DNA of 64,000 bases from Modestobacter sp. VKM Ac-2982. Its GTDB lineage: Bacteria; Actinomycetota; Actinomycetes; Mycobacteriales; Geodermatophilaceae. A program made the position numbers and the translations under genes. Under the pieces are notes generated by a model, which ran no database searches, had not been told where the DNA came from, and saw nothing but the letters and a program-made list of their open reading frames with translations. Below, piece by piece: positions 1-64,000 of the stretch (position 1 is the first letter of the stretch; the number at the start of each line of letters is the position of its first letter). Location: assembly GCF_026967935.1 (NCBI RefSeq), contig NZ_JAPVBL010000003.1, positions 186,001 through 250,000 of the forward strand, given 5' to 3'.

Positions 1-3000
1 GCGGGCGTCGACCTGGTGCCTAACAACGCCGACCACCGGGCCGACCCGCAGCTGGTCCTGGTCCAGCCGGGCACCTACGAGGGCCTGGTCACCTCGGGCA
101 ACCGGTACGGCGTCACGGTCATGGGTGCCACCACCGACCCCGCCGACACCGTGCTCACCGCCGCCGACGCGGTGAACCCGACCGTCTCGCTGTCCGGCCA
201 CGAGTGGTCACTGCTGAACCTGACCGTGGCGAACACCAACGGCACCGGCGTCGCCGGCGCTCAGGCCACCGCGCTGAAGGTCAACTCCGGTGACCGCGAC
301 GTCTTCGACAACGTCGCCTTCCTCGGCAACAAGCAGACCCTGCAGCTGCAGACGTCGAACACCACGACCTACAGCCGGCTCTTCTTCTCGAACGCCTACG
401 TCGAGGGCGGGCAGGACATCGTCCTGGGCCGCGCGGTCGCCGTCTTCGAGGACAGCACGATCCACGTGCTCGACCAGCCCAACGCGGCGATCACCGACTC
501 GTCGATCAGCTCCGCGCACCCCTACGGCTTCCTGGTCACCGACAGCGAGATCGTCACCGACGGGGCAGCCGGCTCGATCTACCTGGGCCGCCCCTACCCG
601 GCCAGCGCCACCTCGCAGGCCCAGGTGACGATCCGCGGCACCGAGCTGGGTTCGGCGATCAACACCGCACAGCCGTGGAAGGACTGGAACGCCACCACGC
701 CCTGGACCTCGGGTCGCTTCTCCGAGTACCAGAACACCGGCCCGGGCGCGACGGTCAACGCCAACCGCCCGCAGCTGACCGACGAGCAGGCCGCGCAGTA
801 CACCAAGGCCGCCTACCTCGCCGGCACCGACGGCTGGGCCCCGGTCGGGCAGCAGCTGCCCACCGAGCCGGCCGACACCACCGCCCCGGCAGCCCCGGCC
901 GGCCTCACGGCCACCGCCGGGAACGCCCAGGTCGAGCTGACCTGGACGGCGAACGCCGACAGCGACCTCGCCGGCTACGACCTCTACCGGGCCGCAGGCA
1001 CCACGGTCGAGGTGACGGCGGAGAACAAGGTGAACACCGAGCTGCTCACCGGCTCCTCCTACACCGACCGCGCCGTGGTCAGCGGCACCGGGTACGCCTA
1101 CGTGCTCACCGCCGTCGACGGTGCGGGCAACGCGTCGGCCGCCTCGGCGACCGTCTCGGCCACCCCGACCGGTGAGGTGCTGCCGGTGCACGACCTGCTG
1201 GTCGCGCAGGACGGCTCGGGTGACTTCACCTCCGTGCAGGCCGCCGTCGACGCCGCCGGCGCCGGCACGGCCGGCGACCCGGTCGTCATCGCGATCAAGC
1301 CGGGCACCTACCGCGAGCTGGTCAGCATCACCAAGAACAACGTCTCGCTGCTCGGCACCACCGGGACGGCCACCGACGTCGTGCTCAGCTACGACAACGC
1401 CGCCGGCACCATCAACCCGGCGACCGGCTCGGCGTACGGCACCGGCAACAGCCAGAGCGTGCTGGTCAAGGGCAACGACGTCACGGTCAGCGACCTGACG
1501 ATCGAGAACGCCTTCGACGAGGCGGCGGCGACGTTCAACGACAAGCAGGCGGTCGCGCTGAACACCACCGGTGACCGGCTGGTCTTCGACAACGTGCGCC
1601 TGCTGGGCAACCAGGACACCCTGCTGGTCAACTCCGGTGACGCCAACCGGGTCGCCCGGTCCTACTTCGTGGACAGCTACGTCGAGGGCGACGTCGACTT
1701 CGTCTTCGGCCGGGGCACCGCGGTGTTCGACCGGAGCACGATCCACGCGCTGAGCCGGGGCAGCAGCTCCAACAACGGCTACCTCACCGCCGCGAGCACC
1801 GCGGACGACAACCGGTACGGGATCCTGATCACCAACAGCACGGTGACCAGCGACGCCCCGGCGGAGACGTTCTCGCTCGGCCGCCCGTGGCGCGGCTGGA
1901 GCGACGACTACACGAAGAACGGCGTCGAGATGCCGAACTCGCGTGGTCAGGTCACCATCCGCGAGACCGAGCTGCCCGCCGCGATCCGGACCAGCCAGCC
2001 GTGGGCCGACATGTCCCCGAACCTGTGGACCGACGGCCGCGTCGCCGAGTACGAGAACACCGGTGCCGGCGCCACGGTGAACGCCAACCGGCCGCAGCTG
2101 ACCGCCGCCGAGGCCACCGAGTACACGAAGTGGGACTACCTGGCCGGCAGCGACAGCTGGAACCCGATCGGCTCCGAGGAGCCGGCCGCCGGCGACATCA
2201 CCGCCCCGGCGGCGCCGGCCGGGCTCACCGCATCGGCGGACGACGCCGGTGTGACCGTGACCTGGACGGCGAACGGCGAGGCCGACCTGGCCGGCTACCA
2301 CGTCTACCGGGCCACCGGCAGCACGGTCGAGGCCACCGCGGCCAACCAGCTGACCACCGAGCTGCTCACGGAGGCCGGCTACCGCGACACCGCCGTCTCC
2401 CCGGGCGTCGAGTACAGCTACCTGGTGACCGCGGTGGACGCCATCGGCAACGTGTCGGGCGCCTCGGCGCCGGCCACGCTGACCACCGCGGGTGCACCGC
2501 TGCCCGACCACGACCTGCTGGTCGCCCAGGACGGTTCCGGTGACTTCACCACCGTGCAGGCGGCGGTCGACGCCGCCGGCGCGGGCACCGCGGCCGACCC
2601 GGTCGTCATCGCGGTCACCCCGGGTGAGTACCGCGGCGTCGTCGCGATGCCGCGGGACCACGTGACGCTGATCGGGACCACCGGCGACGCCGCCGACGTG
2701 GTCATCGTGGAGGACCACGCGGCCGGGACGCAGAAGCCCGACGGCTCCGGCACCTACGGCTCCTCCGGCAGCGCCACGGTGCTGATCAAGGGCAGCGACA
2801 TCACGGTCCGGGACCTCACCTTCGCCAACGACTTCGACGAGGAGTCGTCCGACCTCTCGGCGAAGCAGGCGCTGGCGCTGAAGACCCAGGGTGACCGGCT
2901 GGTCTTCGACAACGTCCGGTTCCTGGGCGACCAGGACACGCTGATGGTCGACTCGCCCGGCACCGGCGTGCAGGCGCGGTCGTACTTCGTGGACAGCTAC

Positions 3001-4527
3001 GTCGAGGGCGACGTGGACTTCATCTTCGGCCGGGGCACCGCGGTGTTCGACCGGAGCACGATCTTCGCGTCCAGCCGGGGCAGCAGCTCCAACAACGGCT
3101 ACATCACGGCCGGCAGCATCGACATCAGCCTCCCGTACGGGATCCTGATCACCGACAGCACCGTGCAGAGCGACGCCCCGGCCGGCACCTTCCACCTGGG
3201 CCGCCCGTGGCACCCCAGCGGTGACGTGAACGCCATCGCCCAGGTCGTCATCCGCGACACCGAGCTGCCCGCGGCGATCAAGTCCGCGCCGTGGACGGAC
3301 ATGAGCGGGTTCTCCTGGACCGAGGCCCGGTTCGCCGAGTTCCAGAACACCGGCCCGGGTGCCGGGGTCAACGAGAACCGTCCGCAGCTGAGCGCCGCCG
3401 AGGCCGAGCAGTACACCAAGTGGGACTACCTGGCCGGCAAGGACGGCTGGAACCCCACCGGTGAGGTCGAGCCGCCGCCGTCGGACACCACCGCGCCGGC
3501 CGCGCCGGCCGGGCTCGCCGCCACGGTGGCGCCGGGTGCGGTGACGCTGGACTGGGCCGACAACGCCGAGCCCGACGCCGCCGGGTACGTGGTCTACCGC
3601 GCGCTGACCGAGACCGGCAGCTACGCCCGGCTCACCAGCGCCCCGATCGCCACCTCGACCTACCTGGACAACACCGTCCCGGTCGGCTCGACCGGTTGGT
3701 ACCGGGTCACCGCGGTCGACGTCACGGGCAACGAGTCCGCGGCGGCGACGGCGAGCGCGACGGTGACCGAGGGCAACGGGGAGACCCGCCCGCTCAGCGT
3801 CTTCGTGATCGGTGACTCGACCGCGTCGGTCTACCAGGCCAACGAGGGCCCGCGGACCGGCTGGGGCCAGGCGCTGGGGCTGTTCACCACCGAGAACGCC
3901 ACGGTGGTCGACTACGCCAAGTCCGGGGCCAGCTCCAAGGACTACTACGACAGCGGCCTGTTCGACCGGACGCTGGCGGAGATCCAGCCGGGCGACTTCC
4001 TGCTCATCTCCTTCGGGCACAACGACCAGAAGGCCGACGACCCGAGCCGGTACACCGACCCGTACGGCACGTACCAGGAGTACCTGCAGCGCTACATCGA
4101 CGGTGCCCGGGCCGCCGGGGCCACCCCGGTGCTGGTGACCTCGGTGGAGCGTCGCCGGTTCACCGAGGACGGGGTCGCCAAGAGCACCCACGGTGAGTAC
4201 CCGGCCGCGATGCGGGCGCTGGCCGCCGAGCAGGGCGTCGCGGTGGTCGACCTGACCGCCATGAGCACCGACCTGTGGAACGAGCTGGGGGCGGAGGGGA
4301 CGAAGGACTACTTCCTCCACGTCGAGCCGGGTGAGTACCCGAACTACCCGGACGGCCGCGCGGACGACACCCACTTCCAGGCGCGGGGGGCGATCGAGCT
4401 GGCTCGCATCGTCGCCACGTCCCTGGCCGAGCAGGGGGTCCTGCCGGCGGGTGGCGACTACTTCCAGCGGCTGGACGGCGCGGTCGCCGACGACGAGGTC
4501 GTCTGGCCGGCCAAGCGCCCGATCTGA
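1..4527 (+). CDS. Multidomain pectinesterase / rhamnogalacturonan acetylesterase (5' end outside window)
   Basis: A large extracellular pectin-degrading protein; the frame is open to base 1, so the start and any signal peptide lie upstream. Domain order (by base): pectin methylesterase (CE8) 1 to about 850, FN3 at 870-1170, CE8 at 1190-2170, FN3 at 2190-2490, CE8 at 2500-3470, FN3 at 3490-3770, and a C-terminal SGNH rhamnogalacturonan acetylesterase (CE12) at 3793-4480. The second and third CE8 domains keep the catalytic blocks QDT, VDF(V/I)FG and LGRPW. The first has KQT instead of QDT, QDIVLG and LGRPY, so it is probably inactive. The CE12 domain shows GDS (Ser codon 3817-3819), GHND and DDTH with His codon 4372-4374. 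CE8 would remove methyl esters and CE12 acetyl groups from plant pectin. The three CE8 and three FN3 units look like internal duplications. The terminal hairpin follows directly. Confidence 0.93.
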   Translation, partial: AGVDLVPNNADHRADPQLVLVQPGTYEGLVTSGNRYGVTVMGATTDPADTVLTAADAVNPTVSLSGHEWSLLNLTVANTNGTGVAGAQATALKVNSGDRDVFDNVAFLGNKQTLQLQTSNTTTYSRLFFSNAYVEGGQDIVLGRAVAVFEDSTIHVLDQPNAAITDSSISSAHPYGFLVTDSEIVTDGAAGSIYLGRPYPASATSQAQVTIRGTELGSAINTAQPWKDWNATTPWTSGRFSEYQNTGPGATVNANRPQLTDEQAAQYTKAAYLAGTDGWAPVGQQLPTEPADTTAPAAPAGLTATAGNAQVELTWTANADSDLAGYDLYRAAGTTVEVTAENKVNTELLTGSSYTDRAVVSGTGYAYVLTAVDGAGNASAASATVSATPTGEVLPVHDLLVAQDGSGDFTSVQAAVDAAGAGTAGDPVVIAIKPGTYRELVSITKNNVSLLGTTGTATDVVLSYDNAAGTINPATGSAYGTGNSQSVLVKGNDVTVSDLTIENAFDEAAATFNDKQAVALNTTGDRLVFDNVRLLGNQDTLLVNSGDANRVARSYFVDSYVEGDVDFVFGRGTAVFDRSTIHALSRGSSSNNGYLTAASTADDNRYGILITNSTVTSDAPAETFSLGRPWRGWSDDYTKNGVEMPNSRGQVTIRETELPAAIRTSQPWADMSPNLWTDGRVAEYENTGAGATVNANRPQLTAAEATEYTKWDYLAGSDSWNPIGSEEPAAGDITAPAAPAGLTASADDAGVTVTWTANGEADLAGYHVYRATGSTVEATAANQLTTELLTEAGYRDTAVSPGVEYSYLVTAVDAIGNVSGASAPATLTTAGAPLPDHDLLVAQDGSGDFTTVQAAVDAAGAGTAADPVVIAVTPGEYRGVVAMPRDHVTLIGTTGDAADVVIVEDHAAGTQKPDGSGTYGSSGSATVLIKGSDITVRDLTFANDFDEESSDLSAKQALALKTQGDRLVFDNVRFLGDQDTLMVDSPGTGVQARSYFVDSYVEGDVDFIFGRGTAVFDRSTIFASSRGSSSNNGYITAGSIDISLPYGILITDSTVQSDAPAGTFHLGRPWHPSGDVNAIAQVVIRDTELPAAIKSAPWTDMSGFSWTEARFAEFQNTGPGAGVNENRPQLSAAEAEQYTKWDYLAGKDGWNPTGEVEPPPSDTTAPAAPAGLAATVAPGAVTLDWADNAEPDAAGYVVYRALTETGSYARLTSAPIATSTYLDNTVPVGSTGWYRVTAVDVTGNESAAATASATVTEGNGETRPLSVFVIGDSTASVYQANEGPRTGWGQALGLFTTENATVVDYAKSGASSKDYYDSGLFDRTLAEIQPGDFLLISFGHNDQKADDPSRYTDPYGTYQEYLQRYIDGARAAGATPVLVTSVERRRFTEDGVAKSTHGEYPAAMRALAAEQGVAVVDLTAMSTDLWNELGAEGTKDYFLHVEPGEYPNYPDGRADDTHFQARGAIELARIVATSLAEQGVLPAGGDYFQRLDGAVADDEVVWPAKRPI

Positions 4528-4541
4528 CCCGACCGGGTCCT

Positions 4542-4593
4542 CGTCACCCGGGCGGGTGGGCCGGCACGCGCCCACCCACCCGCCCGGGTGACG
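4542..4593 (+). terminator. Perfect 19-bp stem-loop after the pectinesterase gene
   Basis: Arms 4542-4560 and 4575-4593 are exact reverse complements (19 bp, almost all G:C) around a 14-base loop, starting 15 bases after the stop codon. There is no T tract, as is common for actinobacterial terminators. Confidence 0.8.
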
Positions 4594-4676
4594 CACCTGC
4601 CCGTGGACGAGCACCGGGGCTCCACCACGGGATCGAATGGCCGTGCACAACAGGATCGACGAGGCAAGGACGGCAC

Positions 4677-5546
4677 GTGCGCACCCCGGACACCCCACCG
4701 CTCGGCTCCGTCGTCGACTTCACCACCGAACGGGCCCTCCGCCGGGCCGAGCCGGTCACCCGGCCCGCTCCGGATCCCCAGGCCGACGCCGTCGCCGAGG
4801 TGGCCGGCCACCTCGCCCGGCTGCACGACACCGGCCAGTCGGTGGCCACCGTCTCCTGGGTCAACCACCACAGCGCCCTGGAGCTGCTGCACTCCGACCC
4901 CGAGCTGCTGCGGCGCCTCACCTACCTCGGCGTCGACGGTCTGTTCCTGCGCAGCCTGCTGGGCGGCGGACTGGTGCCGAGGACCAGCGCGGACCTCGTG
5001 CTCCCGGAGCTGCTCGGTCGGCTCCGGGCGCCGCGGGTCGCCGTCGTCGGCGGGCGGCCGGAGGACGTGGCGAGCCTGCGGCGCGCGGTGGCCGCGCTGC
5101 TCCCGCCGGACGGCGAGATCGTCTCCGTCCGGGACGGCTACGCCGGCCGCCCGACCCCGGGCGAGCTGGACGTCTGGCTGGCCCGCACCCGGCCGACCGT
5201 GGTGCTGGCCGGGCTCGGCGCACCGCTGCAGGAGCAGTTCGTGCTGGACGTCGCCCGGCACCTGCCGCAGGGGCTGGCGCTCACCTGTGGGGGCTTCCTG
5301 GACCAGGTGCAGCAGGAGGGCTACTACCCGGCCTGGGCCTACCCGCTGAAGCTGAACTGGCTGGTGCGGCTGGCCCGCGAGCCGCGGCGGATGTGGCGGC
5401 GGTACTCGGTCGAGGCGGTGGCGGCCCTCCGCGCTCGTGCCGCGCTGCGCGCCGAGGTGCTGGGGGCCCCGGGGTTCCGGCGGCTGCGGTGGTACGCCTG
5501 GCCCGAGGTCGACGACCGGTGGACCGCGGAGGCCACCAGCTCCTGA
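4677..5546 (+). CDS. WecG/TagA/CpsF family glycosyltransferase (GT26)
   Basis: 289 residues. The family adds an N-acetyl-mannosaminuronic acid or related sugar to a polyprenyl-linked intermediate at the inner face of the membrane. Visible family features are an early VSWVNHHSALELL stretch, a VDGLFLRSLLGG region in the place of the DG-containing block, a Rossmann-like VAVVGGRPEDV, and the diagnostic late motif GLGAPLQEQF followed by a CGGFLDQV block and an LNWLVRLAREPRRMWRRY tail. The GTG start is preceded by AAGGA at 4666-4670. It probably feeds surface polysaccharide synthesis, like the genes after 50 kb. The exact sugar is unknown. Confidence 0.82.
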   Translation: MRTPDTPPLGSVVDFTTERALRRAEPVTRPAPDPQADAVAEVAGHLARLHDTGQSVATVSWVNHHSALELLHSDPELLRRLTYLGVDGLFLRSLLGGGLVPRTSADLVLPELLGRLRAPRVAVVGGRPEDVASLRRAVAALLPPDGEIVSVRDGYAGRPTPGELDVWLARTRPTVVLAGLGAPLQEQFVLDVARHLPQGLALTCGGFLDQVQQEGYYPAWAYPLKLNWLVRLAREPRRMWRRYSVEAVAALRARAALRAEVLGAPGFRRLRWYAWPEVDDRWTAEATSS

Positions 5547-5653
5547 GCCCGGCCGGTCGGTCCTGCCGGCGTCCCGGTCCTGCCCACCAGGCGTCCGCCC
5601 TGCCCACGTGCATGATCGGCCGGTAGCGCGGCCGACGCAGGGGAGGGGGGACG

Positions 5654-6412
5654 GTGGAGGGGATCCTGCTGGTGGCCGGCGGCGTCGTCGTCTTCCTCGC
5701 CAGCGTCCTGGCCGGCGGGACTGGCTTCGGCTACTCCCTGGTGTGCGCGCCGCTCCTGCTGCTGGCCGGCATCCCGCTGGCCGACGTCGTCGTCATCAAC
5801 CTCACGGTCGGCGTGGTCACCCGGATCGGAGCCGTCCTCCGGCTCCGGCACTCGGTCGACCGGCAACGGTCCACGTACCTGGTGGCGGGCTGCGTCCCCG
5901 GACTGCTGCTCGGCCACCTCGTGCTCGACCGGGTCGACGCCGACGCGCTCAAGGTGACGGCCGGGGTCGTGGCGGTCGTCGCCGCGGGCTTCCTCCTGCT
6001 CCGGCGGCCGGCCGTCCCACCCGGTGAGCCGGGGGCGCCGTCCCGCCTCGCGCCGGGTGTCGCCGGGGTGCTGGGCGGGTTCCTCGGCATCACGACCTCG
6101 ATGAACGGCCCCCCGCCGGTGATCCTGCTCTCCCACCGGAACGTGGCGCCGCGGGCGTTCATCGCCGACATGGCGGTGTACCTGCTCGCCTGCAACACCA
6201 TGGCCCTCGCCGTGATCGGGCTGACGGGTGGGCTGTCGCTGGACCGGGTGGGGCTGCTGCTGGCGTGCTGGCTCCCGGGCGCGGTGCTGGGCAACCTGCT
6301 GGGCGTGGCCTACGGCTCCCGGTTGCCCCTCGCCCCGTTCCGGCTGCTGACCCTGGGGCTGGTCATGGTCACGGGGCTGGCGACCGTGGCCACGTCGATC
6401 GGTGGGCTGTGA
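5654..6412 (+). CDS. TSUP (TauE/SafE) family membrane transporter
   Basis: 252 residues, nearly all hydrophobic, with seven to eight predicted membrane segments and the N-terminal GGTGFGYSLVCAPLLLL and mid-protein FLGITTSMNGPP signatures of the sulfite exporter TauE/SafE family. Members export or import small organic or sulfur anions; the substrate here is unknown. It starts at GTG with a GGGAGGGG ribosome site. The gene ends 9 bases before the convergent flavoprotein gene, so the two transcripts overlap. Confidence 0.85.
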   Translation: MEGILLVAGGVVVFLASVLAGGTGFGYSLVCAPLLLLAGIPLADVVVINLTVGVVTRIGAVLRLRHSVDRQRSTYLVAGCVPGLLLGHLVLDRVDADALKVTAGVVAVVAAGFLLLRRPAVPPGEPGAPSRLAPGVAGVLGGFLGITTSMNGPPPVILLSHRNVAPRAFIADMAVYLLACNTMALAVIGLTGGLSLDRVGLLLACWLPGAVLGNLLGVAYGSRLPLAPFRLLTLGLVMVTGLATVATSIGGL

Positions 6413-6421
6413 CGGGGCGGG

Positions 6422-7537
6422 TCAGCGCAGCCGGCGTGCGGTGGCCGCCAGGGTCCGGGCGGTGAGCCGCCCGTCGGCCAGCCCGAGGGCGACGACGTCG
6501 TCGAAGACCCGCTGGTCGGCCTGCGCCGCCCGCACGGCGGCGTCCATCAGCACCGGCCACCGGCTCAGCTGGGAGGTCACCGCGGAGGCCCGGAGGTGCC
6601 CACCGAGCCGGCGGCGCAGCAGCCGCCGGTGCACCTCACCGGCGCGCGGACCGTGGCCGGCCGCCGTGCCCGCCAGGGCGCCGGAGAGGACGGCGTAGAA
6701 GATCCCCTCCCCGGTCAGCGGGTTGATCAGCGACTGCGCGTCCCCGGCCAGCAGCACCCGGCCGCCGGGCAGCCGGGGCCGGCCGGTCGACAGCGGCAGC
6801 CGGTGCGCCCGCAGCCCCTCGGGCTGCACGCCCGGCAGCATCCGGTACAGCCCGGCGACCAGCTCGGTGCGGGTCACGCCCCCGGAGACCAGCTCGCCGT
6901 AGCCGACGTTGGCCCGCCCGTCGCCGAGCGGGAAGGACCAGGCGTAGGCCGGCCACCGCTGGTCGGTGGTGGTCACCACCTGGACGCCGTCCATGCCGGG
7001 GAGCACGGGGGCGTAGCCGCGGATCGCCACGGCCAGCCGGTCCGGCGGGTTGGGGGCCACCCCGAGCGCCCGGCGCACCACCGACTCGGCGCCGTCGGCG
7101 CCCACCAGCACCCCGGCCCGGACGGCGCCGTCGACCTCGACGTGCGTGAGGTGCACGGTGACCTGGCGGACGGTGTGCCGGCGGAACCGGACGCCGGTGG
7201 CCAGCACCTGGGCGAGCAGCCGCCCGTCCAGCACCGCGCGCGGGACGACGAGCGAGGGCCGGTGCATCGCCCGCTCGACCGTCGTCCCGTCCGGGCCCTG
7301 CAGGCGCAGCCGGGGGACCGGCGGGAAGCCCGCGGTCAGCGCCGGGACGTCGATCCCCAGCCCGGCCAGCACGTCCAGCGCCTCGGGCGCGATCCCGTCC
7401 CCGCAGACCTTGTCCCGGGGGAAGTCGGCTCGGTCGAGCACCAGCACGTCGGCGTCCGGCCGGGCCCGGCGGACGGCGGCCGCGCACGCCGCACCGGCCG
7501 GCCCGCCCCCGACGACGACGACGTCCGCGTGCTCCAT
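6422..7537 (-). CDS. FAD-dependent oxidoreductase, geranylgeranyl reductase family
   Basis: 371 residues. The N-terminal VVVGGGPAGAACA dinucleotide-binding loop, DKVCGDGIAPEAL (a family hallmark that contacts the flavin), a VGADGAES block near residue 150 and LLAGDAQSLINPLTGEGI near residue 270 identify a geranylgeranyl reductase-type flavoprotein. Such enzymes saturate prenyl chains of quinones, carotenoid precursors or lipids. It lies 10 bases downstream of the LOG-family gene and is probably co-transcribed with it. The exact prenyl substrate cannot be read from the sequence. Confidence 0.85.
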   Translation of the reverse strand: MEHADVVVVGGGPAGAACAAAVRRARPDADVLVLDRADFPRDKVCGDGIAPEALDVLAGLGIDVPALTAGFPPVPRLRLQGPDGTTVERAMHRPSLVVPRAVLDGRLLAQVLATGVRFRRHTVRQVTVHLTHVEVDGAVRAGVLVGADGAESVVRRALGVAPNPPDRLAVAIRGYAPVLPGMDGVQVVTTTDQRWPAYAWSFPLGDGRANVGYGELVSGGVTRTELVAGLYRMLPGVQPEGLRAHRLPLSTGRPRLPGGRVLLAGDAQSLINPLTGEGIFYAVLSGALAGTAAGHGPRAGEVHRRLLRRRLGGHLRASAVTSQLSRWPVLMDAAVRAAQADQRVFDDVVALGLADGRLTARTLAATARRLR

Positions 7538-7547
7538 GGCCAGCAGG

Positions 7548-8120
7548 CTAGGCGGCCGGCGGCGGGGTCCACTTGCGCGCCGGGTGCTCGTAGCCCGCGA
7601 CGAAGGCCAGCAGCTCCGCGGCGTCGTGCACCACCCCGAGCGCGTCGAGCCGGTTGGCGGCCAGGTAGCCGTCGTCGACCATCCGGCGCAGCTGGTCCAG
7701 CAGCGGCTGCCAGAACCCGTCGACGTCCAGGAGCGCGGTCGGCTTGGCGTGCAGCCCGAGCATCCCCCAGGTCCAGGCCTCGAACAGCTCCTCGAGGGTG
7801 CCGGCGGCTCCGGGCAGCGCGACGAAGGCGTCGGACAGGTCGGCCATCACCGCCTTGCGCTCGTGCATCGTCTGCACGACCTCCAGCCGGGGCAGCCCGG
7901 GGTGGGCGACCTCGTCGTCGACCAGGTGCTGCGGGATCACCCCGACCACCTCGCCGCCGGCGGCCAGCGCCGCGTCGGCGACGACGCCCATCAGGCCCAC
8001 GTTCCCCCCGCCGTACACGATGCCGACGCCGGCCCGGGCCAGCTCGGTGGCGAAGGTGGCGGCGGCCCGCTGGTGAGACGGCGGCCCGACCTGGGACCCG
8101 GTGAAGACGGCGATGCGCAC
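7548..8120 (-). CDS. LOG-family protein (TIGR00730), probable nucleoside-monophosphate phosphoribohydrolase
   Basis: 190 residues from a GTG start (VRIAVFTGSQ). This family removes the base from nucleoside 5'-monophosphates, including cytokinin ribotides. Seen here are the N-terminal VFTGS, the nucleotide-binding GIVYGGGNVGLMG and MHERK, all conserved. The usual PGGxGTxxE motif reads PGAAGTLEE, so its second Gly is replaced by Ala, while the Glu is present. The frame stays open upstream through the palindrome at 8155-8214, but that part has no homology and overlaps the MaoC gene, so the GTG at 8120 is preferred. Confidence 0.83.
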   Translation of the reverse strand: MRIAVFTGSQVGPPSHQRAAATFATELARAGVGIVYGGGNVGLMGVVADAALAAGGEVVGVIPQHLVDDEVAHPGLPRLEVVQTMHERKAVMADLSDAFVALPGAAGTLEELFEAWTWGMLGLHAKPTALLDVDGFWQPLLDQLRRMVDDGYLAANRLDALGVVHDAAELLAFVAGYEHPARKWTPPPAA

Positions 8121-8154
8121 CCCGCCACCGTATGCACCACCCCGCCCGGTGAGC

Positions 8155-8214
8155 GGCACAGGTACCTCTTCACCCAGTTCAGCCCCGCGGACCGGGTGAA
8201 GAGGTACCTGTGCC
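8155..8214. repeat. 21-bp perfect inverted repeat (GGCACAGG family, copy 1)
   Basis: Arms 8155-8175 (GGCACAGGTACCTCTTCACCC) and 8194-8214 are exact reverse complements with an 18-base spacer. It sits 8 bases past the stop of the MaoC operon and upstream of the LOG gene, so it probably terminates the operon. A related element occurs at 21935-21994. [Arm quoted in full is 21 bases split as GGCACAGGTAC plus CTCTTCACCC.]. Confidence 0.8.
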
Positions 8215-8221
8215 TGGGGGA

Positions 8222-8680
8222 TCAGCCGGCGTAGGCGCGGGTGACCCACTCGGCGATGCAGACCGGCTTGTCGCCGCCCTCGCGCTCGATGGTGACGGCG
8301 AAGGTGTTCTGCAGCCCGCCGGCGACCTCCTCCACGTCCTTGAGCGTCACGTGGGCCCGGACCTTGGAGCCGACCGGCACCGGCGCGGGGAACCGGACCT
8401 TGTTCAGCCCGTAGTTCACGCCCATCTTCGCGTCGGTGATCGTGTAGGTCTGGGTGACCAGCGGCACGAGCAGCGACAGGGTCAGGTAGCCGTGGGCGAT
8501 CGGGCCGCCGAACGGGCTCTCGGCCTTGGCCCGCTCCACGTCGACGTGGATCCACTGGTGGTCACCGGTGGCGTCGGCGAACAGGTTGACCGCTTCCTGG
8601 GTCACCTCGTGCCAGTCGCTGGTGCCCAGCTCCTGGCCCTTCAGCGCGGGCAGTTCGGCGATCGTGGTGGTGGTGGTCAT
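8222..8680 (-). CDS. MaoC-like (R)-specific enoyl-CoA hydratase
   Basis: 152 residues forming a single hot-dog fold. The hydratase motif is intact: FADATGDHQWIHVD with the catalytic Asp and His, followed by FGGPIAHGYLTLSL. It adds water to an enoyl-CoA. The ATG start overlaps the stop of the upstream acyl-CoA ligase gene by 4 bases (8677-8680), which makes it the last gene of the SDR, amidohydrolase, ligase, hydratase operon. That setting suggests a CoA-thioester degradation route. Confidence 0.9.
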   Translation of the reverse strand: MTTTTTIAELPALKGQELGTSDWHEVTQEAVNLFADATGDHQWIHVDVERAKAESPFGGPIAHGYLTLSLLVPLVTQTYTITDAKMGVNYGLNKVRFPAPVPVGSKVRAHVTLKDVEEVAGGLQNTFAVTIEREGGDKPVCIAEWVTRAYAG

Positions 8681-10221
8681 GCGTCCTCCTCGGTTGGCAC
8701 GTACGTACGTCGCAGGTCCGGCTTGCGGATCTTGCCGGTCGCGGTCTTGGGCAGCTCGTCCACGTAGCGGACCTCCTTGGGCACCTTGAACCCGGCGAGC
8801 CGTTCCCGCAGCGCGGCGCGGAGCGCGTCCGCGTCGCGGGGGGCCCCGGGCGCGGGGACGACGACGGCCAGGCCGACCTCGCCCCAGTGCGGGTCGGGCT
8901 TGCCGATCACCGCGACCTCCTGCACCTCGGGGAGCTCCAGCATCACCGACTCGACCTCGGCCGGGTACACGTTCTCCCCGCCCGAGATGATCATGTCCTT
9001 GTACCGGTCGCGGATGTAGAGGTAGCCGTCCTCGTCGGTGGAACCGGCGTCCCCGGAGTGGTACCAGCCGTCGACGATCGCGGCCGCGGTGGCCTCGGGC
9101 GCGTTCCAGTACCCGGCCATGACGTTCGGCCCGGACACCACGATCTCGCCGACCTCCCCCGGCGGGCACTCGGTCCCGTCCGGCCGGACCACCCGCACGT
9201 CGGTGAAGAACTGCGACTTCCCGGCCGACCCGACCTTGGCCACCGCGTCCGCGCTGTCCAGGGCCGTGCCGGCGGGTGCGGACTCGGTCATCCCGTAGGC
9301 CTGCTGCACGGTCACCCCGCGCTCCAGCCAGGTGCGCAGCAGCGGCAGGGGCAGTGGCGCCCCGGCGGCGCCGATGGTGCGCAGCGCCGACAGGTCGAGG
9401 GTGCCGAAGTCGGGCTGGCGGCTGAGTGCGTCGAGCATTGTGGGGACGGCGAAGAACGACGTCACCCGTTGCTCGGCGATGACCGCGAGCGTCGACGGCG
9501 GGTCGAACCCCCGCACCAGCACGACGCACCCGCCGCGCAGCAGGGTCGGGTTGAGCGTCCCGTTCAGCCCGCCGATGTGGAACAGCGGGGCCAGGGCCAG
9601 GGTCCGTTCGTCCGGCGTGAAGTCGAAGCCCAGCACCTGGCTCATGCACGACCAGGTCATGTTCCCGTGGGTCAGCACCGCGCCCTTGGGCCGCCCGGTG
9701 GTCCCGGAGGTGTACATGATCAGACAGATGTCGTCGAGGGTGACCGGCTCGTCCCGCTGCACCGGCTCGGCCTCCGCCAGCAGCCCCGCCCAGTCCAGCG
9801 AGTCGGCGCCGCCGGCCAGCGGCGGTTCGGCGGCCACCCAGTGCCGGACGGCGGGCAGGGCCGCGCGCAGGGTGTCCGCCGTCGTCCCGTGCTCCCGGCC
9901 GTGCACGACCAAGGACGCACCGGAGTGCTCGAGCACGTACTGCGCCTCGGGCGGGGTGAGCCGGGCGTTCACCGGCACCCAGATCGCGCCCAGCTGGCCG
10001 CAGGCGTACAGCATCTCCAGCCCGGCGGGGTGGTTCGCGCCGAACCAGGCCACCCGGTCGCCGCGCTGCACCCCGAGCCCGGCCAGTGCGCTCGCGGCCC
10101 GCCGGACCCGCACCGCGAACTCGCCGTGCGTCGTCGTCGTCCCCTCGAACCAGAGCGCCGGCTTGTGCGGGGAGCTCCGCAGCCGGCGCTCGGGCCAGGA
10201 GCCCAGTCCGGCGTTCCTCAC
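8677..10221 (-). CDS. Acyl-CoA synthetase (AMP-forming)
   Basis: 514 residues from a GTG start overlapping the amidohydrolase stop (10218-10221). It activates a carboxylic acid as the CoA thioester through an acyl-AMP. Visible motifs are the P-loop MYTSGTTGRPKGAVLTH near residue 165, YGMTE near 295, the hinge-side YIRDRYKDMIISGGENVYPAEVE near 395-415, and the C-terminal lysine region PKTATGKIRKPDL. It belongs to the broad fatty- or aryl-acid ligase group. A second ligase of the same superfamily is encoded at 18095, so the cluster may handle two acids or the same acid at two steps. Confidence 0.92.
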   Translation of the reverse strand: MRNAGLGSWPERRLRSSPHKPALWFEGTTTTHGEFAVRVRRAASALAGLGVQRGDRVAWFGANHPAGLEMLYACGQLGAIWVPVNARLTPPEAQYVLEHSGASLVVHGREHGTTADTLRAALPAVRHWVAAEPPLAGGADSLDWAGLLAEAEPVQRDEPVTLDDICLIMYTSGTTGRPKGAVLTHGNMTWSCMSQVLGFDFTPDERTLALAPLFHIGGLNGTLNPTLLRGGCVVLVRGFDPPSTLAVIAEQRVTSFFAVPTMLDALSRQPDFGTLDLSALRTIGAAGAPLPLPLLRTWLERGVTVQQAYGMTESAPAGTALDSADAVAKVGSAGKSQFFTDVRVVRPDGTECPPGEVGEIVVSGPNVMAGYWNAPEATAAAIVDGWYHSGDAGSTDEDGYLYIRDRYKDMIISGGENVYPAEVESVMLELPEVQEVAVIGKPDPHWGEVGLAVVVPAPGAPRDADALRAALRERLAGFKVPKEVRYVDELPKTATGKIRKPDLRRTYVPTEEDA

Positions 10222-11090
10222 CGCAACCCCAGGGCCACGATCGCGTTCTCCTTCATGATCAGCGGCCGGACCTCGTCCTTGATCTCCAGGGCCTCGAAGT
10301 CGCGGATCCAGCGCTCGGGGCGCAGCAGCGGGTAGTCCGAGCCGAAGAGCACCTTGCGCTTCAACATCGTGTTCGCGGCGCGGACCAGCTGCGGCGGGAA
10401 GTACTTCGGTGACCAGCCGGAGAGGTCGATGTAGACGTTGGCCTTGTGGGTGGCCACCGAGATCGCGGCGTCCTGCCAGGGCACCGACGGATGCGCCATG
10501 ATGATCGTCAGGCCCGGGAAGTCGGCCGCGACGTCGTCCAGCAGCATCGGGTCGGAGTAGCGCAGCTTGATCCCGCGGCCGCCGGGCAGCCCGGCGCCGA
10601 TCCCGGTCTGCCCGGTGTGGAACAGCGCGGGGACGCCGAGGCTCTGCAGCTCCTCGTACAGCGGGTACACCGCGCGGTCGTTGGGCAGGAAGTCCTGCAG
10701 GCTGGGGTGGAACTTGAACCCCCGCACGCCGTGGGACTCCACCAGCCGGCGGGCGGCGCGGATGCCGGCCACCCCGCGCGCCGGGTCGATCGAGCCGAAC
10801 GGGATCAGCACGTCGGGGTGCTGCGCGGCGAGGTCGGCGATCTCCTCGTTGGACAGTGTCATCTGCCCGGTGGCCGCCTCGGCGTCGACGGTGAAGACGA
10901 CCGCGGCCATCTTCTTGTCCCGGTAGTCCGCGGCGATGTCGGGGACCGTCGGGTCGTACGGGTCGCCCTTGAAGTACTTGCTGGCGGCGGCGTTGAGCTC
11001 GTCGTCCAGCGCCAGGTGCCCGTGCTGGTCGGCGTGCACGTGGGTGTGCACGTCGATGGCGACCAGGGAGTCGAGGTCCAGCCCCGTCAC
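10218..11090 (-). CDS. Amidohydrolase-fold metal-dependent hydrolase or decarboxylase (ACMSD-like)
   Basis: 290 residues. The metal-binding N-terminus AIDVHTHVH, RGFKFHPSLQDF near residue 145, ALFHTGQTG, IIMAHPSVPWQ and VLFGSDYPLLRPERW near residue 255 match the ACMSD/gamma-resorcylate decarboxylase-type amidohydrolase-2 family. Members decarboxylate or hydrolyse ring-derived acids. The GTG start overlaps the upstream SDR stop (GTGA, 11087-11090). In context it likely acts on an intermediate of the aromatic-acid route; hydrolase versus decarboxylase cannot be settled here. Confidence 0.85.
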   Translation of the reverse strand: MTGLDLDSLVAIDVHTHVHADQHGHLALDDELNAAASKYFKGDPYDPTVPDIAADYRDKKMAAVVFTVDAEAATGQMTLSNEEIADLAAQHPDVLIPFGSIDPARGVAGIRAARRLVESHGVRGFKFHPSLQDFLPNDRAVYPLYEELQSLGVPALFHTGQTGIGAGLPGGRGIKLRYSDPMLLDDVAADFPGLTIIMAHPSVPWQDAAISVATHKANVYIDLSGWSPKYFPPQLVRAANTMLKRKVLFGSDYPLLRPERWIRDFEALEIKDEVRPLIMKENAIVALGLR

Positions 11091-11995
11091 TTCGGGGGCT
11101 CCGGCAGCTGCTGGCCCACCGTCTGCTGGGACGACGCGAACTTCTCCGGCCACGCCTCGGCGATGGCGTCCGGCGACCAGCCGGTGCCGTCGGCGAACTC
11201 CACGACCACCTCGGTCGGGTGGGTCCACAGGGCGAGCCGGTCACCGCCGATCCCCACGGCCTGCCCGGTGATGCCGCTGGCGGCGTCGGAGGCGAGGAAG
11301 GCGACCAGGCCGGCGGCGTCCTGGGGGCTGCCGAAGCCCAGCTCCTGGCGGGCGAAGGCCGGCAGCGGGTCGCCGGCGGCAAGCGCGTCGACGTAGGGCT
11401 TGAGGAAGGGCACCGTCTCGGTCATCGCGGTGGCGGCGACCGGGACGACGGCGTTGACGGTGATCTCGGCCCGGGCCAGCTCCATCGCCCAGGTGCGGAC
11501 CATGCCGACGATCCCGGCCTTGGCGGCGGCGTAGTTGGTCTGGCCGAAGTTGCCGACCTGGCCGGTGGGGGAGCCGATGCAGATGATCCGGCCGCCCTCG
11601 CCCTGCTCGCGCATCCGCACCGCGGCAGCCCGGGTGCAGGTGAAGGTGCCGCGCAGGTGCGTGGTCAGGACGGCGTCGAACTGCTCGTCGGTCATCTTCC
11701 ACACGGTGGTGTCGCGCAGGATGCCGGCGTTGTTGACCAGCACGTCCAGCCGGCCGAACTCGTCCACCGCCCGGTCGACCAGGGCCTGGGCGGCCTCGCT
11801 GCTGCCGACGGCGACGACCTCGGCGACGGCGGTGCCCCCGGCGTCGGTGATCGACTGCACGGCGGCCTCGGCGACGTCGGGGTCGACGTCGTTGACGACG
11901 ACGGCGGCCCCGCAGCGGGCGAGTTCGGTGGCGTAGGCGAGGCCGAGGCCCCGCCCGGATCCGGTGACGACGGCGACCTTGCCGGTCAGGTCCAT
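11087..11995 (-). CDS. Short-chain dehydrogenase/reductase
   Basis: 302 residues. Classical SDR features are the cofactor loop TGSGRGLG at residues 11-18, DVLVNNAG near 85 and the YAAAK active-site pair preceded by GSPTG. The first part resembles 3-hydroxyacyl-CoA or 17-beta-hydroxysteroid (type 4) dehydrogenases. The roughly 55-residue C-terminal extension after the SDR core is unusual for the family. It is the first gene of the minus-strand operon; 61 bases separate it from the PaaX-type regulator gene upstream. Confidence 0.88.
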   Translation of the reverse strand: MDLTGKVAVVTGSGRGLGLAYATELARCGAAVVVNDVDPDVAEAAVQSITDAGGTAVAEVVAVGSSEAAQALVDRAVDEFGRLDVLVNNAGILRDTTVWKMTDEQFDAVLTTHLRGTFTCTRAAAVRMREQGEGGRIICIGSPTGQVGNFGQTNYAAAKAGIVGMVRTWAMELARAEITVNAVVPVAATAMTETVPFLKPYVDALAAGDPLPAFARQELGFGSPQDAAGLVAFLASDAASGITGQAVGIGGDRLALWTHPTEVVVEFADGTGWSPDAIAEAWPEKFASSQQTVGQQLPEPPK

Positions 11996-12056
11996 GAGTG
12001 CTCCTTCGTTCGACGCCGTGCTGGCGACGGTTGGGGGGATCGGTGGGTGGGTGGGG

Positions 12057-12989
12057 TCACGGGCCGGGAGCGGCGCGGACCGCCCGGGTCAGGGCGGCCT
12101 CGGCCCCGGGCCGGAGGCCGGCGAACGTCCGCCGGTAGAGGTCGGTGCTGCGGGCGGCCGGCCAGTCCGGGCCGAGGTGGCGCGCGGGGAGCCCGGGGTC
12201 GGTGCCCAGCAGCCGGAGCCAGTCGGCGATGAGCAGGGTGGCCCGCCCCAGCTCGCTGAGGTCCTCCGGCGGTGCGGCCCACGCCTGGAGGAAGAGCTGG
12301 TGCGCGGCGAGCACGGCCGGGACGTCCCAGGCCCGGTGCACCAGCCCGTCGACGTCGGTGCCCGGCAGCGGCTGGGCCGCGAACCAGTCGGCCAGCCCGG
12401 TGGCGTCCTCGAGGCCGGCCTCGGCGAACACCTCGGCGACGTCGACCGTGCCCGGGGCGATCCACAGCCCGTCGCGCAGCCCGCCGAAGCCCGCCCACGC
12501 CAACCGGGAGCGCACCCGGTGCCGGAGGTCGCGGAGGCTCTCCGGCATCGAGTAGCTCAGCAGCGTCCAGCTGCCCTCCGAGTGCTCGAACGGGGTCGGG
12601 GAGTCGACCCGCCGGCCGGCCCGGCTCAGCACTCCCTCGCTCAGGGCAGTCAGCTGGTAGCGCGCGGTCCGCCCCACCTGCGACCGCTCCAGCAGGCCGC
12701 GGTGGGTCATCCGCTTGAGCGTGGCGCGGGCCGCGGCCTCGGTGACGCCGAGCTCCCCGAGCAGGTCGAGCAACACCACCGCCGGCAGCGGGGGCGTCTC
12801 CCGGCCCTGCACGAAACCGCCGAGGAAGCCCAGCAGCAACGACTGGGGCCGGTGCGGCCCGTCCGCCCCGCGGTCGGCCGGGGCCGGAGCCGCCTGGGGG
12901 CTCCCCGCTGCGTCCACGTCCGCAGGCGCCTCCACAGGTCCCACGTCCGCAGTCGCCTCCACTGTGCCCACGTCGGCAGTCGCCTCCAC
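12057..12989 (-). CDS. PaaX-family transcriptional regulator
   Basis: 310 residues. The family is known as the repressor of phenylacetate catabolism. An N-terminal winged helix (SLLLGFLGGFV...VLLDLLGELGVTEAAARATLKRMTHRGLLER, about residues 49-105) is followed by the PaaX-like core with WTLLSYSMPE and a C-terminal helical domain. The GTG at 12989 gives an N-terminus of three 9-residue repeats (EATADVGTV, EATADVGPV, EAPADVDAA), so the true start could be any later GTG. The gene is divergent from the Liv transporter operon and probably controls both flanks through the symmetric site at 13031-13076. Confidence 0.85.
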   Translation of the reverse strand: MEATADVGTVEATADVGPVEAPADVDAAGSPQAAPAPADRGADGPHRPQSLLLGFLGGFVQGRETPPLPAVVLLDLLGELGVTEAAARATLKRMTHRGLLERSQVGRTARYQLTALSEGVLSRAGRRVDSPTPFEHSEGSWTLLSYSMPESLRDLRHRVRSRLAWAGFGGLRDGLWIAPGTVDVAEVFAEAGLEDATGLADWFAAQPLPGTDVDGLVHRAWDVPAVLAAHQLFLQAWAAPPEDLSELGRATLLIADWLRLLGTDPGLPARHLGPDWPAARSTDLYRRTFAGLRPGAEAALTRAVRAAPGP

Positions 12990-12992
12990 AGG
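12914..12992. repeat. Three tandem 27-bp direct repeats inside the PaaX gene
   Basis: Copies begin at 12914, 12941 and 12968 and share the core CACGTCSGCAGTCGCCTCCAC with few changes. They encode three 9-residue repeats at the N-terminus of the regulator. The repeats are in frame, so copy number change would not disrupt the protein. Confidence 0.75.
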
Positions 12993-13030
12993 TACCCCCC
13001 GTCCGAGCCACCGGACGGCGACTCGGGGAC

Positions 13031-13076
13031 AAAGCTAGACAACTCCTTGACGCGCGTCGAGACCCTCTCTAGCTTT
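13031..13076. promoter_or_regulatory. Dyad-symmetric divergent promoter and likely operator
   Basis: AAAGCTAGA (13031-13039) and TCTAGCTTT (13068-13076) are mirrored about the palindrome GACGCGCGTC (13049-13058); both dyads share the centre 13053.5. The rightward strand reads TTGACG (13047-13052), 17 bases, TAGCTT (13070-13075), a sigma-A type promoter for the transporter operon. The leftward strand reads TCGACG, 17 bases, TAGCTT for the PaaX gene. One protein bound at the centre could control both. Confidence 0.65.
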
Positions 13077-13143
13077 CGTGTGACACCGACCACGTCGGGC
13101 GAGCGCAGCTCGTCCCTCTCGGGAGCGACCAGGAAGGACTTCG

Positions 13144-14706
13144 ATGGCCGAACCGCTGCTGAGCGTCGAGCACCTCGACGTCGCCTACGACGGCGCAGTC
13201 CAGGCATTGCGCGACGTGTCGCTGGAGGTCGCGGCCGGGTCGGTCGTCGCCGTCCTGGGCTCCAACGGTGCGGGGAAGACGTCGCTGCTGCGAGCGGTCT
13301 CCCGGGCCCTGGGCTCCTACGGCGGCGCGGTCACCGGCGGGACGATCCGCTACCAGGGCGTGGACCTCGCCGGGCTGGACACCTCCACGGTGGTCCGGCG
13401 CGGGTTGGTCCAGGTGCCCGAGGGGCGCCGCGTCTTCCGGGACCTCACCGTGGAGGAGAACCTGCGCGCCGGCGGGTTCACCGTCCGCGACGCCAAGGCC
13501 CGGGACGAGGCCCGGGACCGGGTCTTCGACCTCTTCCCGGTGCTCGCCGAGCGCCGCACCCAGCTCGGCGGGCTGCTGTCCGGCGGCCAGCAGCAGATGC
13601 TGGCGATGGGCCGGGCGCTGATGACCTCCCCGCAGCTGCTGCTGCTGGACGAGCCCTCGCTCGGCCTCGCCCCGCTGCTGGTCGACCAGATCGGCGAGAT
13701 CGTCACCACGATCAACGCCCAGGGCACCGCCGTCCTCCTCATCGAGCAGAACGCGGTGATGGGCCTGCGGGTCGCCGACCGGGCCTACGTGCTCGAGGTG
13801 GGGCACGTGACCGCGTCCGGCAGCGCCGACGAGCTCGCGGCCAGCGACGACGTCCGGCAGCGCTACCTGGGGGCCACCGCGCCGGAGCGTCCCGCGGCCG
13901 TCGTCGTCACCGAGCCGGGGATCCCGACTGCCGAGGCGCCCAAACGGCTCGCCGTCGAAGGGCTGACCGTGCGGTTCGGCGGCATCGCCGCGCTGTCCGA
14001 GGTCTCCTTCGCCATCGAGCCCGGCACCGTCCACGCGCTGATCGGGCCGAACGGGGCGGGCAAGTCCACCTGCATCAACGTGCTCGGCGGCGCCTACCGG
14101 GCCACCGAGGGGCGGGTGACCTACGGCGAGGACGAGCTGACCGCGCTGCCCTCCCACCGGACCGCCGGGCTGGGCGTCGCGCGGACCTTCCAGAACATCT
14201 CGTTGGCCCTCGAGGACACCGTCGAGGACAACCTGCTGGTCGGCCGGCACCGGTTGATGCGCTCCGGCGTCCTGGCCAGTGCCCTGCGCACGCCCGGGGC
14301 CCGCCGCGAGGAGCGCGCCCACCGGTCGACCGTGCGCGACATCGCCGACCTCCTCGGCCTGGGCCCGCTGCTGCAGGTGCCCGTGCACAGCCTGTCCTAC
14401 GGCAACCGCAAGCGCGTCGAGATGGGCCGGGCCCTGGCCGCCCGCCCGTCCCTGCTGCTGCTGGACGAGCCGGTCGCCGGCATGACCCACGGGGAGTCGC
14501 AGGAGATGGCCGAGACCATCCGCCAGGTGCGCCGGGACCTGGGGCTGTCGGTCCTGCTCGTCGAGCACGACATGCCCTTCGTGATGGGGCTGGCCGAGCA
14601 GGTCACCGTCCTCGACTTCGGCAAGAAGATCGCCGAGGGCACCCCGGCCGAGGTCCAGCGCGACCCCGAGGTGCTCCGGGCCTACCTCGGGGCGTCGGCA
14701 GCGTGA
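13144..14706 (+). CDS. Fused LivF-LivG ATP-binding protein of a branched-chain amino acid-type ABC transporter
   Basis: 520 residues holding two complete ATPase domains. The first (about 1-245, LivF-like) has Walker A GSNGAGKT 39-46, signature LSGGQ 145-149 and Walker B LLLLDE 165-170. The second (about 268-518, LivG-like) has GPNGAGKS 301-308, LSYG 417-420 and LLLLDE 437-442. Usually these are two separate proteins. A 25-residue Pro/Ala/Val-rich linker joins them. It powers import with the two permeases and the binding protein encoded directly downstream. HAAT-family systems beside acyl-CoA ligases often import aromatic acids. Confidence 0.92.
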   Translation: MAEPLLSVEHLDVAYDGAVQALRDVSLEVAAGSVVAVLGSNGAGKTSLLRAVSRALGSYGGAVTGGTIRYQGVDLAGLDTSTVVRRGLVQVPEGRRVFRDLTVEENLRAGGFTVRDAKARDEARDRVFDLFPVLAERRTQLGGLLSGGQQQMLAMGRALMTSPQLLLLDEPSLGLAPLLVDQIGEIVTTINAQGTAVLLIEQNAVMGLRVADRAYVLEVGHVTASGSADELAASDDVRQRYLGATAPERPAAVVVTEPGIPTAEAPKRLAVEGLTVRFGGIAALSEVSFAIEPGTVHALIGPNGAGKSTCINVLGGAYRATEGRVTYGEDELTALPSHRTAGLGVARTFQNISLALEDTVEDNLLVGRHRLMRSGVLASALRTPGARREERAHRSTVRDIADLLGLGPLLQVPVHSLSYGNRKRVEMGRALAARPSLLLLDEPVAGMTHGESQEMAETIRQVRRDLGLSVLLVEHDMPFVMGLAEQVTVLDFGKKIAEGTPAEVQRDPEVLRAYLGASAA

Positions 14707-14731
14707 ACGGCAGCGGAGCGGAGACCCCGAG

Positions 14732-15625
14732 ATGAGCTACTTCCTCACCCAGGTCCTCAACGGCCTGTCCTACGGGCTGGTGCTGAGCCTGATCGCCGCC
14801 GGGTTCGCCATCGTCTTCACCTCGACCGGGGTGCTGAACTTCGCGCACGGCTCGATCGTGCTGCTGGGCGCCTACCTGGTCGCGGTCCTGCACCCGACGA
14901 TCGGCTTCTGGCCCGCGATGCTGGTGGCGCTGTTCGGTGCGGCGCTGGTCGGGGTGCTGATCAACGCACTCCTGGTGCGCAACCTGGCCGATCCCACCCC
15001 CGGGGCCGCGGCCATCCTCATGCTCGGGGTGGACATCGTGCTGCTCACCGAGCTGACCCGGCGGATCGGCAACCAGGTGCTCCCGGTCGGCGCGCCGTGG
15101 GGGGCCTCGGTGGTCCGCTTCGGCGAGATCGCGCTGCCCACCGGACGGGTGGTGGCGGCCGGGGTGACGGTGGTCGCGTTCGCCGCCCTCTGGTACCTCT
15201 TCTCCCGCACCGACCTCGGTGTGGGCATGCGCGCCGCCGCCGCCGACGGCCCGACCGCCTCGCTGATGGGCATCCGGCTGTCCCGCACCGCGGCCACCGG
15301 CTGGGCGCTGGCCGGGGTGCTCGCCGCGGTCGCCGGCGTCTTCCTCACCTCCTTCCCCTCGCCAGGCGTCGCCCCGACGGTCGCGCTCAGCGCCTTCGCG
15401 GCGATCCCGGCGTGGGTGCTCGGCGGGTTCGACTCGGTGCCCGGCGCCGTCGTCGGCGGCCTGCTCATCGGGCTCACCAGTGCCCTGGTCACCGGCTACG
15501 AGGGCGACCTCGAGCACTTCCTGGGCACCGGATTCGGCGAGGTCGCGCCGTACGTGGTCATGATCGTCGTCCTGCTCGTGCGGCCCTCGGGCCTGCTGGG
15601 CAGCAAGGAGGCCGTCCGTGTCTGA
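14732..15625 (+). CDS. Branched-chain amino acid-type ABC transporter permease (LivH-like)
   Basis: 297 residues with about eight membrane segments. LSYGLVLSLIAAGFAIVFTSTGVLNFAHGSI near the N-terminus and GMRAAAADGPTASLMGI (the coupling-loop region) are typical of LivH. It forms the membrane channel with the LivM-like protein, whose GTG start overlaps its last codons (15618). It begins 25 bases after the ATPase gene. Confidence 0.92.
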   Translation: MSYFLTQVLNGLSYGLVLSLIAAGFAIVFTSTGVLNFAHGSIVLLGAYLVAVLHPTIGFWPAMLVALFGAALVGVLINALLVRNLADPTPGAAAILMLGVDIVLLTELTRRIGNQVLPVGAPWGASVVRFGEIALPTGRVVAAGVTVVAFAALWYLFSRTDLGVGMRAAAADGPTASLMGIRLSRTAATGWALAGVLAAVAGVFLTSFPSPGVAPTVALSAFAAIPAWVLGGFDSVPGAVVGGLLIGLTSALVTGYEGDLEHFLGTGFGEVAPYVVMIVVLLVRPSGLLGSKEAVRV

Positions 15626-16829
15626 TCTCCTCCGTCGGCTCGGCGGTCTCGCGCTCCTCGTCGTCGCCCTCGCGCTGCCCCTGGTGCTGAACGACTTCTG
15701 GCTGCAGACCGGGCTGTTCGTGATGGCCGCGGCCATCGGCGCGGTCGGGCTCACCCTGCTGGTCGGCGTCGCCGGTCAGCTGTCACTGGGGCACGCGGCC
15801 TTCGCCGCGATCGGCGCCTACGTGTACGCCTGGTCCACCGGGGAGACGACGACGTCGGTCACCGGCGCCGGCCTGCCGCCGGCGGTGGGCTTGGCGCTGG
15901 CCGCGCTCGTCGCCGCGGGGGTGGGGGCGGCCTTCTCGCCGGTGGCCGGCCGGCTGCGGGGCATCTACCTGGGGCTGGCCACCCTGGGGCTGGTCTTCAT
16001 CGTCCGGCACCTGCTGCTCAACCTCACCGACTGGACCGGTGGGTTCACCGGCCGGTCGGTCGAGTCCTTCGCGCTCGGCGGGTTCAGCTTCAGCAACTCC
16101 GACCCCGACTACCTCGCCGTGGGCGGCGTGGAGTTCGAGGGGCTGCACCGGCTCTGGTACCTCTTCCTCCTGCTCGCGGTCGTGGCCTGCTGGCTGGCCG
16201 GGAACCTGCGCGCGAGCCGCACCGGCCGGGCCTGGGCCAACGTCCGTGACTCCGAGACGGCGGCAGCCGCCATGGGCATCGGGGTGGCCCGGGCGAAGGC
16301 GGCGGCCTTCGTCGTCTCCTCCGCCTACGCCGGGACCGCCGGCGCGATGCTGGCACTCGCCTACGGGCGGGTCGCGCCGGACGTCTTCTCCCTGACCGCG
16401 TCGGTCGACTTCCTGGTGATGATCGTCCTGGGCGGGCTGGGCTCGGTGGCCGGCGCGGTCGTCGGCGCGCTGTTCGTGACCGCGCTGCCGCTCGTGCTGG
16501 CCGAGTACAGCTCGGCGCTGCCCTTCCTCGCCGCCCCCGGTTCGGGCGGCCTGGACCCCTCGACGGCCTCCCGGATCGTCTACGGGCTGGCGATCATCGC
16601 CGTCCTGGTCTTCCTCCGCGGCGGCCTCGCCGGCGCCGGTCGTCGACTCCGGCACCGGCTCGGGGGCGGCGGTCCCTCCGGCGACGCCGGCACCACCGAC
16701 CCGGACACCTCCGGTCCCGGACCCACCGGCCGCACCGCCCCAGCCTCCGGCACCACCGACCCCAGCACCCCAGACGGCAGCCACCCGGCCGCGGTCACCC
16801 ACCCCCGGTCGAAGGAGACCACCCGATGA
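15618..16829 (+). CDS. Branched-chain amino acid-type ABC transporter permease (LivM-like)
   Basis: 403 residues. LivM features are the early VGLTLLVGVAGQLSLGHAAFAAIGAY, and GRAWANVRDSETAAAAMGI as the coupling loop. About the last 55 residues are a hydrophilic Gly/Thr/Pro/Ser tail not found in standard LivM, presumably cytoplasmic. The GTG start overlaps the LivH-like gene by 8 bases and the stop overlaps the next start by 4 (ATGA, 16826-16829). Confidence 0.9.
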   Translation: MSDLLRRLGGLALLVVALALPLVLNDFWLQTGLFVMAAAIGAVGLTLLVGVAGQLSLGHAAFAAIGAYVYAWSTGETTTSVTGAGLPPAVGLALAALVAAGVGAAFSPVAGRLRGIYLGLATLGLVFIVRHLLLNLTDWTGGFTGRSVESFALGGFSFSNSDPDYLAVGGVEFEGLHRLWYLFLLLAVVACWLAGNLRASRTGRAWANVRDSETAAAAMGIGVARAKAAAFVVSSAYAGTAGAMLALAYGRVAPDVFSLTASVDFLVMIVLGGLGSVAGAVVGALFVTALPLVLAEYSSALPFLAAPGSGGLDPSTASRIVYGLAIIAVLVFLRGGLAGAGRRLRHRLGGGGPSGDAGTTDPDTSGPGPTGRTAPASGTTDPSTPDGSHPAAVTHPRSKETTR

Positions 16830-18091
16830 AGCACCTGCCCCGCACCTGTGCGCTGACCGCCGCGGCCGTCACGATGCTCTCGCTGGCCGCCTGCAGCACC
16901 ACGGACCCGAACGCGTCGGGCGAGGGCGGCGGTGGGGAGGGTGACGTGACCACCGGCAGCGGGGTCACCGACTCCGAGATCACCGTCGGCATGCTCACCG
17001 ACCTGTCGGGGCCGTTCGCCGCCGGCGCCGCGGTGCAGGTCACCCAGACCAACGCCTACTGGGACCAGGTCAACGCCGACGGCGGGGTCTGCGACCGGGA
17101 CGTCGTGGTCGACGTGCAGGACCACGGCTACGACCCCCAGCGCGCGGTCACCCTCTACCGGAGCATGGCGCCGGACGTCATCGCCCTGCAGCAGGTCCTC
17201 GGCGGCCCGACCAGCGCGGCCGTGCTGCCGCTCGCCGAGCAGGACGACGTGTACGTCGGCGGCGTCGGGTGGACCGGCTCCGCGCTGCAGTACGAGAACA
17301 ACCAGCTCCCCGGTGCCAGCTATGCCGTCGAGGCCGCCAACGCCGTCGACTACCTGGTCGACGAGCTCGGGGTGCCCGAGGGCGGCCGCATCGGCGTCGT
17401 CTACTTCGCCGGGGACTACGGCGGGGACGCCCTGGCGGGGGCCGAGCACGCCGCGGAGGAGCGGGGTGTGGAGATCGTCGCCCAGGAGATCACCTCGCAG
17501 ACCACCGACCTGTCCGCGCAGGCCTCGGCGCTGGTCCAGGCCGACGTGGCCGGCGTCGTGCTCGCCGCCGCGCCCACCCAGCTCGCCTCGCTGGCCGGGG
17601 TGCTGGCCACCCAGGGGGCCGACATCCCGATCGTCGGGATGAACCCGACGTTCAACCCCTCGCTGCTGGGCAGCCCGGTCGCGGACGCGCTGCTGGCCAA
17701 CGCCTACAGCATCACCAGCGTGGCGCCGTACGCCTCGGACGCCCCGGGTGTCCAGGCCGCCAACGAGCTCTATGCCTCCGTCGCCCCCGACGGTGACGTG
17801 GGCTGGGAGGTCCCGCTGGCCTACGTCCAGGGCGAGCTGCTCCGGCAGGCGCTCGAGGGCGCCTGCGAGTCCGGGGAGCTGACCCCGGAGGGCGTCGTCG
17901 CCGCGCTGCAGGAGAGCTCGTCGGTGGACACCGACGGTCTGCTGCCCGACGGGCTGGACTACTCCCAGCCCGGGCAGTCGCCCACCACGACCGTCTACGT
18001 CTCCAAGGTGGACGCCGACGCCGAGGCCGGCCTGGCGCTGCTGGAGGAGTTCAGCGGCCCCAGCGCGGAGTCCTTCTCCTACGGGGGCTGA
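16826..18091 (+). CDS. ABC transporter substrate-binding lipoprotein (LivK / Peripla_BP_6 type)
   Basis: 421 residues. A lipoprotein signal peptide ends in LAAC (Cys at residue 23), followed by a Ser/Gly-rich tether, so it is anchored outside the membrane. The mature part begins with ITVGMLTDLSGPFAAGAAVQVTQ, the type I periplasmic-binding fold of amide, urea or aromatic-acid transporters. It supplies substrate to the fused ATPase and two permeases upstream. Ligand identity is unknown; the CoA ligase gene 3 bases downstream suggests a carboxylic acid. Confidence 0.9.
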   Translation: MKHLPRTCALTAAAVTMLSLAACSTTDPNASGEGGGGEGDVTTGSGVTDSEITVGMLTDLSGPFAAGAAVQVTQTNAYWDQVNADGGVCDRDVVVDVQDHGYDPQRAVTLYRSMAPDVIALQQVLGGPTSAAVLPLAEQDDVYVGGVGWTGSALQYENNQLPGASYAVEAANAVDYLVDELGVPEGGRIGVVYFAGDYGGDALAGAEHAAEERGVEIVAQEITSQTTDLSAQASALVQADVAGVVLAAAPTQLASLAGVLATQGADIPIVGMNPTFNPSLLGSPVADALLANAYSITSVAPYASDAPGVQAANELYASVAPDGDVGWEVPLAYVQGELLRQALEGACESGELTPEGVVAALQESSSVDTDGLLPDGLDYSQPGQSPTTTVYVSKVDADAEAGLALLEEFSGPSAESFSYGG

Positions 18092-18094
18092 GCG

Positions 18095-19645
18095 GTGCCG
18101 GCGCTGGCGGTGAGCGAGCTGCGGTCGCCGGGCGTCGACCCGGGGGAGGGCGTGCTCGGCGACGTCCTCTCCCGGGCGGTCCGGGAGGGACCCGAGGACC
18201 TGCTGCTGAGCACGCCGGCCACCGGCGAGACCTGGACGGCGGCACAGCTGCTGGCCGACGCCCGGGCGGTGGCCGCCGGGCTGCTCCGCGACCGGGCCCC
18301 CGGTGCCCGGATCGCCACGTGCCTGGGCAACGGGCCGGCGCCGGTGCTGCTGCAACTGGGCGTCGCCCTGGCCGGGATGACCCTTGTGCCGGTCAACCCC
18401 CGGTCCCGGCCCGCCGAGCTCGAACACGCGCTCCGGCTCTCCGGCGCGGCCTGCGTCTTCGCCGCCGAGGACGTCGCCGGCAACCCGGTGGCGGACCTCT
18501 GTGCGGCCGTCGCCGGCGTCGAGGTCGTCCGGGTCGGCGCCGACTGGCGGGCCGCCCTGCCGGAGGCCGTGCCGGGGGAGCTGCCGGTCGTCGACCCCGA
18601 GAGCCTCGCCCAGGTGCAGTTCACCTCCGGCACCACCGGCCGGGCCAAGGGCGTGCGGATCACCCACCGCGCCATGGTCGTCACCGGGCACGCCTTCGCC
18701 GAGCGGCTGGGGCCCACCGCCGGCCGGACCTGGTGCAACCCGATGCCGCTGTTCCACACCGCGGGCAACGTGCTCGGGGTGGTCGGGGCGTTGTGGGCCC
18801 GGGCCGAGCACGTCGTCCTGCCGTTCGCGCCGGGACCGGTGCTGCAGGCGCTGGCCGATCGCCGGGTGACCATGCTGTCGGCCGCCCCCACCCTGCTGGA
18901 CCTGCTGGCCGCCCAGGGCCCGCCCGGGCTGCCCGACCTGCGGGTGCTGTTCACCGGCGGGATGACGGTGACGCCGGCCTTCGTCGACCGGGTGGAGCAG
19001 GTGTTCGACGCGCGGCTGTCGATCACCTTCGGCATGACCGAGACCTGCGGTGCGGTGCTGCAGACCGCGCCGACCGACCCCGATCCGGTGCGCCGGGAGA
19101 CCGTCGGGGCGCCCCTGGCCGGCACTGACGTGCGGATCGCCGGTCCGGACGGCGACGCCGTGCCGCCCGGGACGCCGGGGGAGCTGTGGGTGCGCGGCGA
19201 GCGGATCACCCGCGGCTACCTGGACGACCCGGCCGCGACCGCCGCGGCCATCGACGCCGACGGCTGGCTGCACACCGGCGACCTGGCCGAGATGGACGCC
19301 GGTGGTGCCTGCCGGGTCGTCGGCCGGCTCAAGGACATGATCAAGACCGGCGGGGAGAACGTGTCCCCGGTCGAGGTCGAGGAGGTGCTGGCCGAGCACT
19401 CGGACGTCGCCCGGGCCGCCGTGGTCGGGGTGCCGGACGAACGGTGGGGAGAGCTGGTGGTGGCCTTCGTCGTCCCGGCGGGCGGCCGCGACCCGCACCC
19501 GGACGAGCTGACCGCGCACTGCCGGGAGCGGCTGTCGCCGTTCAAGGTGCCGCGCTCGTGGCGGGTCGTGGACGAGCTGCCGATGACCGCCTCGGCCAAG
19601 GTGCAGCGCGCCGAGCTCCGGCGGCTCGCCGCCGAGCCGTCGTGA
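18095..19645 (+). CDS. AMP-dependent acyl-CoA synthetase
   Basis: 516 residues. It activates a carboxylic acid, presumably the one imported by the upstream transporter. Motifs: FTSGTTGRAKGVRITH near residue 175, FGMTETCGAV near 310, GWLHTGDLAEMD near 390, RLKDMIKTGGENVSPVEVE near 410 and SAKVQRAEL in place of the usual catalytic Lys region (Lys present). GTG start 3 bases after the binding-protein stop. Confidence 0.92.
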   Translation: MPALAVSELRSPGVDPGEGVLGDVLSRAVREGPEDLLLSTPATGETWTAAQLLADARAVAAGLLRDRAPGARIATCLGNGPAPVLLQLGVALAGMTLVPVNPRSRPAELEHALRLSGAACVFAAEDVAGNPVADLCAAVAGVEVVRVGADWRAALPEAVPGELPVVDPESLAQVQFTSGTTGRAKGVRITHRAMVVTGHAFAERLGPTAGRTWCNPMPLFHTAGNVLGVVGALWARAEHVVLPFAPGPVLQALADRRVTMLSAAPTLLDLLAAQGPPGLPDLRVLFTGGMTVTPAFVDRVEQVFDARLSITFGMTETCGAVLQTAPTDPDPVRRETVGAPLAGTDVRIAGPDGDAVPPGTPGELWVRGERITRGYLDDPAATAAAIDADGWLHTGDLAEMDAGGACRVVGRLKDMIKTGGENVSPVEVEEVLAEHSDVARAAVVGVPDERWGELVVAFVVPAGGRDPHPDELTAHCRERLSPFKVPRSWRVVDELPMTASAKVQRAELRRLAAEPS

Positions 19646-20412
19646 GGAGCGGCTTGCTGGCCGACCTGGCCGCCGAGGGCGCCGCGCTGGAGGAGCTCCT
19701 CGGCACGCTCGCGCTCGCGGACTGGGCCCGCCCCACCCCGGCGGCCGGGTGGACCGTCGCCCACCAGGTCGCCCACCTGGCCTGGACCGACGAGGTCGCC
19801 CTGCTGGCCGCCGCGGACCCCGCCGCGTTCGCCGTCCGGGCGGCCGGGGAGCCGGCCGACGCCGTGCTGCGCGGGGCCGAGGAGGGGGCGGCCGACCCGC
19901 CCGCGGTCCTGCTGGCCCGGTGGCGGACCGGCCGGGTGGCCCTCGCCCAGGCCCTCGCGGCCGTGCCCGACGGCACCCGGCTGCCCTGGTTCGGCCCGCC
20001 GATGAGCGCGGCGTCGATGGCCACGGCCCGGCTGATGGAGACCTGGGCGCACGGCGTGGACGTCGGGGACGCCCTCGGCCGCACGCCCTGCCCCTCCGCC
20101 CGGCTCGACCACGTCGCCCACCTCGGCGTGCGCACCCGGGCGTTCGCCTTCGCCGCGCACGGCCGCCCGGCGCCGACGGCCCCAATCCGGGTGGAGCTGA
20201 CCCGTGCGGACGGCTCGCGCTGGACCGAGGGCCCGCCGGACGCCGCGCAGTCGGTCACCGGGCCACTGCTGGACTTCTGCCTGCGGGTGGTCCAGCGCCG
20301 TCCCCGGGCCGCCCTGTCCCTCGTCGCCGTCGGGCCGGACGCCGACGCGTGGCTCGACGTGGCGCAGGCGTTCGCCGGCCCGCCGGGACGGGGCAGCGAC
20401 GGGCTTCCGTGA
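19642..20412 (+). CDS. TIGR03084-type protein (mycothiol-dependent maleylpyruvate isomerase-like)
   Basis: 256 residues. The GTG start overlaps the ligase stop (19642-19645). WTVAHQVAHLAWTDEVALLAA near residue 35 and METWAHGVDVGDAL near 135 give the three-His metal pattern of the DinB/mycothiol-dependent maleylpyruvate isomerase superfamily. The subgroup TIGR03084 regularly accompanies acyl-CoA ligases in actinobacteria; its reaction is not established to my knowledge. The frame is open far upstream, but that part is a shadow of the ligase gene. Confidence 0.8.
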   Translation: MRSGLLADLAAEGAALEELLGTLALADWARPTPAAGWTVAHQVAHLAWTDEVALLAAADPAAFAVRAAGEPADAVLRGAEEGAADPPAVLLARWRTGRVALAQALAAVPDGTRLPWFGPPMSAASMATARLMETWAHGVDVGDALGRTPCPSARLDHVAHLGVRTRAFAFAAHGRPAPTAPIRVELTRADGSRWTEGPPDAAQSVTGPLLDFCLRVVQRRPRAALSLVAVGPDADAWLDVAQAFAGPPGRGSDGLP

Positions 20413-20490
20413 GGCGGAAGGAGTGCTGCTCTCCACCGTGACTGCCGTCACGCTGGGGGAGTCGAAGAGGACACCAGCGGGAGGAAGACC

Positions 20491-21582
20491 ATGACGTCGA
20501 TCGTCCGGAACCAGTGGTACGTGGCCGCCTACGGCCGCGAGGTGGGCCGCGAGCTGTTCAGCCGCACGATCTGCGGGGAGTCGATCCTCTTCTGGCGGAC
20601 AGAGGCCGGCGAGGTCACCGCGATGAGCGACCGCTGCGTGCACCGCCGGTTCCCGCTCTCCCAGGAGCCCAGCCACCTGGTCGGCGACACCGTCGTCTGC
20701 GGGTACCACGGCTTCACCTACGGCGCCGACGGCGGCTGTGTGGCCGTGCCCGGCCAGACCCGGGTGCCGCGCACCGCCCGGCTGAAGAGCTACCCGGTGG
20801 TGGAGCAGGACAGCTTCGTCTGGGTGTTCATCGGCGACGCCGAGAAGGCGGAGGGCGCCACGATCCCGCGGGCACCGTGGCTGGCCCAGGACGGCTGGAC
20901 GACGGTCAGCGGCATGGAGCCGCTCGCCGCGCGGGCCAGCCTGCTGGTGGACAACCTGATGGACCTCTCGCACGAGACCTACCTGCACGGCGGGTACATC
21001 GGGACGCCGGAGGTGGCGAACACCCCGATCACCACCGAGGTCGACGACGCCGCCGGGGTCGTCTACGTCAGCCGGCACATGGCCGACGCGGAGTGCCCGC
21101 CGTTCTACGCCAAGAGCACCGGCATCACCGGCCGGATCACCCGCTGGCAGGACATCGAGTTCACCCCGCCCTGCCTGTACAAGCTGCACAGCCGGATCGC
21201 CCCGGTCGGGGTGCTGCCGAACGACGACGGCACCGACCCGGACGCCTTCCACGTCGAGGTGGTCTACGCGATCACCCCGGAGACGGAGTCGACCACGCAC
21301 GACTTCTGGGCCGTTGCCCGCGACTTCGCCCTGGACGACGAGGGGGTGTCGGAGTTCCTGCGGGAGAGCAACCGCACCGTCGTCCTGCAGGACGTCGTCG
21401 CGCTCGACGTGCTGGAGAAGGTGCTGACCGGCGAGCCGGACGGCTACCAGGAGCTCTCCATCAACATCGACACCGGTGGCCTGGCCGCCCGGCGGATCAT
21501 TGCCCGGCTCGCGGCCGAGGGCGCCGGCGAGCAGGCACCGGCCACCCCGCCGGCCCGCACCCCCGCGGCGGCCACCCGGTGA
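20491..21582 (+). CDS. Rieske [2Fe-2S] aromatic-ring oxygenase, VanA-like
   Basis: 363 residues. The Rieske cluster is bound by Cys49, His51, Cys70 and His73 (CVH...CGYH). The catalytic mononuclear iron region NLMDLSHETYLH lies near residue 155-165. Single-subunit oxygenases of this kind (vanillate O-demethylase type) demethylate or hydroxylate aromatic acids with electrons from a flavin/[2Fe-2S] reductase, which is encoded just downstream at 22020. It has its own 78-base leader after the preceding gene. Confidence 0.92.
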   Translation: MTSIVRNQWYVAAYGREVGRELFSRTICGESILFWRTEAGEVTAMSDRCVHRRFPLSQEPSHLVGDTVVCGYHGFTYGADGGCVAVPGQTRVPRTARLKSYPVVEQDSFVWVFIGDAEKAEGATIPRAPWLAQDGWTTVSGMEPLAARASLLVDNLMDLSHETYLHGGYIGTPEVANTPITTEVDDAAGVVYVSRHMADAECPPFYAKSTGITGRITRWQDIEFTPPCLYKLHSRIAPVGVLPNDDGTDPDAFHVEVVYAITPETESTTHDFWAVARDFALDDEGVSEFLRESNRTVVLQDVVALDVLEKVLTGEPDGYQELSINIDTGGLAARRIIARLAAEGAGEQAPATPPARTPAAATR

Positions 21583-21902
21583 CCGGCGTCCCCACGCCGC
21601 GCGATGGGTCGGTCACCCGGCAACAGCCGGAGCTGCCCGCGCCGCGCCAGGTGCTCGAGGGGGAGCGGGTGCTGCGGGTGAACTGGCTGCCCGGCTCCGA
21701 CCGCCTGCGCGGCCTGTGCCACTGCGGCGCGGAGGCCGAGGCGTCGGACCCGGTGGAGATGTGGGAGTGGCTGCTGGCCCACCCCGACCACCCGGCGGAC
21801 GGCCCGACCGAGCCCCCGGCAACGGGCCCGCTGCCAGTACCCCCGGCCCACCTGGTGACCGACCCGTTGACGATCACCCGCCGGACCCCCGTCCCCGCCT
21901 GA
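21579..21902 (+). CDS. Small conserved protein linked to the Rieske oxygenase
   Basis: 107 residues from a GTG that overlaps the oxygenase stop (21579-21582). The centre reads LRGLCHCGAEAEASDPVEMWEWLLAHPDHP, with a CxC pair and conserved Trp/His residues; both ends are Pro-rich. No function is recognised. Tight coupling between an oxygenase and its reductase suggests an assembly or regulatory role. The same frame continues upstream as a shadow of the oxygenase gene. Confidence 0.65.
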   Translation: MTGVPTPRDGSVTRQQPELPAPRQVLEGERVLRVNWLPGSDRLRGLCHCGAEAEASDPVEMWEWLLAHPDHPADGPTEPPATGPLPVPPAHLVTDPLTITRRTPVPA

Positions 21903-21934
21903 CGCCCCTTCCGCGACAGCCCCCTTCCGCGACA

Positions 21935-21994
21935 GGCACAGGAAGCCATCCACCCAGTTTCTCGGCCGAGAGTGGGTGAAGAGCCTCCTGTGCC
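21935..21994. repeat. Imperfect inverted repeat (GGCACAGG family, copy 2)
   Basis: Arms 21935-21956 and 21973-21994. The right arm ends with TGGGTGAAGAG and CCTGTGCC, as in the perfect element at 8155-8214, but the left arm has diverged at several inner positions. It is immediately preceded by a 15-base direct repeat (CCCCTTCCGCGACAG at 21905 and 21921). It separates the small protein gene from the reductase gene. Confidence 0.7.
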
Positions 21995-22019
21995 TCGCCG
22001 TGCCACGACGAGGAGAGCA

Positions 22020-22997
22020 GTGCACAGCACCCATGACGAGGTCGACCTGCGGCTGCAGGTGGCCCGGCGGACGACGGGCGCCGAGGGCGTCGTCGTGCTC
22101 GAACTGCGCGACCCGACCGGGGCCGACCTGCCGGCCTGGTCGCCCGGCGCGCACATCGACCTGCTGCTGCCCGGCGGGCTGACCCGGCAGTACTCGCTGT
22201 GCGGCGACCCGCACGACCGGGCGGTCTGGCAGATCGGGGTGCTCCGGGAGCCCGCCGGCCGGGGTGGCTCGGCGCTGGTGCACGACCAGGTGCAGGAGGG
22301 CGCGGAGGTCGACGTCCGGGGGCCGCGGAACCACTTCGAGCTGGTGCCCGCCCCGCGGTACGTGTTCCTCGCCGGGGGCATCGGCATCACCCCGATCCTG
22401 CCGATGGCCGCCGCCGCCGAGGAGGCCGGCGCCACCTGGGAGTTCCACTACGGCGGGCGCACCCGGACGTCGATGGCCTTCCTCGAGGCGCTGCAGGCGC
22501 TGGAGGCGAAGACCGGGCACGGCCTGCGGGTCACGCTGCACCCGCAGGACGAGGTGGGGCTGATCGACCTCGACCGCATCCTGGGCACCCCGCAGCCGGA
22601 CACGAAGGTGTACTGCTGCGGCCCCGAGCCGCTGCTGGCCGCGGTGGAACAGCGCTGCGCCGACTGGCCGCCCGGGGCGCTGCACGTGGAACGATTCGCC
22701 CCGAAGGAGCAGGGCGAGCGGGTGCTCAGCGGCGACTTCGACGTCGAGCTGACGCTGTCGGGCGCGACGCTGACCGTCCCGCCGGACAAGTCGATCCTGC
22801 AGGTCGTGGAGGAGGCGGGCATCCCGGTCCTCTCCTCGTGCCAGGAGGGGACGTGCGGCACGTGCGAGACCGGAGTGCTGGAGGGGACCGTCGACCACCG
22901 CGACTCGCTGCTGACCCCGGAGGAGCAGGCGGCGAACGACACGATGTTCATCTGCGTCTCCCGAGCCGCGTGTCCCAAGCTGGTCCTGGAGCTCTGA
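22020..22997 (+). CDS. Oxygenase reductase (FMN/NADH plus [2Fe-2S] ferredoxin), VanB-like
   Basis: 325 residues. Domain order: flavin-binding barrel with the RQYSLCGDP motif (about 1-105), NAD-binding domain with AGGIGITPILPM (about 110-225), and a C-terminal plant-type ferredoxin with SSCQEGTCGTC and FICVSRA. This is the phthalate dioxygenase reductase arrangement that feeds electrons to VanA-like oxygenases, here encoded at 20491. GTG at 22020 is preferred because GAGGAGAG precedes it; an earlier GTG at 21972 lies inside the inverted repeat. Confidence 0.92.
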   Translation: MHSTHDEVDLRLQVARRTTGAEGVVVLELRDPTGADLPAWSPGAHIDLLLPGGLTRQYSLCGDPHDRAVWQIGVLREPAGRGGSALVHDQVQEGAEVDVRGPRNHFELVPAPRYVFLAGGIGITPILPMAAAAEEAGATWEFHYGGRTRTSMAFLEALQALEAKTGHGLRVTLHPQDEVGLIDLDRILGTPQPDTKVYCCGPEPLLAAVEQRCADWPPGALHVERFAPKEQGERVLSGDFDVELTLSGATLTVPPDKSILQVVEEAGIPVLSSCQEGTCGTCETGVLEGTVDHRDSLLTPEEQAANDTMFICVSRAACPKLVLEL

Positions 22998-23014
22998 GCC
23001 CGGCCGGGCCGGCG

Positions 23015-23764
23015 GTGCGGCGGACGGCGGGCAGCAAGCTGCTCGCCGTCCTCGACGCGTTCACCCGGGACCGGCGCGCGCTGACCCTCTCCGAGATCGC
23101 CCGCGCCACCGACGTCCCGTTGTCGACCGCGCACCGGCTGATCGCCGAGCTCTGCAGCTGGGGTGGGCTCGAGCGCGACCCGGACGGCCGGTACCGGGTG
23201 GGGTTGCGGCTGTGGGAGCTCGGCGCGCTGGCGCCGCGCGGTCTGGGCCTGCGGGAGGCGGCCCTGCCGTTCATGGAGGACCTCTACGAGGTGACCCACG
23301 AGAACGTCCAGCTGGCGGTCCGGGACGGCGTCGAGGTGGTCTTCGTCGAGCGGTTCGCCGCCCGGGACGCGGTCGCGGTCTACACCGAGGTCGGGGGTCG
23401 CTTCGCGCTGCCGCCGACCGGCGTCGGGCTGGTGCTGCTCGCGCACGCACCGGCCGAGGTGCAGGAGCAGGTGCTGGCCGCGCCGCTGCGCCGGTACACC
23501 GCGCAGACGATCACCGACCCGGTGCAGCTGCGCCGGGTCCTGGCCGAGGTCCGTCGTGCCGGGGTGGCGGTCAGCGACCGGCAGGTGACCGACGACGCGG
23601 TCTCGGTGGCTGCGCCGATCTCCGCCCGCGGCGAGGTGGTCGCGGCGCTGTCGATCGTGGTGCGGGGCAGCTCTCCGGCCGCCGTCCGGCCGATGGCGCC
23701 CGGCGTCCGGGCCGCCGCCCGAGCGATCAGCCGCACCCTGGCCGAAGGCCCGGCCGAGGGCTGA
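23015..23764 (+). CDS. IclR-family transcriptional regulator
   Basis: 249 residues. An N-terminal winged helix (SKLLAVLDAFTRDRRALTLSEIARATDVPLSTAHRLI, about 6-45) precedes the IclR ligand-binding domain with VFVERF and ALPPTGVGLVLLAHAP. Such regulators commonly control aromatic catabolism. It follows the reductase by 17 bases and may control the oxygenase genes. The start is uncertain: GTG 23015 is the nearest good codon after the reductase stop. Confidence 0.85.
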   Translation: MRRTAGSKLLAVLDAFTRDRRALTLSEIARATDVPLSTAHRLIAELCSWGGLERDPDGRYRVGLRLWELGALAPRGLGLREAALPFMEDLYEVTHENVQLAVRDGVEVVFVERFAARDAVAVYTEVGGRFALPPTGVGLVLLAHAPAEVQEQVLAAPLRRYTAQTITDPVQLRRVLAEVRRAGVAVSDRQVTDDAVSVAAPISARGEVVAALSIVVRGSSPAAVRPMAPGVRAAARAISRTLAEGPAEG

Positions 23765-23888
23765 GGTACGGCGCGCTACCGGACTCCCGGAGTTCTCCCG
23801 ATGATCGTCTTGGTGTCACCCGTTGGTCTGCACCGGCGACGGAGAGTTCCCGCGACAGATGCAGCACGGACTATGCGGGAGCGCCTCG

Positions 23889-25580
23889 ATGAGCCACGAC
23901 CACGACCACCCCCACCACCACGACCACGACCACGGCCACTCGCACGGTGCGGTCTCCGGCGTGGAGGGCACCTGGGCCGACCCGCAGGCCGACGACCCGT
24001 TGTCGGTGTCGCGTCGCGCCTTCCTGGCGACCACCGCGGTCGTGGCCGGTGCCGCTGCCGGGCTGGGCAGCGCCGTCACCGGCGTGGGCCAGGGGGTCGC
24101 AGCTGCCGCCGGCGCCGGGACGACGGCGAACGCCTGGACCGGGCGCACCCGGTACTACGCCGGCGACCACCACATCCACACCAAGTACTCGCCGGACGCG
24201 CAGTACGACGTGGCGACGCAGGTCATCAAGGGCCGGCAGTACGGCCTGGACTGGATGGTCATCACCGACCACGGTGGCGTCGCGCACCAGAAGCTCTCGA
24301 TCGACAAGATCACCCCGGAGATCGAGAAGGTCCGCCGGCAGTACGCGGGCACGATGATCTACCAGGGCCTGGAGTGGAACATCCCGGGCGCCGAGCACGC
24401 CACGGTCATGCTGCCCCCGGGCAGCGCGACCGTCGACATCCTGAAGGCCTTCGAGGCCGGCTACGACGGCAGCGCGCTGGCGGCCAAGGGCGTGACCGGC
24501 GACGTGGAGCCCTACGCCATCGACGCGCTGAAGTACCTGGACAACCAGGTGCGCAACCGGCGCACCGAGATCGCGCTGATGTTCGCCAACCACCCGAGCC
24601 GGCAGGGCATCGACAGCCCGCACGAGCTGCGCAACTGGCGGGACGCCGCCCCGCAGGTCGCCGTGGGCATGGAGGGCGCGCCCGGTCACCAGGCCGCCGG
24701 CATCCCGACGTCGCAGGGCGGTCCCGGCAGCGGCCGCGGCTACTACGACAACGCCGGCACCAACCCCACCCGCTTCCTGGCGTACCCGCCGGAGTCCTAC
24801 CGCACCTTCGGTGGCTTCGACTGGATGACCGCCACCGTCGGTGGCCTCTGGGACTCGCTGCTGGCCGAGGGCAAGCCCTGGTGGGTCACCGCGACGTCGG
24901 ACTCGCACCGGGTCTTCCGGGACACCCGCATCCAGGGGCCGCTGGACTTCAACGCCAACGGCACCAAGGGCGACGCGGTCGACACCGGCCGCCCGATCAC
25001 CCAGTACGGCGACTTCTGGCCGGGCCAGTACAGCAGCACCCTGGTGGGGTCGGACTCCCGCTCCTACGTCGGGATCATGCAGGGCCTGCAGGCCGGCAAG
25101 GTCGTGGCCGTGCACGGCCGGATCATCGAGGCCCTCGACGTGCGGGTCCGCTCGGCGAAGGACGGCGACCCGCAGGGCGCCACGCTCGGCGGCCGCACCT
25201 GGGTGCGCCGCGGTGGTGACGTCACGGTGACCATCACGGTCAAGGTGGCCGGTGGCGCCAACGCCAACGGCGACGTGCCCAAGCTGGCCAAGGTCGACCT
25301 GATCAGCGGCCCGGTCACCGGCGAGGCGAGCGACCGGGACCGGTTCACCGCCCCGGAGACCGCCGTGGCCAAGACCTTCGAGGTCGGTCGCGGCCGGGCG
25401 CAGTGGACGTTCGAGCACACGTTCACGAACGTGGAGCGGTCCTTCTACGTGCGCCTGCGGGGCAGCGATGGCAACCAGCTGGACGCCAACGGCAACCCGC
25501 CCATGGACGTCGTCGGGGACGCGAACCCGTGGGAGGACCTCTGGTTCTACGCCAACCCGGTCTTCGTCGACGCCGTCTGA
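23889..25580 (+). CDS. Tat-exported PHP-domain metal-dependent hydrolase with His-rich N-terminus
   Basis: 563 residues. Residues 2-22 are almost all His and Asp. A twin-arginine signal (SRRAFLATTAVVAGAAAG) follows at about residue 42-65, so the His-rich segment precedes the signal. The PHP-like domain opens with GDHHIHTKYSPDA and WMVITDHGG, the metal ligands of a phosphoesterase fold, with further TATSDSHRVF near residue 340. The last 150 residues look like a beta-sandwich. Exported; the substrate is unknown. The ATG at 23889 follows GGGAG; an upstream ATG at 23823 lacks similarity. Confidence 0.82.
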   Translation: MSHDHDHPHHHDHDHGHSHGAVSGVEGTWADPQADDPLSVSRRAFLATTAVVAGAAAGLGSAVTGVGQGVAAAAGAGTTANAWTGRTRYYAGDHHIHTKYSPDAQYDVATQVIKGRQYGLDWMVITDHGGVAHQKLSIDKITPEIEKVRRQYAGTMIYQGLEWNIPGAEHATVMLPPGSATVDILKAFEAGYDGSALAAKGVTGDVEPYAIDALKYLDNQVRNRRTEIALMFANHPSRQGIDSPHELRNWRDAAPQVAVGMEGAPGHQAAGIPTSQGGPGSGRGYYDNAGTNPTRFLAYPPESYRTFGGFDWMTATVGGLWDSLLAEGKPWWVTATSDSHRVFRDTRIQGPLDFNANGTKGDAVDTGRPITQYGDFWPGQYSSTLVGSDSRSYVGIMQGLQAGKVVAVHGRIIEALDVRVRSAKDGDPQGATLGGRTWVRRGGDVTVTITVKVAGGANANGDVPKLAKVDLISGPVTGEASDRDRFTAPETAVAKTFEVGRGRAQWTFEHTFTNVERSFYVRLRGSDGNQLDANGNPPMDVVGDANPWEDLWFYANPVFVDAV

Positions 25581-26176
25581 TGACCACCTCGCTGACGGCG
25601 GTCTGGTGGGGCGGGGCGCCGGTGGACGACCAGATCGCCGACGCCCACCTCCTGGCGGCGGTCGACGAGGCGCTGTCCGGCTCGGGAGCCGAGGCGGAGC
25701 TGGTCTGCACCCATGTGGGCAGCTCCGCCCCGGCGGCCCGGATCGGCGTCTCGGTCCGGCTGACCGGGGAGCCCGCCGACCCGGCGGCGACCCGGTCGGC
25801 GCTGGCCCGGGCGCTGGCCGGCCCGGTGGTGGCCGCGGACACCGACGAGGCCGAGATCGTCGGCCCGGCCCGGACGGCGCTGCTCGAGGCCGGGGCCGGT
25901 GACGCCGGTCGGGCGATCCGCTTCCCGGGCTCGGCCTCGGTCACCGGGCGGCTCTCCGTGGCCGACCTGATCGCTGCCACCGCAATCGACCAGGTCGTCG
26001 GGATCGGCGTGGAGCCCACCGGCACCGACGTCGTGGACACCGGGCCGAACGGGTTCCTGCGGCCGCAGTTCTCCGGCGGTCGGCTGGCTCTGCTGGTCGA
26101 GCGAGCGGCCGGGGGCGTGCTCCAGCCGTTCGAGATCGAGAGCCCGCACCAGTGCTGCGAGGGCGGCGGCCACTGA
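25580..26176 (+). CDS. Hypothetical protein translationally coupled to the PHP-domain protein
   Basis: 198 residues, start overlapping the previous stop (TGATG, 25578-25582). Begins MTTSLTAVWWGGAPVDDQIADAHLLAAVDEALSG, has no signal peptide or membrane segment, and ends QCCEGGGH. The CC...H end could bind metal. I do not recognise a family. Coupling suggests a joint role with the exported PHP protein. Confidence 0.6.
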   Translation: MTTSLTAVWWGGAPVDDQIADAHLLAAVDEALSGSGAEAELVCTHVGSSAPAARIGVSVRLTGEPADPAATRSALARALAGPVVAADTDEAEIVGPARTALLEAGAGDAGRAIRFPGSASVTGRLSVADLIAATAIDQVVGIGVEPTGTDVVDTGPNGFLRPQFSGGRLALLVERAAGGVLQPFEIESPHQCCEGGGH

Positions 26177-26182
26177 ACACCC

Positions 26183-26216
26183 CGGGCGACAGAGACGGCC
26201 ATCTCTGTCGCCCGGG
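26183..26216. terminator. Hairpin between convergent genes
   Basis: CCGGGCGACAGAGA and TCTCTGTCGCCCGG are mirrored around a six-base loop. It ends the PHP operon on the plus strand and the NIPSNAP gene on the minus strand. Confidence 0.7.
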
Positions 26217-26218
26217 AC

Positions 26219-26515
26219 TCAGATCGCGGAGGTGGCGAAGCCGATCTCCTTGTCGGTGACGCACGCCGGGAACGTCTCGAACACCTGGGCCCGCTCGGGG
26301 GAGTGGTGGTAGACGTCCTCCACCCGGCGGAACTCGTCCTGGTCGCCGTCGTGTGCGACGGCCCAGGTGAACGTCTGGTGCTCCTCGTCGGCCAGGGCGA
26401 ACAGCACCCGGAAGCCGTACTGTTCGCGCACCGGCAGCAGGGTCGGGAACCAGGCCAGGAAGTCGGCCATCCGGCCCGGTTCCAGCACGTATCGGCGCAG
26501 TTGCACGGTCTCCAT
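26219..26515 (-). CDS. NIPSNAP-family protein
   Basis: 98 residues, a single ferredoxin-like alpha/beta barrel unit. METVQLRRYVLEPGRMADFLAWFPTLLPVREQYGF is the typical family start (regular strand, then helix ending at the conserved GF), followed by TFTWAVAHDGDQDEFRRVEDVYHHS. Function in bacteria is generally unknown; members often sit beside catabolic genes. Divergent from the Nudix gene. Confidence 0.8.
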   Translation of the reverse strand: METVQLRRYVLEPGRMADFLAWFPTLLPVREQYGFRVLFALADEEHQTFTWAVAHDGDQDEFRRVEDVYHHSPERAQVFETFPACVTDKEIGFATSAI

Positions 26516-26615
26516 GGCGTCATCCTGCCCGCCGCGCCGGCGCCGAGCGGGCGGGGAGGTCCTCGTCGGCGGGCTGCCGGAGCGGCGCGGTCGCGCCCCA
26601 CGGCACACTGTCGGT

Positions 26616-27089
26616 GTGCGCTCCCCGACGGATGGCTGGACGACCTGCGCCCTGGGCCACCGGCACTGGGGGCTGGCCGGCGCGGCCGGCCTGCTGCTGC
26701 ACCGGCCGGGCGCCGCCGGGATCGAGCTGCTCCTGCAGTTGCGGGTCGAGTGGTCGCACCACGGCGGCACCTGGGGCACCCCGGGCGGTGCGCTGCACCC
26801 GCAGGAGTCCCCGGCCGACGGCGCGCTGCGCGAGGCCGGCGAGGAGCTCGGGTTGCGCCCGGCGGACGTCGTCCTGGGCGTGGAGTCCGTCGACGACCAC
26901 GGCGGCTGGGTCTACACCACCGTCCTGGCCACGCCCGCCGCCGCCCTCGAGCCCGACGACCTCGCACTGAACGAGGAGAGCGCGGGCGTCGGCTGGTTCC
27001 CGCTGGACGCGTTGCCGGTGCTCCACCCGGGGCTCGCCGCTGCCCTGCCGGTGCTCGTGCGCACGTTGACCGGCTCCGACGCCCCATGA
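26616..27089 (+). CDS. Nudix hydrolase
   Basis: 157 residues. The Nudix box is complete: GALHPQESPADGALREAGEELG near residue 57-78, binding Mg for hydrolysis of a nucleoside diphosphate linked to another moiety. Substrate not predictable. GTG at 26616 is the closest start before the conserved GWTTCALGHRHWGLAGAAGLLL. The stop overlaps the Pr6Pr start (ATGA, 27086-27089). Confidence 0.88.
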   Translation: MRSPTDGWTTCALGHRHWGLAGAAGLLLHRPGAAGIELLLQLRVEWSHHGGTWGTPGGALHPQESPADGALREAGEELGLRPADVVLGVESVDDHGGWVYTTVLATPAAALEPDDLALNEESAGVGWFPLDALPVLHPGLAAALPVLVRTLTGSDAP

Positions 27090-27760
27090 CCGGACGGCAG
27101 ACCGCGGCCCGGGTCCACTGGACGGTGCTGGCCCTCGTCGTCGGGGCGTGCCTCGCGACGTCCCTGACGCGCACCCTGATCGAGACGGCGGGCGGCCGCA
27201 CCACCGTGGTGACGGAGCTGATCCGGTGGCTGAGCCTGTTCACCGTCGTGAGCAACGTGCTCGTGCTGGCCGCGGCGACGTCCTTGGCGATCGACCCGGT
27301 GCGTTCCGGCCGGCTCTGGCGGGTGCTGCTGCTCGACGCCCTGCTGGCCATCACGGTCACCGGGTTGGTCTTCTCGGTCCTGCTCTCGCCGACCGTCGAC
27401 CCCACCGGCGTGACCGTGTGGACGAACCTGGTGCTGCACTACCTGTCACCGCTGGCCATGGTGGTCGGCTGGCTGGTCTTCGGGCCGCGGCCGCGGATCA
27501 CCGGTGGCACGGTCGCCTGGGCGATGGTCTTCCCGGTGGCTTGGATCGGCTGGACGATGTGGCACGGCGCGCAGAGCCGCTGGTACCCCTACTTCTTCCT
27601 CGACGCCCGCGACCTGGGTCTCACGATCGCGCTGCGGAACACCGCCTTCGTCGTGCTCCTGGCGCTGATGTTCCTGCTGCTCTACTGGGCGGCCGACCGG
27701 TGGCTGCCGGCGACCCCCGACCGCCCCCGCGAGCCACAGAAAGCCGCCATGAGGGGCTGA
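27086..27760 (+). CDS. Pr6Pr-family integral membrane protein
   Basis: 224 residues with six hydrophobic helices. FTVVSNVLVLAAA near residue 53 and LVLHYLSPLAMVVGWLVFGPR near 117 are typical of the actinobacterial Pr6Pr/FAR-17a-AIG1-like group; WYPYFFLD lies near 167. In animals related AIG1 proteins hydrolyse fatty acid esters of hydroxy fatty acids; the bacterial role is unknown. Coupled to the Nudix gene. Confidence 0.78.
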   Translation: MTGRQTAARVHWTVLALVVGACLATSLTRTLIETAGGRTTVVTELIRWLSLFTVVSNVLVLAAATSLAIDPVRSGRLWRVLLLDALLAITVTGLVFSVLLSPTVDPTGVTVWTNLVLHYLSPLAMVVGWLVFGPRPRITGGTVAWAMVFPVAWIGWTMWHGAQSRWYPYFFLDARDLGLTIALRNTAFVVLLALMFLLLYWAADRWLPATPDRPREPQKAAMRG

Positions 27761-27798
27761 CGACGGGCGGGGTCGTCGGCCATCCGTGCGGCGGGCGC

Positions 27799-28593
27799 TC
27801 AGCCGACGGTGACGGTGACGGTGACCAGCCGGTGGTCGCCGAGCGGCAGCTGTCGGACCTCGGGGCGCTGCGGGTCCAGGCCGGCCGGGCCGAGGACGTG
27901 GTCGAACTGCACCCGGGGGGCCGGCGCGGGGTAGCTGAGCTCGCGGACCAGCCGCGGCGCGCCGAACACCCGGGCCGGCAGCGGACCGACGAGGTTCAGG
28001 TCGCCGGCCAGCACGACCGGGCCGGGCAGCTGGGCGCACCACCGGCGCAGCCGGGTCAGCTGGCGCAACGCGGTGTGCGGCGCGAACGAGAGGTGGGTGC
28101 AGACGACGGTGCAGTGCTCCAGCTCGGCCGCGATCGCCAGCCGCGGCTCGTCCGGGAACCACCACCGGCGCAGCTGCCCGGTGTGCGGATCGGTGGCCCG
28201 CAGCGGGAGCCTCGCCCGCCCGGCGCCCAGCGCGAGCACCGACCAGCGCTGCACGGGCAGTCGGCTGACCAACGCGATCCCGTAGTGCGGACCGGTCAAC
28301 GTCTCCCACGATCCGCGCAGCACCGGCGGGTCGACCGGCGTCCAGCTGCGGAAGGGGTCGGGAGTGCCGGCGACGGCCGCGGCGAACCGCCAGTCGGCGG
28401 CGCCCAGCCCGGCGGCCACCTCGGCCGGCTGGTCGACACCGTGCGAGCGCGGCTGGCCGACGTCCACCTCCTGGACGGCGAGGACGTCGGCGTCCACCCC
28501 GGCGACCGCGGCCCGCAGCCCGGCGGCGTCGAGCGAGCGCCCGGCGCCGTCCCGGCCGGAGGCGAGGTTCAGCGTCCCGACCCGGAGTTCCAT
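27799..28593 (-). CDS. Endonuclease/exonuclease/phosphatase-family protein
   Basis: 264 residues. Motifs of the DNase I-like fold: RVGTLNLASG at the start, DVLAVQEVD (metal Glu) near residue 40, VVLAGDLNLV near 197, QFDHVL near 230 and a final GDHRLVTV. No signal peptide, so presumably cytoplasmic. The substrate could be nucleic acid or a phospho-compound. The gene converges with the Pr6Pr gene. Confidence 0.83.
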   Translation of the reverse strand: MELRVGTLNLASGRDGAGRSLDAAGLRAAVAGVDADVLAVQEVDVGQPRSHGVDQPAEVAAGLGAADWRFAAAVAGTPDPFRSWTPVDPPVLRGSWETLTGPHYGIALVSRLPVQRWSVLALGAGRARLPLRATDPHTGQLRRWWFPDEPRLAIAAELEHCTVVCTHLSFAPHTALRQLTRLRRWCAQLPGPVVLAGDLNLVGPLPARVFGAPRLVRELSYPAPAPRVQFDHVLGPAGLDPQRPEVRQLPLGDHRLVTVTVTVG

Positions 28594-28622
28594 GCCGCCA
28601 TCAGACCAGTCCGGTGGCACTT

Positions 28623-28653
28623 GTGCTCTGCTCACTCGTGGTGAGCAGAGCAC
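28623..28653. repeat. 13-bp perfect hairpin between divergent genes
   Basis: GTGCTCTGCTCAC (28623-28635), five-base loop, exact complement 28641-28653. It lies between the divergent endonuclease-like gene and menB, so it cannot be a simple terminator of either; it may be an operator or a mobile palindrome like the others in this window. Confidence 0.6.
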
Positions 28654-28716
28654 CAGGCGCCGGGGGGCACCTGGTCGGCGAGGCGGGGGCAGGGCCGGGC
28701 AGCTAGGTTCGGGCTC

Positions 28717-29607
28717 GTGAGTGCCCGCGCCGACGTCTCCGAGATCTTCGACCCCACCGCCTGGCGGCCGGTCGAGGGCTTCGAGCAGCTGACCGACGTC
28801 ACCTACCACCGTGCCGTCGACGCCGGGGTCGTGCGGATCGCGCTCGACCGGCCCGAGGTGCGCAACGCCTTCCGCCCGCAGACGGTCGACCAGTTGCTCG
28901 CCGTCTTCGAGCACGCCCGGCTGGCCACCGACGTCGGCTGCGTGCTGCTGACCGGCAACGGCCCGAGCGAGAAGGACGGCGGCTGGGCGTTCTGCTCCGG
29001 CGGTGACCAGCGGGTGCGCGGCAAGTACGGCTACGAGGCCGGCGACGGCGCGAACGGGCGGCTGCACATCCTGGAGGTGCAGCGGCTCATCCGGTTCATG
29101 CCGAAGGTCGTCGTCTGCGTCGTCCCGGGCTGGGCGGCCGGTGGTGGGCACAGCCTGCACGTGGTCGCCGACCTCACCCTGGCCAGCGCCGAGCACGCCC
29201 GGTTCAAGCAGACCGACGCCGACGTCGGCAGCTTCGACGGCGGGTTCGGCTCGGCCTACCTGGCCCGCCAGGTCGGGCAGAAGTTCGCCCGGGAGGTCTT
29301 CTTCCTCGGCGAGGAGTACTCGGCCGAGGAGGCCCACCGGATGGGCATGGTCAACCGGGTCGTGCCGCACGCCGAGCTGGAGGCCACCGCACTCGACTGG
29401 GGACGCCGGATCGTGGCCAAGAGCCCGACCGCCCAGCGGATGCTCAAGTACTCGTTCAACCTGATCGACGACGGGCTGGTCGGTCAGCAGCTGTTCGCCG
29501 GGGAGACCACCCGGCTGGCCTACATGGCCGAGGAGGCCGTGGAGGGCCGGGACTCGTTCCTGGAGAAGCGCCCGGCCGACTTCTCCCGCTTCCCATGGCA
29601 CGCCTGA
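28717..29607 (+). CDS. menB: 1,4-dihydroxy-2-naphthoyl-CoA synthase
   Basis: 296 residues. It closes the second ring of menaquinone from O-succinylbenzoyl-CoA. MenB-specific blocks are present: GPSEKDGGWAFCSGGDQRVRG near residue 87-107, VPGWAAGGGHSLHVVADLTLAS near 137, and KQTDADVGSFDGGFGSAYLARQVGQ with the catalytic Asp/Ser/Tyr region. GTG start. No other men genes are in the window. A TAGGTT hexamer 10 bases upstream suggests a nearly leaderless transcript. Confidence 0.93.
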   Translation: MSARADVSEIFDPTAWRPVEGFEQLTDVTYHRAVDAGVVRIALDRPEVRNAFRPQTVDQLLAVFEHARLATDVGCVLLTGNGPSEKDGGWAFCSGGDQRVRGKYGYEAGDGANGRLHILEVQRLIRFMPKVVVCVVPGWAAGGGHSLHVVADLTLASAEHARFKQTDADVGSFDGGFGSAYLARQVGQKFAREVFFLGEEYSAEEAHRMGMVNRVVPHAELEATALDWGRRIVAKSPTAQRMLKYSFNLIDDGLVGQQLFAGETTRLAYMAEEAVEGRDSFLEKRPADFSRFPWHA

Positions 29608-29622
29608 CAGAGGAGGACACGG

Positions 29623-29955
29623 ATGATCGTCGAGGTGATCGGTGGCGCCGACGAGGTGCCCGAGGTGCGGGTGGCCGACGTCGACGACCTGGCCCGGCTG
29701 CACCTGGCCGTGGGTGCGCTGACCGACGAGGACGTCGACCGGGCGTTGCGCGACGCGGGCATGGGCCGGCTGACCGACGGCGACACCGCGCTGCTGGACG
29801 TCTCGGCCCTGCGCGCCGCGGCCGGTGCCCGGGCGACCGCCGACGACTGGGCGCAGGGCTTCGACCGGATGGTGGAGCAGGCCGTCGAGAAGGGCTGGAC
29901 CGCGGACGACGGAGCCAGCCTGCAGGTGCACGTGGAGCCCGCCGCGTCGGCCTGA
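29623..29955 (+). CDS. Conserved small hypothetical protein downstream of menB
   Basis: 110 residues, acidic, no membrane segments. It starts MIVEVIGGADEVPEVRVADVDDLARLHLAVGAL and has a GAGGAGGA ribosome site 16 bases after menB, so it is co-transcribed. No family recognised; the small alpha/beta pattern with a DDWAQGFDRMVEQAVEKGW helix suggests a soluble single-domain protein. Confidence 0.65.
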   Translation: MIVEVIGGADEVPEVRVADVDDLARLHLAVGALTDEDVDRALRDAGMGRLTDGDTALLDVSALRAAAGARATADDWAQGFDRMVEQAVEKGWTADDGASLQVHVEPAASA

Positions 29956-30037
29956 GACCGGTGCGCCGCCAGTGTGATCTCGATGTGGAATGCCTCGGTT
30001 GTTGTGGTCACTCCACTTTTGTGGGCACGATTGCACG

Positions 30038-30664
30038 GTGACGACGACCGAACGGCCTCCGCGACCCGCCGGCGCACGCCCTCCGGGCCGTCCGCTGTCC
30101 TCGGAGCTGTCCGACCAACTGGTGGCCGTGGCGGTGGAGATCCTCGCCGACGAGGGCTGGGGCAGGCTCAACAGCGACCGCGTCGCCGCGCGTGCCCGAG
30201 CCGGCAAGGCCGGCATCTACCGGCGGTGGCCGACGATGGCCGCGCTCGCGCGGCACGCCCTGAGCACCGCACCGCTGGTGGAGCTGCCCGCCGACTCCGG
30301 GTCGCTGCGCGGCGACCTCTGCGAGCTGCTGGTCCGCTGGACCCGGCCGCTGGACCGGGCAGAGCGCGCGGCGGCGAGCCTGATGGGGGCGGCGCGGCAC
30401 GACGACGACCTGCGCGCCGGTCTGGAGGAGGCGCTGGTGCGCCCGCTGGCCGGTGTGGTGCGGGAGATCTCGGCGCGGGAGGCCACCCGCGGGCGTGAGC
30501 TGTCGCAGCAACAGGTCGCGCTGCTCGGCTCGGTGGTGCAGGCGCTCTGGTGGCAGCGCTACACGGCGTTCGCTTCCGTGGTGATGAGCACCCCGCAGGT
30601 CGAGCAGCTGGTCACCGACGTGCTGCTGCCGATCCTCGGCCCCGAGCAGCTGCCGGGGGGCTGA
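30038..30664 (+). CDS. TetR/AcrR-family transcriptional regulator
   Basis: 208 residues from GTG (VTTTERPPRPAG). Helix-turn-helix at about 24-70: LSDQLVAVAVEILADEGWGRLNSDRVAARARAGKAGIYRRWPTMAAL. The C-terminal ligand domain resembles the TetR_C_16/11-like group. An earlier ATG at 29990 would add 16 Cys/His-containing residues without similarity, so the GTG is preferred. It may regulate itself; a weak GTGG-N5-CCAC dyad lies at 30004-30016. Confidence 0.82.
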   Translation: MTTTERPPRPAGARPPGRPLSSELSDQLVAVAVEILADEGWGRLNSDRVAARARAGKAGIYRRWPTMAALARHALSTAPLVELPADSGSLRGDLCELLVRWTRPLDRAERAAASLMGAARHDDDLRAGLEEALVRPLAGVVREISAREATRGRELSQQQVALLGSVVQALWWQRYTAFASVVMSTPQVEQLVTDVLLPILGPEQLPGG

Positions 30665-30668
30665 GCCC

Positions 30669-31340
30669 TCAGTCGATCCGCACGTCCAGCTGGCGGGCGA
30701 GCCGGCGCACCCCGTCCTCCAGCATGGCCAGCGTGGCGACCGTGGTCGCGTGCTCCGGTCCGTGCGCCTCGCCGGCCTCCGCGCCGAGCACCTGCCGGCG
30801 GTGTGCGAGCACCAGCACCCGGCCGGCCACGAGGAACAGACCGGCCGCCAGGCGACTCAGCACGTCGACCGCTGCGCCGTCCGGCTGTCCCGATGCCGAC
30901 AGAGCCGTCGCGAGGGCCGAGGCCACCCGACCGCCGGCTTGCTCGACCAGCGTGCGCTCGCGTTCCTGCAGGCTGGGTGTCCGCGCCAGGGCCTCCAGGT
31001 AGTGGCGGCTCTCCGGCCGGGCCTCCTGCTCCAGCAGCTGGTGGAGGTCCCGCTCCAGGTAGCTGCGCAGGGCGGCGAGCGGACCGGTGCCGTCCGGTCG
31101 GGCTGCGACGGCGGCGGCGACCCCCTCGACCCACGGCGTCCGGCCGTCGAAGAACAGTGCTTCCTTGCTCTCGAAGTGGTTGAAGACGGTCTGCACCGCG
31201 ACGTCGGCGGCGGTGGCGACGTCGGCGATGGTCACCGCGCAGAAGTCGCGCTCGGCGAACAGGCGCTGCGCCGCCGCGCGGATCTCCGCCCGGGTCTGCG
31301 CCTTCCGGCGTTCCCGGCGCCCCCCTGCCGCCGTGTCCAC
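30669..31340 (-). CDS. TetR-family transcriptional regulator
   Basis: 223 residues. The N-terminal helix-turn-helix RRERRKAQTRAEIRAAAQRLFAERDFCAVTIADVATAADVAVQTVFNHFESKEALFFDG is a textbook TetR DNA-binding domain. It is divergent from the alcohol dehydrogenase gene and probably controls it through the dyad at 31420-31436. Start choice: GTG 31340; TTG 31349 and ATG 31436 are in frame upstream. TACATT just upstream on this strand could be a -10 box of a leaderless message. Confidence 0.85.
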   Translation of the reverse strand: MDTAAGGRRERRKAQTRAEIRAAAQRLFAERDFCAVTIADVATAADVAVQTVFNHFESKEALFFDGRTPWVEGVAAAVAARPDGTGPLAALRSYLERDLHQLLEQEARPESRHYLEALARTPSLQERERTLVEQAGGRVASALATALSASGQPDGAAVDVLSRLAAGLFLVAGRVLVLAHRRQVLGAEAGEAHGPEHATTVATLAMLEDGVRRLARQLDVRID

Positions 31341-31419
31341 GGTGGCCAATGTAGAGCGCAACTCGCCGTGTCCATGCCCGTGTGCGCCGGTCAGTGCCTT
31401 GCCGCGTCGGCTCTGGGTG

Positions 31420-31458
31420 GTGGCACTGGGTGCCACTCGGTGCCGGACCCCTTAGCGT
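31420..31458 (+). promoter_or_regulatory. Candidate TetR operator over the alcohol dehydrogenase promoter
   Basis: GTGGCAC-TGG-GTGCCAC (31420-31436) is a 17-bp dyad with perfect 7-bp arms. A TAGCGT hexamer at 31453-31458 is a possible -10 box; its -35 region would fall inside the dyad, so a bound repressor would block polymerase. The neighbouring TetR gene makes it a likely binding site. Confidence 0.5.
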
Positions 31459-31492
31459 GGGCCCCGTCACGAACGAGGCGGGGAGACGGTGG

Positions 31493-32599
31493 ATGAAGAC
31501 GCACGGTGCGGTGCTGCGGGGTCCCGGCGACTGGGAGGTCGCGGAGCTGGAGCTGGTCGACCCCGGCCCGGGGCAGGTGCTGGTGGAGATGGCCTACGCG
31601 GGCCTGTGCCACTCCGACGAGCACCTGCGGTTCGAGAGCCAGCGCTACCCGATCGTCGGCGGGCACGAGGGCGCCGGCGTCGTCCAGGCCGTCGGGGCCG
31701 GCGTCACCAGCGTGCGGCCCGGTGACCACGTGGTCACCTCGTTCCTCCCGGCCTGCGGCCACTGCCGCTGGTGCGCCACCGGCCGGTCGAACCTCTGCGA
31801 CCTCGGCGCGACCATCGGCACCGGTCAGCTGCCCGGCGGGACGTGGCCGTTCCGGCTGGACGGCGAGGAGCTCGGCGGCTTCTGCATGGTCGGCGCCTTC
31901 GCCCAGCACTCGGTGCTCTCGGAGTTCTCCTGCGTCAAGATCGAGCCGCACCTGCCGCTGGACGTCGCCGCGCTGATGGCCTGCAGCGTCCCGACCGGCT
32001 GGGGGTCCGCGGTGAACGCCGGGCCGGTGCGCCAGGGGGACGTCGTGGTGGTCGTCGGCACCGGTGGGGTCGGCTGCAACGCGGTGCAGGGTGCGGCGAT
32101 GGCCGGCGCGGGGGCCGTCGTCGCCGTCGACCCGGTGGCCTTCCGCCGCGAGTTCGCCCAGACCCTGGGGGCCACTCACGCGGTCGCCAGCACCGAGGAG
32201 GCGGCGGGCCTGGCGAAGCAGCTGTCCCGCGGCACCGGGGCGGACGTCGTCATCCTGGCCACCGGCACGACCAGCCCGGAGATCACCGGCGGCGCCTACC
32301 GCTGCCTGGGCAAGGGCGGCACGCTGGTGCTCACCGGCCTGGCCGACCACACGATGGAGACGACGGTCGCGCTGCCCGGCAACATCACCACCGTCTACGA
32401 GCAGCGGGTCCAGGGCGCGCTGTACGGGATGTGCAACGCCTACCAGGACATCCCGCGGCTGCTGCGGCTCTACGAGGACGGCGCGCTCGAGGTCGAGTCG
32501 CTGATCACGAAGCGCTACTCGCTCGACGAGGTCAACCAGGGCTACCAGGACCAGCGCGACGGCACGGTCATCCGCGGCGTCCTCCAGCACCAGCACTGA
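31493..32599 (+). CDS. Zinc-dependent alcohol dehydrogenase, NDMA-dependent type
   Basis: 368 residues. Catalytic zinc ligands Cys39 (GLCHSDEH), GGHEGAG, and the structural zinc block CGHCRWCATGRSNLC are intact, followed by the Rossmann VVVVGTGGVGCNAVQGA near residue 185. LGATIGTGQLPGGTWPF and the C-terminal ITKRYSLDEVNQGYQD match the actinobacterial Rxyl_3153/NDMA-dependent group, which often relies on the redox cofactor mycofactocin. No mycofactocin genes are in the window. ATG start after GGGGAGA. Confidence 0.88.
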   Translation: MKTHGAVLRGPGDWEVAELELVDPGPGQVLVEMAYAGLCHSDEHLRFESQRYPIVGGHEGAGVVQAVGAGVTSVRPGDHVVTSFLPACGHCRWCATGRSNLCDLGATIGTGQLPGGTWPFRLDGEELGGFCMVGAFAQHSVLSEFSCVKIEPHLPLDVAALMACSVPTGWGSAVNAGPVRQGDVVVVVGTGGVGCNAVQGAAMAGAGAVVAVDPVAFRREFAQTLGATHAVASTEEAAGLAKQLSRGTGADVVILATGTTSPEITGGAYRCLGKGGTLVLTGLADHTMETTVALPGNITTVYEQRVQGALYGMCNAYQDIPRLLRLYEDGALEVESLITKRYSLDEVNQGYQDQRDGTVIRGVLQHQH

Positions 32600-32607
32600 C
32601 CCACCCG

Positions 32608-32639
32608 TGAGCCACCAAAATGGCCATTTTGGTGGCTCA
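32608..32639. repeat. 32-bp perfect palindrome with CCAAAATGGCCATTTTGG core (copy 1)
   Basis: TGAGCCACCAAAATGG (32608-32623) is followed directly by its exact complement to 32639, with no loop base. It lies 9 bases after the alcohol dehydrogenase stop and before the HAD gene. The AT-rich core stands out in this GC-rich DNA. Its inner 22 bp recur at 45755-45776. Confidence 0.85.
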
Positions 32640-32677
32640 GGGGGTGATCGTCCGGGCGGCTGGGCAGGGCATCGGGC

Positions 32678-33343
32678 ATGGCTGAACCCACGATCGCCGT
32701 CATGGACGTCGACGGCACCCTCGTCGACTCGAACTACCAGCACGCCCTGGCCTGGTACCGGGCGCTCCGCTCGCTGGGGGAGACCTTCCCCGTCTGGCGC
32801 ATCCACCGCCTGATCGGCATGGGCGGGGACCAGCTGGTCGCGGCCCTCGGCGGGGAGGAGGTCGAGCGGCGGATCGGCGACGAGGCCCGGGACAGGTGGG
32901 TGGCCGAGGTCGACCCGCTCATCGACGAGATCGCCCCGCTGCCCGGCGCCCGTGACCTGCTGGTGGCCATCAAGGAGCGTGGGCACCGGCTGGTGCTGGC
33001 CAGCTCGGGGAAGCCGAAGCACGTGGAGGTGTTCCTCGACCTCCTCGACGCCCGGGACCTGGCCGACGCGGTCACCTCCAGCGGCGACGTGGAGTCGTCC
33101 AAGCCGGAGCCGGACCTGCTGAAGGTGGCCCGGCAGATGCTGGGGGCCGCCGACGAGACCAGCAGCGTGATGGTCGGCGACTCCGTGTGGGACGTCGTGG
33201 CGGCGAAGAACGCCGGGATGCCGGCGATCGTCGTCCGCTCCGGTGGCTTCGGGGACGACGAGCTGCGCGACGCCGGTGCCGTCGGGATCTACGACACCCC
33301 CGGCGACCTCGCGGCAGCACTCGACGACACCCCGCTCGCCTAG
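32678..33343 (+). CDS. HAD-superfamily phosphatase (subfamily IA)
   Basis: 221 residues. Motif I DVDGTLVDSN (nucleophile Asp) at residue 10, motif II LASS near 108, motif III Lys in SSKPEPD near 143 and motif IV GDSVWDVVAAKNAG near 166 are all present, with a helical cap between. It resembles phosphoglycolate phosphatase or beta-phosphoglucomutase-like enzymes; the substrate is not fixed. It ends in TAG, so UAG still works as a stop in this organism. Confidence 0.88.
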   Translation: MAEPTIAVMDVDGTLVDSNYQHALAWYRALRSLGETFPVWRIHRLIGMGGDQLVAALGGEEVERRIGDEARDRWVAEVDPLIDEIAPLPGARDLLVAIKERGHRLVLASSGKPKHVEVFLDLLDARDLADAVTSSGDVESSKPEPDLLKVARQMLGAADETSSVMVGDSVWDVVAAKNAGMPAIVVRSGGFGDDELRDAGAVGIYDTPGDLAAALDDTPLA

Positions 33344-33352
33344 CTCTTCCGG

Positions 33353-33403
33353 CCCCGCTGCAGGGGCCCGCCGCGAGCGTGCGAGCGGTGGGGGGCAGCG
33401 GGG
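33353..33403. terminator. Hairpin between convergent HAD and gpgS genes
   Basis: CCCCGCTGC (33353-33361) pairs with GCAGCGGGG (33395-33403); the 33-base interior can fold further. It lies between the stops of two convergent genes. Confidence 0.55.
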
Positions 33404-33410
33404 TCCTTCA

Positions 33411-34403
33411 TCAGCCGACGACGCCGGCCCGGAGCGAGGCGTACTCGTCGACGGCGCACATCGACGGCCGCTCGTCGACGGCGACGGTGTGGCTCTTCGG
33501 CACGAAGCCGCGGCCGTCGTGGGCGAACTGGGTGAGCAGCCCGCCGGGCTCCAGGCGGCGCCGGTCCGGCCGGCCCCGCTCGGCGCGGGACAGCACGGTG
33601 GAGACGATCTGGCCGGCCATCGTGCCCAGCGCCTCGTCGGTCTGGTGGGAGTGGGTGCGGGTGCCGAGGTCGACCTGGGCCAGCCCGTTGAGGCCGCAGA
33701 CCTGTAGCAGGTCGACCAGCAGCCCGACCTCCACGCCGTAGCCGGAGACGAACGGCACCTGCTCCAGCGCCGAGCGCCGGCCGGCGTACTCGCCGCCCAG
33801 TGGCTGCACGAACCCGGCCAGCTCGGGCCAGAGCGCGTTCAGCAGCGGCCGGGCGGTGAGCTCGGTGACCCGGCCGCCGCCGGCCGGGCGGTGCTCGCCG
33901 TCCACGGACAGCGGGCGGGTGTAGCAGCCCTTGACGTACTCGACGCGCGGGTCGGTGAGCAGCGGCACGAGCAGCCCGGGCACGTAGTGGCTGACGTCGC
34001 CCAGCAGGTCGGAGTCGATGAAGACGATGAGGTCGCCGGTGGTGGCCGCCAGCGACTTCCACAGCGCCTCGCCCTTGCCCGGGCGGTCGCCCTGCATCGG
34101 CAGGACGTCACCCGCCGCGACGACCTCGGCGCCGGCCGCCCGGGCGACCTCGGCGGTCGCGTCGGTGGAGTGGGAGTCGATGACGAGGAGCTCGTCGATG
34201 AGGGGCACGCCCTCGACCCAGCGCTCGACCAGGTCGCGGACCAGGACCCCGACGGTGGCCTCTTCGTTCCGCGCCGGCAGGACGACGCTGATCCGGTGTC
34301 CGCCGCGGCGCTTGGCCAGCAGCAGGGCGTCGACGTCGATCTCGGCCAGCGAGGTGGCCGACGTGGTGCGGTGCTCGAACCAGGCGCGGGCGTCAGGTCG
34401 CAT
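33411..34403 (-). CDS. gpgS: Glucosyl-3-phosphoglycerate synthase
   Basis: 330 residues, GT81 family. It transfers glucose from an NDP-glucose to 3-phosphoglycerate, the first step to glucosylglycerate and methylglucose lipopolysaccharide. Diagnostic blocks: ISVVLPARNEEATVG near residue 38, RPGKGEALWKSLAATTGDLIVFIDSDL with the metal-binding DSD near 130, ARPLLNALWPELAGFVQPLGGEYAGRR and SGYGVEVGLLVDLL. Strong resemblance to the mycobacterial enzyme. ATG 34403 chosen; GTG 34439 would add 12 residues. Confidence 0.92.
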   Translation of the reverse strand: MRPDARAWFEHRTTSATSLAEIDVDALLLAKRRGGHRISVVLPARNEEATVGVLVRDLVERWVEGVPLIDELLVIDSHSTDATAEVARAAGAEVVAAGDVLPMQGDRPGKGEALWKSLAATTGDLIVFIDSDLLGDVSHYVPGLLVPLLTDPRVEYVKGCYTRPLSVDGEHRPAGGGRVTELTARPLLNALWPELAGFVQPLGGEYAGRRSALEQVPFVSGYGVEVGLLVDLLQVCGLNGLAQVDLGTRTHSHQTDEALGTMAGQIVSTVLSRAERGRPDRRRLEPGGLLTQFAHDGRGFVPKSHTVAVDERPSMCAVDEYASLRAGVVG

Positions 34404-34536
34404 CGGCCCACTGTCGAGCACCACACCCACCTCCGGCACGTCGGCGGGGCGTCGTTCACATGAACTTCACGTTCCCCCTGGATCCCAGCCTGACTGCTGC
34501 CCGGGGACCCGGCAACTCACACAGGAGTGGCGGGTC

Positions 34537-35385
34537 TCACGGGCCGAGCGGCTGCGATCGGTCGTCCGCGCCGGCGGGGTCGGTGCCCAGGGCGGGCAGC
34601 GCGACCGTGGCCCCGGGGGCGGTCAGGGCCACCGCCGTGGCCGAGCCGGCGGCGGCCACCGCGGCCGCGAAGTCGCGGGGTGGTTCGACGAGCAGCGCCC
34701 GCATCCGGGCCCGCCAGGGGGTGGGCAGCGAGGTCAGGCCGACGACGGCGAAGGTGCCCCAGTGCACCGGGACGGCGACCCGCGGGCGGAGCAGCGCCAC
34801 GGCCCGGGCCGCACCCGCCGGGTCCAGGTGGCCGGGGCCGAGCGAGGGGCCCCAGCCCCACACCGGCAGGAGGGCGACGTCCACGCCGTCCTGGCCGAGC
34901 TCGGCCATCCCGGGGAAGAGGTCGGTGTCGCCGGCGGCGTAGACGGTGACGCCGTCCCCGGAGAGCAGGTGCCCGACCGCCGGGGCGTGCGGGCCGTGGG
35001 TGAGGAGCGGGCCCCAACGGTGGGCGGCGTGGTCGGCGGGGGTGGCGGTGACGGTGAGGCCGCCGTCGGTGAGGCTCGCGCCGGCGCCGAGCTCGGTGAC
35101 GTCGGTGAAGCCGTGCCGGGTGAGCCACCGGCCGGCACCGCGGGGCACCACGATCGGCGTGCTGCGGCCCAGCCGGCGCAGTGAGGGCAGGTGCAGGTGG
35201 TCGCTGTGCAGGTGCGAGACGACCACGAGGTCGACGCCGGCCCAGGCCTCCGGCGCCAGCCGCGGGACCACCCGCCGCAGCGGGCCCAGCCGGTGGGTGA
35301 GCAGCGGGTCGGTGAGCACCGTGCGGCCCGCCAGCTCGAGCCGGACGGTGGAGTGGCCCAGGAAGCGCAGGGACGGCGCGGTCAC
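34537..35385 (-). CDS. Metallo-beta-lactamase-fold hydrolase (UlaG-like)
   Basis: 282 residues. The two-metal motif SHLHSDHLH lies near residue 57-65, with AAGDTDLFPGM near 150 and PVHWGTF near 205 as later ligands. The LRFLGHSTVRLELAG start is typical of UlaG/NAPE-PLD-like members that cleave phosphodiester, lactone or ester bonds. Substrate unknown. GTG start; the downstream gap to gpgS is 133 bases without a gene. Confidence 0.85.
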   Translation of the reverse strand: MTAPSLRFLGHSTVRLELAGRTVLTDPLLTHRLGPLRRVVPRLAPEAWAGVDLVVVSHLHSDHLHLPSLRRLGRSTPIVVPRGAGRWLTRHGFTDVTELGAGASLTDGGLTVTATPADHAAHRWGPLLTHGPHAPAVGHLLSGDGVTVYAAGDTDLFPGMAELGQDGVDVALLPVWGWGPSLGPGHLDPAGAARAVALLRPRVAVPVHWGTFAVVGLTSLPTPWRARMRALLVEPPRDFAAAVAAAGSATAVALTAPGATVALPALGTDPAGADDRSQPLGP

Positions 35386-35419
35386 CGGGTCAGTGTCGCG
35401 CCGACCACCCGCCCGGGCA

Positions 35420-38047
35420 TCACACCCCGGCGCGTGGTCGCGGCAGCGGCACGGGGGCGGGCAGGGGTGCGACCACCGCGGGACCGGGGTGGTGCAGCAG
35501 GGCGGCCACCTCTGCGGCCGTCAGGCCGCTCGGCAGCACCGGGCCGGAGACGGCGACCACGCCCTGCACGCGCAGCTCGTGGAGCAGCTCCCGGGAGGTG
35601 ATGTCCTTGACCACGGTGGACACCTCGAAGTCGCGGGCGCTGCGGCCGATCGCGCCCAGCAGCTCCAGCGTCCGGTCCTGGTTGCCGCCGGCCGACAGGT
35701 TCCGGACGTCGACCATGACCATCTCCAGGGGCAGGCGGGCGAGCTGCGACCACAGGGTGGAGCCCATGCCGTAGTCGTCCAGCCCGAGCCGGACGCCGGT
35801 CCGGTGGACCGCGTGCAGCGCCGGGATGAGCGCGGCGGAGGAGGTCTGCAGCACCTCCTCGGTGACGACGAGGGTGAGCCGGGGCGGCGTCAGGTCGGCC
35901 GCGGCCAGCGCCACGGCGACCTCGCCGGGCAGCTCGTCGGCGTGCACGAGCCCCGCGGGCAGATCGACGGCGACGAGCAGCTGGTCGTCGAGGGCGGCCA
36001 CGTCGCCGCAGGCCCGGGTGAGGAGCCACTGCTGCAGGGCGGCGGTGCAGCCCTGCCGCTCGGCTGCGGCCCACAGCTCGGCGGCGGGGAGCGTGCCGAG
36101 CTCGGGGTGCACCCAGACCGGCTGGGCGTGCAGCGCGGCGAGGATGCCGGTGTCGCCGTTGGCGATGGTGTCGAAGCGGAGCTGGACCTCCCCGTCGGCC
36201 AGGGCGGTGGCGAGCGAGCTGCTGGCCGCGGCCTGCGCCACCCGGTCCTCGGTGTGCAGCCGCCAGCAGCCCTTGCCGGCCTTCTTGGCGGCGCCGAGGG
36301 CGGCGTCGGCCTGGCGGAAGGCGAGCTGGCCGCCCCCGGGGTGCACCCGGCAGAGGCCCACGCTGGCGCCGACGGTGAAGGTGCGGTCGCCGATCCGGCA
36401 GGGCCGGGCGAGCACGTCGACCACCCGCTGGGCGGCCTCGACGGCCGCCTCCTCGTCGCCGGCCAGCAGCACGGCGAACTCGTCGCCGCCCAGGCGGGCG
36501 ACCAGGTCGTCGGCGCGCAGCAGGCCCTGCAGCCGCCGGGCCACCTCGACCAGCAGCAGGTCGCCGGCCTCGTGGCCGGCGGAGTCGTTGACCGCCTTGA
36601 ACCCGTCGAGGTCCAGCACCAGCAGCGAGCGCTCGCCGGTGGTCGCCGACGCGGCGGCCATCTCCTGGAACAGCAGCGCGCGGTTGGGCAGCCGGGTGAG
36701 GTGGTCGGTGAACGCCATCCGCTCCAGCTCCCGCTCGCGGCGTCGCCGGGTGGTCACGTCCCGCAGGTGGAGCACCCGCCGGCCGCTGCCGGGGCGCTCG
36801 TGGTGGCTGACCTCCAGCTCCCGTCGCTCGCCCTCGGCGCCGTGCAGCCGCAGGTGCACCACGGGGGCGGCGCCATCGGTCGCTGCGGTCAGCTCGCGGC
36901 GGACCCGGGCGCGGTCCTCCTCGTGCAGCAGGTCCAGCAGCGGCGGGTGCGGGTCGGCCGCGGCGGCGATCCCGAGCAGGGTCCGGGCCGCAGGGGAGGT
37001 GAACTCGAGGCGGAGGTCGGCGTCGACGATCGCCACGCCGTCCGAGCTGGCCTCGACCAGGCCGCGGAAGTCCTCCTCGCTGCGGAGCAGGTCCTCCTCG
37101 ATGCGGTCGCTGTCCCGGATCCGCATGAACAGCCGCACCAGCAGGAGCAGGACAACGACGGCGGTGCAGGCGAGCGCGCCGTCGGGGACGCGCAGGTCCA
37201 GCAGCAGGGCGGTCACCAGGGTGACCGGCACCCCGACCAGCGCCAGGACGTCGATGACCACGCCCGCGGAGTTCACGGTCGGGGCGGAGCCGGCGGGCGT
37301 GAGTCGGGCCGGGACGGCAGCAGCCAGCTGGACGGCGTGCACGCCGGTGACCAGCGCGCCGGCGATCGCGACGTCGGCCCCCGCGGACCACGGTCCGGTC
37401 GGCTGCACGAGGTGCACGGCCAGCAACGCCGAGGCCAGCCCCAGCAGAGCGGTCATCAGGATCATCGCGGTCGCCGGACGCCGGAGGGCTGCGGCCGACA
37501 CCGTGCACAGGGCTCCGACGACGCCCACGGTCACCGCCGGGTAGACGCCGTAGGCGACCACGAGCGGCTGCAGGGCGGGGGCGACCGCCCCCGGGGTCAG
37601 CGCCGGGGCCAGAACCAGGACGTCGGCGACGACGACGAGGGCGAAGCTCACCATCACGCCGTCGATCACCAGGACCGGCCAGCGGGTGCCGCGGACCCGC
37701 CCGCCGATCAGCGCGGAGCTCAGCATCGGGCCCAGCCCGGCGACGAGGACCAGCACCCCCACGCCGAACCGGCCCTGCGGGCCGCCGATGCCCAGCCCGG
37801 TCACCAGGCTGGCACCGGCGAAGAGCAGGGAGCTGACGCCCAGCAGCTGCCAGGGCCGCCGGTCGCGGCGGGTCATCCGCCGGGTGAGCCGGGCGCAGCG
37901 CCAGGCCGCCCAGGCCCCGACCGCGGTCAGCACCAGGTTGTCCCACTGCGGCAGTGCACCGGGCGGGCTGGCCGGCACCGTGAGGCCCAGCGCGACCAGC
38001 GCGCCGAGCAGCACCAGTGCCAGGTGCGGACGCCGGGCCCCGGTCAC
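35420..38047 (-). CDS. Membrane GGDEF-EAL protein with intact GGDEF and degenerate EAL
   Basis: 875 residues: eight or so membrane helices (about 1-300), a PAS domain (about 325-440), a GGDEF domain with RLGGDEF intact (bases 36476-36490), and an EAL domain. The EAL motif itself is replaced (HAQPVW where EALLRW is expected, bases about 36118-36135), and later residues are altered too (VMVD for the usual LKID). It should make c-di-GMP but not degrade it; the EAL part may only bind c-di-GMP. The GTG start overlaps the stop of the partner gene (38044-38047). Confidence 0.88.
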   Translation of the reverse strand: MTGARRPHLALVLLGALVALGLTVPASPPGALPQWDNLVLTAVGAWAAWRCARLTRRMTRRDRRPWQLLGVSSLLFAGASLVTGLGIGGPQGRFGVGVLVLVAGLGPMLSSALIGGRVRGTRWPVLVIDGVMVSFALVVVADVLVLAPALTPGAVAPALQPLVVAYGVYPAVTVGVVGALCTVSAAALRRPATAMILMTALLGLASALLAVHLVQPTGPWSAGADVAIAGALVTGVHAVQLAAAVPARLTPAGSAPTVNSAGVVIDVLALVGVPVTLVTALLLDLRVPDGALACTAVVVLLLLVRLFMRIRDSDRIEEDLLRSEEDFRGLVEASSDGVAIVDADLRLEFTSPAARTLLGIAAAADPHPPLLDLLHEEDRARVRRELTAATDGAAPVVHLRLHGAEGERRELEVSHHERPGSGRRVLHLRDVTTRRRRERELERMAFTDHLTRLPNRALLFQEMAAASATTGERSLLVLDLDGFKAVNDSAGHEAGDLLLVEVARRLQGLLRADDLVARLGGDEFAVLLAGDEEAAVEAAQRVVDVLARPCRIGDRTFTVGASVGLCRVHPGGGQLAFRQADAALGAAKKAGKGCWRLHTEDRVAQAAASSSLATALADGEVQLRFDTIANGDTGILAALHAQPVWVHPELGTLPAAELWAAAERQGCTAALQQWLLTRACGDVAALDDQLLVAVDLPAGLVHADELPGEVAVALAAADLTPPRLTLVVTEEVLQTSSAALIPALHAVHRTGVRLGLDDYGMGSTLWSQLARLPLEMVMVDVRNLSAGGNQDRTLELLGAIGRSARDFEVSTVVKDITSRELLHELRVQGVVAVSGPVLPSGLTAAEVAALLHHPGPAVVAPLPAPVPLPRPRAGV

Positions 38048-40728
38048 GTCGCCGGCCCGTCGTTCCCGGCCCGGAGCAGGCTGGGCAGGCCCGCTGCCGA
38101 GGTGGGCACGGGCACCCCGCCGAGCCCGGGGAGCTGGGTGGTCAGCACGGAGCGGTCCAGCGGGCGGGCCAGCAGGTAGCCCTGGATGAACCGGTGGCCC
38201 ATGTCGCGGAGCAGCTGCAGCTCGATCGCCGTCTCGACGCCCTCCACCACCACGACCAGGCCCAGGCTGGTGCCCAGGTGCAGCACGGAGCTGCACAGCG
38301 CCCGGCGCTGCGGGTCGGTCTCGACGTCGGCGAGGAACTGCCGGTCCATCTTCAGCACGTCGATCGGCAGGCCGACGAGGTAGGCCAGCGAGGACCAGCC
38401 GGTGCCGAAGTCGTCGACGGCGATCCGGACGCCCAGCCGCCGCAGGGCCGCCAGGTCGTCGGTCACGTGCTCGTCGTCCAGCAGCACCGACTCGGTGATC
38501 TCCAGGACCAGCCGGGAGGCGGCCAGCCCGCTGGTCTCCAGTGCGTGCAGCACGTCGGCGACCAGCTCGCCGCTGCGCACGTGCCGCGCCGAGACGTTGA
38601 CCGCCACCCCGAGGTCCGGATGGGGGAGCGCGGCGACGGTGGCGGTGGCCTCGGCCAGCACCCACCGGCCCAGTTCGGTGATCAGGGCGGACTCCTCGGC
38701 CAGCGGCACGAACTCCGCCGGGGACACCTCGCCGTAGGTGGGGTGCCGCCAGCGCAGCAGCGCCTCGACCGAGACGGTCCGGTGCAGCGCCAGGTCGACG
38801 ACGGGCTGGTACACCAGCCGCAGCTGGCCCTCGGCGAGGGCCCGGTGCAGGTCGGTGCGGAGCGTCTCCTCACGCTGCTGGGTGATCCGGAGCGCGTCGG
38901 AGTGCCGGCGGACCCGGCCGGGGCCGGCGGCGCGGGCGCTGCGCAGCGCCAGGTCGCCCCAGCGCAACGCCTCCCCGGCGTCCGCGTCGGCGTCCAGGGA
39001 CGTGACGCCGGCGGCGGCGGTCAGCCGCAGCGTGCCGCTGCCGGTGGCCACCGGCTCGACGGCGGCGACCAGCCGGCCGGCGATGACCTCGGCGTCGGCC
39101 ACCGTGCCGGAGACGAGGACGGCGAACTCGCTCGCCCCGGAGCGGGCCAGCCAGTCGTCGCCGCGCAGCGCCCGGGCGAACCGGGTGGTCAGTTCACGGA
39201 GCACCGGGACGTCGTCGCCCGCGGGCAGCCCGTCGACGCCCAGCACGACCAGCGAGGCGCTGCCGGCCGAGGGCGTGCGGAAGGCGGCGGCGAGCCGCTG
39301 GGTCAGCGCCGAGCGGTTGGGCAGACCGGTCGTCGGGTCGCTCGTGCTGAAGGTCGGCAGGGGGTCGGCCGGCTGCCGGGCGCTCGCGCTGACGTCGCGG
39401 CAGTAGAGGACCAGGGCGCCCACGTCGGGGTCGCCGCGCAGGTCGCGGACCTGGGACTGGATCAGCAGCCAGCGGCCGTCCAGGTGCCGCACCCGCGCCG
39501 TCCGGGTCTTGGTCTCCGAGGGGTCGACGGAGGTGGCGCTCAGCGCGGCGACCAGGCCGGGGGCGTCGTCGGGGTGGACGGCGGCGGCGATCGAGTGACC
39601 GACGATGCGCTGCGGGTCCAGGCCGAGCAGTGCGGTGATGGCTGGGGAGACCCACTGCACCTGCAGCTGGTCGTCGAGGATCAGCACCGGGTCGGCGCTG
39701 CCGCGGACCAGCGTGCGGAAGTAGGCCTCGCTGCGCTGTAGGTCGCTGGTGAGCCGCTGCTGGGTGCGCCAGGACACCACCTGGTGGGCCAGCAGGGCGC
39801 CCAGCCCGAGCGCGCCGAGCGTCGTCCCGAAGATGGTCAGGGTGCCGGTGACGGGGACGCTGAGCAGCAGCAGCAGGCCGCCGGCCAGCGCGGTGGCGTG
39901 CGGCAGCAGCGCACCGAGGGTGGAGCCGGCCGCGTTCCCGCGGTCGGCGGTGGGCCGCGGCCGGTCGGCGCGGCAGGCGACCACGAGGAGGCCCATGCCC
40001 AGGACGCTCAGGGCGCAGGCCAGGTACTGGACCGGGCCCGGCCCGGAGGCGATCGAGGAGCAGGCGCCGGCCAGTGCGGTGGCGACCTGCGAGGCGAAGA
40101 GCAGCCAGCCGACGGGGCGCTGGGCGGCCGGGCAGATCGCGATGAACACCAGGGAGAAGCCGGTGCCGACGGCGATGCTGGACAGCAGGGCGAACAGCGC
40201 GACCGTCTGGGACAGGGAGAGGAGCCCCTCCCGGCCGATGGTCAGGTGGTACAGCGTGTGCACGGTCAGCAGGTCGGCGAGCACGAAGAGGACCAGCATC
40301 GTGGCGACCTGGGCCCGTGCGGCCCGCAGTGAGGCACGGTCGAGCATCCGGAGGATCGCGACGACCACCAGCAGGTGACCGGGGAGGCTGCCCAGGGCGG
40401 TCTGCCCCCAGGGCAGCACCGCCCCCGCGGCCAGCGCACCGAGGGCGCTGACGCCCACCGAGACGGCGTACCAACGCCAGCCGGCCGGGTGGGCGCTGTG
40501 CCGCCCGGCGTGGGCGAGCAGGACCAGGACACCGGCGACGGCCAGGAAGTTCACCGTCACGGCGACGGTGACCGAGGCCGGGGCGGGCAGCAGGCCGGCG
40601 GACAGGGTCGCGAGGGCGGCGAGGACGGCGAGGACCAGTGGCCGGGTCAGCGTGCGGACGGCGGCCGGGCCACCCCGCGTCGGAGCGGCCATGGCCCGCG
40701 TGGGTGCGGTGAGGGCTCCGGAGGTCAC
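38044..40728 (-). CDS. Membrane GGDEF-EAL protein with degenerate GGDEF and intact EAL
   Basis: 894 residues: about eight to nine membrane helices (about 30-310), a PAS domain (about 330-440), a GGDEF domain in which the signature reads SGASEF (bases 39124-39141), and an EAL domain with VEALLRW, NVSARH, EITES, DDFGTGWSSL, LKMD and EGVET all intact. It should therefore hydrolyse c-di-GMP and not make it. Start GTG 40728; ATG 40692 is an alternative. It is the first gene of a coupled pair with the complementary protein. Confidence 0.88.
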   Translation of the reverse strand: MTSGALTAPTRAMAAPTRGGPAAVRTLTRPLVLAVLAALATLSAGLLPAPASVTVAVTVNFLAVAGVLVLLAHAGRHSAHPAGWRWYAVSVGVSALGALAAGAVLPWGQTALGSLPGHLLVVVAILRMLDRASLRAARAQVATMLVLFVLADLLTVHTLYHLTIGREGLLSLSQTVALFALLSSIAVGTGFSLVFIAICPAAQRPVGWLLFASQVATALAGACSSIASGPGPVQYLACALSVLGMGLLVVACRADRPRPTADRGNAAGSTLGALLPHATALAGGLLLLLSVPVTGTLTIFGTTLGALGLGALLAHQVVSWRTQQRLTSDLQRSEAYFRTLVRGSADPVLILDDQLQVQWVSPAITALLGLDPQRIVGHSIAAAVHPDDAPGLVAALSATSVDPSETKTRTARVRHLDGRWLLIQSQVRDLRGDPDVGALVLYCRDVSASARQPADPLPTFSTSDPTTGLPNRSALTQRLAAAFRTPSAGSASLVVLGVDGLPAGDDVPVLRELTTRFARALRGDDWLARSGASEFAVLVSGTVADAEVIAGRLVAAVEPVATGSGTLRLTAAAGVTSLDADADAGEALRWGDLALRSARAAGPGRVRRHSDALRITQQREETLRTDLHRALAEGQLRLVYQPVVDLALHRTVSVEALLRWRHPTYGEVSPAEFVPLAEESALITELGRWVLAEATATVAALPHPDLGVAVNVSARHVRSGELVADVLHALETSGLAASRLVLEITESVLLDDEHVTDDLAALRRLGVRIAVDDFGTGWSSLAYLVGLPIDVLKMDRQFLADVETDPQRRALCSSVLHLGTSLGLVVVVEGVETAIELQLLRDMGHRFIQGYLLARPLDRSVLTTQLPGLGGVPVPTSAAGLPSLLRAGNDGPAT

Positions 40729-40822
40729 GGGTCAGTTGTCGGGACCCGGACCTCCGGACTGCAGAGGTGGCGGGGGCCACTCACCCGAAGGGGCGGGGGA
40801 CCTCCTGCTCAGTGGCGCGGGT

Positions 40823-41086
40823 TCACCAGCGCAGGGGCTGGGTCGCCCGGGAGTCCGCGGTGCGGCAGACCCGGCAGTGACCCCAGGTGACGATCCGCAG
40901 CGGGCTGCTGGGCTCGCCGCACTCGGGGCACTCGACCATCGCCTCGGCGCCGGCGGGAGCCCCGGCGAGCTGCTGGGCGCCGCCCGGGTGGACGGCCGGG
41001 TCGCCGGCGCAGGGGCAGCTGAGGTCAGCTTCTGGGCAGCGTGCGTGGTCGGTTGCGATGGGGCGCCTCCTGGTGTCACCGATCAC
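40823..41086 (-). CDS. Small zinc-ribbon protein
   Basis: 87 residues with Cys-rich clusters: CPEADLSCPC near the N-terminus and CPECGEPSSPLRIVTWGHCRVC near the C-terminus, a probable zinc ribbon. Function unknown; it is divergent from the formate dehydrogenase operon. The start is uncertain. GTG 41086 is the only conventional start nearby, yet the best ribosome site (AGGAGG, 41065-41070) lies inside it, six bases before an in-frame ATC at 41059. Confidence 0.55.
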   Translation of the reverse strand: MIGDTRRRPIATDHARCPEADLSCPCAGDPAVHPGGAQQLAGAPAGAEAMVECPECGEPSSPLRIVTWGHCRVCRTADSRATQPLRW

Positions 41087-41235
41087 GCTACTCAGCTGCA
41101 CCAGCCCCTGCCCCCGTGCGCCGGGTCGTCCGTCCGGGCGCGGGGGGCGGGGAGCCGCCGCAGCGGCCCGGCCGGGCGCGACCCGCCGGAGGGCTGAACG
41201 CGCGGCAGGCGGATCTGGGTGGCAAGCTCGACGGG
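41087..41235. other. Divergent intergenic region upstream of the formate dehydrogenase operon
   Basis: 149 bases between the zinc-ribbon gene and fdhA, extremely GC-rich in its middle. TAGCGT on the minus strand overlapping the zinc-ribbon start could be a -10 box. No convincing promoter or operator for the plus strand was found. Confidence 0.4.
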
Positions 41236-44200
41236 GTGAAGACGTGGCTGGATGCATGGCCGGTGTTCCGGCAGCTGACGGGTCCTGACCCGCTGGGGCG
41301 CGGCAAGGCCGCCCGCAGCAAGGCGACCGAGCAGGTGGTGAGCCGCACGGCCACCGCAGATCGCGTGGTGCAGTCGGTCTGCCCCTACTGCGCGGTGGGC
41401 TGCGGCCAGCGCGTGTTCGTCAAGGACGAGCAGGTCGTGCAGATCGAGGGCGACCCCGACTCGCCGATCAGCCGCGGCCGGCTCTGCCCCAAGGGCAGCG
41501 CGAGCAAGCAGCTGGTGACCAGCCCGAGCCGGGTGACCACGGTCAAGTACCGCCGTCCGCACGGGACGGAGTGGGAGGACCTGGACCTCGACACGGCGAT
41601 GGACATGATCGCCGACCGCGTCCTTGACGCCCGCCGCAAAGGCTGGCAGGACGAGGTGGACGGCCACGCCGTCAACCGCACGCTGGGGATAGCGAGCCTC
41701 GGAGGGGCGACCCTCGACAACGAGGAGAACTACCTCATGAAGAAGCTCTACAGCGCCATGGGCGCGATCCAGATCGAGAACCAGGCCCGCATATAGCACT
41801 CCGCGACGGTCCCCGGTCTGGGGACCTCGTTCGGTCGTGGCGGCGCCACGAACTTCCAGCAGGACCTGGTGAACTCCGATTGCATCGTGATCGAGGGTTC
41901 GAACATGGCCGAGTGCCACCCGGTCGGCTTCCAGTGGGTCATGGAGGCCAAGGCGCGGGGCGCGAAGGTCATCCACATCGACCCGCGGTTCACCCGCACC
42001 AGCGCGCTGGCCGACCTGCACGTCCCGCTGCGTGCCGGCACCGACATCGCGTTCCTCGGTGGGCTGATCAAGTACGTCCTGGACAACGACCTGGACTTCC
42101 GCGAGTACGTCGTCGCCTACACCAACGCGGCGGCGATCCTGCGTGAGGACTTCCAGGACACCGAGGACCTCGACGGCCTGTTCTCCGGCTTCGACCCCGA
42201 GACCGGGCAGTACGACGAGACGACCTGGCAGTACGAGGGCGTGAACGTGCCCTCCTCGGCCGGCCAGCGCTCGCCGAGCCAGCCGGGCGGGTCGGCCTTC
42301 CGTCAGGACGAGGAGGACCGGCCCGACGACGCCGCGGACGACGGCACCGACGACGAGACCGAGGGCGTCAAGGAGTCCGACCAGCAGCAGGGTGCCCAGG
42401 GCTCGGCCGACATCCACGGCAAGCCGAAGCGGGACGAGACGCTGCAGCACCCGCGCTGCGTCTTCCAGGTGCTCAAGCGGCACTACGCCCGCTACACCCC
42501 CGAGATGGTCGCCGACATCTGCGGCATCGAACCCGAGGTGTTCCTCAAGGTCGCCGAGTGGGTCACCGCCAACAGCAACCGCGAGCGGACGACGGCGTGG
42601 GTGTACTCGGTGGGCTGGACGCACCACACGGTGGGCGTGCAGTACATCCGGACGGCGTCGGTCCTGCAGGCGCTGCTGGGCAACATGGGCCGCCCGGGTG
42701 GCGGGATCCTGGCGCTGCGCGGGCACGCGAGCATCCAGGGCTCCACCGACATCCCGACGCTGTTCAACATCCTGCCCGGCTACATCCCGATGCCCCACGC
42801 CCAGCAGCACACCGACCTGGACAGCTTCTGCGCCTCCAGCGACGACCGGGTGGGCTTCTGGGGCAACATGCGCTCCTACTCGGTGAGCCTGCTGAAGTCC
42901 TGGTGGGGCGACGCGGCGCAGCCGGAGAACGACTTCGCGTTCGACTACCTGCCCCGGCTGACCGGTGACCACGGCACCTACACCACGGTCGCCGACATGA
43001 TCCAGGGCAACGTGCCCGGCTACTTCCTCGTCGGGGAGAACCCGGCGGTGGGCAGCGCCAACGGGCGGATGCAGCGCTTCGGCCTGGCCAACCTCGAGTG
43101 GCTGGTCGTCCGTGACCTGCAGATGATCGAGTCGGCGACGTTCTGGAAGACGGCCCCGGAGATCGAGACCGGTGAGCTGGTCACCGAGGACATCGCCACC
43201 GAGGTCTTCTTCATGCCCGCGGCCACGCACGTGGAGAAGGAGGGCACCTTCACCCAGACGCAGCGGCTGCTGCAGTGGCGGCACAAGGCGGTCGAGCCGC
43301 CGGCCGACTGCCGCAGCGACCTGTGGTTCTACTTCCACCTGGGCCGCAGGCTGCGGGAGAAGCTGGCCGGGTCCACCGACCCGCGGGACCGCCCGCTGCT
43401 GGACCTCACCTGGGACTACCCGACGCACGGGGAGACCGAGGAGCCCAGCGCGGACGCGGTGCTCCGGGAGATCAACGGCTACGACGCCGACGGCGAGATG
43501 CTCTCGACGTACCTGGACATGAAGGACGACGGGTCGACCAGCGGTGGCTGCTGGATCTACACCGGCGTCTACGCCGACGGGGTCAACCAGGCGGCCCGGC
43601 GCAAGCCCGGCCGGGAGCAGGACTGGGTGGCCGCGGAGTGGGGCTGGGCCTGGCCGTCGAACCGGCGCACGCTGTACAACCGCGCCTCGGCCGACCCGGA
43701 CGGCAAGCCGTGGAGCGAGCGCAAGGCCTACATCTGGTGGGACGAGGAGGCAGGTGAGGACGGAGCCGGCCGCTGGGTCGGTCATGACGTCCCCGACTTC
43801 GAGGCGACCAAGCGGCCGGACTACGTGCCGCCGGAGGGCGCGACCGCGCAGGCCGGACTGGGCGGTGCCGACCCGTTCGTCATGCAGGCCGACGGCAAGG
43901 CCTGGCTGTACGTGCCGGCGGGGCTCGCCGACGGCCCGATGCCGGCGCACTACGAGCCGGCCGAGTCGCCGGTGGAGAACGCGCTGTACGGCCAGCAGGC
44001 CAACCCGGGCCGGGAGGAGATCCAGGCTGCGTACAACCGGGGCAACCCGCCGCGCAGCACGGTCTACCCCTACGCGATGACCACCTACCGGCTCACCGAG
44101 CACCACACCGCCGGCGGGATGAGCCGCACGCTGCCCTACTTGTCGGAGCTCCAGCCGGAGTTCTTCGTGGAGGTCAGCCCGCAGCTGGCGCAGGAGCGCA

Positions 44201-44574
44201 ACCTGGAGCACGGCGGCTGGGCGACGTTGATCAGCGCCCGGACGGCGATCGAGGCCCGCGTCCTGGTCACCGAGCGGATCCGGCCGATGAAGCTCAAGGG
44301 CGGCCAGCTCGTCGAGCAGATCGGCATCCCGTACCACTGGGGTGAGCAGGGGCTGTCCACCGGCGACTCCGGCAACGACCTGTTCGGTGTCGTGATGGAC
44401 CCGAACGTGCACATCCAGGAGACGAAGGTCGCCACCTGCGACATCCAGCCCGGGCGGCGTCCGCGCGGCAAGGCGCTGGTGCAGTACGTGGAGGACTACC
44501 GGATCCGGGCGGGCGTGCAGTCGGGCCTGGTCCCCAGCGGCGGCCGGGCACCGATCGAGGAGGGGACGAGCTGA
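41236..44574 (+). CDS. fdhA: Formate dehydrogenase catalytic subunit, selenoprotein with UAG-encoded selenocysteine
   Basis: 1112 residues if TAG at 41794-41796 is read as selenocysteine (residue 187). It oxidises formate to CO2 at a molybdenum or tungsten bis-guanine-dinucleotide site. The N-terminal [4Fe-4S] site is Cys49, Cys52, Cys56 and Cys84 (CPYCAVGC...RLCPKG). The stop sits in ARI-stop-HSATV, exactly where Sec-type enzymes have AR(V/I)U-H, and similarity runs on in the same frame without a break (FGRGGATN, SNMAECHPVGFQW). No Tat signal is seen, so the subunit should face the cytoplasm. An extra 63-residue acidic, Gln-rich segment is inserted at 42241-42429. GTG 41236 (VKTWLDAWPVFRQLTG) matches the usual start. 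An 11-codon ORF then leads into fdhB. Confidence 0.93.
41794..41796 (+). other. UAG selenocysteine codon in fdhA
   Basis: In-frame TAG between Ile186 and His188. Both flanks are conserved active-site sequence of Sec-containing formate dehydrogenases, with no frameshift or loss. Ordinary bacterial Sec codons are UGA. Recoding of UAG to Sec has, as I recall, been reported for Geodermatophilus and Blastococcus with a tRNA-Sec carrying a CUA anticodon. Confidence 0.92.
41804..41829 (+). promoter_or_regulatory. Bacterial SECIS hairpin
   Basis: GGTCCCC (41808-41814), loop GGTCT (41815-41819), GGGGACC (41820-41826): a 7-bp stem extended below a single bulged C by CGA/TCG (41804-41806 with 41827-41829). 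It starts 11 bases after the TAG. From memory, the E. coli fdhF element also begins 11 bases after its UGA with GGU, carries a GGUCU loop and ends ACC. The loop G and U residues are those that SelB contacts. The hairpin is inside the coding sequence. Confidence 0.88.
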
Positions 44575-44609
44575 TGCAGCGCGACCCGATGGAAGAGGAG
44601 CGCTCGTGA
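44574..44609 (+). CDS. 11-codon coupling ORF between fdhA and fdhB
   Basis: MQRDPMEEERS. Its ATG overlaps the fdhA stop (TGATG, 44572-44576) and its TGA overlaps the fdhB start (GTGA, 44606-44609). A strong ribosome site (GAGGAGGGG) lies 8 bases upstream of the ATG inside fdhA, and its own codons contain GAAGAGGAG, the ribosome site of fdhB. It may work purely to pass ribosomes from fdhA to fdhB. Confidence 0.5.
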   Translation: MQRDPMEEERS

Positions 44610-45742
44610 CGACCGTCAGCTCGGCGAGCCCGGCGCTCACCGGCAACGACCCGGCCAACCGGCTCTACGGCCCGCTGCCCGACGTGAGCGGGGAGGCCGG
44701 TTACGCCGAGGACCACCCCGCGCGGGTGGGCTTCTTCACCGACACGTCGGTCTGCATCGGCTGCAAGGCCTGCGAGGTCGCCTGCAAGGAGTGGAACACG
44801 CTCCCGATGGACGACGCGGACGGCAACCGCGACGTCATGGCGATGACCGGGATGTCCTACGACAACACCGGGATGCTGGGGGCCAACTCCTGGCGGCACG
44901 TGGCGTTCGTCGAGCAGAGCCGGGCCGTCGACCTGCCGATGCCCGGGATCGGGCTGCCCGGGGCCGGTGCCGAGGGCGCCGGCGCACCCGCGGCGGGCTG
45001 CGGGAGCGGCGGAGGCGGCTGTGGGAGTGGTGGAGCCCCGGGCGACGCGCACGCCACGTCGCACGGCGGCAACGCCGACGGCGGGCTGACCGCGCAGTCC
45101 AGCGTGCTCAACGCCGAGGCGCTCAGCGAGTTCGACCCGCAGACCGGTCACTCGGCCGACCGGGAGATCCGCTGGCTGATGTCCTCCGACGTGTGCAAGC
45201 ACTGCACGCACGCCGGCTGCCTGGACGTCTGCCCGACCGGGGCGCTGTTCCGCACCGAGTTCGGCACCGTGGTCGTGCAGGGCGACATCTGCAACGGCTG
45301 CGGCTACTGCGTGCCGGCCTGCCCCTACGGCGTCATCGACCAGCGCAAGGACGACGGCCGGGTCTTCAAGTGCACGATGTGCTACGACCGGCTCACCGAC
45401 GGGCTGCAGCCGGCCTGCGCCACCGCCTGCCCGACCCAGTCGATCCAGTTCGGCGACCTCGACGAGCTCCAGGCCCGGGCCGACGCCCGGCTGGCCACGC
45501 TCAAGGAGCAGGGCGTCGAGACCGCCCGGCTCTACGGGCGCGACGAGGACGACGGCGTCGGCGGGGCGGGGGCCTTCTTCCTGCTGCTCGACGAGCCGGA
45601 GGTCTACGGGCTCCCGCCGGACCCGATCGTCACCACCCGGGACCTGCCGTCGATGTGGAAGCACGCCATCGGCGGGGCCGCCATGGTGGTCGGCTTCGCG
45701 CTCTCGGCCGTGCTGGGCTCACGCAAGGGGCTCGGGCGATGA
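44606..45742 (+). CDS. fdhB: Formate dehydrogenase iron-sulfur subunit
   Basis: 378 residues. It passes electrons from the catalytic subunit to the membrane subunit. Four cysteine clusters for [4Fe-4S] centres are seen: CIGCKACEVAC near residue 50, CKHCTHAGCLDVC near 197, CNGCGYCVPAC near 230, and CTMC...CATAC near 255-275. A hydrophobic segment (AIGGAAMVVGFALSAVLGS) near the end anchors it in the membrane. Between the first two clusters is an unusual 60-residue Gly/Ala/Cys-rich insert (around 44995-45055). GTG start preceded by GAAGAGGAG. Confidence 0.92.
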   Translation: MTTVSSASPALTGNDPANRLYGPLPDVSGEAGYAEDHPARVGFFTDTSVCIGCKACEVACKEWNTLPMDDADGNRDVMAMTGMSYDNTGMLGANSWRHVAFVEQSRAVDLPMPGIGLPGAGAEGAGAPAAGCGSGGGGCGSGGAPGDAHATSHGGNADGGLTAQSSVLNAEALSEFDPQTGHSADREIRWLMSSDVCKHCTHAGCLDVCPTGALFRTEFGTVVVQGDICNGCGYCVPACPYGVIDQRKDDGRVFKCTMCYDRLTDGLQPACATACPTQSIQFGDLDELQARADARLATLKEQGVETARLYGRDEDDGVGGAGAFFLLLDEPEVYGLPPDPIVTTRDLPSMWKHAIGGAAMVVGFALSAVLGSRKGLGR

Positions 45743-45754
45743 CCCTCCCCGAAG

Positions 45755-45776
45755 CACCAAAATGGCCATTTTGGTG
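45755..45776. repeat. 22-bp perfect palindrome with CCAAAATGGCCATTTTGG core (copy 2)
   Basis: Identical over 22 bp to the centre of the palindrome at 32608-32639. It lies between fdhB and the NrfD-type gene; its end abuts the GGAGGAG ribosome site (45777-45783). As RNA it can form an 11-bp hairpin just upstream of that site, or act as a DNA site or processing point inside the operon. Confidence 0.85.
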
Positions 45777-45788
45777 GGAGGAGCAGCT

Positions 45789-46889
45789 GTGACCGAGGGA
45801 CTGGTGACGCCGGGCGCCGGCTGGCGGCGGGCCGACGGCCCGCCGGCGCAGGTGCGGGAGAAGAAGCGGCGCAAGGGCGGCCGTCGCGGCGGTGGCCGCG
45901 ACGGTGACCCGACCGTCGACGAGGCGGAGTTCACCTCCTACTACGGCCGGCCGATCATCAAGCCGCCGGTGTGGAAGACCCCGGACGTGCCGCTCTACCT
46001 GTTCCTCGGTGGCGCCGCGGGCTCGTCGGCGGTGCTCGGTGCGATCGCCGACGTGACCGGTCGCCCGGCACTGACCCGGGCGGCGCACTACACGGCCGGC
46101 GGTGGGGCGCTGGCCTCGGTCGTCTGGCTGATCCACGACCTGGGCCGGCCGGCGCGGTTCCTGCACATGCTGCGGGTGATCAAGCCGACGTCGCCGCTGT
46201 CGGTGGGGTCCTACATCCTGGCGCCGTTCAGTGCCCTGACCGCGGTCACCGCCGGCATCCAGCTGCTGGAGGCCTTCCCCGGCCTGCAGAAGTTCGGGCT
46301 GTCGCGGATCGCCGGGTGGTTCCCCGGGTTGCGGAAGGTCGTGGGCACCACCTCGGCCGTCTTCGGTGGCCCGATGACCACCTACACGGCGGTGCTGCTG
46401 GCCAACACCGCCGTGCCGTCGTGGCACGAGCCGTACAAGGAGCTGCCGTTCGTCTTCGCCGGCTCCGGGATGGCCGCCGGCGGTGGCATCTGCATGGCGT
46501 TCACCCCGGTCGCCGAGGCGGGGCCGGCCCGGAAGATGGCCGTTGCCGGCGCGGCGGTCGAGCTGGCCGCGATGCACAAGGTCGAGCACGACCACGGCAT
46601 CGTCGGCGAGCCGTACCAGCTGGGCAAGGCCGGGAAGATGATGAAGGCCGCGAAGGCCTGTACCGCCACCGGCGCCGGGCTCACCGTGGTGGCCGGCCGC
46701 ACCCGGGTCGGTGCCGCCGTCTCCGGTGCACTGCTGGCGGCCGGTTCGCTGCTGACCCGGTTCGGCGTCTTCGAGGCCGGCATGGCCAGCGCCCGCGACC
46801 CGAAGTACACGGTCGTGCCACAGCGGGCCCGGATGGCCGCCCGCGAAGAACAGAAGCGCCAGGACGAGGCCAGCACCATCACCCGCTGA
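45789..46889 (+). CDS. NrfD-type membrane subunit of formate dehydrogenase
   Basis: 366 residues with eight or nine membrane helices after a long, basic, soluble head (first 45 residues rich in Lys/Arg/Gly). NrfD/polysulfide-reductase features: WKTPDVPLYLFLGGAAGSSAVLGAIAD, IHDLGRPARFLHMLRV and KPTSPLSVGSYIL. It passes electrons to quinone in place of the cytochrome b subunit of the E. coli type. GTG 45789 follows GGAGGAG; an ATG at 45762 lies inside the palindrome and is less likely. Confidence 0.9.
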   Translation: MTEGLVTPGAGWRRADGPPAQVREKKRRKGGRRGGGRDGDPTVDEAEFTSYYGRPIIKPPVWKTPDVPLYLFLGGAAGSSAVLGAIADVTGRPALTRAAHYTAGGGALASVVWLIHDLGRPARFLHMLRVIKPTSPLSVGSYILAPFSALTAVTAGIQLLEAFPGLQKFGLSRIAGWFPGLRKVVGTTSAVFGGPMTTYTAVLLANTAVPSWHEPYKELPFVFAGSGMAAGGGICMAFTPVAEAGPARKMAVAGAAVELAAMHKVEHDHGIVGEPYQLGKAGKMMKAAKACTATGAGLTVVAGRTRVGAAVSGALLAAGSLLTRFGVFEAGMASARDPKYTVVPQRARMAAREEQKRQDEASTITR

Positions 46890-46903
46890 GCACCCGCACC
46901 ACC

Positions 46904-46947
46904 CGAACTGCCCCGTACCGCCGACGCCGGTGGTACGGGGCAGTTCG
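46904..46947 (+). terminator. 16-bp perfect terminator hairpin after the formate dehydrogenase operon
   Basis: CGAACTGCCCCGTACC (46904-46919) pairs exactly with 46932-46947 around a 12-base loop, 15 bases past the last stop of the operon. No T tract. Confidence 0.82.
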
Positions 46948-47009
46948 CTGTCCCGTCCCTGACGGCGGGTGACCAGGGGTGGGCACGCGCCCGCCGGCCG
47001 GTCGAGTGC

Positions 47010-48374
47010 CTAGGGCTCGACCGGAGCTCCCGACGGCGTCACCGGCGATGAGGCGTCGTCGGCCACCGTGTCGTCCAGCTCCGTCGGGGTCGGCTCCGTC
47101 GGCCCGACCGGATCGGTCGGGCTGGGAGTCGGCGTGGGCTCCGTCGGGGTCGGCTCGGGCTCGGTGGGGGTGGGCTCCGGGGTGGGGGTCGGTTCCGGCG
47201 TGGGCGTGGGAGTCGGCTCCGGGGTGGGCGTGGGGGTCGGCTCCGGGATGGGAGTCGGGGTGGGCTCCGGGTCGGTCGGGGTCGGCGTCGGGGTGGGGCG
47301 CGACACCGTGGGGTCGGCCGGGTCGGCCGGGTCAGCCGGGTCGGCGGGGTCCGTCGGCGTCGGCGCGGTGGTGCGGGTGCCCCCGCCGGACCCGGCGTCA
47401 CTCGCCGGCGGCTGGTCATCGGTCACGGTGGCAGGTGGCACGGTCGACGGCTCGCTGGTCGAACTGCCCGTCGAGGTCGCAGGTGCGGTGTCGGTCCGGT
47501 CCGGCTCGTCCGTGGACGTGCCGGGCCGAGACTCCGTGGCGTCCTCCGGAGACCGGTCGCGGGTGTCCGTCTGCACGGGATCGGCCGTGGGCGCCTCCCA
47601 GCCGGGGATGACGACAGGGGTGGCGAGCCCGGAGATCGCGGCCCCCTGGTTGAGGGCGTCCCAGGTCGCCGGGACCTGGTCGGGATTGGCGGCCAGCTGG
47701 GCGGCAAGCGGGTCGCTGAACCCGAGACTGCTGCTGGAGCGGGCCAGGACCGGTGCGAGCGCGATGGCCGAGAGTGCGGTGAGGGCGAGCAGGCGCTGTG
47801 GGACGCGGCCGTGCAGGCCCGACCGATGGGCCCCTCTCCGGGTCCACGCCGACCCGATGCGGCGTGCCGGACCGGTGGGCACTCCTCCCGCGCCGAGGTG
47901 CCTGGCCGGTCGGGATGGCTGGCGGGACGCCGCTGGGACGGCGACGGTGACGTGCCGCCGTGCACCTGCGGCGAGGAGGGCGCGGTCGGCGGTCCGCCGG
48001 GTCCCGCAGCACGCGCCCGCCGCCGCGCCGGTCACGCGGGGGAGGGGCGACCGGCTCGACGTGCTCGGCCGGCGTCGCGAGACGTGCCGCGCCTGCAGGG
48101 GGATCCGGTGGACCGGACCGCGGACCAGGCGGGCCGTGCCGGCTGCGGTGGTCAGCCGGTGCCGGGTGGTGGCGACACCCGGCCGGCCGGCCGGCGGACG
48201 GGAGGCGGGCCGGCGGCGCAGCCCCAGCTGACGGCCCCCGGCGCGGTGGGCGTGCGCGGCGCGGGGCAGCTCGTAGCAGTGGTCCGGTGGCACGTTCGCG
48301 ACGACGACGTGGAAGACGGCAGCAGCCAGCAGGCCCAGCACGGGCCAGGCGACCAGCAGCCACCACCACGCCAC
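47010..48374 (-). CDS. Membrane-anchored Pro/Thr-rich protein (paralogue 1)
   Basis: 454 residues if started at GTG 48374, which has GGGGGA six bases upstream. A hydrophobic helix (residues 2-26) is followed by a long basic, Arg/Pro-rich cytoplasmic-type stretch. A second hydrophobic segment (RLLALTALSAIALAPVLA) leads into RSSSSLGFSDPLAAQLAANPDQ, then about 200 residues of Ser/Thr/Pro sequence including ADP and PTPTPEP repeats. The second half is homologous to the gene at 49208. It is probably a surface or wall-spanning protein. The central basic stretch has no recognisable domain, so the true start could be later. Stop is TAG. Confidence 0.6.
   Translation of the reverse strand: MAWWWLLVAWPVLGLLAAAVFHVVVANVPPDHCYELPRAAHAHRAGGRQLGLRRRPASRPPAGRPGVATTRHRLTTAAGTARLVRGPVHRIPLQARHVSRRRPSTSSRSPLPRVTGAAAGACCGTRRTADRALLAAGARRHVTVAVPAASRQPSRPARHLGAGGVPTGPARRIGSAWTRRGAHRSGLHGRVPQRLLALTALSAIALAPVLARSSSSLGFSDPLAAQLAANPDQVPATWDALNQGAAISGLATPVVIPGWEAPTADPVQTDTRDRSPEDATESRPGTSTDEPDRTDTAPATSTGSSTSEPSTVPPATVTDDQPPASDAGSGGGTRTTAPTPTDPADPADPADPADPTVSRPTPTPTPTDPEPTPTPIPEPTPTPTPEPTPTPTPEPTPTPEPTPTEPEPTPTEPTPTPSPTDPVGPTEPTPTELDDTVADDASSPVTPSGAPVEP
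47130..47352. repeat. Coding tandem repeats (PTPTPEP and ADP units)
   Basis: Repeated GGGGTGGG/CTCCGG-type units on the plus strand encode Pro-Thr-Glu repeats on the minus strand, and four ADP units lie at about 47313-47352. Typical of length-variable wall-spanning stalks. Confidence 0.7.
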
Positions 48375-48587
48375 GGAGTTCCCCCGTCTCGGCCGCTCTG
48401 CCCATGCGGCAGGGTCCCGCTGCCAAGGTTCGCTCGCACGGACCCTCCCGTCAATCGCGCGTCTCACCAGGTGAGGGATCCGTACGTGGAGCTGCCCCGC
48501 GCCGCCGGGACACGGCGGCACGGGGCAGGCCTGGAGGCGGCGACGAGGGCCTCGCGGCCACCCCGCCGCTGCGGCGGACGCGCGGGG

Positions 48588-49148
48588 TCAGCGGCGGCTG
48601 CCGCGGTAGCGGATGACCCGGCCGCCGCCGATGCTGCGCGCCGCGGTGAGGCAGAGGGTGGCCCGGCGGTGCACCTCGCTGGACGAGGTGTCCGGCGCGA
48701 GTTCGGCGATCCCGGCGCAGGCGGTGACGCCGGGGAGGCCGGCGCCGGCGACGACCTCGAGCAGCCGGTCGGCGGCGGTCTCGGCGTCGTGTTCGGCCGC
48801 GCCCAGCAGCACGGCGAACTCGGCGGGCCCGGAGCGGGCCAGCCAGTCGTCGCCACGGACGTTCGCCGACAGTGCCGCAGCGACCTGGTCGAGGTGGCTG
48901 CCCGGCAGGGGCCAGCCGGTGTCCCGCCGGAGCAGCCCGACCAGCACGAGCGTCGCCGGGGAGACCCCGGACGCTGCCGCCTGCTCGGCCATCCGGAGCA
49001 GCAGGGTGGCTCGGGGCGGCAGCAGGGTGACGGCGGCGGTGGCCTGGAGGTCGGGCGGGGCCCCGACCTCGTCGGCGACCGGGGTGGCGGCGATCGGCAT
49101 GGCGGTGATGTCGTCGTCCGGGACGGCGCGGTTGAGGTCCTCGGCCAC
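48588..49148 (-). CDS. Stand-alone degenerate GGDEF-domain protein
   Basis: 186 residues. The stretch RGDDWLARSGPAEFAVLL near residue 99 aligns with RGDDWLARSGASEFAVLV of the protein at 38044, so the GGDEF signature is SGPAEF and not catalytic. No membrane segment. The N-terminal 60 residues are unrelated to known domains. It may bind nucleotide or act as a regulatory partner. It lies between the two paralogous Pro/Thr-rich genes. GTG start. Confidence 0.7.
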   Translation of the reverse strand: MAEDLNRAVPDDDITAMPIAATPVADEVGAPPDLQATAAVTLLPPRATLLLRMAEQAAASGVSPATLVLVGLLRRDTGWPLPGSHLDQVAAALSANVRGDDWLARSGPAEFAVLLGAAEHDAETAADRLLEVVAGAGLPGVTACAGIAELAPDTSSSEVHRRATLCLTAARSIGGGRVIRYRGSRR

Positions 49149-49207
49149 CGGGTGCCCCGTTGGAGGGAACGGCCGCTGCTCGTCGGTGTGGTCGGCGGCG
49201 TCCTGGC

Positions 49208-50155
49208 TCAGGGGGCGACGAGCGAGCCGTCCCGCTCGGTGACGGTGCTGGCGGCCGCCTCCGCCGTCGCGGAGGGCGCGGTGGCCGTCCCGACCGGGCC
49301 CGGGTCGGAGGGCAGCGGCACGGCCGCCGTCCCCAGCGTGCCCGAGGGCGACGACGGGGTCGGGCTGGGCTGCGGCGAGGACGGCGGCGAGGACGGCGGC
49401 AGGTCGGGGACCGGGACGATCTCGCGGGACGGCTCGTCGGCCGCCGGGGGGTCCGAGGTCTCCGGAGCGACCGGGGCGCTGGTCCCCGGGGTGCTGACGG
49501 GGGTCGGCGTCGCACCGGTCGGCACGGGCGCTGCCGGGCCGGGTCCGGCCGGGGCCGGCTCCGTCGGTGCAGCCTCGGTCGCGCCCGGCCCGTCGGCGGG
49601 GTGGCTGTTCGTGGGGGAGCCAGGGGCTGGCGGAGCGGTGATCGGGTCACTGGCGGTGCCGGACGGGGAGCGGTCCGCCCGGGTGGTCGCGGGGGCCGGT
49701 GGCGTGCGGTCGGGCTGCGCCGTCTCGGGGGCAGGACCGCCGGCGGCGGAGGGCGCACCGGTCGGGCTGGGCGATCCGGCGCCGGTCCGCGCCGCCAGTG
49801 TGTCCTCGGCCTGGTCGGGATGGGCGGCGATCTCGGCGGCGACGGCGTCGTGCAGACCCAGGGCGCTGGTGGACCGGGCGAGCACCGGGGTCACGGTGAG
49901 GAGCAGCAGCGTCGCGCCGGCGAGCACTCGCTGCGGGGTCCGGCTGCGGCGGCGGCGCGCATCGGGGTGTGAGCTCGGCGCCTCGTCCGCCGCGTGGCGT
50001 CGTCGCACCGGCCGCAGCTGCTGGGGGGCGGGCAACGGGGGCAGGGCCGGCTGCGCGAGGACCACCCGGTGCCGGCCGGTCTCGGTGAGGGCCGAGGGCG
50101 CCGGGACCTGGCGGTGGCGGCCAGAGGTCTCCGGGCCAGGTCGATCGGTGTGCAC
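49208..50155 (-). CDS. Membrane-anchored Pro/Ser/Thr-rich protein (paralogue 2)
   Basis: 315 residues. About 75 basic residues precede a hydrophobic anchor (RVLAGATLLLLTVTPVLA), then RSTSALGLHDAVAAEIAAHPDQ, matching the same positions of the protein at 47010. The remaining 190 residues are Pro/Ala/Thr/Ser-rich and low in complexity, ending in DGSLVAP. Likely inserted in the membrane with its tail outside. GTG 50155 has GAGGGGGG upstream. No function known; the gene is divergent from the glycosylphosphotransferase gene. Confidence 0.62.
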   Translation of the reverse strand: MHTDRPGPETSGRHRQVPAPSALTETGRHRVVLAQPALPPLPAPQQLRPVRRRHAADEAPSSHPDARRRRSRTPQRVLAGATLLLLTVTPVLARSTSALGLHDAVAAEIAAHPDQAEDTLAARTGAGSPSPTGAPSAAGGPAPETAQPDRTPPAPATTRADRSPSGTASDPITAPPAPGSPTNSHPADGPGATEAAPTEPAPAGPGPAAPVPTGATPTPVSTPGTSAPVAPETSDPPAADEPSREIVPVPDLPPSSPPSSPQPSPTPSSPSGTLGTAAVPLPSDPGPVGTATAPSATAEAAASTVTERDGSLVAP

Positions 50156-50562
50156 TGTCCTGCGTCCCCCCTCGCGCCGGTCAGCAGCCGACGACGGGAA
50201 CGTAGCCGTCGTAGCAGGCTGTGCCCAGACGGCTACGGCGTGTCGGATTTGACACGCCGCGTCGCTCGAGGGGCATGGCGGAACTCGGCTCGTGATCCAT
50301 TTCACGTGCAAGTGCAGATGTGCACCGATGGCGCAATGTCGGGGTGCCGATTGCAGTGAGTATTGACCGAATGACCGACTGTGCCTAATTGCTGAGCCGA
50401 CATGGAAACCCGGTCGGATGTCCATTCTCGTGGGGTGCCGCTTTCGCTACAGCTTCGTTACCGTCACCCGTGCCGGTCGGACAGTGCAGTCATCGGTCCG
50501 TCTCAGACATGGCTACCAGGTCACGCCCCCCACACGGCGTCGGCCGCCCGGGGGTGCACTGC
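50156..50562. promoter_or_regulatory. Long intergenic control region upstream of the sugar-phosphate transferase
   Basis: 407 bases, distinctly less GC-rich than its surroundings from about 50235 to 50470. CGGCGTGTC-N6-GACACGCCG (50236-50259) is a perfect 9-bp dyad and a likely operator. TTGACC (50363-50368), 17 bases and TAATTG (50386-50391) form a plausible promoter reading to the right, leaving a leader of about 165 bases. No riboswitch class was recognised in the leader. Confidence 0.5.
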
Positions 50563-52101
50563 ATGAGCATGATCGACGAGCGCAACAGCGCCGTCCGTAC
50601 TCGACGCCGCACGGCGTCGAAGCACCGGGCGCAGGACCCCCGGCGCCGGACGTTCGCACTGTCCCGGCTGCGCGGTGAGGGCACCCTGGCCCGCCGGGCC
50701 TGGCGGGCCGAGTACGTGCAGCGCATCGCGATCGGCGACACGCTCGCAGCCGGGCTCGCCGCGGGTGTCGGCTACCTGACCCGCTTCGGGCCCGAGGGGA
50801 TGGCCGCCAGCTCGCAGGCGTCGCTGTGGATGGCCGCGATCCTCCCGGTGGCCTGGGTGGGCCTCATGCTCGTCAGCCGCAGCTACGAGGAGCGCTTCCT
50901 CTGGGTCGGCCCGGAGGAGTTCCGCCGGGTCTTCTCCGCCGCCATCCTGCTGCTGGCCCTCGTCGGCACGGTCTCCTGGGGCTTCAAGCTCGAGCTCGCC
51001 CGGGGCTTCATCGTGGTCGCCCTGCCCCTGGCCACCGGCCTGTCGCTGCTGCAGCGCTACGCGCAGCGGCAGTGGCTGCACCGCCGCCGCGGTGAAGGCC
51101 GTTTCCTGCAGACGGCGATCATCGTCGGTCACCGCAGCGGGGTCACCGCGCTGCACGCGCAGATCGACCGCGAGGCCTATCACGGCTACCGGGTGATCGG
51201 CTGCTGCCTCCCGGCTGCCCCTCAGGGCGAGTCCCCGGAGGCCTTCGACGGGCTGCCGGTGCTCGGCACCCTCGAGGAGGTGGTCGACGTCGTCCACGCC
51301 TACGAGGTCGACACCGTCGCCGTGCTGCCCTCCCCGGAACTCGACGGGCCGGCGCTGCGCCGGCTGGGCTGGGACCTGGAGAAGACCCGCGCCGAGCTGC
51401 TGCTGGCTCCCGCGGTCACCGAGATCGCCGGCCCCCGGGTGCGCATCCGGCCGGTGTGCGGGCTGCCGCTGCTGCACGTGGAACGGCCCGAGCTGCGCGG
51501 CGTCCGCAGGCTCACCAAGGAGTCGTTCGACCGCATCTCGGCCACGCTGGGCATCCTGGTCATCCTGCCGGTGCTCCTCGCCCTGGCCCTCGCCGTCGGG
51601 CTCACCAGCCGCGGTGGGGTCTTCTACCGCCAGGAGCGCGTCGGCCGGGACGGGCAGACCTTCGGGATGCTGAAGTTCCGCACCATGGTCGCCGGCGCCG
51701 ACCGGATGGTGCCGGACCTGACTTCGCAGAGCGACGGCAACGGCGTGCTGTTCAAGATGAAGGGCGACCCGCGGGTCACCCCGGTCGGCCGGGTGCTGCG
51801 CCGCTACTCCCTGGACGAGCTGCCGCAGCTGCTCAACGTGCTGCGCGGTGAGATGTCCCTGGTCGGCCCCCGCCCGCCGCTGCCCACCGAGGTCGAGCGC
51901 TACGGCTTCGACATGCACCGCCGCTTCCTGGTCAAGCCCGGGATCACCGGGCTGTGGCAGGTCAGCGGTCGCTCCGACCTCTCCTGGGACGACTCGGTGC
52001 GCATCGACGTCCGGTACGTGGAGAACTGGTCCCTGGCCTTCGACTTCATGATCCTGTGGAAGACCGTGGGTGCCGTCTTCCGCGGCTCCGGCGCCTACTG
52101 A
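50563..52101 (+). CDS. Polyprenyl glycosylphosphotransferase (initiating exopolysaccharide sugar transferase)
   Basis: 512 residues. It moves a sugar-1-phosphate onto undecaprenyl phosphate, starting a repeat unit. Four or so N-terminal helices, a CoA-binding-like Rossmann domain (TAIIVGHRSGVTALHAQI near residue 185), another membrane helix near 330 and the catalytic PssY/WbaP core follow: FYRQERVGRDGQTFGMLKFRTMVAGAD, VTPVGRVLRRYSLDELPQLLNVLRGEMSLVGPRP and KPGITGLWQVSGRSDLSWDD. ATG 50563 chosen (ATG 50569 also possible). Likely serves the polysaccharide cluster further right. Confidence 0.92.
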   Translation: MSMIDERNSAVRTRRRTASKHRAQDPRRRTFALSRLRGEGTLARRAWRAEYVQRIAIGDTLAAGLAAGVGYLTRFGPEGMAASSQASLWMAAILPVAWVGLMLVSRSYEERFLWVGPEEFRRVFSAAILLLALVGTVSWGFKLELARGFIVVALPLATGLSLLQRYAQRQWLHRRRGEGRFLQTAIIVGHRSGVTALHAQIDREAYHGYRVIGCCLPAAPQGESPEAFDGLPVLGTLEEVVDVVHAYEVDTVAVLPSPELDGPALRRLGWDLEKTRAELLLAPAVTEIAGPRVRIRPVCGLPLLHVERPELRGVRRLTKESFDRISATLGILVILPVLLALALAVGLTSRGGVFYRQERVGRDGQTFGMLKFRTMVAGADRMVPDLTSQSDGNGVLFKMKGDPRVTPVGRVLRRYSLDELPQLLNVLRGEMSLVGPRPPLPTEVERYGFDMHRRFLVKPGITGLWQVSGRSDLSWDDSVRIDVRYVENWSLAFDFMILWKTVGAVFRGSGAY

Positions 52102-52137
52102 CGCAACCGCCGGCGCGCTGCGCCGTGCCGCGGGATC

Positions 52138-52169
52138 CCTGCCGCTCCGCCCTGTGGCGGAGCGGCAGG
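52138..52169 (+). terminator. 14-bp terminator hairpin after the glycosylphosphotransferase
   Basis: CCTGCCGCTCCGCC (52138-52151), loop CTGT, exact complement 52156-52169, 36 bases past the stop. Confidence 0.75.
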
Positions 52170-52280
52170 TCCGCGTTCAGGACCGTGAGGTGGGCAGGGG
52201 GACGCCCCGCGAGGCAGCCAGGACCGCACCGCCGTCATCGGGTGACCCGCGCCGTCCGGACTGCCCACGGACGTCAGCGA

Positions 52281-52306
52281 CCCCCTCGGGCAGTCGCCCG
52301 AGGGGG
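52281..52306 (-). terminator. 11-bp terminator hairpin after the tyrosinase operon
   Basis: CCCCCTCGGGC (52281-52291), loop AGTC, exact complement 52296-52306; lies 39 bases past the MelC1-type stop on the minus strand. Together with the hairpin at 52138 it insulates two convergent operons. The rest of 52102-52344 holds no gene. Confidence 0.72.
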
Positions 52307-52344
52307 TTGCAGAGGTCGGTGGCGTCCGGTCAGGAGGACGCCCG

Positions 52345-52668
52345 CTAGATGATCAGCAGCCCGGCGTCCTCGGCCTGGATGACGGCCTCGACGAGCTTGC
52401 GCGGGGACTTGTACGTCCCGAAGGGGAGCAGGTGCGTGGCGTACCCGTCGAGCATCCGCTCGAGGTGCACCCCGTGCCGGCCGTTGATCACGGCGTGGGC
52501 GCTCTTCCCGACCTTCTGGATCACGACGGCGCGCCCCCGCGACGAGAAGCGTTCCTCGCCTGCGGCGGCAGCGGCCGGCATGTCGTCGAACGGAGGGGTG
52601 CCGGTCACGGCCACTGCCGTGCCGACGACGGCCACGGAGGCCCCCACCATGAATCGCCTGCGGTCCAT
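52345..52668 (-). CDS. Tyrosinase co-factor (MelC1-type copper chaperone)
   Basis: 107 residues. A twin-arginine signal (DRRRFMVGASVAVVGTAVAV) is followed by a small domain with VINGRHGVHLERMLDGYATHLLPFGTYKSPRKLVEAVI, the MelC1 pattern with the caddie His/Tyr region. MelC1 delivers copper to tyrosinase and carries it through the Tat system. Normally melC1 precedes the tyrosinase gene; here it follows it by 13 bases. Stop is TAG. Confidence 0.85.
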   Translation of the reverse strand: MDRRRFMVGASVAVVGTAVAVTGTPPFDDMPAAAAAGEERFSSRGRAVVIQKVGKSAHAVINGRHGVHLERMLDGYATHLLPFGTYKSPRKLVEAVIQAEDAGLLII

Positions 52669-52681
52669 GAGCCTGGTCCTC

Positions 52682-53566
52682 CTAGACGTATCGGTAGTTG
52701 AGTCGGTTGATGTCCAGGACGTCGGCCGGCGTCCGCGGCACGACCAGGCCCTGCATCGTGTCGTTGAGGTTGTGGCCGGTCGGGCCGCCGGATGCGGGCT
52801 GGTAGTTGTTCACGCCACGCATCCCCTGCCAGACCCACCAGAGCCGGTCCACGTTGCAGTGGGTCAGCCAGAAGACCGGGTCGTTCGGCGAGGTGCCGGC
52901 GAGCATGTCGCCGCCCACCCACCGGTGCACCAGGTTGTGCATGCGGGGGCCTCCGGACCAGCCCTCCATCCGGTTGCGGAAGGTGGCCACGCTGGCGTCC
53001 CAGGGGGACCTGTCGTAGGTGGTGTAGCGGTCGATGGCGTCGGTGACCTGTCCCGGGGTCGGCAGGCTGCTCGACCCGCGGGGGTCGCGACCGAGGAGCC
53101 GGATCAGGCCGGGGGTGGAGCGCGGGACGACGGCGCCGGTGCTGTTGTTGACGATCAGTGCCACCCAGTGCGCGAACGGCCCGTTGAGGACCCGGTTGCC
53201 CCGGGCCGGGTCGCCGTCGCCGCCGATGCCCCCCGCGGTCCACAGGGGCGAGCGTCGCGGGTCGCCACCGTTGAGCGCCGTGTCGTTCTGCCACCGCCAG
53301 TAGGGCATGCCCTCGATCGACGGGTCGACGGCCTGCAGGGCGTTCTCGATGTCCAGCAGGGTCGCCCGGTGCCACGGGAGGAAGGCGGGTGCGCGATGGG
53401 CGGCGTTGCGGGTGGAACCCGCCGGGGTGGCGATGTTCATCGCCTCGACGTGCTTGCGGATGAAGTGGTCGTAGGTGCCGTTCGCCTTCAGCACGTTGAA
53501 CGCCGAGGTGAGCCGCTGCACCTCCCCGGCCGACATGCTCAGGATGTTCCGTCTCGTCCCTGTCAT
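52682..53566 (-). CDS. Tyrosinase (type 3 copper oxidase)
   Basis: 294 residues, no signal peptide of its own. It oxidises monophenols and diphenols to quinones, giving melanin. Copper A ligands: HFIRKH near residue 33-38, AAHRAPAFLPWHR near 56-67. Copper B ligands: MHNLVHRWVGGD near 205 and SPNDPVFWLTHCNVDRLWW near 225-240. Without a signal it probably leaves the cell bound to the Tat-exported MelC1 protein. ATG 53566 begins MTGTRRNILSMS. Stop is TAG. Confidence 0.93.
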   Translation of the reverse strand: MTGTRRNILSMSAGEVQRLTSAFNVLKANGTYDHFIRKHVEAMNIATPAGSTRNAAHRAPAFLPWHRATLLDIENALQAVDPSIEGMPYWRWQNDTALNGGDPRRSPLWTAGGIGGDGDPARGNRVLNGPFAHWVALIVNNSTGAVVPRSTPGLIRLLGRDPRGSSSLPTPGQVTDAIDRYTTYDRSPWDASVATFRNRMEGWSGGPRMHNLVHRWVGGDMLAGTSPNDPVFWLTHCNVDRLWWVWQGMRGVNNYQPASGGPTGHNLNDTMQGLVVPRTPADVLDINRLNYRYV

Positions 53567-53973
53567 CAGGAAAACGCCCCTTCCACGGTGCCTCGCACGA
53601 GATCGTGAGTCGTCGACCGATCCCTGGTCTCGGGGGTCGGCTGGACTCTGTGACGAGACGGTGGTCCGAAGGGTGACGGCGGGTCGGCCACGAGCATGTC
53701 CGACCCTTCGACGACGGTTGACGGCAACACAGGTGAGTGCAATTCGGCCACCATTGATCCGCACTGGGAGTGCGAACGAGGTGGTCGACCACTCGTCAAG
53801 TCGTCGACACCATAGCCACATCTGTCTCTGCTAAGGACAGGGGTTCTCACGCATTTCTTTCCGTGATCGCGGAGTCACGATCTGCATTCTCAAATGTCAC
53901 TCATCGCGCACATTCGGTGACGCGATGGTGCGCCTCGCGGGCCCTCGGTCCCGTCGACGGATCGCCGGCAGGC
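53567..53973. other. Intergenic region upstream of the tyrosinase operon
   Basis: 407 bases, more AT-rich than neighbours, without a gene. It contains GTGGTCGACCAC (53781-53792), a perfect 12-bp palindrome flanked by ACGAG and CTCGT, a candidate operator about 215 bases upstream of the tyrosinase start. No promoter could be assigned with confidence. Confidence 0.4.
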
Positions 53974-55026
53974 TCAGCCGGCCGGCGGGGTGCCCGGGCC
54001 GGACGGACGGCGGTCGGCGAGCGCGGCGAGCCACAGGTCCTCGACCCGGGGGAACACCGCGTCGGCGCTGAAGCGCTCCTCGAACGCCTGCAGGGCCGAT
54101 GTGGCCAGCTGCGACCGGCGCTCCGGGTCGCTGAGCACCGACTGGAGGGCGGCCCGGAACGCCTCGGCGTCCCCGGGCGGTACGACGATGCCGTGCTCGT
54201 CGCCCAGGACCGCGGCGATGCCCCCGACGTCGGTGGAGACGACGCAGTTGCCGCGGGCCATGGACTCCAGGATGAACATCGGCATCGCCTCGTCCCGGGA
54301 GGGCAGCACCGCGACCCGGGAGCGGTCCAGCAGCGCCATGAGCTCCTCGTGCGCCAGCGAGCCGGCCATCGTGAGCCCGCCGATGCCCGGACGCACGAGG
54401 TCGGCGTCCTGGACCGGGCCGGCCACGACCAGCTCCCAGCCCGGGGCGTCGATCCGGGACCACGCCTCCTGCAGGACGTCGATCCCCTTGCGGTGCGACA
54501 CGACGCCGCCGAAGACCACCAGGTCCTCCTTCGCCGTGGGCGCGCTGGAGGGGATCGCGTTCGGGATCAGCACCACCCGCTCGGCCGGCACGAAGCGGGC
54601 CGCCACCTCCGAGGACTCGGCCGACAGGCTGATCACCCGGTCCGCGCCGCGCAGCGCCCAGCCGGTCAGCCGCGGGTGCGCCGCGGCGAAGGCGGCGAAG
54701 GAGCTGCCGTGCAGGTGCGCCACCGTGGCGATCCCGCGACCGTGCGCCACCCGCATCAGCGCGCCCTCGCGGAGGAACGACCCCCGCTCGGACAGGTGCG
54801 CCACCACGACCGAGGTCCGCCGGGGCAGCCGCAGCACCCGGGCCAGCGCGCCGCTGGCCTTCACCAGGGCAGCACGCAGGTCGTGCGGGTTCCCCCGGGA
54901 GGTGATCACCGCGACGTCCACCCGCGGGAAGGGCCACGCCAGGTAGCCGTTCATCACCTGCGTCATCCCGCCCGGGATGTCGCCCACGCGGCCCAGGTGG
55001 TGCACGGTCGGCCGGGACGTCTCCAC
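53974..55026 (-). CDS. Glycosyltransferase family 4 protein
   Basis: 350 residues. It transfers a sugar from a nucleotide donor in polysaccharide assembly. HHLGRVGDIPGGMTQVMNGYL (acceptor side), VVFGGVVSHRKGIDVLQEAW in mid-protein and VLPSRDEAMPMFILESMARG (the GT4 donor-binding block) near residue 262 are clear. GTG start 2 bases after the stop of the pyruvyltransferase-like gene, so co-transcribed with it. Confidence 0.88.
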   Translation of the reverse strand: METSRPTVHHLGRVGDIPGGMTQVMNGYLAWPFPRVDVAVITSRGNPHDLRAALVKASGALARVLRLPRRTSVVVAHLSERGSFLREGALMRVAHGRGIATVAHLHGSSFAAFAAAHPRLTGWALRGADRVISLSAESSEVAARFVPAERVVLIPNAIPSSAPTAKEDLVVFGGVVSHRKGIDVLQEAWSRIDAPGWELVVAGPVQDADLVRPGIGGLTMAGSLAHEELMALLDRSRVAVLPSRDEAMPMFILESMARGNCVVSTDVGGIAAVLGDEHGIVVPPGDAEAFRAALQSVLSDPERRSQLATSALQAFEERFSADAVFPRVEDLWLAALADRRPSGPGTPPAG

Positions 55027-55028
55027 GG

Positions 55029-56150
55029 TCAGCCCGCGACCGGCTCGGTGGTGGCCGGCGCCGCCGGGGAGCGCCCGGAGAGCACCTGCTGGACGTCGTC
55101 GCGGTGCCCGCGCAGCCGCCGCCGGGCGTCCAGGAGGGCGCCGAACAGCTCGGCCCGCCGTCCGGCGAGGGCCTCCAGTCGGGCCACCAGCTCGTCGGCG
55201 GAGTCGATCGCCGCCGACACGGCCACCCCCGTGATCCCGATGGTGGTGAAGTGCCGGTCCACCTTGTCGGAGCTCTCGACCGGTGAGCCGACCGGCACCG
55301 CGCCCTCGGTGAAGGCGGCGATGACCACGTGCAGCCGGTCCGACAGGACGATCGCGGTGCGGGAGTACAGCTCGCGCAGCCGGCGCTCCTGCTCGTCGTG
55401 GCCGGTGGGGCCGACCCAGCCGAGCACCTGCCCGCCCAGGTCCGCCGCCAGTCGCCGGGTGCGCTCCTCGTCGGTCCACACCTGGGTGACGGCCCAGATC
55501 TCCAGCTCGTGCGCGGCGGCGTACGCCCGGACGCCGTCCAGCCAGGCCTGGCTGGGGTAGGGGCGCGCCGGGTCCTCGCCGCGCATGGAGACCACGAGCG
55601 CGTTCCGCTCGGGAGCGGGGGAGGCGAACCTCGCGACGGCGGCGTCGTCGGCCCCCTCGCCGAAGGCCAGGTCCGGCATCACCGCACCGGTGCCCATGTA
55701 CCGGCCGGTCGCGTCGTCGCGCCACAGGGTCCGGTCCGACAGTGCGATCGACGGGCGCATCAGGGCCCGGGGCACGGCCGCGTAGTTGCGCGTGCCGACC
55801 CCGGCCCGGACCGCCGCGCCGCCCCGCAGCTTCAGCGCCACCAGCAGGGGCAGCAGGGAGAGGTGCTCCTTCATGCCCACGAGGGTCAGCTGGATCTCCC
55901 CGGGCTTGAAGACGTAGGCCGCCTGGCCCCGCACGGCCGAGGCGAGGGCCACCCGGTACCAGGCCCGCAGCGACCGGTAGACGCGGTCTCCCGGCCGCAG
56001 CCCGAGGCCCTCGTCGTAGCCGGCGGGGGAGGCGCCCACGTAGACGTGCAGCTCGCCCACGGGCCGGACCCAGTCGAGGAGCTGACGGCGCAGGATGATG
56101 TCTCCCACGTTCTCGTACTGGCCGCGGCCGATCGCGAACACCTTGGTCAT
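55029..56150 (-). CDS. Polysaccharide pyruvyltransferase-family protein
   Basis: 373 residues. MTKVFAIGRGQYENVGDIILRRQLLDWV is the usual N-terminus of the family (G-x-GNxGD-like), with ALSDRTLWRDDATGRYMG, MRGEDP and LSDRLHVVIAAFTEGAVPVG later. Members add pyruvate ketals to polysaccharide sugars. A second, distinct member is encoded at 63146. ATG 56150 with AAAGG upstream. Confidence 0.82.
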   Translation of the reverse strand: MTKVFAIGRGQYENVGDIILRRQLLDWVRPVGELHVYVGASPAGYDEGLGLRPGDRVYRSLRAWYRVALASAVRGQAAYVFKPGEIQLTLVGMKEHLSLLPLLVALKLRGGAAVRAGVGTRNYAAVPRALMRPSIALSDRTLWRDDATGRYMGTGAVMPDLAFGEGADDAAVARFASPAPERNALVVSMRGEDPARPYPSQAWLDGVRAYAAAHELEIWAVTQVWTDEERTRRLAADLGGQVLGWVGPTGHDEQERRLRELYSRTAIVLSDRLHVVIAAFTEGAVPVGSPVESSDKVDRHFTTIGITGVAVSAAIDSADELVARLEALAGRRAELFGALLDARRRLRGHRDDVQQVLSGRSPAAPATTEPVAG

Positions 56151-56308
56151 GCGGGCGCCTTTCGGGGACGGTGGCGGCGGTGGCGGTGGCGTCGACGGCA
56201 CCTCGGGACGCGCAGGTCCGCAGGTCACCTCGACGGCACCCTAGGAGGCGCCGGCCCGGCGGCTCACGGAGCCGCAGAACCGTAACGCACCGTTCACGAC
56301 CCGGGCGC
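56151..56308. other. Intergenic region with a small hairpin
   Basis: 158 bases between two minus-strand genes; GCGGCT (56259-56264) and AGCCGC (56270-56275) form a 6-bp stem that may end the glycosyltransferase operon upstream. Nothing else recognised. Confidence 0.35.
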
Positions 56309-57280
56309 TCACCGGTCGGCGACGGCCAGCAGCCGGCGGTAGGCGGGGAGGGACACCTTGGCCGACACCGCCAACGCCAGTCGCTTGGCGTCCCGCCGGC
56401 GGGCCAGCAGCACCAGCTCCCGGACGCCGAGCCGGCCGCGCAACCGGCGCAGGTGCTCGGCGCTCTGCTCGGGGCTGTAGGAGCCCAGGACGGCGTCCTT
56501 GATCCCGGAGAGGGTGAGGTAGCGGGTCACGAAGTACCGGTACTCGGCCGTGTCCGTCGTCCCGGGGCCGACCTGCCGGGCGGCGGACTCGACCGCGGTG
56601 GCGATGAGCTCGAGGGACTCGGCCCGCTGCGACCGGCTGGTGATGATCGAGGCGCTGCGCACCCGGTACTCGTAGACGGTGACCGGCAGGAAGCCCACCC
56701 AGCGGGCGCCGGCGACCGCCTGGGCGACCATGGCGAGGTCGGACTGGACCCGGGCGGGGGTGAAGTCGATGCTGCCCAGCAGCTCCCGGCGGAACAGCTT
56801 GTTCCACAGGTGCCCGGTGATCTGGCCGGTCAGGAAGAGGCTGAACGCGTCCCGGCCCGGGACGGGAGGGCCGGCCGGCGGCTCGGTGCTGGTGGGTGCC
56901 TTGCCGGACTCGAAGGTGGCGCGCGCGCCGGCGACCACCACGTCCGTGTCGGGGGACGCGAGCGCGGCGGCCAGGAGCTGCGCGGCGGCGTCGGACGGCC
57001 AGCTGTCGTCGGAGTCCACGAACCAGATCCAGTCCGCGGTCGCCTCCCGCACCCCGCGCTCCCGCGCCCGCGCGACCCCGCCGTTCTCCGGCAGGGGGAC
57101 GAACCGGACCCGGGGGTCCCGGTCGGCCGCGGCCCGGGCGATCGCCCGCGACCGGTCGGTGGAGCCGTCGTCGACGACGACCAGCTCGACGTCCACACCC
57201 TCCTGGCCCAGCACCCGGTCGATCGCGTCGGCGAGGTGGGCCTCGTCGTTGTAGACGGGCAGGACGACGCTGATCAGCAC
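56309..57280 (-). CDS. Glycosyltransferase family 2 protein
   Basis: 323 residues. The GT-A fold start LISVVLPVYNDEAHLADAIDRVLGQEGVDVELVVVDDGSTDRS and the metal-binding WFVDSDDSWP near residue 90 are complete, with GHLWNKLFRRELL near 155. Sugar transferred is unknown. Start GTG 57280 with GGAGGAAAC upstream, 15 bases after the CHAP-like gene, so same operon. Confidence 0.9.
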   Translation of the reverse strand: MLISVVLPVYNDEAHLADAIDRVLGQEGVDVELVVVDDGSTDRSRAIARAAADRDPRVRFVPLPENGGVARARERGVREATADWIWFVDSDDSWPSDAAAQLLAAALASPDTDVVVAGARATFESGKAPTSTEPPAGPPVPGRDAFSLFLTGQITGHLWNKLFRRELLGSIDFTPARVQSDLAMVAQAVAGARWVGFLPVTVYEYRVRSASIITSRSQRAESLELIATAVESAARQVGPGTTDTAEYRYFVTRYLTLSGIKDAVLGSYSPEQSAEHLRRLRGRLGVRELVLLARRRDAKRLALAVSAKVSLPAYRRLLAVADR

Positions 57281-57295
57281 GTTTCCTCCGGGAGG

Positions 57296-57961
57296 TCAGG
57301 CGTAGGCAGGGTAGCCGTAGCTGATCAGCTCCTCGTCCTCCCACGGGCGGGCGTACCGGCGCACGAAGCGCTCGGGGTAGGGGAGGGAGAAGGGGTGGTC
57401 GCCCTCGACCGTCTGGGGGACGCCACGGGTCACCGAGGTCACCAGCCCCACGTGGTGCGGCCGGTTGACCTCGCCGCGGGAGTAGAAGACCAGTGCGCCC
57501 GGCTCCGGGTCCGAGCCCACCCGGCCGGCGCGCTGCAGCTCCGCGTGCAGGGTCACCGGGTCGGCCGTCGTCGGCAGCCCGACGTCGCGCAGCAGCCAGC
57601 TGACGTAGATGGCGCTCCACGGCTCGGAGGTCTCCCCGAACCAGGCGCGCCACGGGCTGCCGAGCAGCCGGCGACCGGCGGTCTGGTCGGCCTCGGCCAG
57701 CACCGCGTCCAGGGAGCCGGGCACCAGCAGCGACGGCGCCGGCGGCTCCGGGGCCGGCGCGGGGGCCGGCACCGGCGGGGGCTCCGGCGTCCCCTGCCGG
57801 TTGATCCCCGCCACGACGGCCGCACCTCCCGCCAGGACGGCGCCCCCCGCGAGCAGGAAGGCGCGACGGCTGACCGGCCGACCACCCCGGGCCGGGGCGG
57901 GCCGGCCGTCGGGGTCGGCCGGCGGGTCGCCGCGGAGGGACGGGCCGTGCGGGTCGATCAC
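57296..57961 (-). CDS. Tat-exported CHAP-like protein lacking the catalytic Cys
   Basis: 221 residues. VSRRAFLLAGGAVLAGGAAVVAG (residues about 30-52) is a twin-arginine signal, then a Pro/Ala linker. The C-terminal 140 residues resemble a CHAP amidase domain: the strand EPWSAIYVSWLLRDVGLP where WCAxFVSWxLxxAG is expected, so the nucleophilic Cys is Ser; GALVFYSRGEVNRPHHVGLV keeps the His. It may bind wall or polysaccharide without cutting it. The GTG start overlaps the upstream stop (57958-57961). Confidence 0.7.
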   Translation of the reverse strand: MIDPHGPSLRGDPPADPDGRPAPARGGRPVSRRAFLLAGGAVLAGGAAVVAGINRQGTPEPPPVPAPAPAPEPPAPSLLVPGSLDAVLAEADQTAGRRLLGSPWRAWFGETSEPWSAIYVSWLLRDVGLPTTADPVTLHAELQRAGRVGSDPEPGALVFYSRGEVNRPHHVGLVTSVTRGVPQTVEGDHPFSLPYPERFVRRYARPWEDEELISYGYPAYA

Positions 57962-59109
57962 GCCGGCACCCCGTTCCGGTAGGACCCCGGGTCGGCTTCC
58001 TCGACCGTGCGGGCGATCCGGTGGCCGGTGTGCCACAACGTCACCCGGTCGAAGCGGCCGGCCACCCGGTAGAGCTGCATGTCGGTCCGGTGGTCCGCGG
58101 AGTCCGGCCGGAGCAGCACCCGGGGCACCTGGAGCCGGCCGTCGGCGAGGTGCATCGGGCGGACCGCCGTGGACTCCCCCTGGTTGACGTGGCACTCGAC
58201 CCAGCCGGACCGGATGGACGACGACGCCCGGATCCGGAACACCACGTCGGTCCACTGCCCGCGGCGGTAGGGCAGGGACAGGAAGGGGACCGGGTCGCCG
58301 GGGTTCAGCTCGTTGCCCCGCACGCTGAACTCGTCGATCGGGTCGTCGGGCGTGCGGCGCTCGGTGTGCAGCACGAACGGGGAGCCCTGCTCGTAGGGCG
58401 GCCCGTAGAACTGGAAGACCGCGATGTAGCCGGAGGCGTCGCCACCGGGGGCGAGGACGCCGTCCCGGGGGTGGACGGAGGGGAAGTCCTCCGGCGGCAG
58501 GAAGGCGAACCCGACGCAGAACTCGTCGCCCTCGCGGATGTTGGACACGCTCGAGGACTGGAACCGCACGGTCGTCGACGTCGGCTGGTCGCGGTCGCCC
58601 CGCGCGCTGTCCGGCACGGAGACCCGGACGGCCCGCCGCGCCGGTCCGAGCACCGGGTCGGGCTCGACGGAGGCGTACTCGGCCCCGACGACGGCCGTGT
58701 TGCTGGCCAGCCACTGCTCGGTCGAACCGCTGTAGTCCGCCGCCCAGGCCAGCTCCTCCCGCCAGCCGCCGGCCGACTCCGCACGCGCGGCATCGCGGTC
58801 GTTGGCGGTGACGACGGCGACGTGCGGCGCCTCGACCCGGATGCCGTCCACGACCGCCGAGGCGGTGATCCAGAAGAGTGCGTCGGCCGGCGCGGGGACC
58901 TCGGGGTCCACCAGCTTGCGGGTGGTGTCCCAGCGGACGGCGTACGTCCGGTCGCCCACGGACTCGGCCCGCCGGGTCCCGAACCGGGGGTCCCCGATGG
59001 CGACCGTGACAGTGCTCACCCTGCTGCCGCCGCGCACCTCGACCCGCACCTCGACCGTGCCCCGGACCCGGGCCCCCGGCGCAGGACTCAGGATGGCGAT
59101 CGAAGCCAT
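57958..59109 (-). CDS. Polysaccharide lyase-like (heparin-lyase fold) protein
   Basis: 383 residues. An N-terminal Ig-like domain (SIAILSPAPGARVRGTVEVRVEV, about 1-105) precedes a beta-jelly-roll with SGYIAVFQFYGPPYEQGSPFVLHTERR and RGQWTDVVFRIRAS, as in heparin lyase I / alginate-type lyases (often annotated as polysaccharide lyase). No signal peptide, which is odd for a lyase; it may stay in the cell or bind an export partner. ATG 59109 with GAGGAGGA upstream; first gene of the minus-strand operon. Confidence 0.68.
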   Translation of the reverse strand: MASIAILSPAPGARVRGTVEVRVEVRGGSRVSTVTVAIGDPRFGTRRAESVGDRTYAVRWDTTRKLVDPEVPAPADALFWITASAVVDGIRVEAPHVAVVTANDRDAARAESAGGWREELAWAADYSGSTEQWLASNTAVVGAEYASVEPDPVLGPARRAVRVSVPDSARGDRDQPTSTTVRFQSSSVSNIREGDEFCVGFAFLPPEDFPSVHPRDGVLAPGGDASGYIAVFQFYGPPYEQGSPFVLHTERRTPDDPIDEFSVRGNELNPGDPVPFLSLPYRRGQWTDVVFRIRASSSIRSGWVECHVNQGESTAVRPMHLADGRLQVPRVLLRPDSADHRTDMQLYRVAGRFDRVTLWHTGHRIARTVEEADPGSYRNGVPA

Positions 59110-59414
59110 GTTCCTCCTCGGGGACGGGCGCGGGACGGTGCCACGGCGGGCCGTGGGCCTGGGAATTGGCCTTCGTCCAGGGTACGTGCCGGGACGGCGG
59201 TGCCGGCCGTTCGCGGCTGCGCACGAGCCGGGCCGGGCTCGACGGGGTCCGGTGCCGCGTCGCGGCGTCCCCCGTCCGGGTGACACCCGGACGAGCTCGA
59301 CCCCAGGTCGGCCCTGGCATCTGCGGTCGGCGGGGGCTAGCTTTCCTGTACACCCGTTCCGGTCCTGCGGCTCGGTGCGACCACCCGTCCCGGTTCTCAT
59401 GGAGGGCCCAGCCC
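59110..59414. promoter_or_regulatory. Divergent promoter region
   Basis: 305 bases between the divergent lyase-like and secreted hydrolase genes. To the right, TGGCAT (59315-59320), 17 bases and TAGCTT (59338-59343) is a plausible promoter, using the same -10 hexamer as the PaaX/Liv region. No gene lies here. Confidence 0.45.
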
Positions 59415-60338
59415 GTGTCCCGAGTCCACCCGGACGTCACCGCGTCCGACCTCCGCTCCGTCCGCGGCCCCCTGGCCAGCCGGCGCGCCGTCCTGATGGG
59501 CGCCGCAGCTGGGCTCGCCGGCGTGGCTGTCGGTGCCGGGCCCGCCCAGGCCGCCCCGGTCTACACCCCGATCCCGAAGCTGCCGGGCGAGGTCTCCCGC
59601 AGCGACACCCGGACCACCCGGATCGGGAAGAAGAAGTACGAGGCGATCGAGGTCGTCTGGGGCAAGGACCGGGCCCGGCTCTACGTGCCGTGGGCCACCC
59701 CACCGAAGGCGCCGAAGCCCGGCGCGGTGGCCTGGCTGTACCACTCGAACGGCAGCACGCACACGGCGCTCGACGGGGCCTACGCCTACCCCGCCATGCT
59801 GATGGTCGACCGCGGTGCGGTCTGCGTCTGCCCCAACTTCGGTGGCAGCAGCACCTGGACCACGCAGGCCGCCCTCACCCACCAGGTCAACTGGGACAAG
59901 TACATCAGCGCCGTCTTCAACGTCGGCGTGGCCTTCGCCCGTGCCAACTCCGGTGGCGGCTCGCTGATGACCTACGCGTACGCGAACGACATGGTGCGCG
60001 GGATGCGCGGGATATACCTCGCGAACGCCACCTACGACATGGAGGACCTGTACGCGCGGGACCCGGCCCGGATCGGCCCGCCCTACGGGAACGACCCGGC
60101 GCTCATCGCGGCGACGAACCCCGCCCGCCTGCCGCAGAGCGCCTGGGCCGGCAAGCGGGTCAAGACCGTGGTCTCCCTCGTGGACCCCGTCGTCCCGCCG
60201 GCCCGGCACGGCCTGGCGCTGGCCGACCTCGCCCGGCCGGTCGCGGCCGACGTGCGGGTCCAGTACCACGACCAGGGGCACACCGTGCCGGGTTGGACGC
60301 ACTCGGACATGGCGGCCACCTTCTCCTCCTGGCTGTGA
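59415..60338 (+). CDS. Tat-exported alpha/beta-hydrolase-fold protein
   Basis: 307 residues. A twin-arginine signal (SRRAVLMGAAAGLAGVAVGAGPAQAA, residues 23-48) is followed by a hydrolase-like body: GAVAWLYHSNGSTHTALDGAYAYPAMLMVDRGAVCVCPNFGG and a C-terminal DQGHTVPGWTHSDMA with the likely catalytic His. The usual GxSxG elbow is not clear, so activity is uncertain. GTG with GGAGGG upstream. Probably acts on the cell surface or its polysaccharide. Confidence 0.65.
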   Translation: MSRVHPDVTASDLRSVRGPLASRRAVLMGAAAGLAGVAVGAGPAQAAPVYTPIPKLPGEVSRSDTRTTRIGKKKYEAIEVVWGKDRARLYVPWATPPKAPKPGAVAWLYHSNGSTHTALDGAYAYPAMLMVDRGAVCVCPNFGGSSTWTTQAALTHQVNWDKYISAVFNVGVAFARANSGGGSLMTYAYANDMVRGMRGIYLANATYDMEDLYARDPARIGPPYGNDPALIAATNPARLPQSAWAGKRVKTVVSLVDPVVPPARHGLALADLARPVAADVRVQYHDQGHTVPGWTHSDMAATFSSWL

Positions 60339-60489
60339 GCGCCCGTCCTCGGCCTGATGTCCGTTGCACCGAGCTCCGGTCCGTCGTCCCGCAGGCGGCA
60401 CCCGTGACCGCGCGGGGAGCGGCGTGCGCGAGGCCGGACCGTGGGGTGCCTGGCGACGGGTCCGGCCGGTCGTGACCGGCCGCCGGCCC

Positions 60490-61521
60490 ATGCGTCCGGC
60501 GGCCGTGCGGAGCGGCACCGACCGGCGCCTGGTGGTGCTGCACTCCCTGCGCGAGCCGGACGGCACCACGCAGTACGCCGACCAGATGGTCGACGGGGCA
60601 GCCTCGGACGTCGACATCCGCTTCTTCGACTGGCAGACGGGGCTGTTCGGCCGGTACGACGTGCTCCACGTGCACTGGCCCGAGCTGCTCATCCGCGACA
60701 GCCGGCGGCCGTGGTTGCGCTTCGTGAAGCGCCGGCTGCTGGACCTGCTGCTCCTGCGGCTGCGGCTGCGGCGGATCCCGCTGGTCTGGACGGCCCACAA
60801 CCTCAACCCGCACGAGCAGGGCAGCCGGGCCGACCACCGGTCGCTGGACCGGTTCTACCGGCACGTCGACCTGGTCATCCGGCTCAACCCGGCCAGTCCG
60901 GTCACCGCCGGGCGCGAGACGGTGACGATCCCGCACGGTCACTACCGCGAGCCCTTCTCCCGGTACGCGCAGCCGGAGGCGGAGCCGGGGCGGGTCCTCT
61001 ACTTCGGCATCATCCGGCCGTACAAGGGCGTCGACCTCCTCATCGCGGCCTTCCGCGGCCTCCCCAGCGACGACCTCCGGTTGCGGATCGTGGGCAACCC
61101 GCACCCCGGCCAGGCCGAGCTGGTGCACGAGGCCTGCCAGGGCGACCCCCGCATCGACACCCTGCTCCGCCTGGTGAGCGACGAGGAGCTGGTCGAGGAG
61201 ATCCGCCGGTCGCAGCTGGTGGTCCTGCCCTACCGGGGGAGCATGCACAACTCCGGGTCCCTCTTCGCGGCGCTGTCCCTCGGTCGCCCGGTGCTCGTCC
61301 CGGAGTCGCCGACCAACGCCGCGCTGGCCGAGGAGGTGGGCCCCGGGTGGATCCTGCAGTACTCCGGTGAGCTGACCCCGGAGGTGCTCGGGTCGGCGAT
61401 CGCCTCGACGGCCTCCCGGCCGAGCGCGGAGCCCCGGCTGGACGACCGCGACTGGGCGCGGATCGGGCTCCACCACCGCGACGCCTACCGCCGGGCCCGA
61501 GCGCTCAGCGGGCGAGGGTGA
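60490..61521 (+). CDS. Glycosyltransferase (GT4-like / GumK-like)
   Basis: 343 residues. DVLHVHWPELLI and VWTAHNLNPHEQGS near the N-terminus, LYFGIIRPYKGVDLLIAAFRG near residue 170 and LPYRGSMHNSGSLFAALSLGRPVLVPESPTNAA (donor-side block) near 245 show a GT-B glycosyltransferase. Start uncertain: ATG 60490 or GTG 60472. Overlaps the flippase gene start by 4 bases (61518-61521). Confidence 0.82.
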   Translation: MRPAAVRSGTDRRLVVLHSLREPDGTTQYADQMVDGAASDVDIRFFDWQTGLFGRYDVLHVHWPELLIRDSRRPWLRFVKRRLLDLLLLRLRLRRIPLVWTAHNLNPHEQGSRADHRSLDRFYRHVDLVIRLNPASPVTAGRETVTIPHGHYREPFSRYAQPEAEPGRVLYFGIIRPYKGVDLLIAAFRGLPSDDLRLRIVGNPHPGQAELVHEACQGDPRIDTLLRLVSDEELVEEIRRSQLVVLPYRGSMHNSGSLFAALSLGRPVLVPESPTNAALAEEVGPGWILQYSGELTPEVLGSAIASTASRPSAEPRLDDRDWARIGLHHRDAYRRARALSGRG

Positions 61522-63149
61522 CCGCCGACCCCGAGGCGAGCACGGCACGTCAGCCAGGACTGGCCGCGGCAGCCTCCCGGGGCGCCGCCGTCACCCTGGG
61601 CGGCCAGGGGCTCCGCGTGCTCGTCCAGCTGGTGGGCATCGTCGTGCTCGCCCGGCTGCTCGACCCGGAGGACTACGGCCTGGTCGCGATCGTGGCCCTG
61701 ATCGTCGGCTTCGGGGAGCTGTTCCGGGACTTCGGCCTCTCCTCGGCCGCCGTGCAGGCGAAGACGCTCTCCGACGGGCAGCGGGACAACCTGTTCTGGC
61801 TCAACACCGGCATCGGCGCGGTCCTCGCCGGGCTCGTCTGCGCCGTCTCGCCGCTGATCGCTCTCGCCTTCGACGACGACCGGCTCACCCTCGTCGCCGT
61901 CGTCATGTCCGCCACGTTCCTGCTGAACGGGGTGTCCACCCAGTACCGGGCGATGCACACCCGGCACCTGCGGTTCGGCAAGCTGGCGCTCTCCGAGATC
62001 GGCGGGCAGGTCGCCGGGGTGACCGTCGGCATCGTGCTCGCCGTCCTCGGGGCCGGCTACTGGGCGCTGGTGGCCCAGCAGCTCACCCAGGGGCTGGTCG
62101 CGCAGGTGTTCCTGGTGGCCACCAACCGGTGGCTGCCGGGCTGGGTGGACCGGCGCGCGTCCGTCCGGCCCTTCCTCGGCTACGGCCTGCCACTGCTCGG
62201 CTCGCACCTGCTCAACTACCTGGGCAGGAACATGGACACCCTGGTGCTGGGCGCCCGCTTCGGGGTGGCGTCCGTGGGCATCTACAACCGCGCCTTCCAG
62301 CTGGTCATGATGCCGCTGCTGCAGGTCCAGGCACCGTCCACCCGGGTGGCCCTGCCGGTCCTCTCCCGGCTCCAGGACGACAAGAAGCGGTTCGCCGAGT
62401 TCATCAGCTTCGGCCAGGTCGCGCTGCTGACCCTGATCGGCGGCCTGTTCGCCGCGCTGTTCGCACAGGCCCCGTCCGTGGTGCGCGTGATGCTCGGGTC
62501 CCAGTGGACGGAGGCGGTGCCGATCTTCCGGGTGCTGCTCGTCGCCGGGTTCTTCCAGGCCGCCACCTACGCCACCTCGTGGGTGTTCCTCGCCAAGGGG
62601 CTGACGCGGTCGCAGTTCGTCTACGCGCTGGTGACCCGGCCCGTGGTCGCCGTCCTCATCGTGGTCGGCTCCATCTGGGGGCTGCAGGGCGTGGCGGCGG
62701 GCTACGCGGTCGGGGCGGCGCTGGTGTGGCCGGTGGCGCTGCTCTGGATCGCGCGCATCTCCGACGCCCCCGCCGGCCGGATGTTCCGCAACGGGCTCCG
62801 CACCGGGCTGGTCTTCAGTGCGGCGTCGGCGCTCTCCTACCTGTCCACGGTCGCGCTGCCGGCCGACGCGCACGCGTTGCGCCTGGTCGTCGGGGTCGCC
62901 GCCGTGCTCGCCGCAACCGGTCTCACCGCGTTGGTCTGGCCGACGTTCCGCCGCGACCTGCGCGACATCGCCGGGATGCGAAGGTACTTCCGACGCGGGC
63001 AGCGCCGCCCGGCCGACCGGACGGCGGGCGACGCCGAGGAGCCGGTGACCGCGCCGGCCGCCCAGACCGCCGACCCGGCCGCCCTCTCCGCCACCGGCGC
63101 GGCGGCCACCGACCCGATCACGACCCCGAAGGCGGGCATCGACCGATGA
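61518..63149 (+). CDS. Wzx-type lipid-linked oligosaccharide flippase
   Basis: 543 residues with 12-14 membrane helices. AASRGAAVTLGGQGLRVLVQLVGIVVLARLLDPEDYGLVAIVAL and FRDFGLSSAAVQAKTLSDGQRDNLFWLNTGIGAVLA are typical of the MOP superfamily Wzx/WzxC group, which turns polyprenyl-linked repeat units to the outer face. A 60-residue hydrophilic Ala/Pro/Thr tail follows the last helix. Coupled to both neighbours (GTGA upstream, ATGA at 63146-63149). Confidence 0.9.
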   Translation: MTADPEASTARQPGLAAAASRGAAVTLGGQGLRVLVQLVGIVVLARLLDPEDYGLVAIVALIVGFGELFRDFGLSSAAVQAKTLSDGQRDNLFWLNTGIGAVLAGLVCAVSPLIALAFDDDRLTLVAVVMSATFLLNGVSTQYRAMHTRHLRFGKLALSEIGGQVAGVTVGIVLAVLGAGYWALVAQQLTQGLVAQVFLVATNRWLPGWVDRRASVRPFLGYGLPLLGSHLLNYLGRNMDTLVLGARFGVASVGIYNRAFQLVMMPLLQVQAPSTRVALPVLSRLQDDKKRFAEFISFGQVALLTLIGGLFAALFAQAPSVVRVMLGSQWTEAVPIFRVLLVAGFFQAATYATSWVFLAKGLTRSQFVYALVTRPVVAVLIVVGSIWGLQGVAAGYAVGAALVWPVALLWIARISDAPAGRMFRNGLRTGLVFSAASALSYLSTVALPADAHALRLVVGVAAVLAATGLTALVWPTFRRDLRDIAGMRRYFRRGQRRPADRTAGDAEEPVTAPAAQTADPAALSATGAAATDPITTPKAGIDR

Positions 63150-64000
63150 GCAAGGCCATCCAGCGCGCGCAGCGGATCTGGCGACGAGCGGTGGTGGGGT
63201 CGGGGCTGCCCGGGCTCGTCGACCGCACGATCATCCGCTCCCGGGTGCGCGCCGAGCCGGGCGAGCGGACCACGCACCTGCTCCTGGCCGCCCCCGGCGG
63301 CGGCAACGTGGGGGACCAGGCGATGCTCGAGGCGGTGCTGGAGAACACCGCCGGGCCGGTGACCCTGGTCGTCCCCGACCGCGCCTCGGTGGAGCTGCCC
63401 GAGGAGTTCCGGCAGCGGGTGGAGGTCCTGGAGATACCGCACCTGGTCTACGGGACCGGAGCCGACCACCGGGCGTCGGTGGCGTCGTTCGGCCGCGCCC
63501 TCGCGGGGGCCGCGCACCTGTCCGTCCTCGGGGCGGACGTGATGGACGGCCGGTACTCGCTGCCGGCGTCGGTGCGCCGGTCCACCCTCGCCCGGGCCGC
63601 GGCTCGCGCCGGGGTCGAGACCCGGGTCATCGGGTTCAGCTGGAGCGACCGCGCCCGGGTCGCGGCGCGGCGGTCGCTGGCGGCCGCGGCTCGCGACGGG
63701 GTGCGTCTCCTGCTGCGCGACCCGATCTCCGCCGGGCGTGCCCGGCGGGACGGGATCGCCCCGGTCGAGGAGGTCGCGGACGTCGTCTTCGCCGCCCGGA
63801 GCGTCGACGGCTCAGCGGCCGACCAGCTGCTGCAGGACGTCACCAAGCCGGTCGCGCTGGTCAACGTCAGCGGGCTGCTGGCCGACCGGATGGACCAGAC
63901 CGAGGAGTACGTCCGCATCGTGGCGGCGCTGCGGGAGCGGGGCCTGCACGTGCTGGTCCTCCCGCACGTCGACCGGGCGCAGGCCGGCGACATGGCGGCC
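63146..64000 (+). CDS. Polysaccharide pyruvyltransferase-family protein (3' end outside window)
   Basis: 285 codons visible, still open at the window edge. LLLAAPGGGNVGDQAMLEAVLENT is the GNxGD start of the pyruvyltransferase family, followed by HLSVLGADVMDGRYSLPA and LRDPISAGRARRDGI. Distinct from the member at 55029. Presumably decorates the polysaccharide made by this cluster. ATG overlaps the flippase stop. Confidence 0.83.
   Translation, partial: MSKAIQRAQRIWRRAVVGSGLPGLVDRTIIRSRVRAEPGERTTHLLLAAPGGGNVGDQAMLEAVLENTAGPVTLVVPDRASVELPEEFRQRVEVLEIPHLVYGTGADHRASVASFGRALAGAAHLSVLGADVMDGRYSLPASVRRSTLARAAARAGVETRVIGFSWSDRARVAARRSLAAAARDGVRLLLRDPISAGRARRDGIAPVEEVADVVFAARSVDGSAADQLLQDVTKPVALVNVSGLLADRMDQTEEYVRIVAALRERGLHVLVLPHVDRAQAGDMAA

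Follow-up and report, generated by a model that had tools for sequence, protein, structure and literature searches.

A UAG codon at the selenocysteine site of a formate dehydrogenase gene in Modestobacter sp. VKM Ac-2982

The analyzed window, a stretch of 64,000 nucleotides from the genome of Modestobacter sp. VKM Ac-2982, contains a gene for the alpha subunit of a formate dehydrogenase (FDH), followed on the same strand by genes for an fdhB-like iron-sulfur subunit and an NrfD-like membrane subunit (Table 1). For the latter, the NCBIfam search gave no match. Modestobacter is a member of the Geodermatophilaceae, and the FdhA sequence was found to match that of Modestobacter sp. VKM Ac-2984 (L068) at 99%. 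A family genome with identical match coordinates (G102) carries the label of this genus as well.

Table 1. Features of the window discussed in the text (positions are those of the window).
Feature	Position	Strand	Basis
HAD hydrolase, TAG as normal stop	32678..33343	+	protein family match
fdhA, formate dehydrogenase alpha subunit (FdhA), 1112 aa if TAG is read as Sec (U187)	41236..44574	+	Pfam, NCBIfam, structure alignments
ATA codon preceding the predicted Sec codon	41791..41793	+	ATA in 64/64 TAG loci and 14/14 further TAG copies
In-frame TAG, predicted selenocysteine codon	41794..41796	+	frame, ortholog loci, alignment with solved FDHs
SECIS-like hairpin GGUCCCC-GGUCU-GGGGACC	41808..41826	+	covariation; weak Rfam match
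fdhB-like 4Fe-4S subunit	44606..45742	+	TIGR01582, 182 bits, below cut-off 334.7
NrfD-like membrane subunit	45762..46889	+	PF03916, 43.5 bits, cut-off 25.8
Tyrosinase, TAG as normal stop	52682..53821	-	protein family match

The fdhA frame starts with GTG at position 41236 and ends with TGA at 44572-44574. The TAG is codon 187, located between the residues ENQARI and HSATV, and is the sole internal stop across the 1112 residues. That this codon occupies the selenocysteine (Sec) site of FDH, between ARI and HSATV, had been claimed in the original prediction and was confirmed by the frame and by the alignments with solved FDHs. Using phmmer, residue 187 was aligned to the non-standard residue X of 1kqf (nitrate-inducible FDH) and 1h0h, which we take to be Sec, and to a C in 9qm0, an entry titled selenocysteine-containing. 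The claim that the same frame continues past the TAG is borne out by the lack of any other stop and by a score of 1956 bits against the NCBIfam model NF041513 (formate_DH_Act; cut-off 1400), which places the protein in this family. In addition, three molybdopterin-oxidoreductase domains were identified with Pfam. A plain ORF list splits the gene at the TAG into two ORFs, as had been foreseen for annotation pipelines.

For the comparison of the Sec site, 110 FdhA loci were used, consisting of the best 30 loci of a survey of the Geodermatophilaceae and the best 80 named loci, which partly come from the same genomes. Among these best-matching loci the site is TAG in 64 cases and TGA in 46, and a sense codon was found in none. 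All TAG loci were assigned to the Geodermatophilaceae by record titles and family labels. The named ones belong to Modestobacter, Blastococcus, Geodermatophilus, Klenkia and one Frankiales MAG (L077), the match coordinates of which equal those of a family genome (G061). The TGA loci are named as other actinobacteria, none of them bearing the name of the Geodermatophilaceae or of its genera; two TGA MAGs (L131 and L147) have broad names only. In a FastTree phylogeny of 99 distinct FdhA sequences (54 TAG, 45 TGA), one branch with a support of 0.993 splits TAG from TGA, corresponding to one Fitch change. One TGA locus (L123, a Frankiaceae MAG) had been left out of this set by the length filter; it carries TGA at the Sec site and an in-frame TAG 456 codons downstream, which may reflect a broken gene or an assembly error.

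The search for FdhA across the family resulted in matches for 111 of 112 Geodermatophilaceae genomes, and matches with one TAG were found in nine genera. Wherever the site was read in FDH copies with an overall identity of 60-71% (L161-L168), it is TAG as well. No close FdhA match was obtained for the genera g6, g7 and g8 of the family (best E value 1.2e-26). In genome G009, one copy (L050) contains a TGA in addition, and the FdhA copies of genome G080 are fragmentary, with a TAG or TGA that lies elsewhere than at the Sec site.

The SECIS-like hairpin starts 11 bases 3′ of the UAG. It was analyzed in the 73 distinct 60-mers obtained from the 110 loci (38 TAG, 35 TGA). The six inner pairs are formed in all 73 sequences, and the outermost seventh pair is formed in 52 and broken in 21. 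The loop is GGUCU or AGUCU, with AGUUU in one sequence. Pair 21-33, which links the free third positions of a Val codon and a Gly codon, is formed in every one of the 110 loci and occurs in five types (C-G, G-U, U-A, U-G and G-C). A further FdhA copy (L174) shows a change from C-G to G-C at pair 24-30, with both sides changed. None of 500 shuffles reached the covariation score, and none of 500 reached the percentage paired; coarser measures were reached by shuffles, namely pair changes on both sides by 151 and further pair types by 135 of 500. The match to the Rfam model SECIS_3 is weak (41791-41852, 21.6 bits, gathering cut-off 63, E value 0.016), and the region is modestly more stable than its shuffles (z = −1.78; 10 of 200 as stable). 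Through its covariation, the hairpin qualifies as a putative bSECIS element after the Sec codon.

A pseudogene or a sequencing error, with the TAG ending a truncated protein, would agree with the fact that the frame is mechanically closed by this codon, but is considered extremely improbable. It conflicts with the distribution of codons at the site (64 TAG, 46 TGA and no sense codon among 110 loci), with the one-TAG matches across nine genera of the family, with the absence of other stops from the frame and with the covariation of the hairpin. A misread TGA, which the original prediction had named as an alternative, is very unlikely because the orthologs have TAG or TGA at the site and never a sense codon.

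The genome (4.78 Mb, listed as 99.99% complete) contains one tRNA-Sec, detected with the Rfam tRNA-Sec model at 64.2 bits (gathering cut-off 47), the anticodon loop of which is CU-CUA-AA. Judged by their anticodons, the five other matches to this model are tRNAs for Ser (3), Tyr and Leu; one of them (L002) exceeds the tRNA-Sec cut-off, yet the general tRNA model fits it better. No UCA tRNA-Sec was found by the Rfam tRNA-Sec search of this nearly complete assembly. The tRNA-Sec(CUA) is adjoined on the same strand by selA (410 bits, cut-off 268) and selB (276 bits, cut-off 242), and selD is located about 8 kb away (389 bits, cut-off 125). The selD gene contains no internal stop that would make it a further UAG-Sec gene. 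All three components on which the predicted decoding depends, tRNA-Sec with a CUA anticodon, selA and selB, were found in the genome, and the contrary case, a tRNA-Sec with UCA only, does not apply, as the one tRNA-Sec found has CUA.

ARAGORN labels this tRNA as tRNA-Pyl, a label that goes with the CTA anticodon and would fit a decoding of UAG as pyrrolysine. Against this stands the match of the tRNA to the Rfam tRNA-Sec model as well as its identity to seven UCA tRNA-Sec of the Geodermatophilaceae at 77-82 of 92 positions. Furthermore, the best match for PylS in the genome reached 19.6 bits (cut-off 178), and the homologous structures have a non-standard residue at the site, presumably Sec. 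The probability of pyrrolysine at this position is regarded as negligible. Suppression of the UAG by a standard amino acid, e.g., Ser or Cys, would result in a non-selenium FDH. Ser-tRNA-Sec is an intermediate of the Sec pathway, and low selenium could yield some Ser; however, the full sel gene set is kept and a Cys or Ser codon was found at the site in 0 of 110 loci, and such a suppression is rated as very improbable. Selenocysteine is the preferred reading: it is highly probable that fdhA is a selenoprotein gene with UAG as its Sec codon and, judged by the genomic evidence, both the observation made in the original prediction and its interpretation are right.

The gene for RF1 (prfA) is present in the genome (466.6 bits, cut-off 423). 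Because of this, reading of UAG as Sec has to be context-dependent, as had been argued before, and UAG stays a stop too. Four genes had been listed as ending with UAG (32678, 47010, 52345 and 52682). A protein family could be assigned to two of them, the HAD hydrolase and the tyrosinase, and no Pfam match was obtained for the two ORFs with stops at 47010 and 52345. Position 32678 turned out to be the start of its ORF, the TAG of which ends at 33343; the TAG stops at 47010, 52345 and 52682 are all located on the minus strand. A GC3-filtered ORF count of TAG stops was discarded as useless, since shadow ORFs of the opposite strand were included in the count.

In line with the known bacterial pathway, SerRS would charge the tRNA-Sec(CUA) with serine, and SelA would turn Ser into Sec on the tRNA, using selenophosphate from SelD. 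SelB would bring the Sec-tRNA to the ribosome, with the hairpin marking the UAG. At the marked UAG the Sec-tRNA would beat RF1, and UAG elsewhere would still terminate. UGA would be left to termination in this genome, because no UCA tRNA-Sec was found in it.

For the best 30 tRNA loci of the family, the anticodon given by ARAGORN is CUA in 22 and UCA in 8. Seven of the eight UCA tRNAs (L009-L014 and L017) were found in g6, g7 and g8, the three genera without a close FdhA match, in assemblies of 190 to 550 contigs; these genera presumably keep the older (UCA) state. The exact pattern of the CUA anticodon arm was detected in 101 of the 112 genomes of the family, and in 0 of 9 genomes of g6-g8. 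Family genomes with a UAG FdhA have a CUA tRNA-Sec, except for two incomplete ones (G098 and G099, 72% and 80% complete) that contain a TAG FdhA without the CUA pattern. Between 23 CUA and 8 UCA tRNA-Sec, five positions were found to differ: two anticodon bases, an anticodon-stem pair (U-A to C-G) and one base of the D-arm. One sequence (L008) is shorter by a single base and is not fully in register in this comparison.

The eighth UCA tRNA-Sec is an extra copy in a genome (G059) with FdhA coordinates that match those of Geodermatophilus sp. LHW52908. It is divergent and is located at L151:1169-1263 (-), besides the CUA copy of the same genome. ARAGORN detected no further tRNA within the first 20 kb of the L151 contig, and no selA or selB was recognised by eye among the ORFs of the first 9 kb.

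In an order-wide sample, the CUA tRNA-Sec pattern was found in 76 of 397 genomes: 75 of 75 sampled Geodermatophilaceae, a sample without members of g6-g8, and a single genome from a different family (G230, 82% complete). The tRNA-Sec of the latter (L228:768-863, minus strand) is located on a contig of 4.8 kb, which shows 74-78% identity to Geodermatophilaceae loci in its best matches and is possibly misbinned or acquired by transfer.

A second UAG-Sec candidate in the same genome encodes an AhpC-like protein with the motif GDW-U-PYC (G000:C10:290414-291061). This protein was detected in 30 of 112 family genomes at E values up to 1e-20, with one TAG in 28 of the 30. In the other two (G104 and G029) the alignment covers only the part past the Sec site, and they are frameshifted there relative to the others. 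In two AhpC-like genes from two genera (L204 and L205), the frame is broken past the UAG by the same small difference in length. The hairpin region of the AhpC-like gene is not more stable than its shuffles (z = 0.52; 138 of 200). UGSC proteins were identified in 54 of 112 family genomes with a total of 95 matches, of which 72 contain a single TAG and 23 are free of stops; a TGA was found in none of them. No UGSC match was obtained in the source genome; this absence is probably real, because the same model detects the protein in 54 of the 112 family genomes.

The codon before the UAG of fdhA, ATA, is invariant in the TAG loci and in the further TAG copies (L161-L174; Table 1). Elsewhere ATA is avoided: in 30 of these fdhA genes, it makes up 23 of the 1177 other Ile codons. 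Of 20 Ile columns conserved among the 64 TAG genes, ATA is found only in this one and in one 34 columns earlier, where it accounts for 40 of 55 Ile codons; this second ATA lies 34 codons before the first, at 41689-41691 in the window. The codon before TGA in the 46 orthologs is ATT (34), GTT (8), ATA (3) or ATC (1). A weaker bias is seen for UGSC, where 44 of the 72 TAG matches were taken and 40 were readable, with GAT before the UAG in 26 and GAC in 14; the surrounding Asp codons (n = 231) are GAT in 6 and GAC in 225 cases. Two of the remaining four (L215 and L216) also have GAT before the UAG. The AhpC-like gene has TGG at this position in 28 of 28 in-frame copies. Given this TGG and the GAC of 14 UGSC genes, no single preceding codon is required.

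The bias suggests that the codon before UAG matters for the reading of UAG, and shared ancestry may explain part of it. As a tentative proposal, to which we give somewhat less than an even chance, reading of UAG as Sec would depend on the P-site codon plus the hairpin, and an ancestor of most family members would have swapped UGA for UAG and reset the preceding codon, perhaps to weaken RF1. A limited search of titles and abstract starts found no publication that deals with the codon preceding Sec codons in bacteria. A UCA tRNA-Sec in three genera of the Geodermatophilaceae and the constant ATA before the FdhA UAG were likewise not found in print in this limited search.

The survey suggests that the swap from UGA to UAG occurred inside one family, where both tRNA types live. 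In that case, the order in which tRNA, codon, preceding codon and hairpin changed would be open to experiment, and, given the genera with a UCA tRNA-Sec, the swap can be tested as a case of codon reassignment. The lineage is a natural case in which Sec is encoded by UAG, yet UAG is kept as a stop. For annotation, it is relevant that plain ORF calling splits UAG-Sec genes.

UAG-Sec with a tRNA-Sec(CUA) in the Geodermatophilaceae is said to have been described by Mukai and co-workers in 2016, reportedly including 75Se labelling or mass spectrometry. Passages of Santesmasses et al. (2017; PMC5330540) report the same combination for this family, with FDH included and B. saxobsidens named, as well as AhpC and UGSC proteins with Sec-TAG; for UAG-Sec they cite Mukai et al. 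(2016). Recoding of UAG to Sec in some species is also stated in part of a 2023 review (PMC10778597). The original prediction had mentioned reports of such recoding for Geodermatophilus and Blastococcus, which agrees with the family and the species named in these passages (PMC5330540). UAG-Sec in FDH of the Geodermatophilaceae is a kind of system already in print, and its novelty as a kind is low. The family, the anticodon and the gene (FDH) are the same as in the published case, and AhpC and UGSC have counterparts in the present survey. The present analysis adds a genome of Modestobacter and counts over 112 genomes of the family, and the source genome has an AhpC-like UAG gene and no UGSC match.

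The pyrrolysine system shares the CUA suppressor tRNA for UAG, whereas the tRNA found here is of the Sec type and no PylS was detected above the cut-off. The UGA-Sec FDH of other actinobacteria (e.g., Actinomycetospora, Amycolatopsis, Streptomyces) shares the protein family, the Sec site and the hairpin, the loop of which is GGUCU or AGUCU. It differs in the codon itself, which is TGA, and in the codon before it: 42 of the 46 loci have ATT or GTT there, compared to ATA for the UAG FdhA.
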